Assembly: GCF_005862235.1 (NCBI RefSeq)
Contig: NZ_VCEK01000001.1
Coordinates: 806,001-870,000, forward strand
Reading direction: 5' to 3'
From: Saccharomonospora piscinae
GTDB lineage: Bacteria > Actinomycetota > Actinomycetes > Mycobacteriales > Pseudonocardiaceae
DNA length: 64,000 nt
In this document: positions 1-64,000 of the stretch, one piece after another
How positions within the stretch are numbered: position 1 is the first letter of the stretch
Layout of the letters: every line of letters starts with the position of its first letter
Notes under the pieces: model-generated
Database searches by the model: none
Told to the model about the DNA's origin: nothing
Seen by the model: only the letters and a program-made list of their open reading frames with translations
Made by a program: the position numbers and the translations under genes

Positions 1-1
1 G

Positions 2-835
2 GTCGTCAGCGTCGGATACACCGACCAGGACGCGCTGCTGGCCCTCGGCGTGACGCCGGTGGCGACCACCCGCTGGTTCAGCGACTACCCCGGCGCGATC
101 GGGCCGTGGGCCCGCGACGCACTCGGCGGCGCCGACGATCCCGTGGTGCTCGACGACACCAACGGCATCCAGTTCGAGCGCATCGCCGAGCTGCGTCCCG
201 ACCTGATCGTCGGCCTGTACTCCGACCTCACCCGCGAGGAGTACGACACGCTCTCCGAGATCGCTCCGACCGTCGCGCCACCGCCGGATCTGCCCGACTA
301 CGGGATGCCGTGGCGCGACCTCACGACCACGATCGGCCGGGCGGTCGGCAAACCCGACGAAGCGCGCCGCGTCGTCGCCGAGGTCGACGACCACCTGGCG
401 AGCGTCCGGGCGGAGCACCCCGAGTTCGAGGGCGCCACCGCGCTCATCGCCACCCTGTACGAGGGCTACTTCCTCTACGGCGGAAACGACCCGCGCTCGG
501 TGCTGCTGACCGATCTCGGCCTCCGGCTTCCCGACCGGCTCGGCGAACTGGTGGGCGACCAGTTCGGGGCCAGCGTCAGCCGCGAACGCGCCGACGTGCT
601 CGACACCGACGTCCTGCTGTGGCTGCTGGACGACGACGGCGAGGCCCTGCGCAAGGACACGCTGTACTCGACCCTGCCGGTGGCGAAGCAGAAGCGCGAA
701 GTGATGATCGACAATTCGAGCGACTTCGGCACCGCGTTCTCCCAGGCGTCAGTGCTCAGCGTGCCCTACATCGTCGACGACCTCGTGCCCCGCCTGTCGG
801 CCGCCCTGGACGGCGACCCGGCGACCACCGGCTGA
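2..835 (+). CDS. Iron-siderophore ABC transporter substrate-binding protein (5' partial)
   Basis: The reading frame is open from the first bases of the window, so the N-terminus, including any lipoprotein signal, lies outside; 277 residues are visible. The sequence fits a FecB/FepB-type periplasmic binding protein of class III. It has a loop reading NGIQFERIAELRPDLIVG, the usual 'basis of the calculation' segment, then an alpha-helical linker and a C-terminal lobe ending near DDLVPRLSAAL. Such proteins capture ferric siderophores outside the membrane and deliver them to a permease. No permease or ATPase follows; the next gene is an unrelated aldo/keto reductase 26 bases downstream. The family call is fairly sure; the ligand is inferred. 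Confidence 0.8.
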   Translation, partial: VVSVGYTDQDALLALGVTPVATTRWFSDYPGAIGPWARDALGGADDPVVLDDTNGIQFERIAELRPDLIVGLYSDLTREEYDTLSEIAPTVAPPPDLPDYGMPWRDLTTTIGRAVGKPDEARRVVAEVDDHLASVRAEHPEFEGATALIATLYEGYFLYGGNDPRSVLLTDLGLRLPDRLGELVGDQFGASVSRERADVLDTDVLLWLLDDDGEALRKDTLYSTLPVAKQKREVMIDNSSDFGTAFSQASVLSVPYIVDDLVPRLSAALDGDPATTG

Positions 836-861
836 GCATGATCCCGTGCGAGGATGCGGCC

Positions 862-1887
862 ATGACGTATCAGGCCGCATCCTCGCGCTACGACTCCATG
901 CCGTACCGGCGTTCGGGCCGCACCGGGCTCCGGCTGCCCGCGATCTCGCTGGGCCTGTGGCACAACTTCGGCCACGACCGGCCGCTGGACACTCAGCGCG
1001 CGATCCTGCGCCGGGCCTTCGACCTGGGCATCACGCACTTCGATCTGGCGAACAACTACGGCCCGCCCTACGGCTCGGCCGAGGAGAACTTCGGCCGGGT
1101 GCTCGCCACCGACTTCCGGCCGTACCGCGACGAGATGATCGTCTCGACGAAGGCCGGATACGACATGTGGCCCGGCCCCTACGGCGACCGGGGTTCACGC
1201 AAGTACCTGCTCGCCAGCCTGGACCAGAGTCTGTCCCGGCTCGGGCTGGACTACGTCGACATCTTCTACTCGCACCGCCTCGACCCGGACACGCCGCTCG
1301 AGGAGACGATGGGTGCGCTCGACACGGCGGTACGCCAGGGCAAAGCGCTCTACGTCGGGATCTCGTCCTACTCCGCCGAGCGGACCGCCGAGGCCGCCGC
1401 CATTCTGCGGGAGCTGGGAACGCCGCTGCGCATCCACCAGCCGTCGTACTCGATGGTCAACCGCTGGATCGAGCAGGATCTGCTCGACGTCCTGGAGCGC
1501 GAGGGCGTGGGCTGCATCGGATTCTCGCCGCTGGCGCAGGGCCTGCTGACGGACCGCTACCTGCGTGGGGTGCCCGAGGGCTCCCGCGCGAGCCGGGACA
1601 GCTCGCTGCCCGCCGAGTTCCTGTCCGACGACAACCTCGCCAAGGTGCGCGCGCTGGGTGAGATCGCAGCCCGGCGGGGACAGTCGCTGGCCCAGCTCGC
1701 GATCGCGTGGGCGTTGCGTGACCAGCGGATGACCTCGGTCGTGCTGGGCGCCAGCAGCGTCGGCCAGCTGGAGGCGAACGTCGCGGCTCTGGACAACCTC
1801 GACTTCACCGCCGCCGAGCTCGCCGAGATCGACGACTACGCCACCGAGTCGGGCATCAACATCTGGGCCGAGTCGAGCTCCCGCTGA
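862..1887 (+). CDS. Aldo/keto reductase (YghZ-like)
   Basis: A 341-residue NADPH-dependent aldo/keto reductase of the AKR14/YghZ type, whose members reduce small aldehydes such as L-glyceraldehyde 3-phosphate and methylglyoxal. The catalytic tetrad is visible: Asp61 and Tyr66 (FDLANNYGPPYGSAE), Lys97 (STKAGYD) and His138 (FYSHRLD). The ATG at 862 is chosen because family homology begins there; the frame is open far upstream but that part is an antisense-like shadow. It ends at an inverted-repeat region shared with the convergent ferredoxin gene. The true substrate cannot be told from the sequence. Confidence 0.88.
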   Translation: MTYQAASSRYDSMPYRRSGRTGLRLPAISLGLWHNFGHDRPLDTQRAILRRAFDLGITHFDLANNYGPPYGSAEENFGRVLATDFRPYRDEMIVSTKAGYDMWPGPYGDRGSRKYLLASLDQSLSRLGLDYVDIFYSHRLDPDTPLEETMGALDTAVRQGKALYVGISSYSAERTAEAAAILRELGTPLRIHQPSYSMVNRWIEQDLLDVLEREGVGCIGFSPLAQGLLTDRYLRGVPEGSRASRDSSLPAEFLSDDNLAKVRALGEIAARRGQSLAQLAIAWALRDQRMTSVVLGASSVGQLEANVAALDNLDFTAAELAEIDDYATESGINIWAESSSR

Positions 1888-1888
1888 A

Positions 1889-1985
1889 CCGTGTCCGCAG
1901 CTTAGGTAGCCGTGTCCGCAAGTTGCGTAGCCGTGTCCGCAGCGTGCGATGCGGACACGGCTACGCAGGCTGCGGACACGATGTG
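1889..1985. repeat. 21-nt tandem repeat, inverted arrangement (site 1)
   Basis: Two complete 21-nt units (1889-1909, 1910-1930) and part of a third carry the core TAGCCGTGTCCGCA. They are followed by inverted copies from 1950 on. Together they form the hairpin annotated at 1924-1967. The same 21-nt unit recurs near 3.5, 37.6 and 56.6 kb. The period is seen directly; the function is unknown. Confidence 0.8.
1924..1967. terminator. Perfect 18-bp hairpin between convergent genes
   Basis: The arm TGCGTAGCCGTGTCCGCA (1924-1941) pairs perfectly with 1950-1967 across an 8-nt loop. It sits between the convergent aldo/keto reductase and ferredoxin genes, so a bidirectional terminator is a reasonable inference. 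There is no U-tract, which is common in high-GC actinobacteria. It is built from two opposed copies of the 21-nt repeat. Confidence 0.5.
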
Positions 1986-1990
1986 CGGAC

Positions 1991-2194
1991 TCAGTCCTCC
2001 ACGTCCTCCACCTGGATGGCGGAGGTCGGGCACATGTCCGCCGCCTCACGCACCGAGTCGTGCAGCTGAGCGGGCGGGCTCGCGTCGAGCAACGCGACGA
2101 TGCCGTCGTCCTCGCGCTGGTCGAACACCTCGGGAACCAGCATCGAGCACTGACCCGACCCGCAACACCGGTCCTCGTCGACGCTGATTCTCAT
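1991..2194 (-). CDS. 3Fe-4S ferredoxin
   Basis: A 67-residue soluble electron carrier. Cysteines at 10/11 and 16 (CCGSGQC) and Cys55 (MCPTSAI) fit a single 3Fe-4S cluster of the kind that feeds actinobacterial P450s. The ATG at 2194 is preferred over the GTG 18 bases upstream because GGGAGG sits 6-7 bases before it. It lies just downstream of the P450 gene on the same strand (67 bases), so it is the likely redox partner. No ferredoxin reductase is nearby, so a genome-wide reductase must serve the pair. Confidence 0.87.
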   Translation of the reverse strand: MRISVDEDRCCGSGQCSMLVPEVFDQREDDGIVALLDASPPAQLHDSVREAADMCPTSAIQVEDVED

Positions 2195-2261
2195 GTGTCG
2201 CCTCCCTGTCACTGATCGATGTCCTTCCGCCCTCGCGCAGGCGCGATCGCTGCGGCGTCGC

Positions 2262-3467
2262 TCACCACCGCACCGGTACGGTGCGCAATCCGCCCACGGC
2301 GAGACCTTCCACCCGGTCGAGTTCCGCCGGATCCACCGCGAGTTCCAGACCCGGCAGGCGGCGCAGCAGAACGGTCAGCACCGCCTGCAACTCCGTGCGC
2401 GCGAGCGACTGCCCGAGACACGAATGGGCGCCCACGCCGAAGGCCAGGTGCGGATTCGGGCTGCGAGTCAGGTCCATCTCGCCCGCCCGCGCGAAAGCGT
2501 GCTCGTCGCGGTTCGCGGCGGCCATGCTGCAGACCACCGTGGTGCCCGCCTCGATCCTCGCGTGGTCGAACTCGACGTCCTCGCTGACGTAACGCGGCAT
2601 GCCGAAGCCCGGGTTGGCGTCGAAGCGCAGCGCCTCCTCAACGGCCGTCCGCACCAGCGCGGGCTCCGCCAGGAGGCTTTCCCAGCGCGCCCGGTCGGCC
2701 AGCAACATCCCCACCATCTTCGCGATCATGTTGGCCGTGGTCTCGTGCCCGGCCACCAGCAGTCCCATTCCCGTGGCGACGAGCGCGGCGTCCGGCATCG
2801 GGTCGTCCTCGGTGAGCAGACTGCTCAGCAGATCGTCACCGGGCTCGGCGCGCCGCGCGGCGACGTGCTCGGCCATGTACCCGGTGAACTCGGCCTGCGC
2901 CGCGTCGATCTCGGCCTGCCCGTACCGGGTGAGGTTCAGCAGGGTGTCCGACCAGTAGGCGAAGCGGTCACGGTCGGTTTCCGGAACACCCAGCAGGTCG
3001 CAGATGACCCACACGGGCAGCGGGAATCCGAGGTCCGCCTTCAGGTCGGCGGGGGCGCCCCGTTCCACCATCCCGTCGATCAGCCGGTCCGCCATCGCCT
3101 CGATGCCGGGGCGCAGTGCCGTCATCCGCTTCGCGGTGAACCAGCGGCTGACCCTGCGCCGCCAGCGCTGGTGGCCCGGACCGGCCTGGGGGATGGTCGA
3201 GGCCATCGAACTGTTGAACACGCCCCCCGACTCGTTGGCCGCGATGCGCGCCGCGCCCGCCCCGGCGTCGAGTTGCCGCGTGAACCGCGAGTCGGCGAGC
3301 ACCTGCCGCACGTCGTCGTAGCGGGTGAGCAGCGATGCCTCGTCGCCGCTGGGGAGGCGGACCGTGCTCACCGGGCACCGAGTCCGCAGGCGGGCCCATT
3401 CCTCGGGCGGTTCGAGTGCAGTGGGATTGACGAACGGATACTCGGCCACGGTCTCGCTGTCCGCCAC
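2262..3467 (-). CDS. Cytochrome P450
   Basis: A 401-residue class I bacterial P450 mono-oxygenase. Landmarks are the I-helix AGHETT at 239-244, the K-helix EALR at 278-281, and the heme-binding loop FGVGAHSCLG at 343-352 with Cys350 as the thiolate ligand. Length and motifs are normal, with no membrane anchor. It is followed by the ferredoxin gene, making a two-gene unit. The substrate is not predictable here; no biosynthetic cluster surrounds it. Its promoter region contains copies of the 21-nt repeat. Confidence 0.92.
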   Translation of the reverse strand: MADSETVAEYPFVNPTALEPPEEWARLRTRCPVSTVRLPSGDEASLLTRYDDVRQVLADSRFTRQLDAGAGAARIAANESGGVFNSSMASTIPQAGPGHQRWRRRVSRWFTAKRMTALRPGIEAMADRLIDGMVERGAPADLKADLGFPLPVWVICDLLGVPETDRDRFAYWSDTLLNLTRYGQAEIDAAQAEFTGYMAEHVAARRAEPGDDLLSSLLTEDDPMPDAALVATGMGLLVAGHETTANMIAKMVGMLLADRARWESLLAEPALVRTAVEEALRFDANPGFGMPRYVSEDVEFDHARIEAGTTVVCSMAAANRDEHAFARAGEMDLTRSPNPHLAFGVGAHSCLGQSLARTELQAVLTVLLRRLPGLELAVDPAELDRVEGLAVGGLRTVPVRW

Positions 3468-3542
3468 AGTGTGCTTCCTCTCGGTAGCCGGGCTCCGACG
3501 CCAGTGAAGCGCAGGGCGTGATCTCCGTCAAGCAAGCCGTCG

Positions 3543-3600
3543 CTGCGGACACGGCTACGGGAAGTGCGGACACGGCTACGCAGGCTGCGGACACGATGCG
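3543..3600. repeat. 21-nt tandem repeat (site 2)
   Basis: Two exact-period 21-nt units (3549-3569 and 3570-3590) with partial flanking copies, all in the orientation TGCGGACACGGCTACG. Unlike site 1, this copy lies between divergent genes (P450 and USP), so a terminator role does not explain it. Confidence 0.75.
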
Positions 3601-3604
3601 GGCG

Positions 3605-3618
3605 GGGCCCGACGGCCC
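3605..3618. promoter_or_regulatory. Candidate DosR-like box upstream of USP
   Basis: GGGCCCGACGGCCC has perfect 5-nt palindromic arms and a 4-nt spacer, the geometry of the DosR box, although only 9/14 bases match GGGACTWWAGTCCC. It ends 61 bases before the USP start codon, the same distance seen for better boxes in this window. Weak on sequence alone. Confidence 0.35.
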
Positions 3619-3679
3619 TACCTACTCGCACCCCGGCCGGTGAAGAGTGGTGGAGCGAGGTGAGGGGACCGGCATCGAC

Positions 3680-4198
3680 ATGTCACGCACCGACCTGCCC
3701 TCCCGCCGGATCGTGGTGGGTATCGACGGCTCGGCCACCGCCGAGCTGGCGCTGCGCTGGGCGGTGACCGACGCGGCCGACCGGGGTGGCGCGGTGGAGG
3801 CCGTGGCCGTGCGGGAACCCGACGCGCTGCTGCCGGGAACGTCGTACACGTTCCAGCCGCGCGGGCGCAGGCCCGTGACGGACGACAGCGGCACGCGCGC
3901 GTACCTGCGGGCGGCGATCGCGGCCGTGGCCGCCGCGGTCCCGCACGCGGGCGACGTGCCGGTGACCGAGACCGTGCGGGCGGGCGATCCGGCCGGCGAG
4001 CTGATCACCGCGTCGGAGCGGGCCGACCTGCTCGTGGTGGGCAGCCACCGGCGCGGTGCGCTGTCCGAAATGCTGCTGGGCAGCGTGTCCGCGAGTTGTG
4101 TTCGCCGGGCGCGGTGCCCGGTGGTGGTCGTGCCGGCGGGGCTGGCCCACACCCGTGAACACGCTGGTGAGACAGGAACGGGAGCCGAGGACCGATGA
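3680..4198 (+). CDS. Universal stress protein (single domain)
   Basis: A 172-residue UspA-fold protein. It opens with the beta strand IVVGIDGSA and carries the nucleotide-binding signature near VVGSHRRGALSEMLLGSVS, fitting G-2x-G-9x-G(S/T). USPs of this kind bind ATP and belong to the hypoxia/dormancy response in mycobacteria. The ATG at 3680 is preferred over an upstream in-frame GTG because it has a GAGG-rich leader and the family start. It overlaps the next gene by four bases (ATGA), so the two are probably co-translated. Confidence 0.88.
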   Translation: MSRTDLPSRRIVVGIDGSATAELALRWAVTDAADRGGAVEAVAVREPDALLPGTSYTFQPRGRRPVTDDSGTRAYLRAAIAAVAAAVPHAGDVPVTETVRAGDPAGELITASERADLLVVGSHRRGALSEMLLGSVSASCVRRARCPVVVVPAGLAHTREHAGETGTGAEDR

Positions 4199-4809
4199 CC
4201 GACGAGTCAATCCCGGGCGGGCACACGCCGTCACTGGCGGATCGCTTCGCCCCCGAGCCCGATGTGGTGCAGGCACGGCACCTCGTCGTGGGTGCCGACA
4301 CTGTGCGGGCCTACGAGGCCGCCCGCCACCTCGATCTGACCGACGTGCGCGGCCCGCTGGTCGGCGCGGCGATGTGGGTGCGCGCGCTGCCGGAGCGGTG
4401 GCGCCACCGCGGGCAGGGGCCGCCGAGGACCCCCACGCGGATGACGCTGGACGACATGGTGGCCGAGTCGGAGTGGGTACTGCTGGGCGAGGCACCCGGC
4501 AGCGAGGTGGCCGCCGGGGTGGCCGGGCGCTTCTGGAAACCGGTGGTGCAGTGGCGACAGGTGGAACCGGACCGGTTCACCGAGTTCGCGGAGCCCGGCT
4601 TCGGCACGATCGTGCTGTCGCTGTCGGCGAGGCCCTACGGGATGCGCTCCCTGGTGAGCTACGACCTGCGGGTGAGCACCACGGACCGGCGCACGGCGGT
4701 CCTGTTCGGCCGGTACTGGAAAACCGTCGCCCCGTTCGTGGCGTCACTGCAGAAGGCGACGCTGCGCACCATCAGGACGGCCGCCGAGCACAGCGTGCCG
4801 ATCCGCTGA
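4195..4809 (+). CDS. Conserved hypothetical protein (possibly SRPBCC-like)
   Basis: A 204-residue soluble protein that I do not recognise with confidence. The C-terminal half (RPYGMRSLVSYDLRV...FGRYWKTVAPFV) resembles the final strand and helix of SRPBCC/START-type ligand-binding folds. There is no signal peptide or membrane segment. It is coupled to the preceding USP by an ATGA overlap and converges on the metal ATPase 12 bases away, so a stress-linked role is an inference from context only. Confidence 0.6.
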   Translation: MTDESIPGGHTPSLADRFAPEPDVVQARHLVVGADTVRAYEAARHLDLTDVRGPLVGAAMWVRALPERWRHRGQGPPRTPTRMTLDDMVAESEWVLLGEAPGSEVAAGVAGRFWKPVVQWRQVEPDRFTEFAEPGFGTIVLSLSARPYGMRSLVSYDLRVSTTDRRTAVLFGRYWKTVAPFVASLQKATLRTIRTAAEHSVPIR

Positions 4810-4821
4810 CGCCGACGACGG

Positions 4822-7146
4822 TCACCGGCCGTCGGTGCCCTCAGTGCCGTCGGTGCCGGCGGTACCGTCGGCGAGCGTGAAGAACCCCTCGTCCTCCTGC
4901 GCGAAGTGCAGGGTGAGCACGGCGTCGAGGCCGTAGAGGGTGGCTCGCAGGTCGTCGACCTGATCGGGCCGGAGCCGTCGCGGTTCCTCGGCGAGATGGC
5001 GGCCGAGCCTGCGGCACAGCCGTTCGATCTCCGCGTGGCCCCGGCTCATCGTGGCGATCCCGTCGGAACCGCCGAACGCCGGGCGTAGCGAGGGGTACAG
5101 CTCCGACTCCTCGGCGCGCTCGTGGGGCAGCAGCCGTTCGGTGAGCAGCCGGAACGCGCGGCGGACGGCGGCGTCGGACGAAGCCGTGATCCCGTCGGTC
5201 AGGCCGTCGGCCGCCTGCCGGACGGCCGCGCGCACCGGAGCCAGGCTCTCGTGCTCGGCCGCGAACCGCCGCAGCAACGGCTCCGTCCCGGAACGCGGCC
5301 GGTGCCCGCCACCGAGCATGCGCAGCGCATTGGCGATCGCCGCGACGTCGATGCCCTCCTGGACGAGTGCCCCGGCGAGCGGGGGTAGCCTGCCGAGCGC
5401 GGCGGCGATCATCGCCAGTACCGACAGCGCCGTTCCCACGATCGCGCTCTGCACCGCGACCCGGCGCGTGCGGCGTGCGATGTCCATGGCGTCGGCCAGC
5501 CGCGCAATGCGGTCATCGACGATCACCGCGTCCGCCGCCTGCGCCGCGGCGGTCGATCCGCGCGAGCCGAGGGCGATTCCCACGTCCGCCGCAGCAAGCG
5601 CCGGAGCGTCGTTGATGCCGTCGCCGACCATGACGACGGTTCCGCGTTCCCGTTCCCGCCCCACCCGCGCGATCTTGGCGGCGGGGTCCGCGCCCGCCTG
5701 CACCTCGTCGAGGCCGAGCATCGCCGCGACCTCGTCGGCGCTGCCGGACCGGTCGCCGGTGAGCAGCACGATGCGAGCCACTCCCGACGCGTGCAGGCGC
5801 CGCATGGTGCGAGACGCGTCGGCACGGATGCGGTCGCGCACGAGCAGCGCCGCCGCGGGAACACGGTCGACGGTGAGCCAGACGACCGTGGCGAGATCCA
5901 GCCTGCCCCGCCGCAGCGCAGTCGCCGCCCAGTGCGGCAGCTCCTCCCCCGTGGGCCGCGTGCCGACCTGGACCAACCGGTCGCCGACCCGGCCCTCGAC
6001 TCCGCGGCCCGGTTCCTCGGTCACGTCGTCCGCCGAGGGCGGAGCCACACCGGCGCGGCGCGCCGCGCGCACGACCGCCTCCGCGAGCACGTGCGGCGAG
6101 TACCGCTCCACGGCCGCGGCGAGACCCAGTGCCTGCTCGGTGGTCGTGTCCGGCGCGCACAGCACGTCGGTCACCTCGGGACGCCCCGCCGTGACCGTGC
6201 CCGTCTTGTCCAGCAGCAGCGACCGCGCCCCGCCGAGCAGTTCCAGCGCGGCACCGTCCCGGACGACGACACCCGCACGCGACGCCCGCGACATCCCGCC
6301 CGTCACGGCGATCGGCACGGCCAGCAGCAGCGGGCACGGGGTGGCGGTGACCAGCACGGCCACGGCGGTGACCGCGTCGGCGGACGCCGCCCAGCCCACC
6401 GCGGCGATGACCAGGGCCAGCGGCAGAAACCACACGGCGACCCGGTCGGCCAGCCGGGCGATCGGCGCGCGCTCGGCCGTGGCCTGCTCCGCCAGGCGCA
6501 CCACCCCGGCGTACGTGCTGTCGCTCGCCGCCGCCGACGCACGCAGCGGGACAGCGGCTCCCGCGTTGACCACGCCGCTGCGCACGTCCTCCCCCACGGA
6601 CCGGGCGGCCAGCCGAGACTCTCCGGTGAGCGCGGACTCGTCGAACATCCCCTCGCCCAGGGCCGTCCCGTCCACCGGGACGACCTCGCCGGGCAGCACC
6701 ACCACCACGTCGCCCGCCACGACCCGCCCGGCCGGAACCGTTTCGATCTCGTCTCCGTGCCGCAGGTGGGCGTTGCGGGGCGCGCGGGCGAGCAGGCCCG
6801 ACAGGTCCCGCGCCGCACGCCGCTCGGCGGCGGCCTCCAGCACCCTCCCGGTGGCCACCATCAACGCCACCACGGCGCCCGCCAGGTACTCGCCGACCGC
6901 AAGGGTTCCCGCGAGCGACAGCACGGCCAGCAGATCAGCGCCGTACCGGTGCCGCCGTAGCTCGCCCACGACCCGGGCCGCCGACGGGACGAGCATCGCG
7001 CCGGTGACGCAGGCCCACAGCACGCGCGCCACCTCCGGTGTCAGGGGCCACACGAGCAGCCCCGACACCAGCAGCACCACCGTGCCGGCCAGCAGCATCA
7101 GCTCACGCCCGGTGCCACGGCCGGACGTGTCGTCCCGGTTCCTCAC
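4822..7146 (-). CDS. P1B-5-type metal-transporting ATPase with C-terminal hemerythrin domain
   Basis: About 774 residues. The P-type ATPase core has TGES in the actuator domain, the membrane metal motif TPCP near residue 269, phosphorylation site DKTGT near 313, and GDGINDAP. There is no N-terminal heavy-metal-associated domain. From about residue 620 a hemerythrin-like domain follows (AEHESL, HERAEESELYP, GHAEIE, HFAQEDEGFF), offering the His and Glu ligands of a di-iron site. TPCP plus a C-terminal hemerythrin is the hallmark of the P1B-5 subgroup, linked to Fe2+/Ni2+ efflux. The start is uncertain: GTG 7146 or 7155, or ATG 7098. Longer extensions would run into the divergent gene. The tail is a GTDGTEG repeat. 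Confidence 0.88.
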   Translation of the reverse strand: MRNRDDTSGRGTGRELMLLAGTVVLLVSGLLVWPLTPEVARVLWACVTGAMLVPSAARVVGELRRHRYGADLLAVLSLAGTLAVGEYLAGAVVALMVATGRVLEAAAERRAARDLSGLLARAPRNAHLRHGDEIETVPAGRVVAGDVVVVLPGEVVPVDGTALGEGMFDESALTGESRLAARSVGEDVRSGVVNAGAAVPLRASAAASDSTYAGVVRLAEQATAERAPIARLADRVAVWFLPLALVIAAVGWAASADAVTAVAVLVTATPCPLLLAVPIAVTGGMSRASRAGVVVRDGAALELLGGARSLLLDKTGTVTAGRPEVTDVLCAPDTTTEQALGLAAAVERYSPHVLAEAVVRAARRAGVAPPSADDVTEEPGRGVEGRVGDRLVQVGTRPTGEELPHWAATALRRGRLDLATVVWLTVDRVPAAALLVRDRIRADASRTMRRLHASGVARIVLLTGDRSGSADEVAAMLGLDEVQAGADPAAKIARVGRERERGTVVMVGDGINDAPALAAADVGIALGSRGSTAAAQAADAVIVDDRIARLADAMDIARRTRRVAVQSAIVGTALSVLAMIAAALGRLPPLAGALVQEGIDVAAIANALRMLGGGHRPRSGTEPLLRRFAAEHESLAPVRAAVRQAADGLTDGITASSDAAVRRAFRLLTERLLPHERAEESELYPSLRPAFGGSDGIATMSRGHAEIERLCRRLGRHLAEEPRRLRPDQVDDLRATLYGLDAVLTLHFAQEDEGFFTLADGTAGTDGTEGTDGR

Positions 7147-7313
7147 GTCGAGCACAGCCAACACCGCACACCGGTGCCGGTGCGAGGGCCGCTGTCCCCC
7201 TCCGCGCCGGGACCATCGGCGCATCCTGGCCTGCCTCGGCGGGTCGAACGCGACGCGGCCCGGTGACCTCCGCCCCTGGCGCGGCCACCCCGCCGGCGAC
7301 CACAGTGACCGGT

Positions 7314-8783
7314 ATGGCGCACTCGGCCGGGTTCGCGCGGCTCCCTCCGGAGTGGGTGGGGCTGCGCGAGACCCACATCGGAGTGGTGTTCTTCGTCGGC
7401 GACCGCGCGTACAAGCTGAAAAAGCCCGTGGCCTTCGGTTTCGTGGACTTCCGTGACCTGCACCGGCGCGAGGTGGCGTGCCACCGAGAGGTGGAACTGA
7501 ACCGGCGTCTCGCGCCGGACGTCTACGACGGCGTGGCCGACCTGGTGGGCCCGGACGGTGCGGTGTGCGAGCACCTGGTGGTGATGCGGAGGATGCCGGA
7601 GCAGCGCCGCCTGGAGACGCTGGTGCGCCACGACGAACCACTGGCGGACACGGTGCGGGGCATCGCCGAGACCCTGGCCCGGTTCCACCGTGACGCCGCC
7701 CGTGGCGAGGCACTCGAGAACGAGGGCACCCGCGACGCGATCCGGCGGCGCTGGCACGACAGCTTCGCCGAGATCGCGCCACACCGGAGGGTGGTGGGCA
7801 CGACCGTCGCCGAGCGGGTGGAGGAACTCAGCGACACCTACCTCGCCGGGCGCGAACCCCTGTTCGCCGACCGGATCGCCGAGGGCCGGATCGTCGACGG
7901 GCACGGCGACCTGCTGTCGGAGGACATCTTCTGCCTCGACGATGGCCCCCGCATCCTCGACTGCCTGGAGTTCGACGACCGGTTGCGGGCCGTCGACGGG
8001 CTGGACGACGTGGCGTTCCTGGCGATGGACCTGGAACGCCTCGGGGCCCCGGAACTGGCGGCGCTGCTGCTCGACACCTACGTCACGGCCTCGGCCGATC
8101 CGGCCCCGGCGTCGTTGCGCCACCACTTCGTGGCCTACCGGGCCTTCGTGCGGGCCAAGGTCGCGTGCCTGCGCCACGCCCAGGGCGATCCCCGCGCGGC
8201 CGATCTCGCGCACGAGCACGCGTCCCTGGCACTGGCGCACCTGCGCGAGGGCGTGGTGCGGCTGATCCTGGTCGGCGGCCTGCCCGGCATCGGCAAGTCG
8301 ACGTTGAGCGAGGCGATCGCCCACCGGCTCGGCGCCACCGTGTTCACCAGCGATCGCGTCCGCAAGGAGCTGGCGGGTCTGGAGGCCACCGAGAGCGGGG
8401 CCGCCGAGTTCGAACGCGGCATCTACAGCCCCGAGAACACCGAGCGCACCTACGCCGAGTTGCTGCGCAGGGCCGAGGGGCGACTGGCGCGCGGCGAGAC
8501 GGTGGTACTGGACGCGTCGTGGATCTCCACGGCCCATCGGGAGGCCGCCGCCGCGCTCGCCGCCCGCACCGACAGCGGGTTGGAGCAGCTGGAGTGCTGG
8601 GCCCCGCCCGCCACGATGGCGCGCAGGCTGCGGGAGCGCTCCGGTGCGGTGTCCGACGCGACGCCGGAGATCGCGCAGCGGCTCACCGACCGGCTCAATC
8701 CCTGGCCCGAGTCGCACCGGGTGCTCACGGCGGGCAGCGTGGAGGGCTCACTCACGCAGGCGCTCGCACACCTGCGGGAGTGA
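7314..8783 (+). CDS. Bifunctional aminoglycoside-phosphotransferase-like / P-loop kinase protein (Rv2004c-like)
   Basis: A 489-residue two-domain protein. The N-terminal part resembles aminoglycoside phosphotransferase folds, with a Brenner-type HGDLLSEDIF and a later CLEFDD, although the usual Asn after HGD is replaced by Asp. The C-terminal part is a P-loop kinase with Walker A GGLPGIGKST near residues 321-330. The same order and length are found in M. tuberculosis Rv2004c, a DosR-regulon protein next to a USP. An in-frame GTG at 7305 is an alternative start. The gene is divergent from the metal ATPase. Its biochemical substrate is unknown. Confidence 0.82.
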   Translation: MAHSAGFARLPPEWVGLRETHIGVVFFVGDRAYKLKKPVAFGFVDFRDLHRREVACHREVELNRRLAPDVYDGVADLVGPDGAVCEHLVVMRRMPEQRRLETLVRHDEPLADTVRGIAETLARFHRDAARGEALENEGTRDAIRRRWHDSFAEIAPHRRVVGTTVAERVEELSDTYLAGREPLFADRIAEGRIVDGHGDLLSEDIFCLDDGPRILDCLEFDDRLRAVDGLDDVAFLAMDLERLGAPELAALLLDTYVTASADPAPASLRHHFVAYRAFVRAKVACLRHAQGDPRAADLAHEHASLALAHLREGVVRLILVGGLPGIGKSTLSEAIAHRLGATVFTSDRVRKELAGLEATESGAAEFERGIYSPENTERTYAELLRRAEGRLARGETVVLDASWISTAHREAAAALAARTDSGLEQLECWAPPATMARRLRERSGAVSDATPEIAQRLTDRLNPWPESHRVLTAGSVEGSLTQALAHLRE

Positions 8784-8795
8784 GCCCGGTCCCGC

Positions 8796-9779
8796 TCAGC
8801 CGGTGTGCGTGTCCTCCTCGGTGCTGCCGGCCCGCTCCGGTGGCCCGGTCTTCCCGGTGCCGCCGGAGCCGCCTCCCCGGGTCCGCAGGAGGCTCGCGGT
8901 CACGGCGACGGTGAGGATCGCCACCACGACGCCCAGCGACAGCACCGTCGGAATCTTGACGACGTCGAGCAGCAGCATCTTCACGCCGACCCAGGCGAGC
9001 ACGATCGCCAACCCGAGCTTGAGGTAGACGAAGCGGTGAATGAGGTCGGCGAGCAGGAAGTACAACGCCCGGAGGCCGAGGATCGCGAAGGCGTTGGAGG
9101 TGAACACGAGGAACGTCTCCTGCGTCACGGCGAAGATCGCCGGGATGGAGTCGACGGCGAAGACGATGTCGGAGACCTCGACGAGCACCAGCACCGCCAG
9201 CAACGGCGTGGCGTACAAGCGGCCGAGCTTGCGCACGAAGAAGCGCTGGCCGTGGTAGTCCTCCGTGACGGGAATGATCCGGCGGAAGGCGTTGAGCACG
9301 ACGCTGCGGGACGGGTCGATGGTCTCGTCGCTCTGCCGGGCCATCCGGACGGCGGTGACGACGAGGAACGCCCCGAAGACGTAGAGCACCCAGGCGAACG
9401 AGGCGATGAGCCAGGACCCGGCCGCGATGAAGCCTGCTCGGAAGACCAGCGCGCCCAGTACGCCGTAGAAGAGCACGCGGTGCTGGTACTCGCGGGGCAC
9501 CGCGAAGTAGCTGAAGATGATCGCGAACACGAACACGTTGTCCACGGCCAGCGACTTCTCGATGACGTAGCCCGCGAAGTACTGGGCGGCGAACTCCGCT
9601 CCCCAGACCCACCACACGATCACGCCGAAGCTCAGCCCGAGCGTGACCCACACGGCCGACCACGCCAGCGCCTCCTTGACGCCCACCACGTGAGCACGAC
9701 GATGCGCGAACAGATCGATCGCGAGCATCAGCAGGATGACGCCGAGCACGGCAAGCCACACCCACCAGTCGACAACCAC
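8796..9779 (-). CDS. TerC family integral membrane protein
   Basis: About 327 residues with seven or more hydrophobic helices and the conserved acidic segments of TerC/Alx proteins (EKSLAVDNVFVFA, EVSDIVFAVDSIPAI). Members export Mn2+ or take part in tellurite and metal homeostasis. The GTG at 9779 is chosen because GGAGG lies 6 bases upstream and the first helix follows immediately. That Shine-Dalgarno sequence is the 3' arm of a perfect hairpin within a predicted yybP-ykoY element, so expression probably responds to Mn2+. The C-terminus is a Gly/Thr-rich tail. Confidence 0.9.
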   Translation of the reverse strand: MVVDWWVWLAVLGVILLMLAIDLFAHRRAHVVGVKEALAWSAVWVTLGLSFGVIVWWVWGAEFAAQYFAGYVIEKSLAVDNVFVFAIIFSYFAVPREYQHRVLFYGVLGALVFRAGFIAAGSWLIASFAWVLYVFGAFLVVTAVRMARQSDETIDPSRSVVLNAFRRIIPVTEDYHGQRFFVRKLGRLYATPLLAVLVLVEVSDIVFAVDSIPAIFAVTQETFLVFTSNAFAILGLRALYFLLADLIHRFVYLKLGLAIVLAWVGVKMLLLDVVKIPTVLSLGVVVAILTVAVTASLLRTRGGGSGGTGKTGPPERAGSTEEDTHTG

Positions 9780-9784
9780 GACAC

Positions 9785-9945
9785 ACCTCCGGTTCAGTAC
9801 CGGAGGTCTCCCCACCGTGAGCCGGGTGAGCGGCGGCGGCACGGTTCGGGACCGGGCGGCCGACGAAGCCGCCGTATTGACGATCCCGGAAAGGGCGGGT
9901 ACTCCCCTCCTCTCCGCCGACAATGCCGACCGCCACCGCCGCTGT
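9785..9945 (-). ncRNA. Predicted yybP-ykoY (Mn2+) riboswitch upstream of terC-like gene
   Basis: On the minus strand the leader carries GGGGAGTA (9900-9907 in plus coordinates) and further on CGTCAATACGG (9872-9882). These match the two conserved loop sequences of yybP-ykoY RNAs, for example GGGGAGUAGCC and CGUCAACAUAC upstream of E. coli alx and mntP. The element ends in a hairpin (9786-9806) that hides the Shine-Dalgarno sequence, implying translational control. Boundaries are approximate; no covariance search was run. Confidence 0.72.
9786..9806 (-). promoter_or_regulatory. Shine-Dalgarno-sequestering hairpin (expression platform)
   Basis: Read on the minus strand, CCTCCGGT pairs perfectly with ACCGGAGG around a five-base loop, and the 3' arm contains the GGAGG that would start translation of the TerC gene. 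This is the arrangement expected for a translational ON riboswitch, in which Mn2+ binding frees the site. Confidence 0.65.
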
Positions 9946-11360
9946 CAAGCCGCCGAGCTCGCCGCGGACCCCGGCGGCGACGCGCGGCGAGCGGCCAGAG
10001 CGATCAGCACCGAGCCACCGGCGAGCACGACGGTGCCCACCGCGAGGCCCGCGACCGCGACCCAGGGCAGCGCGGGCGCGGTGGCGCCCACCTCGGCGCG
10101 CACACTGACGCCTCGGGAGCCGTTCGCGTCGCCGGTGGGAACGACGACGACCGCCCAGTCGCCGCCTTCCGAGGCTTCCGAGGGCACCCGCACCTCCTGC
10201 GTCCCCGCGCCGCTCGCCTGTGCGGTCCACCCGGCCACGGTGCCGGGCGGGGCGGGTGGCGGCCCCGGCACGGCCGTTGTGGTGACCCCGCCCGGGGCGA
10301 GGTCGCGCACGACGGCGTGGGAGGTGCCACGGAGATACCGTGCGACATCGGCGGCCGGTGCCACTCCGAGGAAGACCTCCCGGCCGGGTTCCGTCGGCGT
10401 CACCCGCACCCGGAGATCACCGAGCGCCGCACCGACGGGATCGCCCGGCTCGCCCAGGTCGATCCGCTCGGTCGCCAGCGCGCCGGAGCCGGTGCGCAGA
10501 GTGGTCGACGCCGTGACGTAGCCGTCGGTGTCGCGCTGCGTCGTGTCCGCCCACAGCGCGGTCCCACCACCGGCCAGCAGTGCCAGGGCGGCGAGCGTGA
10601 GCAGGAACCCGCCGACGACGGCGCTGACCCGCCCGGCCGTCCAGCCCCGGCGGTCACCGGGCGGAGCGGTCCCGCCGGGGCCGGGCGCGCGTGCCGGGCC
10701 CGGCTCGTCACCGCCCTGCTCCAACCGGAACGGCGGGTAGACGTCGGTGAGCAGGCCGACGTAGGCCACCACCCGTACCACCCAGCGGTCGAGCCCCACC
10801 ACGAACTCGAACACCGATCTCGGGTACCGGCCGGTGAACAGGAGCACGATCGCCGCGACGAGCACGAGTATCCCGATGAGCCCCCACCCGGTCACGCGGT
10901 CGTCGCCGGACCACCACCAGCCCCAGGCACCGCCGGTGAACAGGCCGACGACGAGGTAGTGCGGGACGGCCAGCAACCACTTGACCAGCGCGAGACCCCG
11001 CGAGAGGCGCGGTGGATAGTCCACCTCCAGCCGGGCCGGGTAGTCCGGCACGTCGGCGAGCGTGAACGGCGGGTACCGATCGGTGCCGAGTGCCGCGTAG
11101 GCGTAGTAGTGAACCCGCCAGCTCCAGCGCAGCACACCGACGGTGAAGTCGAACAGGGCGCGCGGATAGCGGCCGGTGACGAGCACGGCCACGAACGCCA
11201 CGAACGTCACCCCGGCCACAGCGAGCCACAGCACCGCCAGCACCAGGAAGTGCGGGAGCGCGAGCAGCCACTTCACCAGCCACAGCCAGCGGGACAGCTC
11301 CGGATCGAGGCTTGCCCGCACGCGCACCGGATGCGCGGGCGCCGGTTCGGTGGTGGTCAT
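9945..11360 (-). CDS. DUF4389 membrane protein
   Basis: A 471-residue membrane protein. Two DUF4389 modules occupy the first half; each has a helix pair (WLVKWLLALPHFLVL; LVKWLLAVPHYLVV) followed by a GRYPR...F.VGV/GLDRW signature and a YPPF motif. A linker, another helix (about residue 265) and an extracytoplasmic domain follow, with a last helix near the C-terminus. The function is unknown. The ATG at 11360 overlaps the stop of a possible small upstream gene (ATGA). A DosR-like box about 180 bases upstream may place it in the stress regulon; that is inference. Confidence 0.82.
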   Translation of the reverse strand: MTTTEPAPAHPVRVRASLDPELSRWLWLVKWLLALPHFLVLAVLWLAVAGVTFVAFVAVLVTGRYPRALFDFTVGVLRWSWRVHYYAYAALGTDRYPPFTLADVPDYPARLEVDYPPRLSRGLALVKWLLAVPHYLVVGLFTGGAWGWWWSGDDRVTGWGLIGILVLVAAIVLLFTGRYPRSVFEFVVGLDRWVVRVVAYVGLLTDVYPPFRLEQGGDEPGPARAPGPGGTAPPGDRRGWTAGRVSAVVGGFLLTLAALALLAGGGTALWADTTQRDTDGYVTASTTLRTGSGALATERIDLGEPGDPVGAALGDLRVRVTPTEPGREVFLGVAPAADVARYLRGTSHAVVRDLAPGGVTTTAVPGPPPAPPGTVAGWTAQASGAGTQEVRVPSEASEGGDWAVVVVPTGDANGSRGVSVRAEVGATAPALPWVAVAGLAVGTVVLAGGSVLIALAARRASPPGSAASSAA

Positions 11361-11482
11361 CCCGTGCCCCCCGGTTCGGCGGGCAGCGGGCACTCCGGCG
11401 GGTCCTGGCCCACCGTCCGGTGGTGCGCCACCCGCCGACGGGCTCTCGCTTCCCACGGGGGCAGCCATCCGGTCCGAACCAC
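11357..11482 (-). CDS. Possible small protein coupled to the DUF4389 gene
   Basis: A 41-codon frame starting at GTG and ending in an ATGA overlap with the DUF4389 start. It reads VVRTGWLPPWEARARRR, and about 83% of its codons end in G or C, normal for a real gene here. A DosR-like box lies 59 bases before the GTG, the same spacing as for the known stress genes. There is no recognisable domain. It could be a leader peptide, a small hypothetical protein or chance. Confidence 0.35.
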   Translation of the reverse strand: MVRTGWLPPWEARARRRVAHHRTVGQDPPECPLPAEPGGTG

Positions 11483-11541
11483 GTCGTCCAGCGTTCCGGG
11501 CCTGGCGCGGCGGCAGCAGCGCTGATCGGCCCCCTCCGGCA

Positions 11542-11555
11542 GGGCCGGAGGTCCC
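11542..11555. promoter_or_regulatory. Candidate DosR-like box upstream of the DUF4389 unit
   Basis: GGGCCGGAGGTCCC matches 10/14 of GGGACTWWAGTCCC with the GTCCC half-site intact. It lies 59 bases before the possible small gene and 181 bases before the DUF4389 start. The assignment is by pattern and spacing only. Confidence 0.4.
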
Positions 11556-11613
11556 CAGGCCCGGTCCTGCCAGTCGACAACGGCTGGTCGGCCGTGTGAA
11601 GCCCGCGCGCGGA

Positions 11614-12444
11614 TCAGCGCGCCGAGGCGCCGGGCTGGGCCTCGCCGGTGCCGTAGAGCTCGGGCCTGCGGTCGGCCAGCGCGTCGTTGCGCCCGGACAG
11701 CGACTTGTCCCGCGCGCGTGCCGGGTCGAGGTCGGCGACCACGAGCGCGTCCTCCACCGACTCGGCGAGGACCCAGCCGGACTCGTCGAGGATCGTGGTG
11801 CCCGCCGTCCACCGCAGGCCTCGCTCGGTGCCCGTGCGATCGCAGATCGCCGCGAACACGCGGTTGGTGCGGGCGGCGGCCATCGCGATCACGACTTCGG
11901 GTGGACGCTCCCCCGGCGGCCGGGCCACCAGGGGCCAGTTGACCGGCGCCACGATCACCTCGGCGCCGCGCATCGCGAGCGAGCGCGTCAGTTCGGGAAA
12001 CTCCAGGTCGTAGCAGATCAGCACGCCCAGACGCCCCGCTCGCGTGTCCACGACGGGCGGTGGCGCCGAGCCCGGGGTGAACACGAGGTGTTCGCGGTCC
12101 CACAGGTGGGTTTTCCGGTAGACCGCGCGCACCCCGTCGCCGTCGAGCACCGCGGCGCTGTTGTAGAGCGCCCCGTCGTCGCCGAGTTCGCAGAACCCGG
12201 CGACGAGAGTGAGTTCTCCCGCGGCCTCGGCCCAGTCGGTGAGCAACCGGTCGTCCGCGCCGACCGCGACGGACCGCGCCTCCGCCGCGTCGGCGAAGAC
12301 GTAGCCCGACGTGGCCAGCTCGGGAAGCACGAGCAGGTCGGCACCCCGCCGCCGCGCGGCGCCGATCGCCGCCAGCGTGAGCGCGCGGTTGGCGGCGAGG
12401 TCACCGACCCGGGGAGCCAGTGGCGCGCACGCGACGCGCCTCAC
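11614..12444 (-). CDS. Carbon-nitrogen hydrolase (nitrilase/amidase superfamily)
   Basis: A 276-residue cytoplasmic amidase-like enzyme with the Glu-Lys-Cys triad in order: LPELATSGY, YRKTHLWD and LICYDLEFPE. Enzymes of this superfamily hydrolyse amides, nitriles or N-carbamoyl groups. The GTG at 12444 overlaps the stop of the upstream SnoaL-like gene (GTGA), so it belongs to the minus-strand operon running down from 14953. The operon suggests a catabolic amide or nitrile substrate, which is unidentified. Confidence 0.87.
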   Translation of the reverse strand: MRRVACAPLAPRVGDLAANRALTLAAIGAARRRGADLLVLPELATSGYVFADAAEARSVAVGADDRLLTDWAEAAGELTLVAGFCELGDDGALYNSAAVLDGDGVRAVYRKTHLWDREHLVFTPGSAPPPVVDTRAGRLGVLICYDLEFPELTRSLAMRGAEVIVAPVNWPLVARPPGERPPEVVIAMAAARTNRVFAAICDRTGTERGLRWTAGTTILDESGWVLAESVEDALVVADLDPARARDKSLSGRNDALADRRPELYGTGEAQPGASAR

Positions 12445-13622
12445 GCACGCCCCGGCTCGTCGCGCAGCAACTGGGCGAGCACGTCGAACTCGTTGAACAG
12501 GGACCATTCCTCCACGATCCGCTCCTGCGCGAAGTAGAGCTGCGAGATGCCCCAGAGGTGGACCCGCCTGCCGGTGGGTTCACCGTAGAGCCCGTAGCCG
12601 CGGTGGGTGCCCGCCCCCGACCAGCGGACCGACACGCTGAACCCGTCGGCCTCGTTGCCCATCCAGTAGACCTCGTCGACCCGCACGCCCAGGTCGGGGA
12701 AGGTGGCCAGCAGGTTGCGCGCCATCCCCCGCACGTCCGAGCGGCCTTGTCCGGTGCGGTTCGTGGTGCCGTGCCAGCGCACGGTCTCGGCGTAGAGGCG
12801 GTCGACGGCGCTGAGGTCGCGCCGGTTGTAGACGTCGTGGAAGAGCCTGCGCACCTCGTGTTCGACGTCGAAGTCCGCGCTGGGCGCCTCCGGGTACGGC
12901 AGCGGCTTGCGCCCGCCCTCGATGCGGTCGACCTCGGCGAACGGCCGCTCGGACAGCGTGGGAAAGGCGAGCGAGTTGCCGTAGTCACGCGCGGCGGCGA
13001 GCACGTCGATGCCGAGCTGCTGGAGTTTCGCCGCGGTGTTGTAGAGCACCCACTCCTCGTAGATCTCGTTCTCCCGCACCACGCAGTTGGCGATGACCCA
13101 CGTGTCGAGCTTGCGGCCGGTGGGCTCGCTCCAGCGCCACGGGCCGGTGTGGTGGCCGATGTTGATGGCCCGGTGCGAGGTGACGAAGCCCTCCTCGTCG
13201 GTGCCCGCCCAGATCACGTCGTCGGCGTAGTGCCTGCAGTCGGGGAACGCGTTGATGCTCTGCATCGTGCCGTGGACCAGCTGCTCCACCCCGTAGTGGA
13301 CACCGCTGTCGTCGTAGAGCCTGCAGCCGGGACTGTAGGTGTCGTAGATGTAGCCGACGTCCTGGTCCTCCCAGATGCGGTGGGTGATGCGGACGATGTA
13401 GTCGACGATGTCGGTGTAGGTGTCCTCGAAGCCGCGCAGCGACTGCCGCCGCTCCCCCGGCGTCACGTTCGGCGCGTCGACGCCGTAGCCGGGGGTGAGC
13501 GAGATGCGGTGATCGCGCGGCATCGTGCGCCGCCCCGGCGCCATCGTGCCGGGAGGGCTCGACGGCCGTGAGTCCGCCGGGGCGGGCCCCTGGTGCTCGC
13601 GGCCCTCTTCGGTGGCTGTCAT
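12441..13622 (-). CDS. Two-domain SnoaL/NTF2-like protein
   Basis: A 393-residue protein with two SnoaL-like (NTF2-fold) halves, each with an acidic/aromatic helix of the type FHDVYNRRDLSAVDRLY and strands typical of ester cyclases and small isomerases. It is paralogous to the product of 15909-16910, sharing IANC...EEWV and the closing IVEEW...FDVLAQL patterns. It starts five bases after the HisD-like gene ends, so it is in the same operon. Roles could include a lyase, cyclase or hydratase step; none can be assigned. Confidence 0.75.
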   Translation of the reverse strand: MTATEEGREHQGPAPADSRPSSPPGTMAPGRRTMPRDHRISLTPGYGVDAPNVTPGERRQSLRGFEDTYTDIVDYIVRITHRIWEDQDVGYIYDTYSPGCRLYDDSGVHYGVEQLVHGTMQSINAFPDCRHYADDVIWAGTDEEGFVTSHRAINIGHHTGPWRWSEPTGRKLDTWVIANCVVRENEIYEEWVLYNTAAKLQQLGIDVLAAARDYGNSLAFPTLSERPFAEVDRIEGGRKPLPYPEAPSADFDVEHEVRRLFHDVYNRRDLSAVDRLYAETVRWHGTTNRTGQGRSDVRGMARNLLATFPDLGVRVDEVYWMGNEADGFSVSVRWSGAGTHRGYGLYGEPTGRRVHLWGISQLYFAQERIVEEWSLFNEFDVLAQLLRDEPGRA

Positions 13623-13627
13623 CGGGT

Positions 13628-14953
13628 CTACTCCTGTCCGGAACGGTGGCAAGCCAGCCGCAGGGTCGCGGTGGCGCGGTGCGCGGCCATCCCCTCGTAC
13701 TCCGAGATCACGTCGACGGCCTCCGCGAGCAGCGGCGTGGCCTCGCCGGTCACGCGCTGGTAGGTGAGCGGTTTGAGGAACCGGGACACCGAGAGGCCCG
13801 CACTGTGCTTGGCCCCGCCCGCGGTCGGCAGGACGTGGTTGGTGCCGGCCATGCCCTTGTCCGAGTACGCCACGGTGCTCCACCGGCCGAGGAAGATCGA
13901 GCCGTAGTTGCGCAGCGCGTCGTGGTAGTAGGCGTCGTCGGCGGTGTACACCTCCAGATGCTCGGGTGCCAGGTCGTCCATCAGCTCGACGGCCGTCGCG
14001 GCGTCACGGGCCCAGGTGACGGAACCGTAGTCGCGCCAGGCAGGGCCCGCGATGTCGCGGGTGGAAAGCGCCGGGAGCTGCCGGTCGATCTCGGCGATCA
14101 CCGCCTCCCCGAGCCGCTGGGACGTGGTGACGAGCGCGGCCGGGGACTCGGTGCCGTGCTCGGCCTGCCCGAGCAGGTCGGCGGCCACCAGGACGGGATC
14201 GGCGGTGTCGTCGGCGAGCACGGCGACCTCGGAGGGCCCCGCGAGCAGGTCGATCGCGACCCTGCCGAACAACTGCCGCTTGGCCTCGGCGACGTAGGCG
14301 TTGCCCGCGCCGACCACCATGTCCACGGGCCGCTCCCCCAGCAGGCCGAACGCCATGGCCGCCAGCGCCTGCACCCCACCGAGCGCGTAGGCGCGGTCGG
14401 CGCCGGAGAGGTACGCCGAGTACAGCACGGCCGGGTGCGCCTGCCCTGTTGGCCCCGGTGGGCTGCACGCCAGCACCGTCGGAACGCCGGCTGCCTTGGC
14501 CACGCCGACGGTCATGAAGGCGCTCGCGAGCAGCGGGAACCGGCCCGCGGGAAGGTACGCGCCGACCCGCCTGACGGGGACGTAACGGTGCCCGGTGACC
14601 AGACCGGGGGCGAGTTCGGTCTCGAAGTCGACGAGGTGGGCGCGTTGTGCCAGCGCGAACGCCTGTGTGCGCTCGGCCCCCAGTTCCAGCGCCGCCCGGA
14701 CGTCGCGGGGCAGCTCGTCGCCGGAGCGGGCCAGCTCGGCGGCGCTGATCTCGACGTCACCGCCCTGCCAGCCGTCGAGTTCGCGGGCGTAGCGCAGCAC
14801 GGCGGCCATGCCGTCGCGCTCGATGTCGCTCAGCATCACCGACACCCGGTCGGCGACCTCGGGATCACGTTGCGCGGGTGGCCGGTCCGCCGCGGTCTTG
14901 AGCAGGCGGTAGGAACCGTCGAGCTCGGCCAGCCGGGAAGGGTCGAATCTCAT
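13628..14953 (-). CDS. Histidinol dehydrogenase-family oxidoreductase (paralogue 1)
   Basis: A 441-residue zinc- and NAD-dependent dehydrogenase of the HisD superfamily. It keeps the expected residues: the Gln-His pair in GQAEHGTESPA, Glu-His in APEHLEVY, Asp before GMAGTNHVLPT, and a late His in GMAAHRA. It is not part of a histidine operon. It sits with SnoaL-like and nitrilase genes and is divergent from a LysR gene, so it resembles catabolic HisD paralogues such as HpsN, which oxidise a primary alcohol twice to the acid. The substrate is unknown. A second paralogue lies at 23323-24651. Confidence 0.85.
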   Translation of the reverse strand: MRFDPSRLAELDGSYRLLKTAADRPPAQRDPEVADRVSVMLSDIERDGMAAVLRYARELDGWQGGDVEISAAELARSGDELPRDVRAALELGAERTQAFALAQRAHLVDFETELAPGLVTGHRYVPVRRVGAYLPAGRFPLLASAFMTVGVAKAAGVPTVLACSPPGPTGQAHPAVLYSAYLSGADRAYALGGVQALAAMAFGLLGERPVDMVVGAGNAYVAEAKRQLFGRVAIDLLAGPSEVAVLADDTADPVLVAADLLGQAEHGTESPAALVTTSQRLGEAVIAEIDRQLPALSTRDIAGPAWRDYGSVTWARDAATAVELMDDLAPEHLEVYTADDAYYHDALRNYGSIFLGRWSTVAYSDKGMAGTNHVLPTAGGAKHSAGLSVSRFLKPLTYQRVTGEATPLLAEAVDVISEYEGMAAHRATATLRLACHRSGQE

Positions 14954-15012
14954 GACCGCGACGCTAGAACCGGATCGGCCATTGGACAAGGCCAGCAAGT
15001 CCTGAGGCTAGG

Positions 15013-15027
15013 ATAGGGTTTCCCTAT
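15013..15027. promoter_or_regulatory. Palindrome over the LysR start codon
   Basis: ATAGGG-TTT-CCCTAT is a perfect inverted repeat that overlaps the ATG of the LysR gene (15026). It lies in the 72-base divergent promoter shared with the HisD-like operon. It could be an autoregulatory operator; that is inference. Confidence 0.35.
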
Positions 15028-15922
15028 GACCCTCAAGCAACTGCGCGCGTTCCTGGAGGCGGTGCGGACGGGATCGTTCACCGCCGCCGCCGCCCGCATG
15101 GGCATCACGCAGGCGTCGGTCTCGGAGCTGATCCGCAAGCTGGAGGACGAGCACGGCACACCGGTGTTCTCCCGTGGCGGGCGCCGGCTCGTGCTGACGG
15201 CGGCGGGCTCGGCCCTGCTGCCCTTCGCCGAGCAGGCGGTCGCCGCGGCCGACAACGCGGAGCAGGCGCTGCGGTCGGTGCGGTCCCTGCGGGGTGGCGT
15301 CGCGACGTTCGGGCTGCTCCGCAACGCGGCGTACTACCTGCTCTCCGACCTGGCGGAGCACTTCCACTCCGCCTATCCGGAGGTGCGCATCCGGCTGATC
15401 GGGCTCAACTCGGTGGAGGTCGCCTCCGCCGTCGCGGCAGGCACCGTGGAGGCGGGGCTGGTGATCCTGCCCATCGACGACGCCGGGCTCCGCGTCACGC
15501 CGCTGCTCCGCGACGAGGTCGTCTACGCGAGCACCGACCCGGAGCGGGTGGCCGAGCCGGTGACCATCAGCGGGCTGGCGAACTCCCGGCTGATCCTCTA
15601 CGACGCCCACTACGGGTGGAAGGACCCGACCCGGCGCCAGCTCGCCGAACGCGCGCAGCTGGCCGGGGTCAGACTGGAGCCGTGGATCGAGGTCGAGCAC
15701 GTGGAGTCCGCGCTGAGCCTCGTCGCGCGCGGGATCGGAGACACCATCGTGTCGCGTGCCGTCGCGGAGAGCGGCTCCTGCCCACCGTCCGTGCGCACGG
15801 TGAGCTTCGCGGAGCCGCTCTACGACACGATCGCGCTCGTGCGGCGGGAGGCCGAGGTGCTGTCCCCCGCGAGCAGGGAGCTGGCCAGACTCGCCCAGCG
15901 GATGCTGCTCACCCGGGACTGA
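15026..15922 (+). CDS. LysR-family transcriptional regulator
   Basis: A 298-residue LTTR. The N-terminal winged helix is complete (LKQLRAFLEAVRTGSFTAAA, then ASVSELIRKLE) and is followed by a substrate-binding domain of normal length. It is transcribed divergently from the HisD-like/SnoaL/nitrilase operon with only 72 bases between, the classic arrangement for a LysR activator and its target operon. The 3' end converges with the second SnoaL-like gene and slightly overlaps it. Confidence 0.9.
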   Translation: MTLKQLRAFLEAVRTGSFTAAAARMGITQASVSELIRKLEDEHGTPVFSRGGRRLVLTAAGSALLPFAEQAVAAADNAEQALRSVRSLRGGVATFGLLRNAAYYLLSDLAEHFHSAYPEVRIRLIGLNSVEVASAVAAGTVEAGLVILPIDDAGLRVTPLLRDEVVYASTDPERVAEPVTISGLANSRLILYDAHYGWKDPTRRQLAERAQLAGVRLEPWIEVEHVESALSLVARGIGDTIVSRAVAESGSCPPSVRTVSFAEPLYDTIALVRREAEVLSPASRELARLAQRMLLTRD

Positions 15923-16910
15923 CGGGCTCGTCGCCGCGCGCCCTGGCGACCTGCGCCAGGATCGCCAGCTCGTCGTAGACCCGCCATTCCCGCACGATCC
16001 GGCCGTCCCGGAGAAGGAACTGCGACGACCCGAGCAGCGTCACCGGTGAGTTCGTCACCGGCCCGTAGGCCGGCGTCCCGCTGTACGTGCCCTCCAGCCA
16101 CCACACCAGACCCACCCGGACCCCGCCGTGCGCGGGCGAGTCGTGCACGACGACGTCACGCACCTCGAACCGCGCGTCCGGCAGCGGCGCCAGCAGATCG
16201 AGCAGACCACGCTGGTAGCCGTCCGGCCGGGTCAGCGCCCGCCCACGGGAGATGTCGCAGGTGACGTCCCGTGCGACGAACTCGGTCACCTCGTGCAGCA
16301 TCCGCTGGTTCCACACCGTGTCGACCAGCCCGAGCACGTGCTCGCACTCCGCGCGGCCGTGCTCGGGGCGCGCGCCGGAGTCACCCTCCACGAGCACGTC
16401 CGCCAGCGGCGCACGCGGGGTGTCCCAGCCGGTGAACGCGAGCTCCCTGGCCACCGCGGCGGGATCGAGACCGAGCTGCTCCACGACGGCGTACTCGTCG
16501 CGGACCACCCATTCCTCCACCATCACCCCTCGGCGGTACAGGCAGTTCGCGATGGTGCGCGACGCGAAGGGCCGGTGCGTCGGTGGCCCGTAACCGGACA
16601 TCCCGGTGTGGGTTCCCGAGCTGAACACCCGGTGGGAACTCAGGAACGCGTCCTGCCCCCTCGCCTCCCACACGACGTCCTCGGCCTGACCGACCCGGTC
16701 GGGAAACGCCGCGATCTTGCGCAGGGTCGAGCGGACGACCGGCTCGACGCCCCGGCCGGTCCCGTAGGCGCCGTGCACGATCGCGTCGGCCGCGTAGTTC
16801 TCGCGGATCAGCCCGATCCCCCGCCGGACCCAGATGCGGTCGGTCCACTCGACGATGAACTCCTCCGGGTCGCGGTACGGCGCGTAGGCGACGTCGGCGA
16901 GCGTGGTCAC
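15909..16910 (-). CDS. Two-domain SnoaL/NTF2-like protein (paralogue)
   Basis: A 333-residue protein related to the product of 12441-13622, again with two NTF2-like halves (FIVEWTDRIWVRRGIGLI...; VLGLVDTVWNQRMLHEV...). The GTG at 16910 is supported by GAGGAG eight bases upstream. It follows the sugar-type substrate-binding protein gene 17 bases away on the same strand, which puts it at the 3' end of the importer operon and links import with the SnoaL-type chemistry. No activity can be assigned. Confidence 0.75.
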   Translation of the reverse strand: MTTLADVAYAPYRDPEEFIVEWTDRIWVRRGIGLIRENYAADAIVHGAYGTGRGVEPVVRSTLRKIAAFPDRVGQAEDVVWEARGQDAFLSSHRVFSSGTHTGMSGYGPPTHRPFASRTIANCLYRRGVMVEEWVVRDEYAVVEQLGLDPAAVARELAFTGWDTPRAPLADVLVEGDSGARPEHGRAECEHVLGLVDTVWNQRMLHEVTEFVARDVTCDISRGRALTRPDGYQRGLLDLLAPLPDARFEVRDVVVHDSPAHGGVRVGLVWWLEGTYSGTPAYGPVTNSPVTLLGSSQFLLRDGRIVREWRVYDELAILAQVARARGDEPVSPG

Positions 16911-16927
16911 ACTGTTCTCCTCGGGTC

Positions 16928-18304
16928 TCAGCGCCGGACCAGCCGGCGGATCTGGGCGGCGGCCTCGTCGAGCTTGGTGCGGACGTCAGCGCCGTGGGCC
17001 ATCTCGTTGATCGCGACCTCCAGCACGTCCTGGATCTGCGGCCAGTCGATCGTCATCGGCACCGTCCGCGCCCGGCGCAGCGTCGACTCCTGCAACTCCG
17101 GCAACCCGTGGTTGGCCGCGTTGACCTCGGGATCGAGCATGTTGCGCGTGTGGACGACGACGCTCGTCGCGGTGTCCGGATCGGACTTGTCCAGTGCGAT
17201 GTCGCGTTCGGTGTCGGCGTGGGTCACCCACTTCAGGTACTCCCACGCCGCGCCCTGCTGACCGGAGGTGTTCAGCACGCCCATCAGCCACGTGTAGCCG
17301 TAGGTCACCGCGGGCTTTCCCTCCCAGCCCGGCAGCGGCGCGACCCCGATGTCCTCCGACACCTCGGGCTGCACCTTGCCGGGGTCGGTGAAGTCGTCCA
17401 TCTGCCACGCCCACGTGAACACGGAGTTGCTGCGGTTCTGCTCGAACGCCTGCGTCGCGTCGGTCTCCGTCCAGTTCGTCGACGCGGGCGGGCTGTGGCC
17501 GTCCCGCAGCAGCGAGAGGTACTGCTCCGTCGCCGCGACGCCCTCTGCTGTGGTGAACGCGGGCTCGCCCTCGGCGTCGAGGACGTCCGCGCCGTTGCTC
17601 CACAGCATCGAGAGCCACGTGTAGAGGTTCTGCCCGCCGCCCCGGCCGTACTGCCCGGCGAAGGCGTCCCTGCCGTCGGCCCCGTCGAGCCGCTCCAGCT
17701 GTTCACCGAGTTCCGGCCAGGTGGTCGCGGGCTCCATCCCGAGGCGCTCGTACTCGCTCTCGCGGTAGAAGTAGTTGTAGGAGAATCCCCGGAACGGCAG
17801 CCCGTACACGGTGTCCTCGTCACCGGCCCGCGCGGCCTGCTGGAACGGCGGGGGGAACTCCTCGATCGACCGGCCCACGTCGGCCATGACCTCGTCCAGC
17901 GGTTGCAGCCCGATCTTGGCCGACGCGCCGTAGGCGTCGGGCCACACCACGAGGTCGTAGGTGCCGCCCCCGACGGCCGTCTCCGCCACGATCTTCTGCA
18001 GGTACGACTCGTACGGGATGTTGGCCCACTCCACGGTGATGCCGGTCTTCTTCGTGAACTCCTGTTCGGTCCTGCGCTGCAGCGCCGCGAACTGCGCGGT
18101 GGTCTTGCAGCAGCTGAGCAGCCGGATGTGGGTTCCGTCGTAGGGCTTGCCGGTCAGCAGGCCGCGTTCGCCGGTCGGTCCCGTGGCGACCGAGTCCGGC
18201 AGATCGTCCGGGCTCGGCCCGGCCGAGCAGCCACTCACCAGCATCACCAGTGCGGCGCCCAGCGCGGTCGATGCCCTGCCGATGCGGCGGCGCGCGAGCC
18301 TCAT
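16928..18304 (-). CDS. CUT1-type ABC transporter substrate-binding lipoprotein
   Basis: A 458-residue extracellular solute-binding protein of family 1. The N-terminus has an Arg-rich start, a hydrophobic helix and lipobox VSGCS, so it is a membrane-anchored lipoprotein. The body carries typical features (TGITVEWANIPYESYLQKIV, DLVVWPDAYG, YGLPFRGFSYNYFYR). It overlaps the permease gene by four bases. The ligand is probably a carbohydrate or polyol-like compound by family; the catabolic neighbours leave it open. Confidence 0.88.
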   Translation of the reverse strand: MRLARRRIGRASTALGAALVMLVSGCSAGPSPDDLPDSVATGPTGERGLLTGKPYDGTHIRLLSCCKTTAQFAALQRRTEQEFTKKTGITVEWANIPYESYLQKIVAETAVGGGTYDLVVWPDAYGASAKIGLQPLDEVMADVGRSIEEFPPPFQQAARAGDEDTVYGLPFRGFSYNYFYRESEYERLGMEPATTWPELGEQLERLDGADGRDAFAGQYGRGGGQNLYTWLSMLWSNGADVLDAEGEPAFTTAEGVAATEQYLSLLRDGHSPPASTNWTETDATQAFEQNRSNSVFTWAWQMDDFTDPGKVQPEVSEDIGVAPLPGWEGKPAVTYGYTWLMGVLNTSGQQGAAWEYLKWVTHADTERDIALDKSDPDTATSVVVHTRNMLDPEVNAANHGLPELQESTLRRARTVPMTIDWPQIQDVLEVAINEMAHGADVRTKLDEAAAQIRRLVRR

Positions 18305-19194
18305 TTCACTGCTCCCATCGTCATTCCCTCGGCGAAGTGCTTACGGACGAGCAGCGCCAGCACCAGCATCGGCGCCATCACCAGCAGTCCTGCCGCCGCC
18401 ATCTGCCCCCAGGCCACGCCCTCCGGCAGCACGAGCGTCATCAGCGCGACCGGCAGCGTCGACGCCTCCGACCGCGCGAGGAAGGTGGGGAACAGGAACT
18501 CGTTCCAAGACAGCAGGAAGGAGAAGACGGCGGCCACGAAGATTCCCGGCGCGGCCAGTGGCGTGATCACCCGCCACAGCAGCGTGAGCTGGCCGCAGCC
18601 GTCCAGCCGGGCGGCCTCCTCGATCTCGATCGGCAGCCCGTCGACGAAGCCCTTGAGCAGCCACGTGATGTAGGGAACGACCAGCGAGAGATTGACGATC
18701 ACCAGCGCCAGGTGGGTGTCGATGAGCCCGAGTCCCCGGAACAGCGACAGGAACGGCAGCGCGATCGCCACACCGGGAATGAACTGGGTCGCGACGATCG
18801 CCAGCAGCATCCCGCGGTGGCCGGGGAAGCGGTAGCGCGAGAACGCGTACGCCGCGAGCAGCGCCATCGGGATCGAGACGAGGGTCGTGGCCACCGCGAT
18901 CAGCACGCTGTTGACGAGTGCCCCCGTGAGATCGCTCGCGCCGCCGAGGATCGCGGCGAAGTTGGCGAGGGACGGGGTGAACACGACGTCGGTCGAGAAC
19001 GCGTCCCGCGCGGGTTTGAAGGCGGTGATCCCCATCCAGAGGATGGGAAACAGCACGAAGAACAGGATCGCCAGCGTGGTCAGCACACGCAGGAACGCGC
19101 GTGCCGTCGCCCAGCCCCCGCGCCCGCGTCGCGGGCGGATCGCGGGGGCGGGCCGTGCGGGAGCGGGCGCCGGGGTGACGGCCGTGTCGGTCAT
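18301..19194 (-). CDS. CUT1-type ABC transporter permease (MalG-like)
   Basis: A 297-residue inner-membrane permease with six predicted helices and the EAA loop EEAARLDGCGQLTLLWRVITP, which docks the ATPase. It begins at ATG 19194 in an ATGA overlap with the partner permease. No ATPase gene is present in this cluster, so a shared MsiK-type ATPase encoded elsewhere is expected, as in many actinobacteria. Confidence 0.9.
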   Translation of the reverse strand: MTDTAVTPAPAPARPAPAIRPRRGRGGWATARAFLRVLTTLAILFFVLFPILWMGITAFKPARDAFSTDVVFTPSLANFAAILGGASDLTGALVNSVLIAVATTLVSIPMALLAAYAFSRYRFPGHRGMLLAIVATQFIPGVAIALPFLSLFRGLGLIDTHLALVIVNLSLVVPYITWLLKGFVDGLPIEIEEAARLDGCGQLTLLWRVITPLAAPGIFVAAVFSFLLSWNEFLFPTFLARSEASTLPVALMTLVLPEGVAWGQMAAAGLLVMAPMLVLALLVRKHFAEGMTMGAVK

Positions 19195-20108
19195 TTCGCC
19201 TCCTGCTTGGCCATCGCGAACAGGTACAGGGTCGCCAGCACACCGAGCACCACGACGATCACCCAGGAGACGGCCGACGCGTAGCCGATGTCGAGGAACG
19301 TGAAGCCCTGTGAGTAGGCGAAGAAGTTGAGCGTCTCCGTGGCCCGGCCGGGACCACCGCCGGTGGTGGTCACGACCTGGTCGAAGATCTTGACCGAGAA
19401 GACGGCCTTGAGGAACACGACCACCAGCAGCAGCGGTCGCAGCAGGGGCAGCGTGACGCGCCAGAACTCCTGCCAGGCGTTCGCGCCGTCCACCCGCACC
19501 GCGTCGCGCACCTCGGGTGAGATCGAGCCCAGACCGCCGAGCAGCATCAGCGCGATGAGCGGAGCCCAGCCCCACACCTCCGTCAGCGCGATCACCATGA
19601 GCGCCCAGAACGGGTCACCGAGCCAGTTGATGTCGTCGGCGAAGGGCAGGATCGTGTCGACCATCTGGTCGTAGACACCGGTGTCCGGGTTGAGCATGAA
19701 CCGCCAGGAGAAGCCCTTGAGCGCGGGTGCCACGGCGAACGGCAGGATCAGCAGGGCCTTCGTCAGCGCGCTGAGCCGGGTGCGGTTGTTCAGCACCAGC
19801 GCGATGCCCAGCCCGAGCCCCACCGACAGCACCACCGAGATGACCGTGAACTGCAGGGTCACCCAGGCGCTGTTGCCGAACGTGCCGTCGGTGAACACCC
19901 GTTCGTACTGCTGGAGGCCGACGAACTCCCCCGCTTCCCTGGTCTCGTTGAGCCGCCAGTGGCGGAAACTGGTGATCAGCGCGGACACCAGGGGATAGAC
20001 GGTCGTCAGGACGATCGCCAGCAGGGCGGGCGCCAAGTGCAGGTACGGCGTGGCGTGCTGGCGCAGCCGGGACCGCTTGCGCGGCGGCGGGACGGTGGTT
20101 GCCACCAT
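19191..20108 (-). CDS. CUT1-type ABC transporter permease (MalF-like)
   Basis: A 305-residue membrane permease with six helices and an EAA-like motif (PEVRDAVRVDGANAWQEFWRVTLP). It is the first gene of the importer operon (permease, permease, binding protein, SnoaL-like). Its upstream region carries two operator-like palindromes matching sites near the LacI gene, so repression by that LacI protein is likely. Confidence 0.9.
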   Translation of the reverse strand: MVATTVPPPRKRSRLRQHATPYLHLAPALLAIVLTTVYPLVSALITSFRHWRLNETREAGEFVGLQQYERVFTDGTFGNSAWVTLQFTVISVVLSVGLGLGIALVLNNRTRLSALTKALLILPFAVAPALKGFSWRFMLNPDTGVYDQMVDTILPFADDINWLGDPFWALMVIALTEVWGWAPLIALMLLGGLGSISPEVRDAVRVDGANAWQEFWRVTLPLLRPLLLVVVFLKAVFSVKIFDQVVTTTGGGPGRATETLNFFAYSQGFTFLDIGYASAVSWVIVVVLGVLATLYLFAMAKQEAK

Positions 20109-20159
20109 CAGGGGTCGACCTCCTCTGCCGGAAGAGCGGCGGGGCTGGGAATCCGCGCA

Positions 20160-20175
20160 GTGTATGCGTATTCAC
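20160..20175. promoter_or_regulatory. Candidate LacI-family operator O1
   Basis: GTGTATGCGTATTCAC is a palindrome around a central CG. Its reverse complement shares GTGAATACG with the site at 21441. It lies 52 bases upstream of the importer operon start, an apt position for repression. Confidence 0.55.
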
Positions 20176-20297
20176 AAGCCCGGAGCAATGGGTAAGCGGC
20201 AGAGAAAAACCCGGGTTCCGCTTCCCCGCTCGCGGTGTCACGTGCACAGACGTGACCGGACCTCGGCGCGGCCACCACGCCGGGTCGTGCTCGGTCA

Positions 20298-20313
20298 CGT
20301 ATTACGTATGCCC
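20298..20313. promoter_or_regulatory. Candidate LacI-family operator O2
   Basis: The segment around ATTACGTATG shares the TACGTATG core with O3 and lies between the lacI stop codon and the importer operon promoter. It is weaker than O1 and O3. Confidence 0.4.
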
Positions 20314-20333
20314 GGACACGAGCGGTCAGTCGT

Positions 20334-21335
20334 TCAGTCGCCCGCCGGTGCCGCGTGGGTGCGGCGCGCCACGAACCGGGGCGTGAGCACGATCCGCCTC
20401 GGCTCACCCTCGTAGGTACCGGACACCCGCTCGACCACGAGCTGCGCCGCCGTCCGCGCCATCCGGTGCAGGTCGTGGCGCACGGTGCTCAGCTGGAAGC
20501 TCGCCCAGGAGGCCATCGGGATGTCGTCGAATCCGATGACCGTCAGCTGCTCGGGCACCGCGACCCCGAGCCGCGTCGCGGCGTCGAGCACGCCGATCGC
20601 GACGACGTCGTTACCGCAGAACAGCGCGGTCGGCGCTGGTCGCGCCGACAGCAGGTCCGGTAACGCGGCGAGTCCCGTCTCGAACTCGAAGGGGCCGTAC
20701 CGCACGTGCGCGGGCCGCAGCGCGATGCCCGCGTCGGCGAGCGCCTGCCGGAACCCGAGTTCGCGGTCGCGGCCCGTGCTGGTGTTGTCCGGGCCGAAGA
20801 TGGCGCCGATGTGCCGGTGACCGCTCTCCACGAGCTGCCGGGCCGCGAGTTCACCACCGGCGCGGTTGTCCACCACGACCGCGTCCGCGGGCGCCGTGCC
20901 CTCCCGGTTGAGGTAGACGAAGGGCAGCCCACGGCGGTTCAGCTCGGCGGGCAGCGCCGAATCCAGCGTGGAGGTGGCCAGCACCATGCCGTCGATCGAG
21001 CGGTCCACCAGCCGTTCCGCCGCTGCGGGGGCGTCGGAGCGCTCGGTGAACAGCATCATCCGGTAGCCCCGCTCCTCCAGCTCGTCGTGCAGCGGGCCGA
21101 CGAGGTGCGGGTAGAACGGGTTCGTGAGATCGGTGACGAGCACGCCGATGCGGTGGCTGACCCGCGTCGACAGGCTGCGTCCCGCCTCGCTGGGCACGTA
21201 GTTCAGCGCCTCGGCCGCCGCCCGGACCTTGCGCACGGTGTCCTCCGACACCCGGGGGTCGCCGCGCAGCGCCCGCGAGACCGTCGGCTGGGACACCCCG
21301 GCCAGGCGTGCCACGTCGCGGCTGGTGATCCCCAC
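20334..21335 (-). CDS. LacI-family transcriptional regulator
   Basis: A 333-residue LacI/GalR regulator. The N-terminal helix-turn-helix and hinge are clear (ITSRDVARLAGVSQPTVSRAL, then LNYVPSEAGRSL), followed by a periplasmic-binding-like effector domain. The GTG at 21335 is set by the domain start and a GGGAGG four bases upstream. It lies between the importer operon and the bicupin operon. Related CG-centred palindromes occur before both operons and before lacI itself, so it probably represses all three until the catabolic substrate or an intermediate binds. Confidence 0.9.
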   Translation of the reverse strand: MGITSRDVARLAGVSQPTVSRALRGDPRVSEDTVRKVRAAAEALNYVPSEAGRSLSTRVSHRIGVLVTDLTNPFYPHLVGPLHDELEERGYRMMLFTERSDAPAAAERLVDRSIDGMVLATSTLDSALPAELNRRGLPFVYLNREGTAPADAVVVDNRAGGELAARQLVESGHRHIGAIFGPDNTSTGRDRELGFRQALADAGIALRPAHVRYGPFEFETGLAALPDLLSARPAPTALFCGNDVVAIGVLDAATRLGVAVPEQLTVIGFDDIPMASWASFQLSTVRHDLHRMARTAAQLVVERVSGTYEGEPRRIVLTPRFVARRTHAAPAGD

Positions 21336-21362
21336 AGTCCCTCCCGGTCGCCGTACTGGACG

Positions 21363-21378
21363 AAGCATACGTGCTCCC
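21363..21378. promoter_or_regulatory. Candidate LacI-family operator O4
   Basis: AGCATACGTGCT lies about 30 bases upstream of the lacI start and shares the ATACGT core with the other sites. It may serve autoregulation. Low confidence. Confidence 0.35.
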
Positions 21379-21440
21379 ACTCGAATCACAGCACCGACTC
21401 CCAGGCCGGGATTGACAGCGAGCGGGGCGCCGGGACTAGT

Positions 21441-21456
21441 GTGAATACGTATGAAT
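21441..21456. promoter_or_regulatory. Candidate LacI-family operator O3
   Basis: GTGAATACGTATGAAT lies 16 bases before the probable GTG start of the bicupin gene, overlapping the expected initiation region. It matches O1 at 12 of 16 positions in reverse complement. Confidence 0.55.
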
Positions 21457-21471
21457 GAGGAGGGTTCCACT

Positions 21472-22614
21472 GTGACGAGTGACGGCCACACGGTGACCGA
21501 GGCGGAGGCGGCCCGGCGCACCATCCGGCGGAGCGACTTCGTCTCCTGCAACCAGGCGTTCATCGACTGCCGGACGCCGGGCTCCGACCGCAAGGAGAAC
21601 TACGCGATGATCGGCCCCGGGGTCACCCAGAGCGCCGACCAGGTGGTGAACCTGCGGGAGCCACACGGCTACAACATCGGTGCCGCCGCGATGCCGAACG
21701 GCATCACCAACAACCTGCACCTGCACTTCACCGCCGAGGTGTTCTACTGCTTCCGCGGCGAGTTCCTGCTCCGCTGGGGCGCGGACGGCCAGGACGGCGA
21801 ACTCGTCCTGCGCGAGGGCGACATCGCCTCGATGCCGACGTGGATCTTCCGGGGCTTCACCAACATCGGGCCGGACGACGGCTGGCTGTTCACCACGCTG
21901 GGCCACGACGACACCGGCGGCATCATCTGGGGACCGTCGGTGCTGCGCGAGGCCGAGGGCCACGGATTGTACCTGACGGCGGAGAACCAGCTCGTCGACA
22001 CCCTGGCCGGCGACGAGGTCGGCGAGGACACCGAACTCGTGCGGCCGATGCCGCCCGAGCAGATCGCCAGGCTGCGCAGTTACACCGCCGACGAGATGCG
22101 CAGGCGGGTCGCGACCTCGACCGACCTGGAGTTCTCGCCCGCCCCGTTCCTCGACAGTGCCCTGCCGGGCGGCGGTGCGCAGCTCGCGCTGGTCATCGGT
22201 TACGGCATGACCGAGGACCTGCACCAGGAACCCCGCGTGTACAACCCGCACGGGCACAACGTCGCGTGGCTGCGCGCCGAGCCGGGTGAAGGCATGCTGC
22301 CGCACCGGCACGCCGAGACCCAGGTCCTGCTGGTCAAGGACGGCGAGTGGGAGGTCACCCTCAACCTGCACGACGAGGTGACCGTCCGGCTGGGCCCGTG
22401 GGACATGCTGTCCGTGCCGCGGGGAGCCTGGCGGGCCCTGCGCAACACCGGCGACGACACCGCGACGATGCTCGTGATCAACGGTGGGGACGGCCGCGTC
22501 CGTCTCGAATGGGACGACGAGGTCGTCAAGGCGGCGGCCGACGCGGGCGTGGCCACCGACCACAACGGCTACGTGGCTCCGTACGCGCTCGTGCCCAGGG
22601 CCCTCGGCCGATGA
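21472..22614 (+). CDS. Bicupin-domain protein
   Basis: About 380 residues with two cupin barrels. The first has the metal-type cluster NNLHLHFTAEVFYCFRG; the second has PHRHAETQVLLVKDGEWEV. The His/Glu pattern would hold Fe2+ or Mn2+, as in dioxygenases, isomerases or sugar-acid enzymes. GTG 21472 is preferred because GGAGGG lies seven bases upstream; an ATG at 21451 has no ribosome site and lies inside an operator-like palindrome. It heads a five-gene plus-strand operon with ATGA-type overlaps. The exact reaction is unknown. Confidence 0.78.
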   Translation: MTSDGHTVTEAEAARRTIRRSDFVSCNQAFIDCRTPGSDRKENYAMIGPGVTQSADQVVNLREPHGYNIGAAAMPNGITNNLHLHFTAEVFYCFRGEFLLRWGADGQDGELVLREGDIASMPTWIFRGFTNIGPDDGWLFTTLGHDDTGGIIWGPSVLREAEGHGLYLTAENQLVDTLAGDEVGEDTELVRPMPPEQIARLRSYTADEMRRRVATSTDLEFSPAPFLDSALPGGGAQLALVIGYGMTEDLHQEPRVYNPHGHNVAWLRAEPGEGMLPHRHAETQVLLVKDGEWEVTLNLHDEVTVRLGPWDMLSVPRGAWRALRNTGDDTATMLVINGGDGRVRLEWDDEVVKAAADAGVATDHNGYVAPYALVPRALGR

Positions 22615-23330
22615 CCGGGACCGTCCCGGTCGTGCTCGTGCCCGGCATGCTGTGCGACGCCGGGTTGTGGGAGGACGTGCGCGGCGCGCTCGGGCACCCC
22701 GTGGTGGACGTGGACCTGAGCGCGCCGAGCATCGGCGGTATGGCCCGGCAGGTGCTGGCCGCCACCGAGGGGCCCTTCGTGCTCGCCGGGCTCAGCCTCG
22801 GCGCGATCGTGGGTTTCGAGGTTCTGCGCCTGGCTCCCGAACGGGTCGCCGGGTTCTGCGCGATGTCCACCAACGCCGGTGCCCCCACCGCGCGGCAGCG
22901 GGAACAGTGGGCCGCGCTCGACCGGCTCACCGCCGAGGGCGGCTTCGCCGAGGTCGTCACCGAACGGATTCTGCCGACGATGTTCGCCGCGCCCGAGCCC
23001 CCGGCCGAGCGGGCGCGGACGTTCCTCGCGATGGCGAACCGCATCGGGCCCGAGGTGTTCCGGGCGCAACTCGCCGCGCAGGCCACACGCACCGACGCGC
23101 ACGAGGCGCTGGCGGCGGTGCGGGCACCCGCGCTCGTGCTCGGCGGCGGCGCGGACGCCCTGTGCCCGGAAAGCTTCCACACCGCGATCGCGACCGCGAT
23201 CCCCGGCGCCGAGCGGCACACCCTGCCCGGCGCCGGACACCTGCTGCCCCTCGAACGTCCCGCTGAGGTGGCCGCGCTGCTCGGCGACTGGCTGCGCCGA
23301 TTCTCGTTCCGGAAGGAGCTTCATGCCTGA
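22611..23330 (+). CDS. Alpha/beta hydrolase
   Basis: A 239-residue alpha/beta-hydrolase. The nucleophile elbow is GLSLG (Ser in LAGLSLGAIVGFE), with an oxyanion-type segment VLVPGMLCD near the N-terminus. The late Asp and His lie near GGGADALCPE and GAGHLLPLE. It overlaps the bicupin stop (ATGA) and in turn overlaps the HisD-like gene by eight bases. In the operon it could act as an esterase, lactonase or C-C hydrolase; this is open. Confidence 0.85.
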   Translation: MTGTVPVVLVPGMLCDAGLWEDVRGALGHPVVDVDLSAPSIGGMARQVLAATEGPFVLAGLSLGAIVGFEVLRLAPERVAGFCAMSTNAGAPTARQREQWAALDRLTAEGGFAEVVTERILPTMFAAPEPPAERARTFLAMANRIGPEVFRAQLAAQATRTDAHEALAAVRAPALVLGGGADALCPESFHTAIATAIPGAERHTLPGAGHLLPLERPAEVAALLGDWLRRFSFRKELHA

Positions 23331-24651
23331 GGTACTCAAGAGCCCGGCGCGCACCGCGCAGTCACGGCAGGACACCACCGCCGTGCCCGACCGCGTCGGC
23401 GAGATCATCGCGGACGTGCGGGCGCGGGGTGACGTGGCGGTGCGCGAGCACTCGCAGCGCTTCGACTCGTGGTCGCCGGAGTCGTTCCGGCTCTCCGCCG
23501 CCGAGATCGAGCGCGTCGTGTCCGGTGTCGACGACCAGGTCCTCGCCGACATCCGGTTCGTCCAGGACCAGGTTCGCACCTTCGCCCGGCACCAGCGTGA
23601 GTCGATGCGCGACATCGAGGTGGAGACGCTGCCGGGAGTCCACCTCGGACACCGCCACCTTCCGGTGGCCGCGGCGGGCGCCTACGTCCCCGGCGGCCGG
23701 TATCCGCTGACGGCGTCGGCGCACATGACGATCGTCACCGCGAAGGTGGCGGGTGTACCCAGGGTCGTGGCGTGTACCCCGCCCATCCGGGGCGAGGTCC
23801 CGGCGGCCACGGTCGCCGCGATGCACCTGGCCGGAGCCGACGAGATCCACCTGCTGGGCGGCGTTCAGGCCATGGCCGCGATGGCGGTGGGCACCGAGTC
23901 GATGGACCCGGTCGATCTGATCGCCGGACCCGGCAACGCCTACGTCGCCGAGGCGAAGCGGCAGCTTTTCGGCGAGGTGGGCATCGACCTGTTCGCGGGC
24001 CCCACCGAGATCCTCATCGTCGCGGACGGCTCCGCCGACCCGTTCGTCGTGGCGGTGGACCTGCTGTCCCAGGCCGAGCACGGACCCGACTCCCCCGCCG
24101 TGCTCGTCACGACCTCGGCCGAACTGGGCCGCAGCGTGCTGGAGCACGTCGAGCGCCTGTTGCCGGACATGCCCACCCGGGACTTCGCCGCCCCGGCCTG
24201 GCGCGACCACGGTGAGATTGTCGTGGTGGACTCGCTCGCGGAGGCGTTCTCCGTCGCCGACGGCTACGCCAGCGAACACGTCCAGATCCTCACGGAGAAC
24301 CCGAGGCAGGCGCTGGACCGGATGACCCAGTACGGCGCGCTGTTTCTGGGCGAGGGCACCTGCGTGTCGTACGGCGACAAGGTGATCGGCACCAACCACG
24401 TGCTGCCGACCCGTGGCGCGGCGCGCTACACCGGCGGCCTGTGGGTCGGCAAGTACCTCAAGACCGTCACCTACCAGGAGGTCACCGACCCCGCCGCGAG
24501 TGCCCGGCTCGGCGAGGTGTGCGGCCGTGCGTCGCGGATCGAGTTGTTCGAGGGACACGCGCGCTCCGGTGACGTCCGCGCGGCCAAGTACGGCGACGCC
24601 ACCGTGTCCTGGGCTTCGAGGACTCCGTGGGCTCCGGTGGGGCAGCGGTGA
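23323..24651 (+). CDS. Histidinol dehydrogenase-family oxidoreductase (paralogue 2)
   Basis: A 442-residue HisD-superfamily dehydrogenase with the zinc and catalytic residues kept (SQAEHGPDSPA, YASEHVQIL, SYGDKVIGTNHVLPT, FEGHARSGD). The ATG at 23323 has GGAAGGAG upstream. It lies between an alpha/beta hydrolase and an SDR with overlapping ends. It differs clearly from paralogue 1 at 13628-14953 and there is no his operon, so a catabolic alcohol dehydrogenase role (HpsN-like) is inferred. Confidence 0.85.
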   Translation: MPEVLKSPARTAQSRQDTTAVPDRVGEIIADVRARGDVAVREHSQRFDSWSPESFRLSAAEIERVVSGVDDQVLADIRFVQDQVRTFARHQRESMRDIEVETLPGVHLGHRHLPVAAAGAYVPGGRYPLTASAHMTIVTAKVAGVPRVVACTPPIRGEVPAATVAAMHLAGADEIHLLGGVQAMAAMAVGTESMDPVDLIAGPGNAYVAEAKRQLFGEVGIDLFAGPTEILIVADGSADPFVVAVDLLSQAEHGPDSPAVLVTTSAELGRSVLEHVERLLPDMPTRDFAAPAWRDHGEIVVVDSLAEAFSVADGYASEHVQILTENPRQALDRMTQYGALFLGEGTCVSYGDKVIGTNHVLPTRGAARYTGGLWVGKYLKTVTYQEVTDPAASARLGEVCGRASRIELFEGHARSGDVRAAKYGDATVSWASRTPWAPVGQR

Positions 24652-25412
24652 GCGGCGCGCTCACCGGCCGCACGGCGCTCGTCACGGGCGGCGGCAACGG
24701 GCTGGGCAGAGCCATGTGCCACGCGCTGTCGGCGGCCGGTGCCCGCGTGATCGCGGCCGGGCGCACCCGTTCGGCACTGGAGGCCTGCGTCGCCGGTCTC
24801 CCCACCCCCGGGCGCGCGGCGGTGGTGGACGTCGCCGACGCGGCCTCGGTGAGCGCGCTGGCCTCGGACCTCGCCGACGAGGACGTGTCCGTGCTCGTCA
24901 ACAACGCGGGCGTACCAGGGCCGGTCGCGGCGCTGACCGACATCGAACCGGCCGAGTGGGACGACGTCTTCGCCGTCAACGTGCGCGGAAGCTACCTGAT
25001 GTGCCGGGCGGTGCTGCCCGCGATGATCGAGCGCGGCAGCGGCGACATCGTGAACGTGGCCTCGGTGAGCGGCAAACGTCCCCTGGCGCGGCGCACACCC
25101 TACTGCGCGTCGAAGATGGCCGTGCTGGGGCTGACCACCACGCTGGCCGCCGAGGTCGGCCCGCTCGGGGTGAACGTGAACTCCCTGTCCCCCGGCCCGG
25201 TGGCGGGTCCCCGGATGGAACGCAACTTCCGGTTGGAGGCCGAACGTACCGGCGCGAGCTACGCCGAGGCGGAGGCGGCGTTCGTGTCCCGCTCGGCGCT
25301 CGGCCGGATGGTCACCGAGACCGAGGTGGCGACCGCGCTCGTGGCGATGCTGGCGATGCCCGGGCTGTGCGCCGCCGACATCGACCTCTCCGCCGGGATG
25401 GTGGCCCGATGA
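24648..25412 (+). CDS. SDR-family oxidoreductase
   Basis: A 254-residue classical short-chain dehydrogenase. It has the cofactor motif TGGGNGLG near the N-terminus, the NNAGV strand, and catalytic Ser and YCASK. The preference for NAD or NADP is unclear. GTG 24648 overlaps the HisD-like stop, and the stop overlaps the aldolase ATG. It probably oxidises or reduces a keto/hydroxy intermediate in the same pathway. Confidence 0.9.
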   Translation: MSGALTGRTALVTGGGNGLGRAMCHALSAAGARVIAAGRTRSALEACVAGLPTPGRAAVVDVADAASVSALASDLADEDVSVLVNNAGVPGPVAALTDIEPAEWDDVFAVNVRGSYLMCRAVLPAMIERGSGDIVNVASVSGKRPLARRTPYCASKMAVLGLTTTLAAEVGPLGVNVNSLSPGPVAGPRMERNFRLEAERTGASYAEAEAAFVSRSALGRMVTETEVATALVAMLAMPGLCAADIDLSAGMVAR

Positions 25413-26143
25413 CCCTGAAACAGCGGCTGCGCGGCGGCGAACGCCTGCGGGGTGGCCTGCTGCGCCTGCCCTCGGACTTCCTCGTCGAGCTGGCCGGGGT
25501 CGCGGGCCTCGACTTCGTGCTGATCGACTGCGAGCACGGGCCCGCCGATCTCGTGGCGTTGCAGCAGCACATCCAGGCCGCGCAGGCCCGGGGAGTCGCG
25601 GTCCTGGTGCGGGTGGGCCAGGACGAACCCGCCCTGGTGCTGCGCGTGCTCGACCTCGGCGCGCAGGGTGTCGTGGTGCCGCATGTCGACACCGTCGCCG
25701 ACGCCCGGCGCGCCGTCCGGGCCGCGCACTACCCGCCGCTCGGCGAGCGCGGGTTCGCCACGTACTCGCGGGCCGGGTCGTTCGGCGCGGTCAGCGCCGC
25801 CGAGCACCTGGCGACCGCGGCCGAGACCACCCTGGTGATCCCGATGCTGGAGACGGTGGCGGCCTGCGACGCCGCAGCCGAGATCGCCGCGGTGGACGGT
25901 GTGGACGCACTGCTGGTCGGGCCCGCCGACCTGTCGGTGTCGATGGGCCTGACCGGCGGTGCGGCGGAGGCGGCCGTACGCGAGGTCGCGGACCGGGCGG
26001 TCGCCGCCGCGCGAGACGCGGGCACGCCGATGCTGAGCATCGTCGGCGGCCCGGAGCAGGCGGCGAGCGCTCCGCCCGGAGCCGTGGTGTTCAACCTCGC
26101 GCACGTGCTGCTGGACACGTTCCGGCGGCTGGCCGGGTCCTAG
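25409..26143 (+). CDS. HpcH/HpaI-family aldolase
   Basis: A 244-residue class II pyruvate-type aldolase. It shows LIDCEHGP near the N-terminus, QGVVVPHVDT with metal-binding surroundings, and VGPADLSVSMG. Family members split 2-keto-3-deoxy or 4-hydroxy-2-oxo acids into pyruvate plus an aldehyde. It is the last gene of the operon starting at 21472 and is the best clue that the pathway ends in a retro-aldol cleavage to a central metabolite. Confidence 0.88.
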   Translation: MTLKQRLRGGERLRGGLLRLPSDFLVELAGVAGLDFVLIDCEHGPADLVALQQHIQAAQARGVAVLVRVGQDEPALVLRVLDLGAQGVVVPHVDTVADARRAVRAAHYPPLGERGFATYSRAGSFGAVSAAEHLATAAETTLVIPMLETVAACDAAAEIAAVDGVDALLVGPADLSVSMGLTGGAAEAAVREVADRAVAAARDAGTPMLSIVGGPEQAASAPPGAVVFNLAHVLLDTFRRLAGS

Positions 26144-26168
26144 TACCGGAATTCCCCGCGAATTCGGC

Positions 26169-26199
26169 TTGACCCTCACGTCGCGTGAGGCCCGACAGT
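26169..26199 (+). promoter_or_regulatory. MerR-type promoter with operator in a 19-bp spacer
   Basis: A -35 TTGACC (26169-26174) and a -10-like GACAGT (26194-26199) are 19 bases apart. The perfect inverted repeat CCTCACG-TCG-CGTGAGG (26174-26190) fills the spacer. Long spacers with a central dyad are the signature of MerR-activated promoters. The downstream gene would be almost leaderless. Confidence 0.7.
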
Positions 26200-26206
26200 G
26201 GGACGC

Positions 26207-26743
26207 ATGAGTGAGCACTACAACGCATTCGAGATCAGTCCCGTACCCGATCCCCGTCCGGACGCGGTGGCGCCGGAACCGTTCCGGGGCATCTACGGGA
26301 TGCCCGCGTTCGTCACGATCCCCACGACCGATCTGACGGCGTCGGCGGATTTCTGGGTTCGCGGGCTCGGGTTCATCGAACTGTTCGGCATCCCCGGCAG
26401 TCTCGTGCATCTGCGCCGGTGGGCGTTCCAGGACGTACTCCTCGTGTCGGCGGAGAGCGTTCCGGAGCGGGCACCGGCGATGAGCGTCAGTTTCGCCTGC
26501 GTGCTCAGCCAGATCGATCCGCTGGTCGAGGCGTGCCGTGCGGTGAGCCCGGACTCGGTCGAGGGCCCGAGGGACACGCCGTGGAACACCCGCGACGTGG
26601 AGGTGAGCACACCCGAGAACGCCCGGGTCGTGCTCACCGCGGCGAAGCCCTTCGATCCGGCCGGTCAGCAGGCACGCAATCTCGAAGCCATCGGGATCAC
26701 CCCGCCGGTCACCGGTCACGGTGACAATGAGCAACATGCCTGA
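26207..26743 (+). CDS. VOC-family (glyoxalase/bleomycin-resistance fold) protein
   Basis: A 178-residue protein with a vicinal oxygen chelate fold (GMPAFVTIPTTDLTASADFWVRGLGF). Such proteins sequester antibiotics or act as small metalloenzymes. The ATG at 26207 lies only eight bases after the predicted -10, suggesting a leaderless mRNA; a GTG nine bases upstream is in frame. The MerR gene overlaps its 3' end, so the pair looks like a resistance gene with its regulator. Confidence 0.8.
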   Translation: MSEHYNAFEISPVPDPRPDAVAPEPFRGIYGMPAFVTIPTTDLTASADFWVRGLGFIELFGIPGSLVHLRRWAFQDVLLVSAESVPERAPAMSVSFACVLSQIDPLVEACRAVSPDSVEGPRDTPWNTRDVEVSTPENARVVLTAAKPFDPAGQQARNLEAIGITPPVTGHGDNEQHA

Positions 26744-27578
26744 TGCGACCGACCCCGGTGTTGCCGCTGACTCCACTGACGCCACTGACGCCGAGGGCCT
26801 GACCGTCGGTCGGGTCTCGTCGCGGCTGGGCGTGACCGTTCGCGCGCTGCACCACTGGGACGACATCGGCCTGGCGCGACCGTCGCTGCGCACGGCCGCC
26901 GGATACCGCCGCTACACCGCGGCCGATCTGGAGCGCCTGCACCGCATCGTCGTGTACCGGGAGATCGGCCTCGGCCTGGACGAGATCCGGGCCATCGTGG
27001 CCGATTCGGCCACGGACGTTCCCGGCGCGCTGCGCGCTCAGCGCGCCCAGGTCGCCGAGCGGATCGAGCGCCTGCGGCAACTCGGCGCCGGGCTGGACCG
27101 GATGATCGACGCCCACGAGCGCGGCCTGCTGCTGACCGCCGAGCAGCAAGCCGCGATCTTCGGCCCTCGCTGGGACCCGGGCTGGGCGGCCCAGGCCCGG
27201 CAACGCTACGGGGACACGGCGCAGTGGCAGCAGTACGCCGAGCGCTCGGCCGCTCGCACGCCGGAGCAGTGGCAGGCCGTCACCGACACCGTCACCGGCC
27301 TCGACCGCGCACTGGCGGACGCGATGGCGGCCGGTGTCACCCCCGGCAGCCCGGAGGCGAACCAGCTCGTCGAGCGACACCGCGCGGTGTTCACGACCGC
27401 GTACTTTCCCCTCACCCGGCAGATGCAGGTCTGCCTCGGCCGCAGATACGAGTCCGATCCGGGCTTCGCCGCCCACTACGACGGCATCCGCACCGGACTC
27501 GCCACCTGGTTACGGCACAGCATCGACGCGAGCGCACGCGCCCACGGAATCGACCCCGACACCGCCACCTGGCAGTAA
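26727..27578 (+). CDS. MerR-family regulator with TipAS-like domain
   Basis: A 283-residue regulator. The N-terminus is a MerR winged helix (LTVGRVSSRLGVTVRALHHWDDIGL, then GYRRYTAADLERL), followed by a coiled dimer helix and a C-terminal TipAS-type helical domain (FGPRWDPGWAAQARQRYGD...) that in TipA traps thiopeptides. Possible starts are GTG 26721, ATG 26727 or ATG 26736. It overlaps the VOC gene and probably activates the dyad promoter upstream of it. Confidence 0.88.
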   Translation: MSNMPDATDPGVAADSTDATDAEGLTVGRVSSRLGVTVRALHHWDDIGLARPSLRTAAGYRRYTAADLERLHRIVVYREIGLGLDEIRAIVADSATDVPGALRAQRAQVAERIERLRQLGAGLDRMIDAHERGLLLTAEQQAAIFGPRWDPGWAAQARQRYGDTAQWQQYAERSAARTPEQWQAVTDTVTGLDRALADAMAAGVTPGSPEANQLVERHRAVFTTAYFPLTRQMQVCLGRRYESDPGFAAHYDGIRTGLATWLRHSIDASARAHGIDPDTATWQ

Positions 27579-27587
27579 CCCCGATAA

Positions 27588-27613
27588 CCCCGGTGGGACT
27601 AGAACCACCGGGG
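27588..27613. terminator. Bidirectional terminator hairpin
   Basis: CCCCGGTGG (27588-27596) pairs perfectly with CCACCGGGG (27605-27613) around an 8-nt loop. It lies between the convergent MerR and maleylpyruvate isomerase genes; the isomerase stop codon is in the loop. Confidence 0.6.
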
Positions 27614-28375
27614 AAGGTGCGGCAGCTCGCCCGCGCTGCTGGTGAGCCCGCGTGCTCCCCGCCCCGCGAGCCAGCGCACCAGATCGGGCAGGCTGCCCGA
27701 CACGGTCGGCCCGCCGTCGCCGAGTACGACGTCGTCGCCGCCGTCGGGCACCAGCCGCAGCCGCACGGTCTCCTCGCGGCGCCGCCACATCCGGGGCACG
27801 TCCACGAGCAGTGCGCCGAGCAACTCGGGCGGGAAGTCGCGCGTGCTCGCACCCGCGTCGAGGTCGAGCGCGTGAATCCAGACCTCCCGGGTGCGCATCC
27901 ACGCCGTCTCCCGCACGGGCACGAGCCTGCCCTGCGCGGTGCGGACCCTGGCCTCCCACGCGGGGCCCGGCAGGTCGCGCCACTCGACGTCGAGGTGCCG
28001 CTCCGCGTGCGCGACGAGGCTGCGCAGTGCCCTCGCCGGCAGCGTCGCGCCCGACTCGATCTCGGCGCCCCGCTGCTCGGCCGAGGCGTACATCGGGGTC
28101 TCGACCCCGGTCCTCGCCCATTCCAGCAGCCGGGTCAGGGCCCTCGCGTTGTACCCGACGTGGGCGACGACGTGGCGCCGCGACCAGCCGGGAAGCAGGC
28201 TCGGGGCATCGAGTTCGGCGTCGGAGAGCCCGCCAAGCACCCTGGCGAAGTACGCCGTGCCCCGGCGTGCCCACAGCAGTTCCCGCGCCGGGGCCTGCGG
28301 GGAGTCCTCGCGATATCCCGGGCCCTGCCGTGCTCGCAGCGCCGCACGGGCGGCCTCGTCCGTGGTGACACTCAT
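27599..28375 (-). CDS. Maleylpyruvate isomerase, mycothiol-dependent type
   Basis: A 258-residue protein with a DinB-like helical N-terminal domain (LLPGWSRRHVVAHVGYNARAL) and an MDMPI C-terminal domain. Actinobacterial members isomerise maleylpyruvate to fumarylpyruvate using mycothiol. It is the last gene of the gentisate operon and overlaps the FAH-family gene (ATGA). The pathway context makes this assignment better than a generic DinB call. Confidence 0.87.
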   Translation of the reverse strand: MSVTTDEAARAALRARQGPGYREDSPQAPARELLWARRGTAYFARVLGGLSDAELDAPSLLPGWSRRHVVAHVGYNARALTRLLEWARTGVETPMYASAEQRGAEIESGATLPARALRSLVAHAERHLDVEWRDLPGPAWEARVRTAQGRLVPVRETAWMRTREVWIHALDLDAGASTRDFPPELLGALLVDVPRMWRRREETVRLRLVPDGGDDVVLGDGGPTVSGSLPDLVRWLAGRGARGLTSSAGELPHLPRWF

Positions 28376-29196
28376 GATCGGGTCTCGGCCACGGCGACGT
28401 TGACCAGCTCCCCGATACCGTCGACCCGGGTGGTGAGCGTCTGCCCCGCCGAGAGGTACCGCGCGGGTTCGCGGGCGTGGCCGACGCCGCCGGGCGTGCC
28501 GGTGGCGATGACGTCGCCCGGCTGGAGGGTGACGATGGTCGAGATGTAGGACACCAGCGCGGCGGCGTCGAACACCAGGTCGTCGATCGGCGTGCGCTGC
28601 ACTTCTTCGCCGTCGAGTTCGGTGACGAGTTCCGCGTCGGACGGCAACTCGTCGGGGGTGGCGAGCACCGGACCGAACGGCGTGCTGGCCTCCCAGGTCT
28701 TGCCCTGCAACCACTGCAGCGTGCGGTACTGGTAGTCGCGCATCGTGACGTCGTTGAGCACGGCGTAGCCCGCGATGGCCGCCCGCGCCCGCTCGACCGG
28801 CGCCCGGCGCACCCGCGTGCCGACCACGACCGCCAGCTCGCCCTCCCAGTCGACCCGCGTGGACTCGGGCGGCAGCTGGATCGCGTCGCGCGCACCGACG
28901 AGCGCCTCCGGGTACTTCGCGAACAGCGTCGGATGTTCCGGCAGATCGCGGCCCATCTCCAGGATGTGGTTGCGGTAGTTCAGCCCCGCACAGATGATCT
29001 TGCCGGGCCGGGTCACCACGGGGGCGAACTCCGCGGTGGTGAGGTCGTGCCGCGCGCCGTCGGCCGTGGCCGCCGCGCTCGGTCCGCCGTCGCGCAGGAG
29101 CGCGCCGACGTCGGCGAACCCAGTTTCGACGGCCGTGGTGCCTTCGACGCGCACGGCGGCGGTGGCGTCGCCGAGACGCAGGGTGGCCAGCTTCAT
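28372..29196 (-). CDS. Fumarylacetoacetate hydrolase-family protein (fumarylpyruvate hydrolase)
   Basis: A 274-residue FAH-fold enzyme. It has GLNYRNHILE, the metal-binding Glu/Asp run DWEGELAVVVG, and FGPVLATPDELP. In the gentisate route this activity splits fumarylpyruvate to fumarate and pyruvate. Start ATG 29196 overlaps the dioxygenase stop, and its own end overlaps the isomerase start, so the operon is tightly coupled. Confidence 0.88.
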   Translation of the reverse strand: MKLATLRLGDATAAVRVEGTTAVETGFADVGALLRDGGPSAAATADGARHDLTTAEFAPVVTRPGKIICAGLNYRNHILEMGRDLPEHPTLFAKYPEALVGARDAIQLPPESTRVDWEGELAVVVGTRVRRAPVERARAAIAGYAVLNDVTMRDYQYRTLQWLQGKTWEASTPFGPVLATPDELPSDAELVTELDGEEVQRTPIDDLVFDAAALVSYISTIVTLQPGDVIATGTPGGVGHAREPARYLSAGQTLTTRVDGIGELVNVAVAETRS

Positions 29197-30311
29197 CGTT
29201 GCTCTCCTTCGACGTGGACCCGGTTGAGGTGGAGGCGCTCCATGATCGGCGCGTCCGAGAAGCGGAAGAGGTCGAACTGACCCTCGGCGCGCAGCGACCA
29301 CGCGGCCCACGAGGGCACGACGAACAAGTCGCCCTTCGCCAGCTCGTGTTCCGTGCCGTCGAGCACGACCTGGCCCCGGCCCTCGAACACCTGGAAGACG
29401 CTGGACCCGACCTCGCGGCGGGTGGCCAGTGCGGTTCCGGCGCGCAGCCGGTGGAACTGCGCCCGCAGCGTGGGCATGACGTCGCCGCCGGTGGTCGGGT
29501 TGACGTAGCGCACGGCGGCGTGGCCCTGCTCGACGGTGGCGGGCCTGCCCTCGTCCTCCAGCAGCAGTTGCTGGCTCAGCGCCGCGTCGGTGTGCTCCCA
29601 GCGATAGGCCGCGATGGGAGACGACACCGTGTCGCGCAGACCCGACAGCGGGCGGAGCCCGGGGTGGCACCACAACCGTTCACTGCGGCTGTAGTCGGGA
29701 GTGGACTCGTCGGTGACCCGGTCGGCGCCGAACTCGAAGAAGCCGCTGTCGGCGTAGTGGGCGAACGGGATGTCGAGACCGTCGAGCCAGGCCATCGGCG
29801 AGTCGGTCTCGTTGTGGTGGCCGTGGAAGTGCCAGCCGGGCGTGAGCAGGAAGTCACCCCGCGACATCCGCACCGGGTCACCGTCCACGACGGTCCACAC
29901 CCCCTCGCCCTCGACGACGAAGCGGAACGCGTTCTGCGCGTGCCGGTGCTCGGGTGCGGTCTCCTTCGGACCGAGATACTGGATCGCCGCCCACAGTGTC
30001 GGCGTGGCGTAGGCGTGGCCGGACAGCCCGGGATTGGCCAGCGCGATCGCGCGCCGCTCTCCCCCGCGCCCCACCGGGACCAGGTCACCGGCGCGCCGCG
30101 CCAGCGGATGCAGCGCCGACCACCGCCACACGTGCGGTACCGCTCTCGGCGCGGGATGCATCGGCATCAGGTCGCCGAGCTGGGTCCACAGTGGAACAAG
30201 GTGTTCGGACTCGAAGTCGGAGTACAGCTCGCGCAGCTCCAGGCTGTCGGCTCCGGTCATCTGGTTGGCGACCGAGGCGTGGTCGGTCGCGGCTTCCGAG
30301 TGGGCGGACAT
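29193..30311 (-). CDS. Gentisate 1,2-dioxygenase (bicupin)
   Basis: A 372-residue bicupin dioxygenase. The N-terminal cupin has PEHRHAQNAFRFVVEG and a later HGHHNE, giving the His ligands for Fe2+. The C-terminal cupin is degenerate in ligands but keeps the fold. The enzyme opens the ring of gentisate to maleylpyruvate. It lies 20 bases after the flavin mono-oxygenase gene. The substrate is inferred from family resemblance and from the isomerase and hydrolase genes downstream. Confidence 0.87.
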   Translation of the reverse strand: MSAHSEAATDHASVANQMTGADSLELRELYSDFESEHLVPLWTQLGDLMPMHPAPRAVPHVWRWSALHPLARRAGDLVPVGRGGERRAIALANPGLSGHAYATPTLWAAIQYLGPKETAPEHRHAQNAFRFVVEGEGVWTVVDGDPVRMSRGDFLLTPGWHFHGHHNETDSPMAWLDGLDIPFAHYADSGFFEFGADRVTDESTPDYSRSERLWCHPGLRPLSGLRDTVSSPIAAYRWEHTDAALSQQLLLEDEGRPATVEQGHAAVRYVNPTTGGDVMPTLRAQFHRLRAGTALATRREVGSSVFQVFEGRGQVVLDGTEHELAKGDLFVVPSWAAWSLRAEGQFDLFRFSDAPIMERLHLNRVHVEGEQR

Positions 30312-30331
30312 GGGAATCCTTTCGCGGGAGA

Positions 30332-31516
30332 TCAGGCGGACACCGCGGGGCCGTAGAGCCAGTCGACGAGGTGGTAGTCGTGCACGTCCCGGCTGCGGAA
30401 GACCTCGTCGCGCAGCAGGGTGGACACCGGGGAGTCCACGTGCCAGATGTCGCCCCAGACGCGCGCGGTGGCCTGCACGCGAGAGGCGAAGCCGACCCTG
30501 GCGGCCTCGTACTCGCGCAGGGCCGCACCGAGGTCGTGCGAGGCCCACGGCCGCCCCGGCGGCAGCGCACCGGCCAGCGCCGCACCGTCCAGCAGCGCCT
30601 GCCCCGCGCCCTGCGCGAGGTACTGCAACATCGGATGCGCGGCGTCGCCGAGCAGGGTGAGGCGGCCCCGGGTCCAGTTCGGCAACGGTTCGCGGTCGTA
30701 CATCGGCCAGCGGTGGTCGCGGCCGAGGGCGGGCACGGCGGCGCGCACCTCGTCGCACATACCCGCGTACGTGCGGTCCAGCTCGGCCGGCGTGCCCCAG
30801 TCGCGCTCGCCCCGGCGGTACTGCTCGCTGCGGAAGACGGCCACCTGGTTGTAGAGCCTGCCCGCCCGCACGGGGTACTGCACCAGGTGCAGGCCGGGCC
30901 CCATCCACACGACGACGTCGTCCATCGAGGCGCGGTGGGCGACCTGCTCGATCGGCACCGCGCCGCGATACGCGACGTAACCCGAGCACAGGGGCTCGTC
31001 GTCGACGAGGTGGGCCCGCACCACCGAGTGCAGGCCGTCGGCACCGACCACCAGCTCCGCGCGGAACTCGGTGCCGTCGGCGCAGTGGACGAGGGCGTGG
31101 TCGGGCCCGTCGGTGACGCCGGTGACCTCGTGGCCGGTGTGCAGGGTGACGCCGGGCTCGGCCTCGGCCGCCTCCAGCAGGGCCCGCAACAGGTCACTGC
31201 GGTGCAGTACCAGGTACGGCCCGCCGTAGCGGCGCCGCGCGTCGGCGAGGTCGAGGTGGGTGAGTTCCTCCGCGGTCTCGGCATTGCGGAACACCAGCCT
31301 GCGCGGCTGCACCGACAGCGGCAGGATGCGGTCGAGCACGCCGACCTCGTCGAGCATGCGGGTGATGTTGGGAGCCAGCTGCAGCCCGGCGCCGACCTCG
31401 GCGAACTCCGGCGAGCGCTCCAGCACCCGCACCCGGACGCCGCGCCGGGCGAGCAGGACCGCCGCACTGAGCCCGCCGATACCGCCTCCGGTGACGAGCA
31501 CCTGATCCGTGGACAT
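30332..31516 (-). CDS. FAD-dependent aromatic hydroxylase (3-hydroxybenzoate 6-hydroxylase or salicylate hydroxylase type)
   Basis: A 394-residue class A flavoprotein mono-oxygenase. It has the Rossmann motif GGGIGGLSAAV, the DG motif VVGADGLHSVVR, and the GD motif LLGDAAHPMLQYLAQGAGQAL. It begins the gentisate operon, so it most likely makes gentisate from 3-hydroxybenzoate, or less likely from salicylate. It is divergent from an IclR regulator with 112 bases between. Confidence 0.85.
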   Translation of the reverse strand: MSTDQVLVTGGGIGGLSAAVLLARRGVRVRVLERSPEFAEVGAGLQLAPNITRMLDEVGVLDRILPLSVQPRRLVFRNAETAEELTHLDLADARRRYGGPYLVLHRSDLLRALLEAAEAEPGVTLHTGHEVTGVTDGPDHALVHCADGTEFRAELVVGADGLHSVVRAHLVDDEPLCSGYVAYRGAVPIEQVAHRASMDDVVVWMGPGLHLVQYPVRAGRLYNQVAVFRSEQYRRGERDWGTPAELDRTYAGMCDEVRAAVPALGRDHRWPMYDREPLPNWTRGRLTLLGDAAHPMLQYLAQGAGQALLDGAALAGALPPGRPWASHDLGAALREYEAARVGFASRVQATARVWGDIWHVDSPVSTLLRDEVFRSRDVHDYHLVDWLYGPAVSA

Positions 31517-31593
31517 CTGGCCTCCCTCTTCGACTCCGCGCGGCGCGACAACCGGGCGAGCGCCGGCGAGTTCCTCGGAGCCTACGAACACTC

Positions 31594-31608
31594 TTCCGCT
31601 TAGCGCAA
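31594..31608. promoter_or_regulatory. Candidate IclR operator
   Basis: TTCCGC-TTA-GCGCAA is an inverted repeat with one mismatch in the arms, 21 bases before the iclR start in the divergent promoter. The placement fits dual control of the gentisate operon and iclR. Weak. Confidence 0.4.
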
Positions 31609-31628
31609 AGACGTCGTACTGTTTTTCT

Positions 31629-32396
31629 GTGGAGCAGAATTCGGACCCGTATCGCATCGAGGCCGTGGACCGCGCGCTGACGTTGCTGAGCCTGCTGGCC
31701 GAACGCGGGCAACTCAGCGTCACCGAGGCGGGGCGGGAACTCGGCATCGCGCCCTCCAGCGCGCACCGCCTGCTGTCGACGTTGAGCCACCGGGGCTTCG
31801 CCGTGCGGGGCGAGCGGCGCCGGTACCGGCCGGGGCCCGCTCTGCGCGGGCTTTCCGTGGTGGAGGACCCGCCGCCGCTGACCGACCGGGTGCGGCCGTA
31901 TCTGGAGCGGTTGTTCGACGAGGTGGGCGAGACCGTGCACCTCATGGTGCGGGTGGGGCCGGAGGTGCGGTTCGTCGACGGAGTCGAAGGGCGCCAGCCC
32001 CTGCGGGTGGGGCTGCGCACGGGGGCGCGGATGCCCGCGCACCGCACCTCCGGCGGGAAGGCCATGCTCGCCGACCTCACCGCCGCCGAGGTCGAGGCGT
32101 TGTGGGAGCCGCACGGCCCGGCGGCGGGACGCGCGGCACTGACGGGCGAACTCGACGCCGTCCGGCGCAGGAACTACGGGCTCAACCACGACGAGAGCGA
32201 GGCCGGTGTGACAGCACTCGGGGCCTCGCTCGGCTGGCTCGACGGCCGGCACGCCGCACTCACCGTGGCGCTGCCGTCGGTGCGCTTCGCCGCGCTCGAC
32301 GTGGACGCCGTCACCGAGCGCCTGCTGCGGGTCTGCGCCGATGTCCGCTTGCGCTGGACGCCGCGAAGGCCACCTTCACCGCAGCAGACGCAGTGA
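31629..32396 (+). CDS. IclR-family transcriptional regulator
   Basis: A 255-residue IclR protein. The winged helix is at the N-terminus (IEAVDRALTLLSLLAERGQLS, then SSAHRLLSTLSHRGF), followed by the effector domain with RTSGGKAML and SLGWLDG. GTG 31629 gives the expected N-terminus. It is divergent from the gentisate operon, which it most likely controls in response to the aromatic substrate. A hairpin begins inside its last codons. Confidence 0.9.
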   Translation: MEQNSDPYRIEAVDRALTLLSLLAERGQLSVTEAGRELGIAPSSAHRLLSTLSHRGFAVRGERRRYRPGPALRGLSVVEDPPPLTDRVRPYLERLFDEVGETVHLMVRVGPEVRFVDGVEGRQPLRVGLRTGARMPAHRTSGGKAMLADLTAAEVEALWEPHGPAAGRAALTGELDAVRRRNYGLNHDESEAGVTALGASLGWLDGRHAALTVALPSVRFAALDVDAVTERLLRVCADVRLRWTPRRPPSPQQTQ

Positions 32397-32411
32397 GGGT
32401 GGCCTTCGCGG
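32361..32411. terminator. 14-bp hairpin at the end of iclR
   Basis: CCGCGAAGGCCACC (32361-32374) pairs perfectly with GGTGGCCTTCGCGG (32398-32411) across a 23-nt loop. The left arm is inside the iclR coding end. It sits between convergent iclR and the OsmC gene, so it fits a bidirectional terminator. Confidence 0.55.
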
Positions 32412-32435
32412 CACACCGGCAACGCCGGGACCGGG

Positions 32436-32855
32436 CTACTCGATCACCGTGCGCACCGGGGTGCCCAGTTCGACCGTGCGGCTGACCGTGCAGAGCTTGT
32501 CGTGCGACAACGCCACGGTGCGCGGCAGCATGGAGCGAGCCGCGTCACCCTGCTCGCCCTCGGGAAACCGCACCGCGAACCGCACCTCGAGGTTCTCCAT
32601 CCGGTTTCCGGACTCCCTCTCCGACACCTTGTCGCCGGTCACCGTCACCGTGAATTCGTCCGGCTCCGTGCGGCGGCTCGTCGCCACGTCGGTGTCGATG
32701 GCCGTGCAGCCCCCGATCGCGGCGAGTAGCAGCTCCACGGGGCTGAACTGGTCGTCGCCGTCGCCGAACTCCAGTGTCGCGCCCCGCTCGTTGTGTGCCA
32801 CATACCTGCCCTGCGCGGTCCGCTCGATGCGGACGGACCTCTGCGATGTCGTCAT
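32436..32855 (-). CDS. OsmC-family peroxide/thiol reductase-like protein
   Basis: A 139-residue OsmC-fold protein. The two redox cysteines are at Cys50 (AIGGCTAID) and Cys122 (DKLCTVSRTV), as in OsmC/Ohr/YhfA proteins that reduce hydroperoxides. The C-terminal CTVSRTV and the SPVELLLAAIGGC segment are closer to the YhfA-type branch than to Ohr. It is 19 bases downstream of poxB on the same strand and may be co-transcribed with it. Confidence 0.87.
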   Translation of the reverse strand: MTTSQRSVRIERTAQGRYVAHNERGATLEFGDGDDQFSPVELLLAAIGGCTAIDTDVATSRRTEPDEFTVTVTGDKVSERESGNRMENLEVRFAVRFPEGEQGDAARSMLPRTVALSHDKLCTVSRTVELGTPVRTVIE

Positions 32856-32874
32856 GCCCCGAACCTACCGGCGA

Positions 32875-34617
32875 TCACGGCCTCGGGATGTTGCGCAGGT
32901 TCGACCGCGCCAGCTGCACCATGCGACCCACACCGCCCTGCAACACCATCTTGCTGGTCGCCAGCGCGAACCCGGTGAGCTGCTGGCCGGTGATCCGGGG
33001 CGGGATGGACAGCGCGTTGGGGTCAGTGACCACGTCGAGCAGCGCGGGCCCCTCGTGGTCGAGCAGTTCACGCACCCCGTCCCGCACCTGCTTGGGATCG
33101 TCGACGCGGATGCCGTGCGCTCCCGAGGCGCGGGCGATGGCGGCGTAGTCGGAGTCCGGGTACGCGGTGGCGTGCGGCGGGAGCCCGGCCACCAGCATCT
33201 CCAGATCGACCATGCCCAGTGACGAGTTGTTGAACAGCAACGTCTTCACCGGCAATCCGTACTGCACGAGCGTGAGGAAGTCACCCATGAGCATCGAGAA
33301 CCCGCCGTCGCCGGCCATCGCGACCACCTGCCGGGACCGGTCGGGCCACTGCGCCCCGATGGCCTGCGGCATCGCGTTGGCCATGGAGCCGTGGGTGAAC
33401 GAGCCGATCATGCGGCGGCGCCCGTTGGGGCTGAGGTAGCGGGCAGCCCACACGTTGCACATCCCCGTGTCCACCGTGAAGATGGCATCCTCCGCGGCCT
33501 CGTCGTCCATAATGGACGCCACATACTCGGGATGGATCGGCTTGTGCCGCTCGACGTCGGTGGTGTAGGCAGACACGACGTTCTCCAGCGCGTCCGCGTG
33601 CTTGCGCAGCATGCGGTCGAGGAAACGGCGGTCGGTGCGGCTGCGCACCCGCGGGGTGAGGCACCGCAACGTCTCCCCCACGTCGCCGCAGACCCCGAGA
33701 TCCAGGCGCGACCGCCGCCCGAGGTTCTCCGGGCGGATGTCGACCTGCACGATCCGCACGTCGTCCGGCAGGAACGGCCGGTACGGGAAGTCGGTGCCGA
33801 GCAGGATCAGCAGGTCGCACTCGTGCATGGCCTCGTAGGCGGCACCGTAGCCGAGCAGACCCGACATGCCGACGTCGAACGGGTTGTCGTACTGGATCCA
33901 CTCCTTGCCGCGCAGCGCGTGGCCCACCGGTGCGAGCACCCGGTCGGCGAAGGCCATCACCTCGTCGTGGGCCTCGGCGGTGCCGCGGCCGCAGAACAAC
34001 GTCACCCGCTCGGCGGAGTCGACCAGCTCGGCGAGGCGATCGATTTCCGCGTCACCCGGCCGCATGGTCGCCGTGTCGGACGAGGGAACCAGCCGCGCGC
34101 GTCCTCGCGGCACGTCCATGCCCGCCACGTCGCCGGGCACGCTGAGCACCGAGACACCGGATCGCCCCAGCGCCGTCTGAATGGCGATCTGCGCCACCTG
34201 CGGCATCTGCTCGGGGCTCGACACCAGCTCGGAGAAGTGGCTGCACTCGACGAACAGGCGGTCGGGGTGGGTCTCCTGGAAATACGCGGTGCCGATGTCC
34301 TCGCTCGGGATGTGGGCGGCGATGGCCACGACCGGCGCCATGCTGCGGTGGGCGTCGAACAGGCCGTTGATGAGGTGGAGGTTGCCCGGCCCGCAGCTGC
34401 CGGCGCAGGCGGTGAGGCGTCCGGTGATCTGCGCCTCCGCGCCGGCCGCGAACGCGGCCACCTCCTCGTGGCGCACCTGCACCCACTCGATGTCCGACCG
34501 CCGCCGCACCGCGTCGGTGATCGGGTTGAGGCTGTCGCCCACGACGCCGTAGATCCGTCGCACCCCGGCCTGGACCATGAGGTCCACCAGCTGTTCGGCG
34601 ACCGTCGGGTTGGCCAT
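32875..34617 (-). CDS. poxB: Pyruvate dehydrogenase (quinone) / pyruvate oxidase
   Basis: A 580-residue thiamine-diphosphate enzyme that decarboxylates pyruvate to acetate, passing electrons to quinone. It has the N-terminal Glu for cofactor activation (VRHEEVAAFAAGAEA), the central FAD-type domain, and the TPP motif GDGGFSMLMGDFLTL ending in FNNSS. ATG 34617 is chosen over the GTG six bases upstream because GAGGAG lies five to six bases ahead. The end carries a PoxB-like membrane-associating tail. A peripheral membrane enzyme with a role in overflow or stationary metabolism. Confidence 0.9.
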   Translation of the reverse strand: MANPTVAEQLVDLMVQAGVRRIYGVVGDSLNPITDAVRRRSDIEWVQVRHEEVAAFAAGAEAQITGRLTACAGSCGPGNLHLINGLFDAHRSMAPVVAIAAHIPSEDIGTAYFQETHPDRLFVECSHFSELVSSPEQMPQVAQIAIQTALGRSGVSVLSVPGDVAGMDVPRGRARLVPSSDTATMRPGDAEIDRLAELVDSAERVTLFCGRGTAEAHDEVMAFADRVLAPVGHALRGKEWIQYDNPFDVGMSGLLGYGAAYEAMHECDLLILLGTDFPYRPFLPDDVRIVQVDIRPENLGRRSRLDLGVCGDVGETLRCLTPRVRSRTDRRFLDRMLRKHADALENVVSAYTTDVERHKPIHPEYVASIMDDEAAEDAIFTVDTGMCNVWAARYLSPNGRRRMIGSFTHGSMANAMPQAIGAQWPDRSRQVVAMAGDGGFSMLMGDFLTLVQYGLPVKTLLFNNSSLGMVDLEMLVAGLPPHATAYPDSDYAAIARASGAHGIRVDDPKQVRDGVRELLDHEGPALLDVVTDPNALSIPPRITGQQLTGFALATSKMVLQGGVGRMVQLARSNLRNIPRP

Positions 34618-34735
34618 CGGCACTCCTCACGTCCCGGCGCACATGTCGCCGAGGCATAACCCGTCCGGGCCGGGGTGAAACGTGCCGGGCTGGTGCCGGG
34701 AGGTGTGCCGGGGACTTCCGCCAGGCGGCGGCACG

Positions 34736-35446
34736 TCAGCCGAAGAGGGCGCGCCACTCTTCCAGCGACCGGGGCCGGAATGCCACGTTGCCGCGGCGCA
34801 CGGTCGACAGCGCCGCCGACGGCTCCGTGGAGTACCAGTGCCCGGGGTAAACCACCGGGTCGCCCGGCAGCGTCGCCAGCGCCCGCACGCTGCGGTACAG
34901 CGCGTCGGCGTCCCCACCGGGCAGGTCGGTGCGCCCGCACCCGTCGAGGAACAGCGTGTCGCCCGCCACGAGCGCGTTCTCCAGCAGGAAGCACTGGCTG
35001 CCCGGCGTGTGCCCCGGAGTGTGCAGCAGGCGGATCGGGATGTCGCCGACGTCGAGCCGGTCGTCGTGCTCGTGCGCCACCAGGTCCGTGGCCGACACCC
35101 CGGTGGTGCGGCGCACCCACTCCAGTTCGGCCGCGGCCACATGGACCGGCACCGGATCGCGCGCCAGCAGCTCCGCGAGCCCGGGCAGGGAGAAGCCGAG
35201 CAGGTCCCCGCCGACGTGGTCGGGGTGGTGATGGGTCGCGAGCACGCCCACCAGCCGCATGTCGTCGGCTGCCAGCACGTTCAGCAGATCATCGATCGCG
35301 TACGCCGGGTCCACCACCACGGCCTCCCGCGTCTCGCGGTCACCGATCAGGTAGGTGAAGTTGCGCATCTGCGTCGCCACGGGGTCACCCACGGCGAAGT
35401 CGCGGCCGGACAGCAGCTGCCGGAAGTAGAGGTTGGTGTCAGGCAT
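34736..35446 (-). CDS. MBL-fold metallo-hydrolase
   Basis: A 236-residue metallo-beta-lactamase-fold hydrolase of the glyoxalase II/ETHE1 type. The zinc/iron-binding motif is THHHPDH, followed by HTPGHTPGS, GDTLF and PGHWYSTEP. ATG 35446 is preferred to an upstream frame start because family homology begins at NLYFRQLLSG. Persulfide dioxygenase or thioester hydrolase activity is possible. It lies 118 bases upstream of poxB on the same strand. Confidence 0.85.
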   Translation of the reverse strand: MPDTNLYFRQLLSGRDFAVGDPVATQMRNFTYLIGDRETREAVVVDPAYAIDDLLNVLAADDMRLVGVLATHHHPDHVGGDLLGFSLPGLAELLARDPVPVHVAAAELEWVRRTTGVSATDLVAHEHDDRLDVGDIPIRLLHTPGHTPGSQCFLLENALVAGDTLFLDGCGRTDLPGGDADALYRSVRALATLPGDPVVYPGHWYSTEPSAALSTVRRGNVAFRPRSLEEWRALFG

Positions 35447-35551
35447 CGATCGCACATCCTACCGCGACGAACGGGTTACGGGTGAGAGCCTGCGGATATC
35501 GCGGCATCTCCGGAGCGTACGAATCCAACTGGTGCAGACCACCGTCTTGAT

Positions 35552-35569
35552 CACCGACTTTCGTCGGTG
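35552..35569. promoter_or_regulatory. Inverted repeat upstream of the secreted peptidase gene
   Basis: CACCGAC-TTTC-GTCGGTG has perfect 7-bp arms, about 78 bases before the TTG start of the M23 gene, and could be an operator. No regulator gene is adjacent. Confidence 0.35.
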
Positions 35570-35646
35570 CAGCGCGGTCGGCCGCGTCGGTATGGTCTCG
35601 TGTTCTGCGTCACATTCGTGACGCTCAGTATCGAGGAGGTTACACT

Positions 35647-36513
35647 TTGTTGCGAAGAGTTGTGGTAACCGCGCTCAGCGCGGTACTGCTCAGCGGGCTC
35701 GTCCTGGCCACCCCGCAGGCGGCGGCTGCCACCGCACGCAACGGCGTCTGCGAGTCCGGGGAGGTCTGCCTGTACTACAACAGCAACAACGCGGGATCAC
35801 TGGTCGACTTCAAGGGGTCGATCAAAAACTACGGCACGGGTTCCAACTGCGTGAAGTACATCAGCTCCGGTAACGGGCGCGGGCAGTGCGTGAAGAACAA
35901 CGCGGCCTCGGTCTGGAACCGCAAGTCGGTTCCGATCACGGTCTTCTACAAGAGCAACTGGTCCGGGGCCATCGACTCCTACGTCCCGGGCAAGAAGGCC
36001 AACCTCCGGCCCGCGCTCAAGAACGACAACGCGGGTCACCTGGTCGGCAAGGGAGCCAACAACCGCCTGGAGTACGGCGTCTACCACAGCAGGGCGGGCC
36101 ACATCACCGCCTACTTCGACGGCTACCTGTCGACGTCGGGGCGTCACGAGGGCATCGACTTCGCGCGAGGTTCCGGCGAGTCGGTGTACTCCCTCACCGC
36201 CGGGACGTTGATCAACAAGACCGAGGGCGGCGGTGGACTGTCCACCATCTCGATCTACAACGCCAACCTCAACAAGAGCATCATCTATCTGCACACCAAC
36301 CCGCTCAACGGGCTCAGCGAAGGCCAGCACATCAAACGCGGTCAGCGGATCGCCACGGAGGCCGCGCGCGGCGCCAGCTCCGCGCACACGCACGTCGAGA
36401 TGCGCCCCGGTCGCAGGCCGCTCGCGGCGGTCAGCGTCGGGGACTACACCCTGGACAACCCGATCCCGACGAACTTCTGGATGAACCGCGGCTACAACAT
36501 CTGCTGCCAGTGA
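35647..36513 (+). CDS. Secreted M23 metallopeptidase with N-terminal I36-type inhibitor-like domain
   Basis: A 288-residue exported protein. A signal peptide (RRVVVTALSAVLL...ATPQAAAA) is followed by a cysteine-bearing domain (CESGEVCLYYNSN...GSNCVKY...GQCVKNN) typical of peptidase inhibitor family I36, then a LytM/M23 peptidase with HEGIDFARG and HTHVEM. The predicted enzyme would cut peptidoglycan cross-links. The start is TTG 35647 (or TTG 35650), supported by GAGGAGG seven bases before. Lys/Asn-rich codons make it less GC-biased than its neighbours. Nothing in the operon reveals its target. Confidence 0.82.
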   Translation: MLRRVVVTALSAVLLSGLVLATPQAAAATARNGVCESGEVCLYYNSNNAGSLVDFKGSIKNYGTGSNCVKYISSGNGRGQCVKNNAASVWNRKSVPITVFYKSNWSGAIDSYVPGKKANLRPALKNDNAGHLVGKGANNRLEYGVYHSRAGHITAYFDGYLSTSGRHEGIDFARGSGESVYSLTAGTLINKTEGGGGLSTISIYNANLNKSIIYLHTNPLNGLSEGQHIKRGQRIATEAARGASSAHTHVEMRPGRRPLAAVSVGDYTLDNPIPTNFWMNRGYNICCQ

Positions 36514-36633
36514 TTCCTCGGACTCCGCCCTGATCGTGCGTGGACTGACGGTCACTCGGCACGGGCCCTCGGTGGGCAGCGAGCGGAACTCGCGCCCTCC
36601 GAGGGCTGGGTCTGCTCAGAGGCACCGTCGCGC

Positions 36634-36660
36634 TGTCACAACCCGGTTCGCCCCGGCGTC
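36634..36660 (+). promoter_or_regulatory. ECF41 autoregulatory promoter
   Basis: TGTCACA (36634-36640) and CGTC (36657-36660) are 16 bases apart. This is the promoter pattern known for ECF41 sigma factors, and it stands 39 bases upstream of the ECF41 gene itself. An exact match in both elements and spacing. Confidence 0.8.
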
Positions 36661-36699
36661 TCGTGGTAGGCACAGCAACACACGAGACAGGAGCCAGAC

Positions 36700-37596
36700 A
36701 TGCGCGAGGACGGCCACCCGGACACCGCGACCTCGGCCTTCGTCGCCCACCGTAATCTGCTTTTCACGGTCGCCTACGAGATGCTCGGCTCCGCTGCCGA
36801 CGCGGAGGACGTCCTGCAGGAGACCTGGCTGCGATGGTCCGGCGTCGACATCGACACGGTGCGTGACCGGCGGGCGTACCTGGTCCGCATCACCACCCGT
36901 CAGGCACTCACCAGGATGCGCACGCTCGGCCGCCGCAGGGAGTCCTACGTCGGGCCCTGGCTGCCGGAGCCGTTGCTGACCGCACCGGACGTCGCCGAGG
37001 ACGTCGAACTGGCCGAGAGCGTGTCGATGGCGATGCTGCTGGTACTCGAAACTCTCGCACCGATGGAGCGGGCGGTCTTCGTTCTACGGGAGGTGTTCGC
37101 ACTGGCCTACGACGAGATCGGGGACGCCGTCGGCAGAAGCCCGGCCGCGGTCCGGCAGATCGCCCACCGGGCGCGGGCGCACGTCGCGGCACGCAGGCCG
37201 CGCGAGACCACGTCCGAGGCCGAGACGACGGCGGCGCTCGCCGCATTCCGACGTGCGGTCGAGACGGGTAACCTGCAGGACCTGCTCGACATCCTCGCGC
37301 CGAACGTCGTCGCCCTGGCCGACGGCGGTGGCGTCGCCAAGGCCATGCCGCGACCCGTCGTCGGAGCCGACAAGGTGGCTCGCCTGCTGAGCGCGGGGCT
37401 GCCCGAACTCGTGGGCCACATGGCCGCCGAGCCGGTGCGGCTCAACGGCAGCCCGGCCCTCCTCCTGCGGCACGAAGGAAAGATCGACGCGGTCGTCACG
37501 GTGCGGATCGAGGACGGACTCGTCACGACGCTCTACACCGTGCGCAACCCCGAGAAGCTCTCGCGCGTGGAGCAGGAGACCGCGTTGAGTCGCTGA
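36700..37596 (+). CDS. ECF41-family RNA polymerase sigma factor
   Basis: A 298-residue ECF sigma factor of the SigJ/ECF41 type. Sigma2 (AYEMLGSAADAEDVLQETWLR) and sigma4 (LAYDEIGDAVGRSPAAVRQIAHRARAH) are joined by a linker with the group signature WLPEPL. A SnoaL-like C-terminal domain follows, with the DGGG motif (ALADGGG). In ECF41 the extension controls activity in place of an anti-sigma factor. A TGTCACA-N16-CGTC promoter ahead of it argues for autoregulation. Group members are often linked to an oxidoreductase or epimerase; here the next gene is an SDR. Confidence 0.92.
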   Translation: MREDGHPDTATSAFVAHRNLLFTVAYEMLGSAADAEDVLQETWLRWSGVDIDTVRDRRAYLVRITTRQALTRMRTLGRRRESYVGPWLPEPLLTAPDVAEDVELAESVSMAMLLVLETLAPMERAVFVLREVFALAYDEIGDAVGRSPAAVRQIAHRARAHVAARRPRETTSEAETTAALAAFRRAVETGNLQDLLDILAPNVVALADGGGVAKAMPRPVVGADKVARLLSAGLPELVGHMAAEPVRLNGSPALLLRHEGKIDAVVTVRIEDGLVTTLYTVRNPEKLSRVEQETALSR

Positions 37597-37670
37597 CACG
37601 GCGACGCGAACTGCGGACACGGCTACGCAGCTTGCGGACACGGCTACGTGGGCTGCGGACACGGTGACAG
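37596..37670. repeat. 21-nt tandem repeat (site 3)
   Basis: Three units of exactly 21 bases (37596-37616, 37617-37637, 37638-37658) and a partial fourth, all with the ACACGGCTACG core. They fill almost the whole gap between the ECF41 gene and the DprE2-like gene, two genes on the same strand. Confidence 0.78.
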
Positions 37671-37680
37671 ACTGAGGCTC

Positions 37681-38433
37681 ATGAGCGGGACTGTGGACAC
37701 GGTGGTGGTGCTGGGCGGGCGCAGCGAGATCGGGCTGGCCGTGGCGCGGCGGCTGGCACGGCAGGGCGCGCGGTCCTTCGTGCTCGCCGCGCGGCGCTGC
37801 GGCGACCTCGACGCCGAGGAACGCGCGCTGCGCGACGCGGGCGCGCGGTCGGTGGCGCGGGTGGAGTTCGACGCCGACGACCTCGGCTCCCACGAGCGCG
37901 TGCTGGGTGACATCGTCGACGGGCACGGCCCGGTGGACGTCGTGGTGACGGCCTTCGGGGTACTCGGCGACCAGGCCAGGGCCGAGCGGGACGCCGCGCA
38001 CGCGGTCTCGATCGTGCATACCGACTACACCGCCCACGTCAGCGTGCTCACCCACGTCGCGAACCGGTTGCGGGCGCAGGGACACGGGAGGCTCGTGGTC
38101 TTCTCGTCGGTGGCGGGCGTGCGCGTCCGCCGCGCCAACTACGTCTACGGCTCGGCCAAGGCCGGGCTCGACGGGTTCGCCTCCGGCCTCGCCGACGCAC
38201 TGCACGGCAGCGGTGTCCACCTGCTGCTGGTGCGTCCCGGATTCGTGGTCGGAAGGATGACCCGCGGCATGACACCCGCCCCGTTCTCCAGCACACCGGA
38301 GCAGGTCGCCGACGCCACCGTGCGCGGCCTGCGCGCGGGCCGGCACACGGTGTGGGTGCCGACGGTGCTGCGCCCGGTCTTCGCCGGGCTGCGCCTGCTG
38401 CCCCGCCCACTCTGGCGGCGGCTGCCCCGCTGA
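37681..38433 (+). CDS. SDR-family reductase, DprE2-like
   Basis: A 250-residue SDR strongly resembling mycobacterial DprE2, the 2-keto-reductase of decaprenylphosphoryl-arabinose synthesis. Shared features are LGGRSEIGLAVA, FGVLGDQA, RRANYVYGSAKAGLDGF, RPGFVVGRM and a C-terminal LLPRPLWRRLP. DprE1, its usual partner, is not adjacent, so this may be a paralogue serving another polyprenol sugar. It is the likely ECF41-linked target gene by position. The 21-nt repeat lies between the two. Confidence 0.82.
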   Translation: MSGTVDTVVVLGGRSEIGLAVARRLARQGARSFVLAARRCGDLDAEERALRDAGARSVARVEFDADDLGSHERVLGDIVDGHGPVDVVVTAFGVLGDQARAERDAAHAVSIVHTDYTAHVSVLTHVANRLRAQGHGRLVVFSSVAGVRVRRANYVYGSAKAGLDGFASGLADALHGSGVHLLLVRPGFVVGRMTRGMTPAPFSSTPEQVADATVRGLRAGRHTVWVPTVLRPVFAGLRLLPRPLWRRLPR

Positions 38434-38440
38434 ACGCGGG

Positions 38441-39433
38441 TCAGTCGCGCGGCATGAGCAGCTCGGCCGCGCGGCGGCGCGGGCTGCGGGGCACGGCACC
38501 CGCCGGCCTGCCGACCCGCATGAGCAGCTGCGGATACCCGGGCAGGGACAGCCGCTCGCCGAAGCGGCTGCGCGCCTCCGTGAGGTGCAGCGGGTGCGTC
38601 TGCACGGCCGCGACGAGGCCGCGTTCGACCGCCGCGAGCCACAGCCGCTGCATGGCCATGCCGGTGCGCACGTGCGCGTCCCTGCCGTCGGTGTCGCTGG
38701 CGAAGACGAACACGGTCTCCCCGTGCAGCCGCTCGGTCAGCGTCACGCGGTCGGGCAGCGCGGTGCCGGCCCGCACCAGCCCAGCCCACGGCAGGGTGGA
38801 GGTCGGCGTCGCACTGCCCGCCACCCCGGCACCGTGGGGGCGGGAGCGCTCGTCGCGGATCGTCCAGATGGCCAGCTCCCGCTGGTAGCCCTGGTCGTTT
38901 CGCAGGACCATGCCCGCGTACTCCAGCAGTTCCGCGAGCGCGCCGACCTCACCGGCACCGTGCAGCGCGCGCACCCGCACGTCGGCGGCGTCGGTCCGGT
39001 CAGCCTCGGCCACCAGCCGGGTCACGTCCTCGCCTCGCGGCACCGGGCCGGCGAACGGCCGGCGGTAGCTGTGCCTGCGCGAGATGGCCGAGTAGCGCCG
39101 TAGCTCGGCTTCGGTCGGTTCCGCACGCTCCGCGACGCCCACCGTCGCCACGAGCGAGCCGCCCGGCCCGTCGGGCAGCAGCCGCACGGCGGGGCGCTTG
39201 CCGAGCACCCGCATGCCCAGTTCGAGGTTCGTCACGGCCGCACCGCAGGAGATCGAGCGGTCCCGCCCGCGCGGATCGTGGTAGGGCAGCGCCAAGTCGG
39301 CGCGTTCGAAGATCCGTGCCTCGCCGTCGGGCAGTTCGAGCCGCCACGGCTGGATGTTGTGCACCGAGGGCGCACGAACGACCGCCCTGGCGAGCACGTC
39401 GGTCTCCCCCACCGACCATTCGCGCTGCGTCAT
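38441..39433 (-). CDS. Acg-type nitroreductase
   Basis: A 330-residue nitroreductase-fold protein of the Acg/Rv2032 family, a DosR-regulon hallmark in mycobacteria. It shows [14 protein letters not shown] near the N-terminus, [17 protein letters not shown], and the later [12 protein letters not shown]. Such proteins bind FMN but are often missing a standard nitroreductase activity; flavin storage has been proposed. ATG 39433 follows an in-frame GTG. The divergent promoter toward devR carries two DosR-like boxes, the one at 39494 being 60 bases from this start. Confidence 0.88.
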
Positions 39434-39493
39434 GGTGTCCACGATTCCTGACGTCGGGGTCCGGTGTCTCGGTGCCGAAGTCCCCGGCGCCCG

Positions 39494-39507
39494 GGGCCGA
39501 ACGGCCT
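39494..39507. promoter_or_regulatory. Candidate DosR-like box (nitroreductase side)
   Basis: GGGCCGAACGGCCT matches 9/14 of the DosR consensus with 5-4-5 geometry, 60 bases from the nitroreductase start. Weak alone; stronger with the 39543 site. Confidence 0.4.
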
Positions 39508-39542
39508 GGTACAGCTACCCACGTCACCCGTGTGGTGGACCA

Positions 39543-39556
39543 GGGCCGAAAGTCCC
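39543..39556. promoter_or_regulatory. DosR box upstream of devR
   Basis: GGGCCGAAAGTCCC matches 12/14 of GGGACTWWAGTCCC and ends 58 bases before the devR ATG. It suggests positive autoregulation of devR, as in mycobacteria. Confidence 0.72.
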
Positions 39557-39614
39557 CGCCCCGGGCGGGTTCCGTATCCGGTGGCCGCCGGTTCCCGGAG
39601 TTATGCTGGCCGCG

Positions 39615-40283
39615 ATGACGATTCGCGTGTTCCTCGTCGATGACCACGAGATCGTGCGGCGCGGCCTGGCCGACCTGCTGGACGGCGAGTCGGACATGCG
39701 GATCGTCGGTGAGGCCGCCTCGGTCGGCGAGGCGCTGACGCGCATTCCCGGCGCGGAGGCCGACGTGGCGGTGCTGGACGTGCGGCTTCCCGACGGCAAC
39801 GGCGTGGAACTGTGCCGCGAGCTGCTGTCCACGGTCGAGGGCCTGCGGTGTCTGATGCTGACCTCGTACGCCGACGACGAGGCCCTGTTCAACGCGATCA
39901 TGGCGGGGGCGTCGGGTTTCGTGCTCAAGCAGGTGCTGGGGTCGGATCTGGTGTCGGCGGTGCGCACGGTCGGTTCCGGTGGGTCGCTGCTCGACAGCAA
40001 GACGACGTCGGCGCTCATGAACCGCATCCGCAGGGAACGGGCCGACGCCGACCCGGTCGCGGAACTGTCCGAGCAGGAACGCGCCGTGTTCGAACTCATC
40101 GGCGAAGGGCTCACCAACCGCGAGATCGCCGCACGCCTCTACCTGGCCGAGAAGACCGTGAAGAACTACGTGTCGCGCCTGCTGGGCAAGCTGGGCATGC
40201 AGCGGCGGACCCAGGCGGCCGTGCTCGCGACGGAGCTGCGCAAGCAGGGACCGCCGACGCCGCCCGATCCGCCGAGCCCGTGA
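39615..40283 (+). CDS. devR: DevR/DosR response regulator
   Basis: A 222-residue NarL-type response regulator. The receiver has the acidic pair in FLVDDHE, phosphoacceptor Asp55 ([13 protein letters not shown]), Thr83 and Lys105. The LuxR-type helix-turn-helix ends in [26 protein letters not shown] with Lys180, Lys183 and Asn184, the DNA-contact residues of DosR. Identity to M. tuberculosis DosR is visible along the whole length. It activates dormancy genes through GGGACT-type boxes. It converges with devS, only nine bases away, instead of forming an operon. Confidence 0.95.
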
Positions 40284-40292
40284 TCGCAGGGC

Positions 40293-42854
<2,562 letters not shown>

Positions 42855-42858
<4 letters not shown>

Positions 42859-43856
42859 GGTCGCTCCCCCGTCCCGGGCCGGGTGACGACCTCGTCCAGC
42901 GCGCGTCGCGGGGTCGGTGTCCCGGGATGGCCGTGGCCGAGCCGCCACGCGGTCTGCGGGAAGTCCCGTCCGCCCAGCAACGACCGGAGCTCGGCGCGCA
43001 CGCGCGGAACCTCGACGGGCTGCGCCAAAAACGACGCCGACAACCCGGCCGCCGTGGCCGTGAGCAGGACCCGTTGCAGCGCCTGCCCGGCCCGCAGCGC
43101 GTCCCGGCGCGTGTCGCCGGGGGTCGTGAGCACGGCGACCAGCGGGGTGCGCTCGTACTCCCGGGCGACCGTGGCGTCCGTGGCGTCCGTGGCGTCCGCG
43201 CCCCGGAAGTCGCGCAGCGACAGCGCGGGCTCGGACGAGGGCCGGGGGCCGCCCGCGGCGGCGGGAATCCCGTCACCACGATCGCCGCGCCCGGTCCACT
43301 CCGCCAGTTCGGCGACGAACGCGGGATCGTGCCGCTGCACGTGTTCGGCGCGGCGCAGCAGCGCGGCGAAGGTGTCGAACTGCCCGGGCCCGTCGAGCAG
43401 GTGCAGCCGGGCACCCTCGTCGGCCGCGGCGCGTACCAGGACGTGCCGGGCCGCGGCCGGCACGGCCTCGCCGGTGAACGGCCTGCGATGGGTGTGCCGG
43501 GCGGCGATGACGCCGGCCAGCCGCCGGTCCTGCGCCGACGGGGTGCGTCCCGCGCCGAGCCGCAGCGTGGCCAGCAGGAGTGGCTCGCGGCGGTCGGGCA
43601 GCAGGGTGGTCGCGCAGGCGGTTCCTTCCGCCGCCAGCGCGAGCCGGATGTTGAGCACCGCCGCGCCGCAGGACAGTACCGCCTCCCTGCCGTCCGGATC
43701 GCACACGCGCAGCACCCTGGACTCGTCGAGCCGGACGTCGATCTCGCCGTCGCGGGTGGCGAACAGCCAGGGCTGGGTGTTGTGCGGGGACGGTGCCCTG
43801 GTGCCCGCACGCAGTGCCTCGGCCACGGCGGCACCGGACACGGCGGTCTCGGTCAT
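42855..43856 (-). CDS. Acg-type nitroreductase
   Basis: A 333-residue Acg-family protein with RAPSPHNTQPWLFATRDG, SCGAAVLNIRLALA, RHTHRRPFTG and QRVLLTATAAGLSASF. ATG 43856 is the first start that gives the family N-terminus. It is divergent from a USP gene with a strong DosR box between, 59 bases from this start. It forms an operon with the shorter nitroreductase gene. A role in hypoxic flavin or redox storage is inferred from mycobacterial relatives. Confidence 0.88.
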
Positions 43857-43915
43857 GCCGCCGATCCTCGTCCGCCGCCCGCGCCCGGCACAGCGGCGCT
43901 GGGCCTGCCCGGGCA

Positions 43916-43929
43916 GGGTCTTTGGTCCC
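43916..43929. promoter_or_regulatory. DosR box between nitroreductase and USP genes
   Basis: GGGTCTTTGGTCCC matches 12/14 of GGGACTWWAGTCCC. It lies 59 bases from the nitroreductase start and 51 from the USP start, so one box can serve both divergent genes. Confidence 0.72.
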
Positions 43930-43980
43930 CGGGACCTCCGACTCTCGCCGGGCACGCCGCCGAGGGGCAGGCTCGCACCC

Positions 43981-44439
43981 ATGCCCGCCCACCACGGCAC
44001 CGACCCGGAAGCCGGAACGATCGTCGTGGGTGTCGACGGCTCCCCGGCGGCCCGGCAGGCACTGCGCTGGGCGTGCGCGGAGGCGGAGTTGACGGGTGGG
44101 CAGGTGCTGGCGGTCTCGGTGCGGGACGAGCCCGCCCCGCTGCCCGGCTCCGAGTTCGCGTTGCGGCAGCGCGGTGCGTGGCGCGACGACGGCTCCGTGC
44201 GCGCGGCACTGCACCGGGACGTCAGCCTGGTGGCTACCTCGGCCTCGGTGGGGGAACTGGTCGTCACCGGCGAGCCCGCGGAGGAACTGCTGGCCGCGGC
44301 GACCAGGGCCGATCTGCTGGTCCTCGGCACGCAGGGCCAGCGCGGGCTCAGCGCGGTTCCGCTCGGCGGAGTCACCCTCGAATGCGTGCGGCGTGCGGTG
44401 TGCCCGCTGGTGCTGGTGCCCGCCGCCCCCGCGCGCTGA
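43981..44439 (+). CDS. Universal stress protein (single domain)
   Basis: A 152-residue USP related to the one at 3680 (shared PLPGSEFALRQRGAWRDDGSV-like region). The nucleotide site reads VLGTQGQRGLSAVPLGGVT, so the usual final Ser/Thr after Gly is replaced by Gly-Val. ATP binding may be altered. It is under the 43916 DosR box and is 13 bases from the convergent CBS gene. Confidence 0.87.
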   Translation: MPAHHGTDPEAGTIVVGVDGSPAARQALRWACAEAELTGGQVLAVSVRDEPAPLPGSEFALRQRGAWRDDGSVRAALHRDVSLVATSASVGELVVTGEPAEELLAAATRADLLVLGTQGQRGLSAVPLGGVTLECVRRAVCPLVLVPAAPAR

Positions 44440-44452
44440 CAACTCCGGCGGC

Positions 44453-45049
44453 TCAGTCCTCGGTCCGGTGGCGCACGGTCGCGCGCACCACCCCGGGGAC
44501 CGACTCGGCCAGTACCGTGGCCACGTGCCGGTCGGTGGCGTCGTCGTGGTCGTCGAGGATCGTGACCGTGCCGCCGGAGACGTTCACGCTCCAGCGGTCC
44601 GGGCCTCCGTAGATCATCAGCCGCCGCCGCACGTCCCTCGCGATGTCGGCGTCCTCGCGCGACAACGCCCGCACCACGTCGTGCCGGGTCACGATGCCGG
44701 CGAGCCGGTCCCCGGCCAGCACCGGCATCACCCGGTGGTGGCCGTCCAGCAGGGCCGCCACGAGGTCGGCGACGTCGGTGCCCTGGTCGGTGCAGGCGGG
44801 CGCGACGGCCATCACCTCCCCCACCTCGCCAGGCGGCGGCTCCGTCGCCGTCGTGCGGTAGCGCGGGTCGCGGGGCACGCGGCCCGCCATGACGTCGGCC
44901 TCCGTCACGATGCCGATGACCCGGTCCGAGTCGTCCACCACCGGCAACGCGGTGAACCCGTGCTCGGCCAGCAGCCGGGCGGCACGTTTCACCGGGTCGC
45001 CGGGGCTCACCGTGACGACCGGGCTGCTCATGATGTCCTTCGCCCGCAT
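44453..45049 (-). CDS. CBS-domain pair protein with C-terminal BON domain
   Basis: A 198-residue protein with two CBS domains (MRAKDIMSSPVVTVSPGDPV; VGEVMAVAP...RVMPVLAGDRLAGIVTRHDVV) and a short BON domain (VRRRLMIYGGP...VATVLAESVPGV). The CBS part resembles Hrp1/Rv2626c, the hypoxia-induced protein of the DosR regulon. It is the last gene of the operon from 46897. It would bind an adenosyl ligand; the partner is unknown. Confidence 0.88.
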   Translation of the reverse strand: MRAKDIMSSPVVTVSPGDPVKRAARLLAEHGFTALPVVDDSDRVIGIVTEADVMAGRVPRDPRYRTTATEPPPGEVGEVMAVAPACTDQGTDVADLVAALLDGHHRVMPVLAGDRLAGIVTRHDVVRALSREDADIARDVRRRLMIYGGPDRWSVNVSGGTVTILDDHDDATDRHVATVLAESVPGVVRATVRHRTED

Positions 45050-45056
45050 CGAGACC

Positions 45057-45953
45057 TCAGTCCTGCCCCGCCGACCGTCGCACGACCGCCACCGGACACG
45101 GCGCGTGCGCGATCAGCGCCTGACTCGTCGAACCCAGCAACATGCCCCGGAACCCGCTCCGCCCCCGGCTGCCGACGACCACCAGCCGGGCACGGTCGGC
45201 GTGCTCCAGCAGCGTGCGCACCGGGCGTCCGCGTACCACCACCGGTTCCACCGCGACGCTGGGATAGGCACCCCGCCACGGAGCCACCTGCTCGGCCAGC
45301 GCGGCCCGCTCGTCGGCCTCGATCCGCTCGGGGTCCACCGTGAGCGGGTAGCGCGGGACCGCGTCGAGCACGATCCCGCTCCACGTTCGCACCACCACGA
45401 GCGGCGCTCCCCGCAGCTCAGCCTCGGCGAACGCGAACGCCAGCGCGGCCGTGCTGGGCTCCGACCCGTCCACCCCGGCCACGACGGCACCCTGCGACGG
45501 CGGCTCGCCGCCGGGGCGCAGCCGGTCGCGCCCGCGCACCACCACGACCGGCGAGTGCCCGTGCGCGGCCAGCGCCACCGCGACCGAACCCACGAGCATG
45601 CCCGTGAACCCGCCCAGCCCGCGCGATCCCAGCACCACCAGCTCGGCCCGGTGGGACTCCGCCAGCAGCACCGGGACGGCCTCGCCCTCGGCGAGCTCGG
45701 TCTCGACGGCCACCTCGGGCGCCGCCGTCTCCGCCGCCGTCCTCGCCTCCTCCAGCCATCGCGCACCCTGGTCGCGCATGCCTTCCCGCAGCTGGGGAAA
45801 CGTCGCCGCGAAATCGGGATAGCCGTGTACCGGGACCAGATAGGCATGCACCAGTCGCAGCGTCGCGCCCCGGTGTTCCGCGTCGGTCGCGGCCCAGCGG
45901 ACGGCGTTCACGGCCGCCGGTGACCCGTCCACCGCCGCGACGACGGTGCTCAT
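45057..45953 (-). CDS. Tandem universal stress protein
   Basis: A 298-residue protein with two USP domains, both with intact G-2x-G-9x-G(S/T) sites (VLGSRGLGGFTGMLVGSVA; VVGSRGRSGFRGMLLGSTS). The layout is that of Rv2623, a DosR-regulated ATP-binding growth regulator. It overlaps the upstream USP gene by ATGA and is followed by the CBS gene after seven bases. Confidence 0.92.
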   Translation of the reverse strand: MSTVVAAVDGSPAAVNAVRWAATDAEHRGATLRLVHAYLVPVHGYPDFAATFPQLREGMRDQGARWLEEARTAAETAAPEVAVETELAEGEAVPVLLAESHRAELVVLGSRGLGGFTGMLVGSVAVALAAHGHSPVVVVRGRDRLRPGGEPPSQGAVVAGVDGSEPSTAALAFAFAEAELRGAPLVVVRTWSGIVLDAVPRYPLTVDPERIEADERAALAEQVAPWRGAYPSVAVEPVVVRGRPVRTLLEHADRARLVVVGSRGRSGFRGMLLGSTSQALIAHAPCPVAVVRRSAGQD

Positions 45954-46897
45954 GGCCCCGTCCTCTCCGCGCGGCGGGCGGCGTGTCCCGCCGTACCCGC
46001 GCGGGTCCCCTGGGGCACGACCAGCAGCGGGCACGGCGCGGAGTGCGCCAGCGCGTGGCTCGTCGAGCCTGACATCCTGCCGCCGAGCTCGCCGTGCCCG
46101 GTGGTGCCGACCACGAGAAGCTGGGCTGTCCCGGCGTGCCGCAGCAACGCGGCCTCCGGCCCGTCGCGGGCCACGACCCGCTCCACGTCCACCTCGGGGT
46201 ACCACTCGCGCAGGCCGGCCAGGCGTTCCGCGAGGGTCACCGCGTCAGCGGTCTCGTCCTCACCCCACGGGTGCCGGTCCTTCCGGTGTCCCTTGCCCCG
46301 CGGCCCCGCATCCACCGCGTGGACGGCGACCAGCGGGGCGGCCCGCACGGCGGCCTCCTCGAACGCGACCGCCACCGCGTCGGCACTCGGTGGCGAGCCG
46401 TCGACCCCGACCACGACGGCCCCGTCGCGCGGCGGCGTCTCGGAGTCACCCGGCCAGCGCACGAGCGCAAGGGGACAGGCGGCGTGTGCCAGCAGAGCCG
46501 CGGTCACCGTGCCGAGCCTGCCGCGCCGCCGCTGCCCCTCGGCGGCGCCGACGGCGACGACGAAGGCCGCCCGCGCCCGCTCGGTGAGCACCGGGGCCGC
46601 CGTTCCGACGGCCAGTTCGGTGCCGATCTCCGGAACCCGCGACGGCGGCGTCACCCGCTCGGCGACGGCACCGGCCTCGGCCAGCCACGCCCGGCCGCGC
46701 TCCTCCAGCTCCACGAAATGGCCAGGCGACAACCCGATGCCCGAACCGTACGGTGTCGGCGGCGCGATGGCACTGACCAGCCGCAACGGCCGGTGCCTGC
46801 GCGCGGCGGTCACGGCGCCCCAGGCCACCGCGCGAAGGGCGTCGGCCGAGCCGTCCACCCCCACGACGACCTCGGCGGCGCCCGCGTCCAGGCCCAT
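45950..46897 (-). CDS. Tandem universal stress protein (one degenerate domain)
   Basis: A 315-residue two-domain USP. Domain 2 keeps a full nucleotide motif (VVGTTGHGELGGRMSGSTS), whereas domain 1 is degenerate (VAVGAAEGQRRRGRLGTVT). It is the first gene of the USP-USP-CBS operon, and a DosR-like box at 46959 is 61 bases upstream of the ATG. The family is clear, the role regulatory by inference. Confidence 0.9.
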   Translation of the reverse strand: MGLDAGAAEVVVGVDGSADALRAVAWGAVTAARRHRPLRLVSAIAPPTPYGSGIGLSPGHFVELEERGRAWLAEAGAVAERVTPPSRVPEIGTELAVGTAAPVLTERARAAFVVAVGAAEGQRRRGRLGTVTAALLAHAACPLALVRWPGDSETPPRDGAVVVGVDGSPPSADAVAVAFEEAAVRAAPLVAVHAVDAGPRGKGHRKDRHPWGEDETADAVTLAERLAGLREWYPEVDVERVVARDGPEAALLRHAGTAQLLVVGTTGHGELGGRMSGSTSHALAHSAPCPLLVVPQGTRAGTAGHAARRAERTGP

Positions 46898-46958
46898 CGA
46901 CCGCTCCCTCCAGCCCGTGTTTCAGACCAGCGTGGCCGGGTCGGCCGGGCGGCGACAG

Positions 46959-46972
46959 GAGTCGAAAGCCCC
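46959..46972. promoter_or_regulatory. Candidate DosR-like box upstream of the USP-USP-CBS operon
   Basis: GAGTCGAAAGCCCC matches 10/14, with the spacing to the start (61 bases) seen at other boxes. Confidence 0.5.
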
Positions 46973-47015
46973 TGCCGGGCGGGCACTGTGCCCGCCACGG
47001 CCGACACCGGCATCG

Positions 47016-47029
47016 GTGTCCTTCGGCCC
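47016..47029. promoter_or_regulatory. Candidate DosR-like box upstream of the GAPDH-like gene
   Basis: GTGTCCTTCGGCCC matches 9/14 and lies 35 bases before the GTG of the GAPDH-like gene. Together with 46959 it forms a divergent promoter region. Confidence 0.4.
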
Positions 47030-47064
47030 TGCCGACGGCGGCGGTGCCTGGCGACCATCGACCT

Positions 47065-48078
47065 GTGACGCTCGTGCTGGGCATCAACGGGTTCGGCCGC
47101 CTCGGCCGGGTGCTGTTGCGGTGCGTGCTGTCGCGTTCCCCGGACCGCGACCCGATCGAGGTGGTGGCCGTCAACGACCCCGCCGACGCCGATTCGCTGG
47201 CCTACCTGCTGGAGTACGACTCCACCTACGGCGGGCTGGCGCAGCCGGTGCGGGTGCGCGGGCGCACGCTGTGTGTGGGTGACCAGCGCATCCAGCTCAC
47301 CTCGGCGGCGAACCCGGGCGAGGTGGACTGGCGTCGCGCGGGCGCGGACGTCGTGGTGGAGACGACCGGCCCGGCGTCGGCACGGCGGGACGCCGCCGCA
47401 CATCTGGCGGCGGGCGCGCGCAAGGTCGTCGTGGCGGCCTACCACCCCCGCGCCGACGCCACGATCGCGGTCGGGATCAACGACGACGACTACGACCCGA
47501 GCAGCCACCACGTCGTCTCGGCGGGGTCGGGCACCGCACTGTGCGTGGCGCCCATGCTGCTGGTCCTGCACCGCGGCTTCGGCGTCCGCCACGCGGCCCT
47601 GACGTCGATCCACAGCTACACCGGCGATCAGTCGCTCGTGGACCGGCCACACCGCGACCCCCGGCGGGCGCGTTCGGCGGCGGTGAACATCATCCCGACG
47701 GCCACCGGTGCCGCCCGTGCGGTGGGAGCCCTGCTGCCCGAGCTGGCCGGGGCCGTCGACGCCGTCGCCGTGCGCGTGCCCGTGGAGGGCGGGTGCCTGG
47801 CCGACCTCAGCGTGCTGGTGCGCTCGGCGGTGACGCCGGGTCAGGTCAATCGCGCCTTCGCCGACGCAGCGGCGGCAGGGCTGGCCCCGCTGCTGCGCTA
47901 CACCGATGCCCCGGTGGTGTCGCGCGACGTCGTGGGCTCCGACGCATCGTGCGTGTTCGACTCCCGCCTGAGCACCACGTGCGCGGAACTCGTCAAGGTC
48001 TTCGGGTGGCACGACAACGAATGGGGCTACGCGCACCGGCTGCTCGCCCTCGCCGAACTCGTCAACCCGGGCGGGTGA
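47065..48078 (+). CDS. GAPDH-like protein lacking the catalytic cysteine
   Basis: A 337-residue homologue of glyceraldehyde-3-phosphate dehydrogenase. The NAD site (LGINGFGRLGR), HSYTGDQ with the catalytic His, RRARSAAVNIIPTATGAA and WHDNEWGY are all kept. At the active site the normal SNASCTTNCLAP is replaced by SAGSGTALCVAP: the catalytic Cys becomes Gly156 (codon GGC), while the second Cys (160) stays. Phosphorylating dehydrogenase activity is therefore not expected. GTG 47065 gives the family N-terminus. It stands in the dormancy island and probably forms an operon with the M50 gene two bases downstream. Confidence 0.9.
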   Translation: MTLVLGINGFGRLGRVLLRCVLSRSPDRDPIEVVAVNDPADADSLAYLLEYDSTYGGLAQPVRVRGRTLCVGDQRIQLTSAANPGEVDWRRAGADVVVETTGPASARRDAAAHLAAGARKVVVAAYHPRADATIAVGINDDDYDPSSHHVVSAGSGTALCVAPMLLVLHRGFGVRHAALTSIHSYTGDQSLVDRPHRDPRRARSAAVNIIPTATGAARAVGALLPELAGAVDAVAVRVPVEGGCLADLSVLVRSAVTPGQVNRAFADAAAAGLAPLLRYTDAPVVSRDVVGSDASCVFDSRLSTTCAELVKVFGWHDNEWGYAHRLLALAELVNPGG

Positions 48079-48080
48079 CG

Positions 48081-48854
48081 ATGCGGGCACGCGAGGGCCG
48101 AACCGGCGGGCCGAGGCTGCGGCTGCACCCGTCCTCGGCCGTGACCGTGGTGGTGCTGACCTCAACCCTGGCGCTGGGTCTGCTGCCCGTGACCGCCGCC
48201 GACCGGGCACCGGCGTGGTACTGGCTCGGCGGGCTGGCGGTCGCGCTCGCCTTCCTCGCGTGCGTGGTGGTCCACGAGGTCGCGCACGTGCTCGCCGCGC
48301 GGCGGCACGGGGTCGGCACGGAGCGCATCACGCTGTGGCTGCTCGGCGGAGTGGCGGAGCGGGACTCCGAGGCTCCCGGGCCCCGCGCCGACGCGGTGAT
48401 CGCCGTGGCCGGTCCCGCCGCGAGCGTCCTGACGGGCGCGGTGTTCTGGGCCGTGGCCCTCGTGGCCCAGCCGATGCTGGCGCCGGTGCCGCTGGCGTCG
48501 TTGCTCTGGCTCGGCACCGCGAACCTGCTGCTCGCGCTCGTCGCGTTGCTGCCGGGCTCGCCCCTGGACGGCGGGCGGCTCGTGCGCGCACTGGTCTGGG
48601 CCCGCACCGGCGACCGGGCCAGGGGCGAGCGCGTGGCGCGGCGCTGCGGTCGGGTCATCGGAGTGCTGCTGCTGGCGGGCGGCGCGGTGGAGGTGATCCT
48701 GTTCGGACAGTTCGTCGGGATCTGGCTGTCGGTGCTCGGTTGGCTCGTCCTGGGCACGCGCACCCTGCCCGCACCCGGGCGGGAGCGGGTGGCGGCCGGA
48801 GGTCCCCCTCCCACGGGACGTTCGGCCGCGGTCGGCGGGCCCGGACCGGCCTAG
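48081..48854 (+). CDS. M50-family site-2-type membrane metalloprotease (Rv2625c-like)
   Basis: A 257-residue membrane protein. The zinc motif HEVAH (His65, Glu66, His69) sits in a membrane helix, and the third ligand Asp163 is in GSPLDGGR, the normal S2P layout. Four to six helices are visible. The mycobacterial DosR regulon contains a similar protease (Rv2625c) next to Hrp1 and USP genes. It starts two bases after the GAPDH-like stop. Substrate unknown. Confidence 0.88.
   Translation: MRAREGRTGGPRLRLHPSSAVTVVVLTSTLALGLLPVTAADRAPAWYWLGGLAVALAFLACVVVHEVAHVLAARRHGVGTERITLWLLGGVAERDSEAPGPRADAVIAVAGPAASVLTGAVFWAVALVAQPMLAPVPLASLLWLGTANLLLALVALLPGSPLDGGRLVRALVWARTGDRARGERVARRCGRVIGVLLLAGGAVEVILFGQFVGIWLSVLGWLVLGTRTLPAPGRERVAAGGPPPTGRSAAVGGPGPA
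48815..48828. promoter_or_regulatory. Candidate DosR-like box upstream of tandem USP
   Basis: GGGACGTTCGGCCG matches 10/14 with a full GGGAC half-site, inside the 3' end of the protease gene and 78 bases before the USP ATG. Confidence 0.45.
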
Positions 48855-48906
48855 TGTCGCGGGAGAAGCCCGCGCGGCGGGGCCGACCGACACCGGGAGC
48901 AGGCCG

Positions 48907-49836
48907 ATGACCGATCCCTACAGCGGCAACACGCCCATCGTGGTCGGAGTGGACGACACCGAGTCCGCGATGCGGGCCGTGCGCTGGGGCGCACTCACGG
49001 CGGCGCGGCACAGGGCACCGCTGCACCTGGTCCACGCCTCCGGCTTCAGCGATCCGTACATCTTCGGTTTCACCGTCCCGCCGCCCGAGGCGTTCAAGGA
49101 GGAGCTGCGCCAGCGCCAGCAGCAGGCACTGCGCACGGCGGAGCGGATCGCGACCGAACTGGCGGCACCCCACGTCGAGGCGCGTTTCGAGATCGAGTCG
49201 GCGATCCCGACCCTGCTGAACCTGTCCCACTCGGCGCGCATGGTGGTGGTCGGCTCCTCCGGCCGCACCGGCCTGGCCGGACTGGTGGTCGGCTCGACCA
49301 CACTCGCGCTGGTGAGCCACGCCCACAGCCCCGTCGTGTCGGTGCGGGGCGACTATCCCGAGGCCGTGGCCCAGGACACGCGCCCGGTCGTGGTCGGCGT
49401 GGACGGCAGCGAGCTGAGCGTACGGGCCGTGGGGTTCGCGTTCGAGGAGGCGGCGTTTCGCGAGGTGCCGCTGCTCGCCGTCCACACCTGGAGCGATACG
49501 AGCACCGCCGTGTTCGACGAACAGCGGCTGTACTACGACTGGGAACCGGTGCGCGACTACGAGTCACGGCTGCTCTCCGAACGGCTGGCCGGATGGCAGG
49601 AGCACTACCCCGACGTCGTCGTGGAACGCGAGGTGGTCAAGGACCGGCCCCGGCACGAATTGCTGGAACGCAGCCGGTCGGCGCAGCTCGTCGTGGTCGG
49701 CAGCCACGGCAGGGGCGGATTCCGGGGCATGCTGCTGGGCTCCACGAGTCAGGCACTCATCCACCACGCCGGATGCCCCGTCATGATCGTGCGACCCGAA
49801 CGGCACCACGGCCATTCCCACGGCCGTGGTGAGTGA
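48907..49836 (+). CDS. Tandem universal stress protein
   Basis: A 309-residue two-domain USP with both nucleotide sites intact (VVGSSGRTGLAGLVVGSTT; VVGSHGRGGFRGMLLGSTS). The C-terminus is His-rich (RHHGHSHGRGE), which could bind metal. It resembles Rv2623/Rv1996-type DosR proteins. It converges with the DUF3048 gene six bases away. Confidence 0.92.
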   Translation: MTDPYSGNTPIVVGVDDTESAMRAVRWGALTAARHRAPLHLVHASGFSDPYIFGFTVPPPEAFKEELRQRQQQALRTAERIATELAAPHVEARFEIESAIPTLLNLSHSARMVVVGSSGRTGLAGLVVGSTTLALVSHAHSPVVSVRGDYPEAVAQDTRPVVVGVDGSELSVRAVGFAFEEAAFREVPLLAVHTWSDTSTAVFDEQRLYYDWEPVRDYESRLLSERLAGWQEHYPDVVVEREVVKDRPRHELLERSRSAQLVVVGSHGRGGFRGMLLGSTSQALIHHAGCPVMIVRPERHHGHSHGRGE

Positions 49837-49842
49837 TTCCGC

Positions 49843-50835
49843 TCAGCGCGGCACCAGCAGCACCCACACCGGACCGTCGGGCAGCGGCAGCGGGTCACCC
49901 TGCCGCGTCGTGAACCGCGTGCCGTCGGCCGCGTCCGGGCGGGACCACGTGCCCTCGAAACGGTTCCCGTCACGCAGCACGGTCACCGGTCCGGTGCCGG
50001 TGCTGCGCACCACCGGCGACACCGTGCCCGCCGCGTCCCGCACCCCGGCGCCCTCGACCAGATCGACCCGCTGCACGACCACCGTCGCGGGCGCCACGGG
50101 CCCGGAGCCCGCCGATTCCAGCGGCGTGCCGTCCAGTTCGGCCAGCCAGCCCCGCCGCTGCGGCGACCACGTGAACAGGTACTCGTCGCGGGCGAAGTCC
50201 ACGGGGTACTCCGTGACCGGGGTGCCGCCCTCCGGGGCCGCACCGCGCGGGAGCACCCGGTCGGGACCCGGCCCGCTGCCGCCCGGCAGCAGCGGGAGCC
50301 TGCCGTAGAGGTTGTGCGGCACCGGGCGCGCCGGGTCACGGAAGAACGCTTCGGTGTGGTCGCGCTGCCGGACGAGCACGGCCGTGGCCCCGTCCAGCGC
50401 CGGTTCGATCTCGGGAGCGGCACCGGAGAACACGAGCGCGGGCCGCCCGTACTGGGCGAGCAGTTCGACGTCGGTCTCCCGCGCGCTGCGCACCGGTCCG
50501 GCGACGTCCGGAACCCGCGACGAGTACACGGCCGCGAGCCGGGTGAACCCGCCCTCCACGGGCTCGACGTAGACGACGTCGGCGGCGTCGAGCCCGGTCT
50601 GCGGGCGGGCCACCGCCACATTGTCGATCTTCACGACGGTGACGGGGACGGGTCGTGGCTGCGCGGGAGGCGCGGGAGGCGCGGCCTGCTGGGTGCCGGG
50701 CCGCGACGGCTCGGCGGCGCCGTCGGGGGAATCGGATCCGGGATCGGCCACGAGCACCCACGTCGTGAGGGCCAGCACGGCGACCAGCACCACCGCCAGT
50801 GCCACCCACCACGGCCGCCGGAGTCGCTGGGTCAC
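49843..50835 (-). CDS. DUF3048 domain-containing membrane-anchored protein
   Basis: A 330-residue protein with an N-terminal helix ([20 protein letters not shown]), a Pro/Ala-rich linker, and an extracytoplasmic DUF3048 (YerB-like) domain with [15 protein letters not shown] and [19 protein letters not shown] 50835 is supported by GGGAG 8-9 bases upstream and overlaps the alcohol dehydrogenase stop (GTGA), so the two are co-translated. The function of the family is unknown. Confidence 0.85.
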
Positions 50836-51848
50836 GCGGATCTCCCTTCCCCCGCGGAGGGTTCGAGCACCGCGGCCCCCACGACACAACCCTCGGCCAG
50901 TTCCACCAGCGCGCGGTCGGCCGAGGCCAGCGGGTACGACGTGGTGGCGACCCGCAGCCGGTGCTGTGCGGCGAACCGCAGGAACTCCCCGGCATCGTCG
51001 CGGGTGTTGGCGGTGACGCTGCGCAGCTGCCGCTCCTGGAACAGGTGCCTCCGGTAGTGCAGGGGCGGGATGTCGGTCAGGTGGATGCCGGCGACGGCGA
51101 GCGTGCCGCCCCGGTCGAGCGCGGCGAGCGCGGTCGGCACGAGGTCACCGGCCGGGGCGAACAGCACCGCCGCGTCCAGCGGCTCCGGCGGCGGGTCGGC
51201 CGGGCCCTGCGCCGAACTCGCCCCCAGCTCCCGCGCGAGCCGCCGCGCCCCCACGCCGCGCGTCATGACGTGGACCGTGGCGCCCTCGGCCAGCGCGACC
51301 TGCGTGGCCAGGTGGGCGCTGCCGCCGAATCCGTACACCCCGAGCCGCCCGCCGAAGGGCAGCTCCGCGCGGCGCAGGGCCCGGTAACCGATGATCCCGG
51401 CGCACAGCAGCGGCGCGAGTTCGGCATCGGAGTAGCCCTCCGGCAGCGAGAGTGCGTAGTCGGCGGGAACGGTGGCGTACTCGGCGTAGCCGCCGTCGGC
51501 GTCCCAGCCCGTGTAGCGCGAATCGGGGCACAGGTTCTCCGCACCGCGCAGGCAGTGCCGACAGCGGCCGCAGGTGTGCCGCAGCCAGGCGATGCCGGCC
51601 CGGTCCCCCGGCGCGAACCCCGCCGCCCGCGCCTCGGCCACCTCGCCCACCACCTCGTGACCCGGCACCACCGCGGGCCGGTGGACCGGCAGGTCGCCCT
51701 CGGCCACGTGCAGATCGGTGCGGCACACCCCGCACGCCAGGACGCGCACCAGCAGCTCGCCCGGCGCGGGCACCGGAACCGGCTCGTCGTGCGACGTCAG
51801 CGGCCCCGCGGTCACCGGCCCCGGTCGCGTCACGCGCCACGCGCGCAT
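50832..51848 (-). CDS. Zinc-dependent alcohol dehydrogenase
   Basis: A 338-residue medium-chain dehydrogenase. Catalytic zinc ligands lie in CGVCRTDLH and GHE (His64), and the structural zinc has Cys93, Cys96, Cys99 and Cys107. The Rossmann motif is [12 protein letters not shown]. It is the lead gene of a two-gene operon and divergent from hspX, sharing the best DosR box in the window, 55 bases from this ATG (51848). It may help recycle NADH when respiration stops. Confidence 0.9.
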
Positions 51849-51903
51849 GGCACCTCCGATCACCCCTTTCGTCCAGCGTGCTCCGGCCCCGCGCGAGCCC
51901 GAA

Positions 51904-51917
51904 GGGACTTAGGTCCC
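51904..51917. promoter_or_regulatory. DosR box between adh and hspX
   Basis: GGGACTTAGGTCCC matches 13/14 of GGGACTWWAGTCCC. It is 55 bases from the adh start and 86 from the hspX start. Confidence 0.85.
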
Positions 51918-52003
51918 TCGCGCCCGTGTGCGGACGGCTCTCGCCCCGAAACCACCTTTCCGAGTGCGATGAAGGCAGGGCACAACGACGAAAGGAGTCC
52001 GCC

Positions 52004-52429
52004 ATGAGCCAGCCCGAGCGGGCCCACCCGAGGTCTCTCATTCCCGACTTCCGCGACCTGCTGGAGATGTTTCCCACGATGGGCGGCCTGCGGCCCTCGC
52101 TCGACCTGCACGGCATCAGGGTCGAGGACCGGACCGAAGGCAACCGGTACGTGCTGCGGGCGGAACTACCCGGCATCGACGCCGACAACGACCTGAGCAT
52201 CACCGTCCACAACGGCCTGCTGACCATCGAGGCACAGCGGTCGGAGGAACGGGCCGAGGGTGGCAGGTCGGAGTTTCGCTACGGCTCGTTCGCGCGCACG
52301 GTGGCACTGCCCACCGGGGCGAAGGAGGACGGCATCGAGGCGTCCTACGACGACGGCATCCTCACGGTGACCGTCGAGCTGAGCACACCGGAGGAGAACG
52401 TCAAGCAGATCCCCGTCCGGCACGACTGA
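52004..52429 (+). CDS. hspX: HspX/Acr alpha-crystallin (Hsp20) chaperone
   Basis: A 141-residue small heat-shock protein. Beyond the alpha-crystallin fold it shares HPRSLIPDF, GLRPSLD, RAELPGID, GRSEFRYGSFARTV and YDDGILTV with M. tuberculosis HspX (Rv2031c), the emblem of the DosR regulon. It is an ATP-independent holdase forming oligomers in dormant cells. ATG 52004 has AAAGGAG upstream. The DosR box at 51904 should control it. Confidence 0.94.
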   Translation: MSQPERAHPRSLIPDFRDLLEMFPTMGGLRPSLDLHGIRVEDRTEGNRYVLRAELPGIDADNDLSITVHNGLLTIEAQRSEERAEGGRSEFRYGSFARTVALPTGAKEDGIEASYDDGILTVTVELSTPEENVKQIPVRHD

Positions 52430-52453
52430 ACTTCGGCGGCCCGCGACGCGCGG

Positions 52454-52945
52454 CTACCCGGTGGTGGCCCCGGCGTCGTGGGCGGGCCATTCCTCGGCGT
52501 CGGCCGGGCCCGCCGAGGGCGGAGGCACCACCACGACCGGCACGGTGGCGTGCTTGACGCAGGCGCTGCTGACCGATCCCAGCAGCGCGCGACGCACCCA
52601 CGACTCGGCGCGACGTGCCACGACCAGCATGGCGGCGCCCCGGGCCTCCTCCAGCAGCCCCGCGGCAGGCGCACCCTCCAGGACCACGGGAACGATCTCC
52701 GGCACCCGCGCACGCCCGCGACTCACCTCGGCGATCGTGCCGGCGAGTTCACGGGCATGCCGCTGCCGGATTTCCTCAGCGGGAAGCCACGGCGGTTCGC
52801 TGGTCACGTCCACCGACCACACCACCACCGCACGGACGGCACAACCCCGCAGCAGCGCCTCGTCCATGGCCCACTCCAGCGCCCGCCGAGCGGCGGGTGA
52901 GGTGTCCACGCCCACCACGATGGGTCTCGTCGCGTCCCGTGCCAT
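52454..52945 (-). CDS. Universal stress protein with degenerate nucleotide site
   Basis: A 163-residue single-domain USP (PIVVGVDTSPAARRALEWAM). The nucleotide motif is altered: VVARRAESWVRRALLGSVS lacks the first two glycines, so ATP binding is doubtful. ATG 52945 has GGAGG upstream. It converges with hspX and lies at the right edge of the dormancy island. I see no good DosR box in front of it. Confidence 0.88.
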   Translation of the reverse strand: MARDATRPIVVGVDTSPAARRALEWAMDEALLRGCAVRAVVVWSVDVTSEPPWLPAEEIRQRHARELAGTIAEVSRGRARVPEIVPVVLEGAPAAGLLEEARGAAMLVVARRAESWVRRALLGSVSSACVKHATVPVVVVPPPSAGPADAEEWPAHDAGATTG

Positions 52946-53147
52946 GCGTCCTCCGGTTTCCGTGGCGTGATCCACCCCGGCGCTTTTCCCGTTCGGCGGT
53001 GCCCGAAACCCTCGGGTTCCCCTCGTTCGGCCGTGTCCGGCGTCCCGAACCCGGTGGGATCATCGGCCGGCGGTCCCGGTGACACGGGGCTCGCCCGCAT
53101 GATCGACACTGGATGCGACGAGCCGAGGGCAGCTGGGGGTGGCAGGG

Positions 53148-55898
53148 ATGTCGGTGCCGGGACCGGTCCGCCGTGACGTTCCACCGCGGCCGGTGGCGGC
53201 CGGGCTGGCACTCGCCGCCATCGCGCTGACCGTGACCGGCGCCTGGTGGCACACGGGCAGCGCACTGCTCGCCGTCGAGTTCCCTCCCGGTGACGCGACA
53301 GCGGCGGCCGAGACGGCCGCGGTGAGCTCGGCCGCGGCCTGGGGGTTCGCACTGGCCGCCTGTTACGGCGTGGGCCTCTACCTCGGCATGGCCGCGGCGG
53401 GCTGGGCGTGGCGCACCGCGCCCGCGCGGGCCGCCGTCCGCTTCGGGCTCACCGCGACGGTCGTCGCGGTCACCACCCACGTGCTCGAATGCGTCGTCCT
53501 GCTGGTCGCGGGCGGCGCCGTCACCCCGGGCGGTGCGCTGTCGCACACCGTCATCACGCTCGCCGTGCTCAAGTACGCCGCGCTCGTTCCCGCCGCACTG
53601 ATCGCCGTGACGGGTGCGACCGTTTTAGTGTGGCGGTGTGCGGCCCATTCGCCCCGTGTGCTGGAGCGGCGGGCCGATCAGGTACTCGACACGGTGCCGC
53701 CCCGCCCGGTCGAGCCGGACGACCCGGCCATGCCCACCGACGCCGACTCCCGCGCCCCGCGCTGGCGGCAGGCGTACACGGTCCCGGACGTCCGGCCCTC
53801 GGTGGTCAGCGAACGCTGGCGGCGCGGGGAGCACACGACTGGCTTCTGCCTGTCGGGCGGGGGAATCCGCGCCGCGAGTGTCGCGCTCGGCGCGTTGCGC
53901 TCCCTGCGGGCCGAGCTGCTCGACGCGCGCTACCTCGTGTCGGTCTCCGGCGGCGGCTACACCGCGGGGGCGTTCCAGCAGGCGCTCACCGGAGCCGGAC
54001 CTCCGCCCACCACGGGCACGCCGCTGCGCGACGCGGAGTCGGTGTTCACCGACGGCACCGCCGAGCTGAACCACATCCGCCGTCACTCCAGCTACCTCGC
54101 CGACACCCCGGGCGAGATCCTCGCCGCGCTGGGCCGCGTGGCGCGCGGTCTCGTGCTGTCCCTGATCGTCCTGTTCGGACCGGCGCTGGTGCTGGGAGTG
54201 GCCGCGGGCCTGCTCTACGAGCGGGTTCCGCTCACGACGCTGACCTCCGATCCGCTCGCCTACCCCACACCCCGGCTGGGAGCGGCCATCGCCGTGGCGG
54301 TGCTCGCCGCCGCCGCGTTCCTCGTCGGCATCCTGACCCAGCACGAACGCGGCAGGCGCGGCGCGGCGGCGCGGCTGGCCACCGACTTCGCCGTGCTGGC
54401 GTGGACGGTGGCCGGGGTCGCGGTGGTCGTACCCTCGCTGGCCTGGGCGGCGTCCTGGCTGCTCGCGCACACCGGACGGGCCGTCGACGTGGGCGCCTCC
54501 GTCGGCGCGGTCGTGCTCACCTACCTCAGCGCGGTGTCCGCGATGGCGTGGCGACACCGCACGACTCTGCGCTCCCGGTTCCGCCGGCGGCGGACGACGG
54601 GTCCGTCCCGGGCACCGGCCGTGCCCGACGGCCTGCTCCGCCGCCTGCTCGTCATCCTCACCACCGGGCTGCTGGCACTGCTGTGGCTGCTGCTGCTCGG
54701 CGCGGCCGTCATGACGGAGGGCAACGGGACGGCGCTGGTGAGCGCCCTGCTCACGCTGGCGGTGGTAGTGCTGCTCGGCGGCGTCTTCGACGTGACGTCG
54801 CTGAGCCTGCATCCGTTCTACCGCGAGCGGCTGGCGAGGGCCTTCGCGGTCCGCGCCGTGCGCCGCGGCGGCGACGGTCAGGTGGTGGCGGTGCCGTACG
54901 ACCCGGCCGAGGCCACCACGCTCTCGGCCTACGGCGTCGCGGCCGAGGGAGTGCGCTTTCCCGAGGTCGTCTTCGCCGCCGCCGCGAACCTCACCGGCGA
55001 GCACCGCACGCCGCCGGGACTGACAGCCGTGTCGTTCACCCTGGGCGCGAAGTGGACCGGCGGTCCCGACGTGGGCTGGGTCCGCACGGACGATTTGGAG
55101 CGCACGACCTCGGAGCGGCTCCGCCGCGACCTCACCGTCCAGGGCGCCGTGGCGCTCAGCGGCGCCGCGTTCGCCTCGTCGATGGGACGCATGAGCCGCT
55201 GGTTCCAGGTCCTGTTCGCCGTCTCGGGGGCCCGGCTCGGCGCGTGGCTGCCCAACCCCGGCTTCGTGCGGCAGGCCAGGCAGGCGGCCAGGGAGGGCGA
55301 CTGGGCCTACCCGTGGCTGCCGAGCGTGCGCAGGCTGCCCTACCTGGTCAGGGAGGTCTTCGGCAGCCATCCCCACCACGACCGGCTGCTGCACGTCAGC
55401 GACGGCGGGCACTACGACAATCTCGGGCTCGTCGAGCTGTTCCGGCGCCGCTGCACCCGCATCTACTGCATCGACGCCAGCAACGACTCGCCGCCGTCGG
55501 CCCGGACGCTCGCACAGGCGCTCGAACTCGCCCGGCAGGAGCTGGGCGTGCGGGTCGAGCTGCACGACCCGTGGTGCGTGGACGCGGGCTCGGCGCGCTC
55601 CGAGCAGCCGGATCATCCCCTCGCCGACCGACTGGCCGTCTCACCCGTGCTCACCGGCACCGTGTACTACCCCCCGGAAAGCGGGCTGGACGACGGGGTC
55701 ACCGGCGAGCTGATCGTGGCGCGCGGTGTGTTGTGGCCGTCCCTGCCGTACTCGTTGCAGTCCTACGCCGTCCACCATCCCGAGTTCCCGACCGACAGCA
55801 CCGGCGACCAGTGGTTCGACCACGGCGAGTTCGCCGCCTACACGGAACTGGGCTCCCAGCTCGGTCTGGCCGTGCGGCGCCGGACCGCGCGCTCCTGA
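53148..55898 (+). CDS. Membrane-integrated patatin-like phospholipase
   Basis: About 916 residues. Four N-terminal helices (to about 165) precede a patatin domain with oxyanion motif SGGGIRAAS near 238 and nucleophile elbow SVSGGGYTAG near 266. About six more membrane segments (about 330-550) separate these from the Asp motif DGGHYDNLGLVEL near 755. The catalytic Ser-Asp dyad is thus split by a membrane insertion in the linear sequence. A GTG nine bases upstream is an alternative start. It may be a lipid acyl hydrolase acting at the inner membrane. No operon partner. Confidence 0.82.
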   Translation: MSVPGPVRRDVPPRPVAAGLALAAIALTVTGAWWHTGSALLAVEFPPGDATAAAETAAVSSAAAWGFALAACYGVGLYLGMAAAGWAWRTAPARAAVRFGLTATVVAVTTHVLECVVLLVAGGAVTPGGALSHTVITLAVLKYAALVPAALIAVTGATVLVWRCAAHSPRVLERRADQVLDTVPPRPVEPDDPAMPTDADSRAPRWRQAYTVPDVRPSVVSERWRRGEHTTGFCLSGGGIRAASVALGALRSLRAELLDARYLVSVSGGGYTAGAFQQALTGAGPPPTTGTPLRDAESVFTDGTAELNHIRRHSSYLADTPGEILAALGRVARGLVLSLIVLFGPALVLGVAAGLLYERVPLTTLTSDPLAYPTPRLGAAIAVAVLAAAAFLVGILTQHERGRRGAAARLATDFAVLAWTVAGVAVVVPSLAWAASWLLAHTGRAVDVGASVGAVVLTYLSAVSAMAWRHRTTLRSRFRRRRTTGPSRAPAVPDGLLRRLLVILTTGLLALLWLLLLGAAVMTEGNGTALVSALLTLAVVVLLGGVFDVTSLSLHPFYRERLARAFAVRAVRRGGDGQVVAVPYDPAEATTLSAYGVAAEGVRFPEVVFAAAANLTGEHRTPPGLTAVSFTLGAKWTGGPDVGWVRTDDLERTTSERLRRDLTVQGAVALSGAAFASSMGRMSRWFQVLFAVSGARLGAWLPNPGFVRQARQAAREGDWAYPWLPSVRRLPYLVREVFGSHPHHDRLLHVSDGGHYDNLGLVELFRRRCTRIYCIDASNDSPPSARTLAQALELARQELGVRVELHDPWCVDAGSARSEQPDHPLADRLAVSPVLTGTVYYPPESGLDDGVTGELIVARGVLWPSLPYSLQSYAVHHPEFPTDSTGDQWFDHGEFAAYTELGSQLGLAVRRRTARS

Positions 55899-56081
55899 GC
55901 ACGCCCGATGGTCAACTCCTCGCGCCGCGCACGGTAGGGTGTCCACGGCTGGTCGCTCGCTCGGTCACGGCGTGTGACGCCTCACGGCCTCGGGACTCGA
56001 CGCCGGGTGCGCGGATGCGGCAGGATACTGGACTCGCCGACCAGCCGGCACCTGATGGGAAGCGACCGGGAAGGATTGCTC

Positions 56082-56591
56082 GTGGGTTCCCAGACCTCGC
56101 AGCTAGACGACCTCCGTCTCGTCGCGCTGCCGAGTGCCATCAAGTGCGCCGAGCTGTTCGTGCGCTTCTCGCTCACCGAGTGGTCGCTGGCCGGCCTCTT
56201 CGACGAGGCGGCTGGCGTGGCGCGCGGGCTGGTCGACGCGGTGGTGCAGCGCACGGACGAGAAGGCTCCCGGATTCGTGACCATCCGGCTGCGACTGTCG
56301 GGCAACTGCCTCGTCGTCGAGGTGGAGGACGACCAGCTCGCGCACATCCACGACGACGCGCCCGTGCTGGAGGGCTATCCGACCGGGGCGGTTCCGCTCG
56401 ACGGCAGGGGCAAGCTCGTGTGGTGCGAGATCCCGCTGCCGGGCGGCGTCTCCGCCGCGCAGGTGCGGCTGCCCCGGCGAGACGAGCGCCGGACGCAGAA
56501 CGTGCCCGAGCCCGCCAACGGCGAGAAGGCGGGCCCGGACCCCAGCGTCGTCGACCGCATCCTGGTGGGCCTCCAGAAGCGCGAGTGGTAA
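56082..56591 (+). CDS. HATPase_c-like regulatory protein (RsbW-type, degenerate)
   Basis: About 169 residues that look like a GHKL ATPase/anti-sigma-type domain: LPSAIKCAELFVRFSLTEW, an N-box-like EAAGVARGLVDAVV, and VEVEDDQ as a G1-like segment. The usual N-box Asn is Asp, so ATP binding may be changed. GTG 56082 has GGAAGGA six bases upstream; ATG 56055 is also in frame. It is followed by five units of the 21-nt repeat. Its partner is unknown. Confidence 0.6.
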   Translation: MGSQTSQLDDLRLVALPSAIKCAELFVRFSLTEWSLAGLFDEAAGVARGLVDAVVQRTDEKAPGFVTIRLRLSGNCLVVEVEDDQLAHIHDDAPVLEGYPTGAVPLDGRGKLVWCEIPLPGGVSAAQVRLPRRDERRTQNVPEPANGEKAGPDPSVVDRILVGLQKREW

Positions 56592-56599
56592 CCCCACAC

Positions 56600-56704
56600 C
56601 CGTGTCCGCAGCCTGCGTAGCCGTGTCCGCAGCCTGTGTAGCCGTGTCCGCAGCTCGCGTAGTCGTGTCCGCAGCTCGCGTAGCCGTGTCCGCAGCTCGC
56701 GACG
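56600..56704. repeat. 21-nt tandem repeat, five units (site 4)
   Basis: Five units of exactly 21 bases: 56600-56620, 56621-56641, 56642-56662, 56663-56683 and 56684-56704. Each contains CGTGTCCGCAGC. It is the longest array in the window and fills the gap between the HATPase-like gene and the MshC-like gene. Confidence 0.85.
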
Positions 56705-56742
56705 GCTGAGCGGGGTCGCCGCACAGGGGCGAGGATGGGGTC

Positions 56743-57891
56743 ATGACGTTCGACTCGCTGACCCGGTGGCGCCCCGCCACCGGAGCCACCACGCTCACAC
56801 TGGGCACTCGGTCGACGACGCTGCTCGACCGCGCCCGCGTCTATGCCTGCGGCATCACGCCCTACCACGTGACCCACCTCGGGCACGCCGCGACGTTCGT
56901 GTGGGTCGACACGCTGCGCCGTGTGCTCAGGGTGCTCGGAGTGGAGCCCGTCGTGTGCCGCAACGTCACCGACATCGACGACGTCCTCGACGACGCCGCC
57001 CAGCGGGCGGGAGTCCGGTACGACCACTTCGCGGCGTTCCAGGAGTTCAGTTTCGACGAGGACATGGCGGCGCTGCGCGTGCCCGTCCCCGACCACGAGC
57101 CGAGGGCACACCGCTACGTCGACGCCGTGGTGCGCCTCGCCGGTGCCCTCGCGGCATCCGGCGCCGCGTACGTGCGGGACGGCGGTGTCTACTTCCGGGG
57201 CAGGCACGTGGTGGCGCGGTCCGGACTCCACGAGGACGCCGCCTTGGACCTGGCCCGCGAGTACGGCGGCAGGCCCGACGACCCGGCCAAGGACGACCCC
57301 TTCGACGTCGCTGTGTGGCAGCCCGCCGAGCCGGAGCACCCCGCGTGGGACTCGCCGTGGGGCTCCGGCAGGCCCGGCTGGCACGCGGAGTGCGTCGCCA
57401 TGTCGATCTCCACGTTCGGGCCGTCACTGGACATCCACGCGGGCGGCGAGGATTTGCGCTTTCCCCACCACGCCTACCACGCGGCGATGGCGGAGGCGTT
57501 CACCGACGTCATCCCGTACGCGCGGTCCTGGCTGCACGTCGGCACCGTGAGCGTCGACGGCACCAAGATGGCGGCCTCGGCGGGAAACCTGGTGCTCGTG
57601 CGCGACCTGCTGGAGGCGTACCCGGCGACGGTGGTGCGGCTGGCGATCATCGACCGGCCGTGGGCGCGGACGTGGGACTACGCGCCCGGCGTGCTCGACG
57701 TGGCCGCCGCCCGGCTGGAGGACCTGCACCAGGCGGCGGGCCGCCGCACCGGCCACACCGACGACTCCGACATCGAGCACCTACGGCACCTGCTGGGCCG
57801 CGATCTCGACGTGCCGGCCGCGCTCGACGTGGCCATCGAGCGCGGCGGCGCGGCGGCTCGCCTGCTGACGGCGGCGCTGGGACTGTCCTGA
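56743..57891 (+). CDS. Cysteinyl-tRNA synthetase/MshC-like protein
   Basis: A 382-residue class I aminoacyl-tRNA synthetase-like protein close to MshC, the cysteine ligase of mycothiol synthesis. It has ACGITPYHVTHLGHAATF with Cys36 and an HLGH signature at 45-48, NVTDIDD, GWHAECVAM, GGEDLRFPHH, and no anticodon-binding domain. The KMSKS loop is degenerate: KMAAS at 275-279, lacking the second Lys. It is about 30 residues shorter than typical MshC. It may be a diverged paralogue making another cysteine conjugate, rather than the housekeeping mshC. Both options are open. Confidence 0.78.
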   Translation: MTFDSLTRWRPATGATTLTLGTRSTTLLDRARVYACGITPYHVTHLGHAATFVWVDTLRRVLRVLGVEPVVCRNVTDIDDVLDDAAQRAGVRYDHFAAFQEFSFDEDMAALRVPVPDHEPRAHRYVDAVVRLAGALAASGAAYVRDGGVYFRGRHVVARSGLHEDAALDLAREYGGRPDDPAKDDPFDVAVWQPAEPEHPAWDSPWGSGRPGWHAECVAMSISTFGPSLDIHAGGEDLRFPHHAYHAAMAEAFTDVIPYARSWLHVGTVSVDGTKMAASAGNLVLVRDLLEAYPATVVRLAIIDRPWARTWDYAPGVLDVAAARLEDLHQAAGRRTGHTDDSDIEHLRHLLGRDLDVPAALDVAIERGGAAARLLTAALGLS

Positions 57892-57895
57892 CCGC

Positions 57896-59245
57896 TCAGT
57901 TCCCTGCCGGGGCGTCGGGAATGCCGTCCTCCGGTGGCGGCGCCTGGTCGCTCTCCTGCTCGGTGATCTCGGCGTCGCCGTTGTCGGTGAGCAGCACCGG
58001 GGTCAGTGGTTCCGTGGCCTCCCCCACGATCTCGGCGACCCGCACTCCCGACACTCCGGCGTGGGAGTCCGGTGAGTACCGGAACGGCGACAGCGTCGGC
58101 CCGGCGAACTCGCCGCCGGAGCTTTCCAGGGTCTCCACCAGGCCCTCCCGCGTGGGCTCGGGTCCGGTGGCCTGCAACGTCTGCACGAACGTGTACGCCT
58201 GGGCCATGCCGTAGATGCGGTAGTTGGTCAGCGGCTCGTCACCGCCGTGCTCCTCCCACACCCGTTGCCACAGCTCGACCCACGGGTCGCCGGAATCCTC
58301 GACCCCGGAGAGGTACTCGGTCGTGAGCGCCCCCTCCAGCGAGCTGGCGTCCTCCACGGCGCCCTCCGAGAACCGCGACAGCAGCGATCCCACGAGCGCG
58401 GAGTCGGAACCCACGTTGCTGTACACCCACTGGGGGTCGTAGTCCAGCCGTTGCGCCGACAGCTGGCTCAGCGCCGTGAACGACGGCACGGTGAAGCCGA
58501 CCACGACGTCCGCGCCCGCGTCCTTCAGCGCACTCACCTGTGGCGTGACGTCGTTGGTGGTGGGGGCATAGCGCTGTGCGGACACGATCTGCGAGTCGAC
58601 GTAGGCGCGCACCCCCTTCTCGCCGTCCTCACCGAAGTCGTCGTCCTGCAGCAGCAGTCCGATCTTGGCGTCGGAGTGGTGCTCGGCGAGGTACTGGCCG
58701 AGGATCTTGCCCTCGATCTCGTAGTCCGACTGCCACCCGAACGTCATCGGGTAGGTGTCGGGCTGGTCCCACAGCAGCGATCCCGAGGACACGAACAGGT
58801 CCGGAACCTCGTTGTCGTGCAGGAAGTCGAGCACCGCGCCGTGGGTGGGCGTGCCGAGTCCCCCGACCATCGCGAAGATCTCGTCACGCAACACCAGCTC
58901 GTTGGTGACCTGGCTCGTGTTGGTCGGGTTGTAGGCGTCGTCCCGGTAGACGTACTCGATCGTGCGGCCGTGGACGCCGCCGTTCGCGTTGACGTAGTCG
59001 TAGTACGCCTTCGCCCCGGTGGGGATCTCGCTGTAGCCGGGGGCGGCCACCCCGGTGAGCGGGAAGTGCGCCCCGATCGTGATCGTGTCGTCCGTGACGC
59101 CGGTCTCCGCACCGCCCGAGTCCCCGTCCGGTCTGCCACCGGCACCGCAGGCCGACAGCACCAGCGGCACCGTCAGCGCGGCCACGCCGACGCGGGCGGC
59201 CGACCGCGGCCACGGGGTGCCACCCCGTCCTCTCCGTGTCCTCAT
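57896..59245 (-). CDS. Branched-chain amino-acid-type ABC substrate-binding lipoprotein
   Basis: A 449-residue LivK-type receptor. It has an Arg-rich start, a hydrophobic helix and the lipobox LSACG, then a type I periplasmic fold (ITIGAHFPLTGVAAPGYSEI, YVYRDDAYNP, GADVVVGFTVPSF). ATG 59245 overlaps the permease stop. It completes a five-gene importer operon (LivG, LivF, LivH, LivM, receptor). The ligand could be an amino acid, amide or aromatic acid. Confidence 0.9.
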   Translation of the reverse strand: MRTRRGRGGTPWPRSAARVGVAALTVPLVLSACGAGGRPDGDSGGAETGVTDDTITIGAHFPLTGVAAPGYSEIPTGAKAYYDYVNANGGVHGRTIEYVYRDDAYNPTNTSQVTNELVLRDEIFAMVGGLGTPTHGAVLDFLHDNEVPDLFVSSGSLLWDQPDTYPMTFGWQSDYEIEGKILGQYLAEHHSDAKIGLLLQDDDFGEDGEKGVRAYVDSQIVSAQRYAPTTNDVTPQVSALKDAGADVVVGFTVPSFTALSQLSAQRLDYDPQWVYSNVGSDSALVGSLLSRFSEGAVEDASSLEGALTTEYLSGVEDSGDPWVELWQRVWEEHGGDEPLTNYRIYGMAQAYTFVQTLQATGPEPTREGLVETLESSGGEFAGPTLSPFRYSPDSHAGVSGVRVAEIVGEATEPLTPVLLTDNGDAEITEQESDQAPPPEDGIPDAPAGN

Positions 59246-60300
59246 GCCTTGCTCCCTTCGTTGCGTACCCGGTTCCACAGGCGGCGACCGAGTCCGACCA
59301 CGCCCGACGGGGCGGTGAGCATCGCGGCCACCAGCACGATCCCGTACACCAGCGGCGCCAGCTGCGCGGCGCGCACCGCGGTCAGTCCCAGCTCGGTCCC
59401 CAGGTCGGTGACCGCGGGCGGCAGGAAGACGAGCAGCGCGGCACCGAGCACGGCACCGGTCAGGCTGCCGAGTCCGCCGACCACCACGGCGGTGAGCAAC
59501 GACAGCGACAGCACGATCGTGAACCCGCTCGGTGCGGTCAGCCGCACGACCATCGCCAGCACCGACCCGGCCAGCCCCGCGCAGGCGGCGCTCACCACGA
59601 ACGCCAGCACCCGTGCCCTGCCGAGGTGGATTCCGGCGAGCGTGGCCGCGACCTCGTCGTCGCGCACGGCGCGCCACACGCGCCCGTACCGGCTCGTCAT
59701 GAGGTTCGCGAGCAGCAAGAAGACCAGCAGCACCGTGCCCCACGCCAGGTAGGCGAGGAACTTCTGCTGGCCCAGCTCCTGCCCGGTGAGGAAGTACAGC
59801 GCGTCGTCGAACCACTGTGCGGGCGTGGGTGTGGCGACCGGCAGCCCCTGCTCACCGCCGAGCAGGCCGTCGAAGTGCACCGCGAGGCCCGGCAGGCCGA
59901 CGGCGAGCGCGAGGGTGGCACCGGCCAGGTACGGCCCGTGCAGCCGCGCGGCGGCGGCACCGACGATCACTCCGACACCCGCGGTCACGGCGGCGGCCGC
60001 GAGCATCGCCACGCCGAACGGCAGGGTCCCGCCGTCGAGCAGCAGCGCGGTGGTGTAGGCGCCGACGGCCATCAGCGCGCCGTGCCCCAGCGAGATCTGC
60101 CCGTTCAGTCCGGTGAGGACGGTGAGACCGGCCGCCGCGATGGCGTAGTAGGCCATCGCCGCGAGCTGTGCGTGCCGGAAGTCCGAGACGATCTCGGCCA
60201 CCAGCACCACCGCCACCAGGCCGAGCCCGGTGAACAGCAGGTGCCGCGCGGGCGGCGAGGAGGGCAGGAACCGGCGCACGCCGGTCGTCGCCTGGCTCAT
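59242..60300 (-). CDS. livM: HAAT-type ABC transporter permease (LivM-like)
   Basis: A 352-residue membrane permease with about nine helices and the family signature GLNGQISLGHGALMAVGAY near the N-terminal third. Next to the LivH-like partner, which ends just upstream, it forms the channel. Regions further on (RVWRAVRDDEVAATLAGIHL) fit the ATPase-contact loop. The symbol is a family label. Confidence 0.9.
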   Translation of the reverse strand: MSQATTGVRRFLPSSPPARHLLFTGLGLVAVVLVAEIVSDFRHAQLAAMAYYAIAAAGLTVLTGLNGQISLGHGALMAVGAYTTALLLDGGTLPFGVAMLAAAAVTAGVGVIVGAAAARLHGPYLAGATLALAVGLPGLAVHFDGLLGGEQGLPVATPTPAQWFDDALYFLTGQELGQQKFLAYLAWGTVLLVFLLLANLMTSRYGRVWRAVRDDEVAATLAGIHLGRARVLAFVVSAACAGLAGSVLAMVVRLTAPSGFTIVLSLSLLTAVVVGGLGSLTGAVLGAALLVFLPPAVTDLGTELGLTAVRAAQLAPLVYGIVLVAAMLTAPSGVVGLGRRLWNRVRNEGSKA

Positions 60301-61179
60301 TCAGACCTTCCTCTCGGTGGTGCGGCCGAACAGTCCCTGGGGGCGTGCCAGCAGCACCAGCACGAGGATGGCGAGCGCGGCGAGCGCCACGAGTTCGCTG
60401 CCCAGGTATCCGGACACGTAGGACAGGGCGAGCCCGACGAGCAGGCCGCCGGTGACGGCGCCGCCGGGACTGTCGAGCCCGCCGAGCACCGCCGCCACGA
60501 AACCGAACACGATCACCGGTTCCATGTAGGCGGGATGGATGAGGCTGCCGCCCGCGATCAGCAGTCCGGCGAGCGAGCCGACGACCGCGGCCAGCGCCCA
60601 CCCGAGCGTCAGCATGCGCCCGACCCGGATTCCCAGCAGCCGCGACACCTCCTGTTGCAGAGCCGACGCACGCATGCGCAGCCCGAGATCGGTGAGGCGG
60701 AACAGCGCCACCAGAGCGAGCATCACCGCCAGGACCGCGAGGATGACGAACGCGTTGAACGGCGTGAACGCCACGGTCGCTCCACCGATCGTGAACCCGG
60801 TGAGCGCGAAGGGCGCGGGAAACGACTCGTACGACGAGCCGAACAGGATCGCGGCCAGCGCCTGCAACGCGACGAACAGACCGAGCGTCACGATCACGGC
60901 GTTCAGTTCGGGCCCGCCTTCCACTGGCCGGATCACCAGGCGTTCCACCAGCGCGCCGAGCGCGAAGCCCGCGACGAGCGCGACGGCGAAGCCGACCCAG
61001 TACGGCTGCCCGCTCTCGATGAGTACGAGCGCGACGTAGGTCGTCAGCATCGCCATGGCGCCCTGGGCGAAGTTCACGATCCGGGTCGAGCGCCAGATCA
61101 GGACCAGCGCCAGCGCGAACGCCGCGTAGATCGCGCCCTGGCTGATGCCGTTGAGGGTGAGGTCGACGAATCGCTGCAT
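60301..61179 (-). CDS. livH: HAAT-type ABC transporter permease (LivH-like)
   Basis: A 292-residue membrane permease starting MQRFVDLTLNGISQGAIYA with eight or so helices. It has the loop RMRASALQQEVSRLLGI for ATPase contact and a conserved FVAAVLGGLDSPGGAVTGG. It pairs with the LivM-like permease immediately downstream. The symbol is a family label. Confidence 0.91.
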   Translation of the reverse strand: MQRFVDLTLNGISQGAIYAAFALALVLIWRSTRIVNFAQGAMAMLTTYVALVLIESGQPYWVGFAVALVAGFALGALVERLVIRPVEGGPELNAVIVTLGLFVALQALAAILFGSSYESFPAPFALTGFTIGGATVAFTPFNAFVILAVLAVMLALVALFRLTDLGLRMRASALQQEVSRLLGIRVGRMLTLGWALAAVVGSLAGLLIAGGSLIHPAYMEPVIVFGFVAAVLGGLDSPGGAVTGGLLVGLALSYVSGYLGSELVALAALAILVLVLLARPQGLFGRTTERKV

Positions 61180-61217
61180 GGAGGACGTCCCGTGGATCGA
61201 GGTATGGGGCGAAGGAG

Positions 61218-62006
61218 TCAGAAACCGAGGTAGGCGTGGCGGAGCTCGTCGTCGGCGGCGAGGGCGCTCGCGTCGGAGCAGGCCACGACCCTGCCGAGGT
61301 TGAGCACCACACCGGTGTCGGCGATGGACAGTGCGCTTCGCGCGTTCTGCTCTACGAGCAGCACCGCCAGCCCGCCCGCGTCGACCAGCTCGCGCAGCAC
61401 CGCGAAGATGCGCGCCACCACCTTCGGCGCGAGGCCGAGTGAGGGTTCGTCGAGCAGCAGCACCTCCGGCGCCGAGAGCAGCGCCCTGCCGAGCACCAGC
61501 ATCTGCCGCTCGCCGCCGGACAGCGAGTGGGCGGACTGCCGCCTGCGGCGTTCCAGCGACGGGAACAGGGCGAACACGTCGGGCAGGTCGGAGACCGGAA
61601 CCGGCGGAGCCGCCGGAGTCCCGTCGCCCGCGGCGCGGGAGCGGGTGGCTCCGAGCAGCGCGCCCAGCCGGAGGTTCTCCTCCACCGTCAGCTCGGTGAT
61701 CACCCCCCGGCCTTCGGGAACCTGGGCGACACCCGCCCTGGCGACGTCCTCGGCGGCCGAGTCGGTGAGATTCCGTGAGCCGAGCAGGACCTCGCCCCCG
61801 GCCGGCCGCAGCAACCCGGACACCACTCTCAGCAACGTGGTCTTGCCCGCACCGTTCGCGCCGAGCACGGCGGTGATCTGCCCGCGCGGCGCGGTGAGGT
61901 CGACCTCGTCCAGTGCGAGCACCGGCCCGTACCGGGCGGTGAGCCCGCGGATCCGGAGCCCGGTCTCCGGCCGCTCCGTCGGCGGGTCGTCGAGTGTGCT
62001 GTTCAC
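61218..62006 (-). CDS. livF: HAAT-type ABC transporter ATPase (LivF-like)
   Basis: A 262-residue ABC ATPase. Walker A is GANGAGKTT, the signature LSGGERQ, and Walker B LLLDEPSLGLAP, then the H-loop region LLVEQNA (Gln/Asn type of LivF). GTG 62006 has a strong GGAGGAGG upstream and overlaps the LivG stop (GTGA). An inserted Ala/Pro-rich loop lies before the signature. Confidence 0.92.
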   Translation of the reverse strand: MNSTLDDPPTERPETGLRIRGLTARYGPVLALDEVDLTAPRGQITAVLGANGAGKTTLLRVVSGLLRPAGGEVLLGSRNLTDSAAEDVARAGVAQVPEGRGVITELTVEENLRLGALLGATRSRAAGDGTPAAPPVPVSDLPDVFALFPSLERRRRQSAHSLSGGERQMLVLGRALLSAPEVLLLDEPSLGLAPKVVARIFAVLRELVDAGGLAVLLVEQNARSALSIADTGVVLNLGRVVACSDASALAADDELRHAYLGF

Positions 62007-62812
62007 GTGTGTGCCTCCTCCCCCAGGTAGGCCCGCACCACGGCGGGGTTCGCGGCGATCTCGTCGGGGCCGCCCGTGGCGATGACCCGGCCGAAGTCGA
62101 GGACGGTGATGCGGTCGCACACCGACATCACGAGATCCATGTGGTGATCGACCAGGACCACGGCCATCCGGTCGGACAGGCCGCGCACCAGCTCGCCCAG
62201 CTCACCCATGTCGTCGTGGCCGAGCCCGCTGGCCGGCTCGTCGAGCAGCAGCAGCTCGGGCTCCGAGACCAGGGCCCTGGCGAGCGCCACCCGCTTGCGA
62301 ATCGGGTAGGGCAGGCTGTCCGGATAGGCCGCGGCGCAGCCGTCCACGTCGAGGTCCCGCAACGCCCGCTGTGCTCTGTTCCGCACCGCGCGCTCGTCGG
62401 CGACCGACCGGGGCAGCCCAAACAGCGCGGAGGCGAACCCGCTGCGGCGGAACCGGTCCGCGCCCACCATCACGTTCTCCAGCACGGTCAGTCCGCGGAA
62501 CAGTCCGAGTCCCTGCAGAGTGCGCGCGATACCCCTGGCGGCCAGCTCGTGCGGTCGCGGCGGCGGCACCGGGTCACCGCGCCACCGCACCGACGGCGAC
62601 TCGGCGGCCGTGAACCCGCAGCACACGTTGAACAGGGTGGTCTTGCCCGCGCCGTTGGGGCCGATGACCCCGTGAACCTCGTGGGGCCACGCGGCCAGCG
62701 ACACGTCCTCCAGCGCCGTGAGTCCACCGAACCGCACGGTCACGCCGTCGATCTGGAACAGGGGGTGTCGCTCCCGCGGGGTGTCGCCGGAGCCGCCGCT
62801 ACGTTGCCGCAC
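62003..62812 (-). CDS. livG: HAAT-type ABC transporter ATPase (LivG-like)
   Basis: A 269-residue ABC ATPase with Walker A GPNGAGKTT, Q-loop TLQGLGLF, Walker B LLLDEPASGLGHDD, and HHMD for the H-loop. The usual signature LSGGQ is replaced by SLPYPIRKRVALARAL, a known LivG variation (LPYGxQRR) that is further diverged here. GTG 62812 is the likely start after GAAAGGG; the frame is open farther upstream. It heads the importer operon. Confidence 0.87.
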   Translation of the reverse strand: MRQRSGGSGDTPRERHPLFQIDGVTVRFGGLTALEDVSLAAWPHEVHGVIGPNGAGKTTLFNVCCGFTAAESPSVRWRGDPVPPPRPHELAARGIARTLQGLGLFRGLTVLENVMVGADRFRRSGFASALFGLPRSVADERAVRNRAQRALRDLDVDGCAAAYPDSLPYPIRKRVALARALVSEPELLLLDEPASGLGHDDMGELGELVRGLSDRMAVVLVDHHMDLVMSVCDRITVLDFGRVIATGGPDEIAANPAVVRAYLGEEAHT

Positions 62813-63078
62813 GCTCGTGCCCTTTCGCCGCTGGCGTCGTCGCCACTGCCGCCGACCTCGGCCGGGGTGGGACAAGCTTCGTGCCGGACGCCCAACGACG
62901 GCCATAGGCGCAGCGCCCAAGATTTCGGGGTGCCGATGGGCTCAGCGCCCGGTGCCGGTGGACGAAGCGCCCCACGACATGCCAGGGTTACTGCGACGAC
63001 GACGGCGGCAGCGACGGCGCTGTGGCGCGCTGCGAGCGTTCCGACCGGGCGCGGCGCGGCAACATCCGCGCGGTGACC

Positions 63079-64000
63079 CTACTCGCGCGGGAGCAGCCTG
63101 GATTTCGGCAGCGGCGGCGCGGGCAACGGCCTCGGGTGGCCGGGCGGGAACGTGCCGAACAGGGCGGGCTTGCCCGCGTCTCGCGGATCGGCGGTGTCGA
63201 AGCCGAGTTCGGCCTGGTACCGGCGCCGGTACTCGACGATCTCGTCGTGGTCACGCCCGACGAAGTTCCACCACATCACGATCTGCTCTCCCAGCGGAAC
63301 GCCACCCAGCAGGAGCACGCGGGTCGGCGCGTCGCCCGCGGTGATGACCACCGTCTCGGCTCCGGCGGGGACGTAGGCCAGTGAACGGTGGTCGACGGCG
63401 ACCGAGTTCACGGTGACCTCCCCGCTCTCGGCGAGCACGGCGTGCTCGAAGTCGGCTCGGACGGTGAGTCGTGCTGAGCAGCCGGGCTCGATGAGCAGTT
63501 CGGCACCGAGCAGGTCGGGAGTCAGGGTCTCGACCGGGGAGACCGAACCGAGCAGCTCGCCGATGAACACGCGAGCCGTGACCCCGGACAGCGTCACCGG
63601 CTCGGGAACGTAGTGCGCGAACGCGTTGCCGGCGAAGCGCGTCGCGTCCGGCAGCGCGTACCAGAGCTGCACCCCGTGCAGGGTGCTCGTCCCGCTGTGG
63701 CTGATCTCCTGGTGGGAGATGCCACGGCCCGCGATCATCAGGTTGAGCTCTCCCGGCACGACCGAGGCCGTGTTGCCGCCGGAGTCGAGATGCTCGACGC
63801 GCCCGGTGAACAGCCAGGAGACCGTGGCGAGTCCCGTATGCGGGTGTCGCGGCACCAGCATCCCGCCGCTTGCCGAGACGTCGTCGGGACCGTAGTGATC
63901 CAGAAAGCACCACGCTCCCACCAACGACCGCCGCCGCTGCGGGAGCGTGCGGTACACGGTCATCGTCCGCGGACCGCCGAGCGGAACGAGGCGCGGCTCA
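63079..64000 (-). CDS. Pirin family protein (5' partial)
   Basis: The C-terminal 307 residues or so of a bicupin pirin. The N-terminus extends past the window, since the frame continues through EPRLVPLGGPRT upstream of the first visible Met. Metal ligands appear in PRHPHTGLATVSWLF (two His) and GRGISHQE. Pirins act as redox-sensing co-regulators or quercetinase-like enzymes. It ends 266 bases before the LivG-like start, and that gap holds no gene that I can support. Confidence 0.88.
   Translation of the reverse strand, partial: EPRLVPLGGPRTMTVYRTLPQRRRSLVGAWCFLDHYGPDDVSASGGMLVPRHPHTGLATVSWLFTGRVEHLDSGGNTASVVPGELNLMIAGRGISHQEISHSGTSTLHGVQLWYALPDATRFAGNAFAHYVPEPVTLSGVTARVFIGELLGSVSPVETLTPDLLGAELLIEPGCSARLTVRADFEHAVLAESGEVTVNSVAVDHRSLAYVPAGAETVVITAGDAPTRVLLLGGVPLGEQIVMWWNFVGRDHDEIVEYRRRYQAELGFDTADPRDAGKPALFGTFPPGHPRPLPAPPLPKSRLLPRE

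Follow-up and report, generated by a model that had tools for sequence, protein, structure and literature searches.

A conserved GAPDH homologue with glycine at the catalytic cysteine position in a dormancy-type island of Saccharomonospora

Few enzymes are as conserved as GAPDH, which is defined by its active-site cysteine. What, then, does a GAPDH fold do once this residue is gone? The question is raised by a gene shared by a group of soil and marine actinobacteria, here that of Saccharomonospora piscinae located in the window, the 64,000-nucleotide stretch of DNA that was analysed (Table 1). The answer bears on whether dormancy regulons carry metabolite-sensing pseudoenzymes.

The frame is open from its GTG start codon (47065) to its TGA stop codon (48078), and the start position is common to seven orthologues of the same clade, with ATG in six and TTG in one. 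The product matches the Pfam domains Gp_dh_N (97 bits) and Gp_dh_C (151 bits), and among solved structures it is closest to type I GAPDHs, at about 45% amino acid sequence identity. An AlphaFold2 model built with 31 aligned sequences has a mean pLDDT of 89.8 and a TM-score of 0.92 to the GAPDHs of C. glutamicum and B. stearothermophilus. Residues 187-191 of the model are poorly predicted; they belong to the S-loop, which normally lies in the core of the GAPDH tetramer. Both domains and the fold are those of catalytic type I GAPDHs (TIGR01534; PF00044 and PF02800; PDB 8hro-8hrt, 1gd1), as are the NAD P-loop, Asp32, His176, Arg231 and the S-loop (site names such as Cys149 follow what we take to be the B. 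stearothermophilus GAPDH numbering). The protein departs from them by a glycine at the nucleophile Cys149, by altered pocket residues and by a score of 322.4 bits against the GAPDH-I equivalog TIGR01534, whose cut-off of 367.2 bits it does not reach.

Table 1. Position and basis of assignment of the features discussed, in window coordinates.
Feature	Coordinates	Strand	Basis
Pseudo-GAPDH, type I GAPDH homologue, 337 aa, nucleophile Cys replaced by Gly	47065..48078	+	ORF, Pfam, alignment, tree, model
Altered active-site block SAGSGTALC; Gly156 codon (Cys149 position) at 47530-47532	47518..47544	+	
M50 (site-2-protease-type) peptidase gene	48081..48854	+	Pfam PF02163, 75.7 bits
Universal stress protein (USP) gene, divergent neighbour	45950..46897	-	synteny
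Universal stress protein (USP) gene, downstream neighbour	48907..49836	+	Pfam Usp, synteny
CBS-domain protein of the island	44453..45049	-	Pfam CBS
DosR/DevR/OsdR-like response regulator	39624..40283	+	Response_reg + GerE
DosS/OsdK-like GAF histidine kinase	40293..42032	-	GAF x2, HisKA_3, HATPase_c
DosR/OsdR-type box-like site GGTGTCCTTCGGCCCT, 50 nt before the GAPDH-like start	47015..47030	+	
Second, weaker box-like site, same intergenic region	46958..46972	-	

Residues 152-160 of the window protein read S-A-G-S-G-T-A-L-C, and Gly156 (codon ggc) aligns exactly with the catalytic cysteine that solved GAPDHs have in their SCTTNC block. The Cys149 column holds glycine in 8/8 members of the clade and cysteine in all 53 other aligned GAPDHs, which are 42 island-type and 11 canonical sequences including the C. 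glutamicum enzyme. The residue was read in 50 island-type and 10 canonical sequences from among the matches in 100 relatives and 390 genomes of the family, and in the C. glutamicum enzyme. The eight glycine sequences come from eight genomes: six Saccharomonospora (a second GAPDH of island type was found in six of the twelve genomes of the genus searched), S. marina (G054) and a sister genome (G396). The alignment thus bears out the preliminary description of a GAPDH homologue with Cys replaced by Gly in the block SAGSGTALC. No orthologue keeping the cysteine is found in the clade, where the seven others all have glycine; relatives that have the cysteine come from other genera. Because all eight clade genomes carry it, the glycine is neither a sequencing error nor a strain-specific mutation. 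The protein and its orthologues are enzyme homologues in which an essential catalytic residue is missing, and thus probable pseudoenzymes.

In a separate scan, bacterial and archaeal genomes yielded 80 loci, 76 with cysteine, one with glycine (clade member NB11) and three that were not read. A motif-level search of 396 genomes of the phylum gave no GAPDH with an otherwise canonical block and a non-Cys codon, at a sensitivity of about 60%, estimated from the Cys form of the pattern, which was found in 18 of 30 genomes; the pattern takes in neither codons with T as first base (among them some for Ser and those for Phe and Tyr) nor the altered block of the window protein. Applied to nine control genomes, the pattern picked out the two S. 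marina-type ones and not the other seven. No title in the open-licence literature was relevant to a natural Cys-less GAPDH or to Saccharomonospora with GAPDH.

In a maximum-likelihood tree of 61 sequences the eight glycine proteins form one clade (support 100/99), nearest to the Cys-bearing sequences of Prauserella muralis and of genome G395, and the canonical GAPDHs form a clade separate from the island-type sequences. Read from this gene tree, the cysteine was lost once, in the common ancestor of the glycine clade; this clade covers Saccharomonospora sensu lato. The closest relatives in the tree, the island-type GAPDHs of Amycolatopsis, Prauserella and relatives, differ from the clade in keeping the cysteine; in many of their loci USP and/or CBS genes are neighbours, and an M50 gene lies downstream in some. 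Both S. marina and the sister genome encode, in addition, a third, very divergent GAPDH-like protein with the Cys motif kept (L163, G054:C1:3377964-3378929); the S. marina sequence, on a long branch, is in the tree and was excluded from the column counts.

The phosphorylating GAPDH mechanism needs the Cys thiol to form the thiohemiacetal and thioacyl intermediates. Neither can form without the thiol, so that no phosphorylating GAPDH activity is to be expected from the known mechanism. The ordinary glycolytic step would be ensured by the canonical gap-pgk-tpi operon, with the block SNASCTTNC, found elsewhere in the same genome (G000:C3:712 kb). Our favoured hypothesis, to which we give about an even chance, is that a conserved pseudo-GAPDH binds ligands such as NAD(H) and triose phosphate rather than oxidising them. 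An extra island-encoded GAPDH, Cys-bearing in related genera, would have lost its nucleophile once, leaving a GAPDH-like tetramer that could take up NAD(H) and/or triose phosphate non-covalently and act as sensor, regulator or partner protein under a DosR-type response. Crystals of engineered C149A and C149S mutants of B. stearothermophilus GAPDH bind NAD, as their PDB titles state (1npt, 1nq5), and Cys-less GAPDH mutants bind substrate non-covalently according to PMC2662861; ligand binding without catalysis is therefore physically sound. The pseudo-GAPDH is, like these mutants, a GAPDH without Cys149, whereas they are laboratory point mutants and it is natural, conserved and further altered. 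From its sequence, a binding role as sensor, regulator or partner protein appears the most likely one; NAD(H) sensing is put forward as a suggestion, as was a structural role in the preliminary description.

The extent of the further alterations was read at 139 constrained sites. At each of these a single state is shared by 90% or more of the 42 Cys-bearing island-type rows and likewise by 90% or more of the 11 canonical rows; two sites in the list are gap columns. Seventy-five of the 139 are unaltered in all eight glycine proteins. The S. marina pair departs at 12-13 sites, against 12 in the most divergent Cys-bearing island-type row and 13 in the C. glutamicum row, and so is not altered, overall, beyond what the outer Cys-bearing rows show; in the six Saccharomonospora proteins the departures number 26-46. 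The pair has the block SGASGTTNC and conventional residues at the listed NAD-contact sites, while the block of the six reads SA(A/G)SG(T/A/V)A(H/L/Q)C. The catalytic histidine and the C-terminal motifs are retained, as first proposed: all eight glycine proteins have His176, the phosphate-site Arg231, Ser148, the NGFGR P-loop and Asp32, with Thr179, Thr208, Gly209 and Asn313 in 7/8, and Asp181 in six, replaced by Glu and Ile in the remaining two. The window protein itself has all four of His176, Arg231, Thr179 and Asp181. The orthologue of genome G010 is the exception at most such sites. The companion proposal that the NAD site is kept stands fully for the S. marina-type pair and, throughout the clade, for the P-loop and Asp32. 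It holds only in part for the six Saccharomonospora proteins, in which Phe99 and Ser119 are replaced by Ala, Pro121 by Tyr/Phe in five and Gly97 by other residues in four, the SAPGK-type loop 119-123 becoming A(A/G)(Y/F)HP in five of the six. Since the pocket is remodelled there, their ligand may differ. A natural series is thereby available, from the Cys form of Prauserella muralis through S. marina, where the cysteine is lost and the NAD site conventional, to the remodelled forms of S. azurea and S. cyanea, with which one can ask what a non-enzymatic GAPDH fold does.

The main rival, which we hold unlikely, is decay in progress: an unnecessary extra GAPDH would have lost its nucleophile and be drifting to loss. 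Several observations fit it. In S. glauca (G001) the GAPDH-like gene is cleanly deleted from an island that is otherwise in place, M50 gene included (L185:8700-9930); the region still resembles that of S. cyanea over roughly the first 45 bases of the gene and again over roughly the last 14, so that short remnants are left at both ends. The protein is therefore dispensable in at least this species, which lost the gene and kept the rest of the island. No second GAPDH copy was found in six of the twelve genomes of the genus, five of these six being assemblies of 80-190 contigs. The G010 orthologue (L136:9183-10241) has insertions, a degraded S-loop, degraded phosphate sites and raised dN/dS (0.31-0.41 in pairs with it), and may be decaying. 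Divergence between the six genes and the S. marina pair has a mean dN/dS of 0.358 (12 pairs), against 0.305 in 369 Cys-bearing pairs of like dS, and the stem branch leading to the six is long (0.4), which together point to faster change after the loss of the cysteine, followed by constraint; some relaxation or adaptive change at that stage is likely.

Against decay, all eight frames are intact at dS values of up to about 0.9, and His176, Arg231, Ser148 and the P-loop are invariant. Within the groups, purifying selection is as strong as on the neighbouring genes and on the Cys-bearing relatives. The six Saccharomonospora genes have dN/dS values of 0.136-0.412 with a mean of 0.246 (15 pairs), and a second alignment gives a mean of 0.251, or 0.193 without G010; twelve neighbouring island genes have means of 0.07-0.34, canonical gap 0.11 and the four Cys-bearing groups 0.09-0.27. 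The S. marina pair stands at 0.094. These values come from a counting method with no codon-bias model. As its dN/dS resembles that of its neighbours and of its Cys-bearing relatives, the pseudo-GAPDH is maintained by purifying selection as a full-length protein.

Two other rivals are less likely than decay. The improbable one of a regulatory or decoy subunit has the protein co-assemble with the canonical GAPDH and alter its activity or location during hypoxia. A canonical gene is indeed present in the same genome, the fold is shared to the TM-score given above for solved GAPDHs, and the S-loop, the core tetramer interface, is nearly unaltered in seven of the eight proteins; identity to the canonical subunit is only 45%, however, and the island-type sequences stand apart from the canonical clade. 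Poorer still are the prospects of a new enzyme, in which the remodelled pocket together with His176 and Arg231 would catalyse another reaction on a phosphorylated substrate. Retention of both residues and the states shared by the Saccharomonospora proteins, Tyr/Phe-His-Pro (121-123) in five of the six and Ala99 and Ala151 in all six, would suit such an enzyme. Yet the S. marina-type proteins share the cysteine loss without the remodelled residues, G010 has no Tyr-His-Pro, and the gene context indicates no substrate. That the protein is still an ordinary GAPDH using the retained Cys153 as nucleophile is scarcely credible: Cys153 is present in 8/8 proteins but shows the same invariance in all 53 sequences that have Cys149, and so is not a replacement nucleophile, and the established chemistry of GAPDH does not have it positioned for hydride transfer.

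Synteny, the regulator pair and the USP genes confirm the initial placement of the gene in a dormancy-type (DosR-type) island, which also carries Hsp20 genes. The response regulator is 91-96% identical in six other Saccharomonospora, and the island order is retained in the five other gene-bearing Saccharomonospora and in S. glauca, with fewer neighbours at the S. viridis copy. The synteny comparison covered 17 neighbour queries, of which two (Acg1, USPs), with a stop inside the boundaries chosen, are left out of the argument. A gap of 2 nt separates the stop codon of the GAPDH-like gene from the M50 gene, which lies downstream in all six Saccharomonospora orthologues and at both S. marina-type loci. 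The two genes likely share a transcript, and the pseudo-GAPDH would be co-expressed with the protease. The regulator pair and USP genes in one island, together with CBS genes and box-like sites that are clear in the glycine loci as a group but weak in the window, resemble the mycobacterial DosR/DevR and Streptomyces OsdR regulons. Synteny and these sites are the observations that bear on the initially proposed production of the protein under hypoxia. No GAPDH is known to us in the mycobacterial DosR regulon. The term 'glyceraldehyde' has 0 occurrences in the main text of the OsdR regulon paper (PMC5069765). By extension, though this is a long shot, a natural thiol-free GAPDH may have been selected as a dormancy binding protein: its active site, unlike that of a normal GAPDH, would escape nitrosation and oxidation, and it could thus go on reporting NAD(H) or triose phosphate, or holding a partner, under NO exposure and hypoxia, perhaps gating the co-transcribed M50 intramembrane protease.

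Some Cys-bearing island loci include genes of carbon metabolism. In G178 (L141:10539-11654) a whole archaeal-type FBPase_3 gene follows the island GAPDH and precedes the M50 gene, with phosphoketolase and acetate kinase genes near, which suggests a carbon-metabolism module. G255 has FBPase_3 near the island GAPDH on the other strand (G255:C24:586816-587895), and G333 (L145:10878-11375) and G270 have fragments only. A link between the loss of the cysteine and that of FBPase_3 or phosphoketolase does not hold. FBPase_3, present in 9 of 42 genomes overall, is missing in all seven Saccharomonospora searched, yet 26 of the 33 Cys-bearing genomes lack it too, and the two S. marina-type genomes carry it, well away from the island. 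Phosphoketolase matches are strong in G009, G003 and G010 and only weak in the window's genome (G000), G004, G005 and S. glauca.

The box-like site nearest to the GAPDH-like gene is weak alone, with 11/16 matches, a score reached by 26% of shuffles. Promoters were scored over the 200 bases upstream of each gene with the OsdR consensus printed in PMC5069765, an independent standard used in place of a hand-made box that was partly fitted to the data. The eight glycine loci sum to 98/128, against 79.4 (sd 2.3) in shuffles, and twelve Cys-bearing loci to 127, against 117.6 (sd 2.7), sums whose significance is overstated since related promoters are treated as independent. Taken singly, six of the eight glycine loci and two of the twelve Cys-bearing ones have scores reached by fewer than 5% of shuffles. 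Both S. marina-type loci have a site of 14/16. The site lies at -72 to -77 in seven glycine loci and at -50 in the window. Ten canonical gap promoters have no excess with the same consensus (93, against 97.3 in shuffles). The M. tuberculosis DosR consensus, in the form that we presume, exceeds shuffles in a single one of 20 promoters and at no glycine locus among the eight. Box-like sites are also still visible by eye upstream of the S. glauca deletion. Across the window the hand-made box is not enriched, with 88 sites scoring at least 12 against 119-176 in five shuffles, and a looser palindrome is, with 21 occurrences against a mean of 12.3, a number reached in 1 of 100 shuffles. Higher-scoring palindromes by the hand-made consensus occur at 39542-39556, 43916-43930 and 51903-51918, and lie upstream of the dosR-like gene, by a small USP gene and by an Hsp20 gene.
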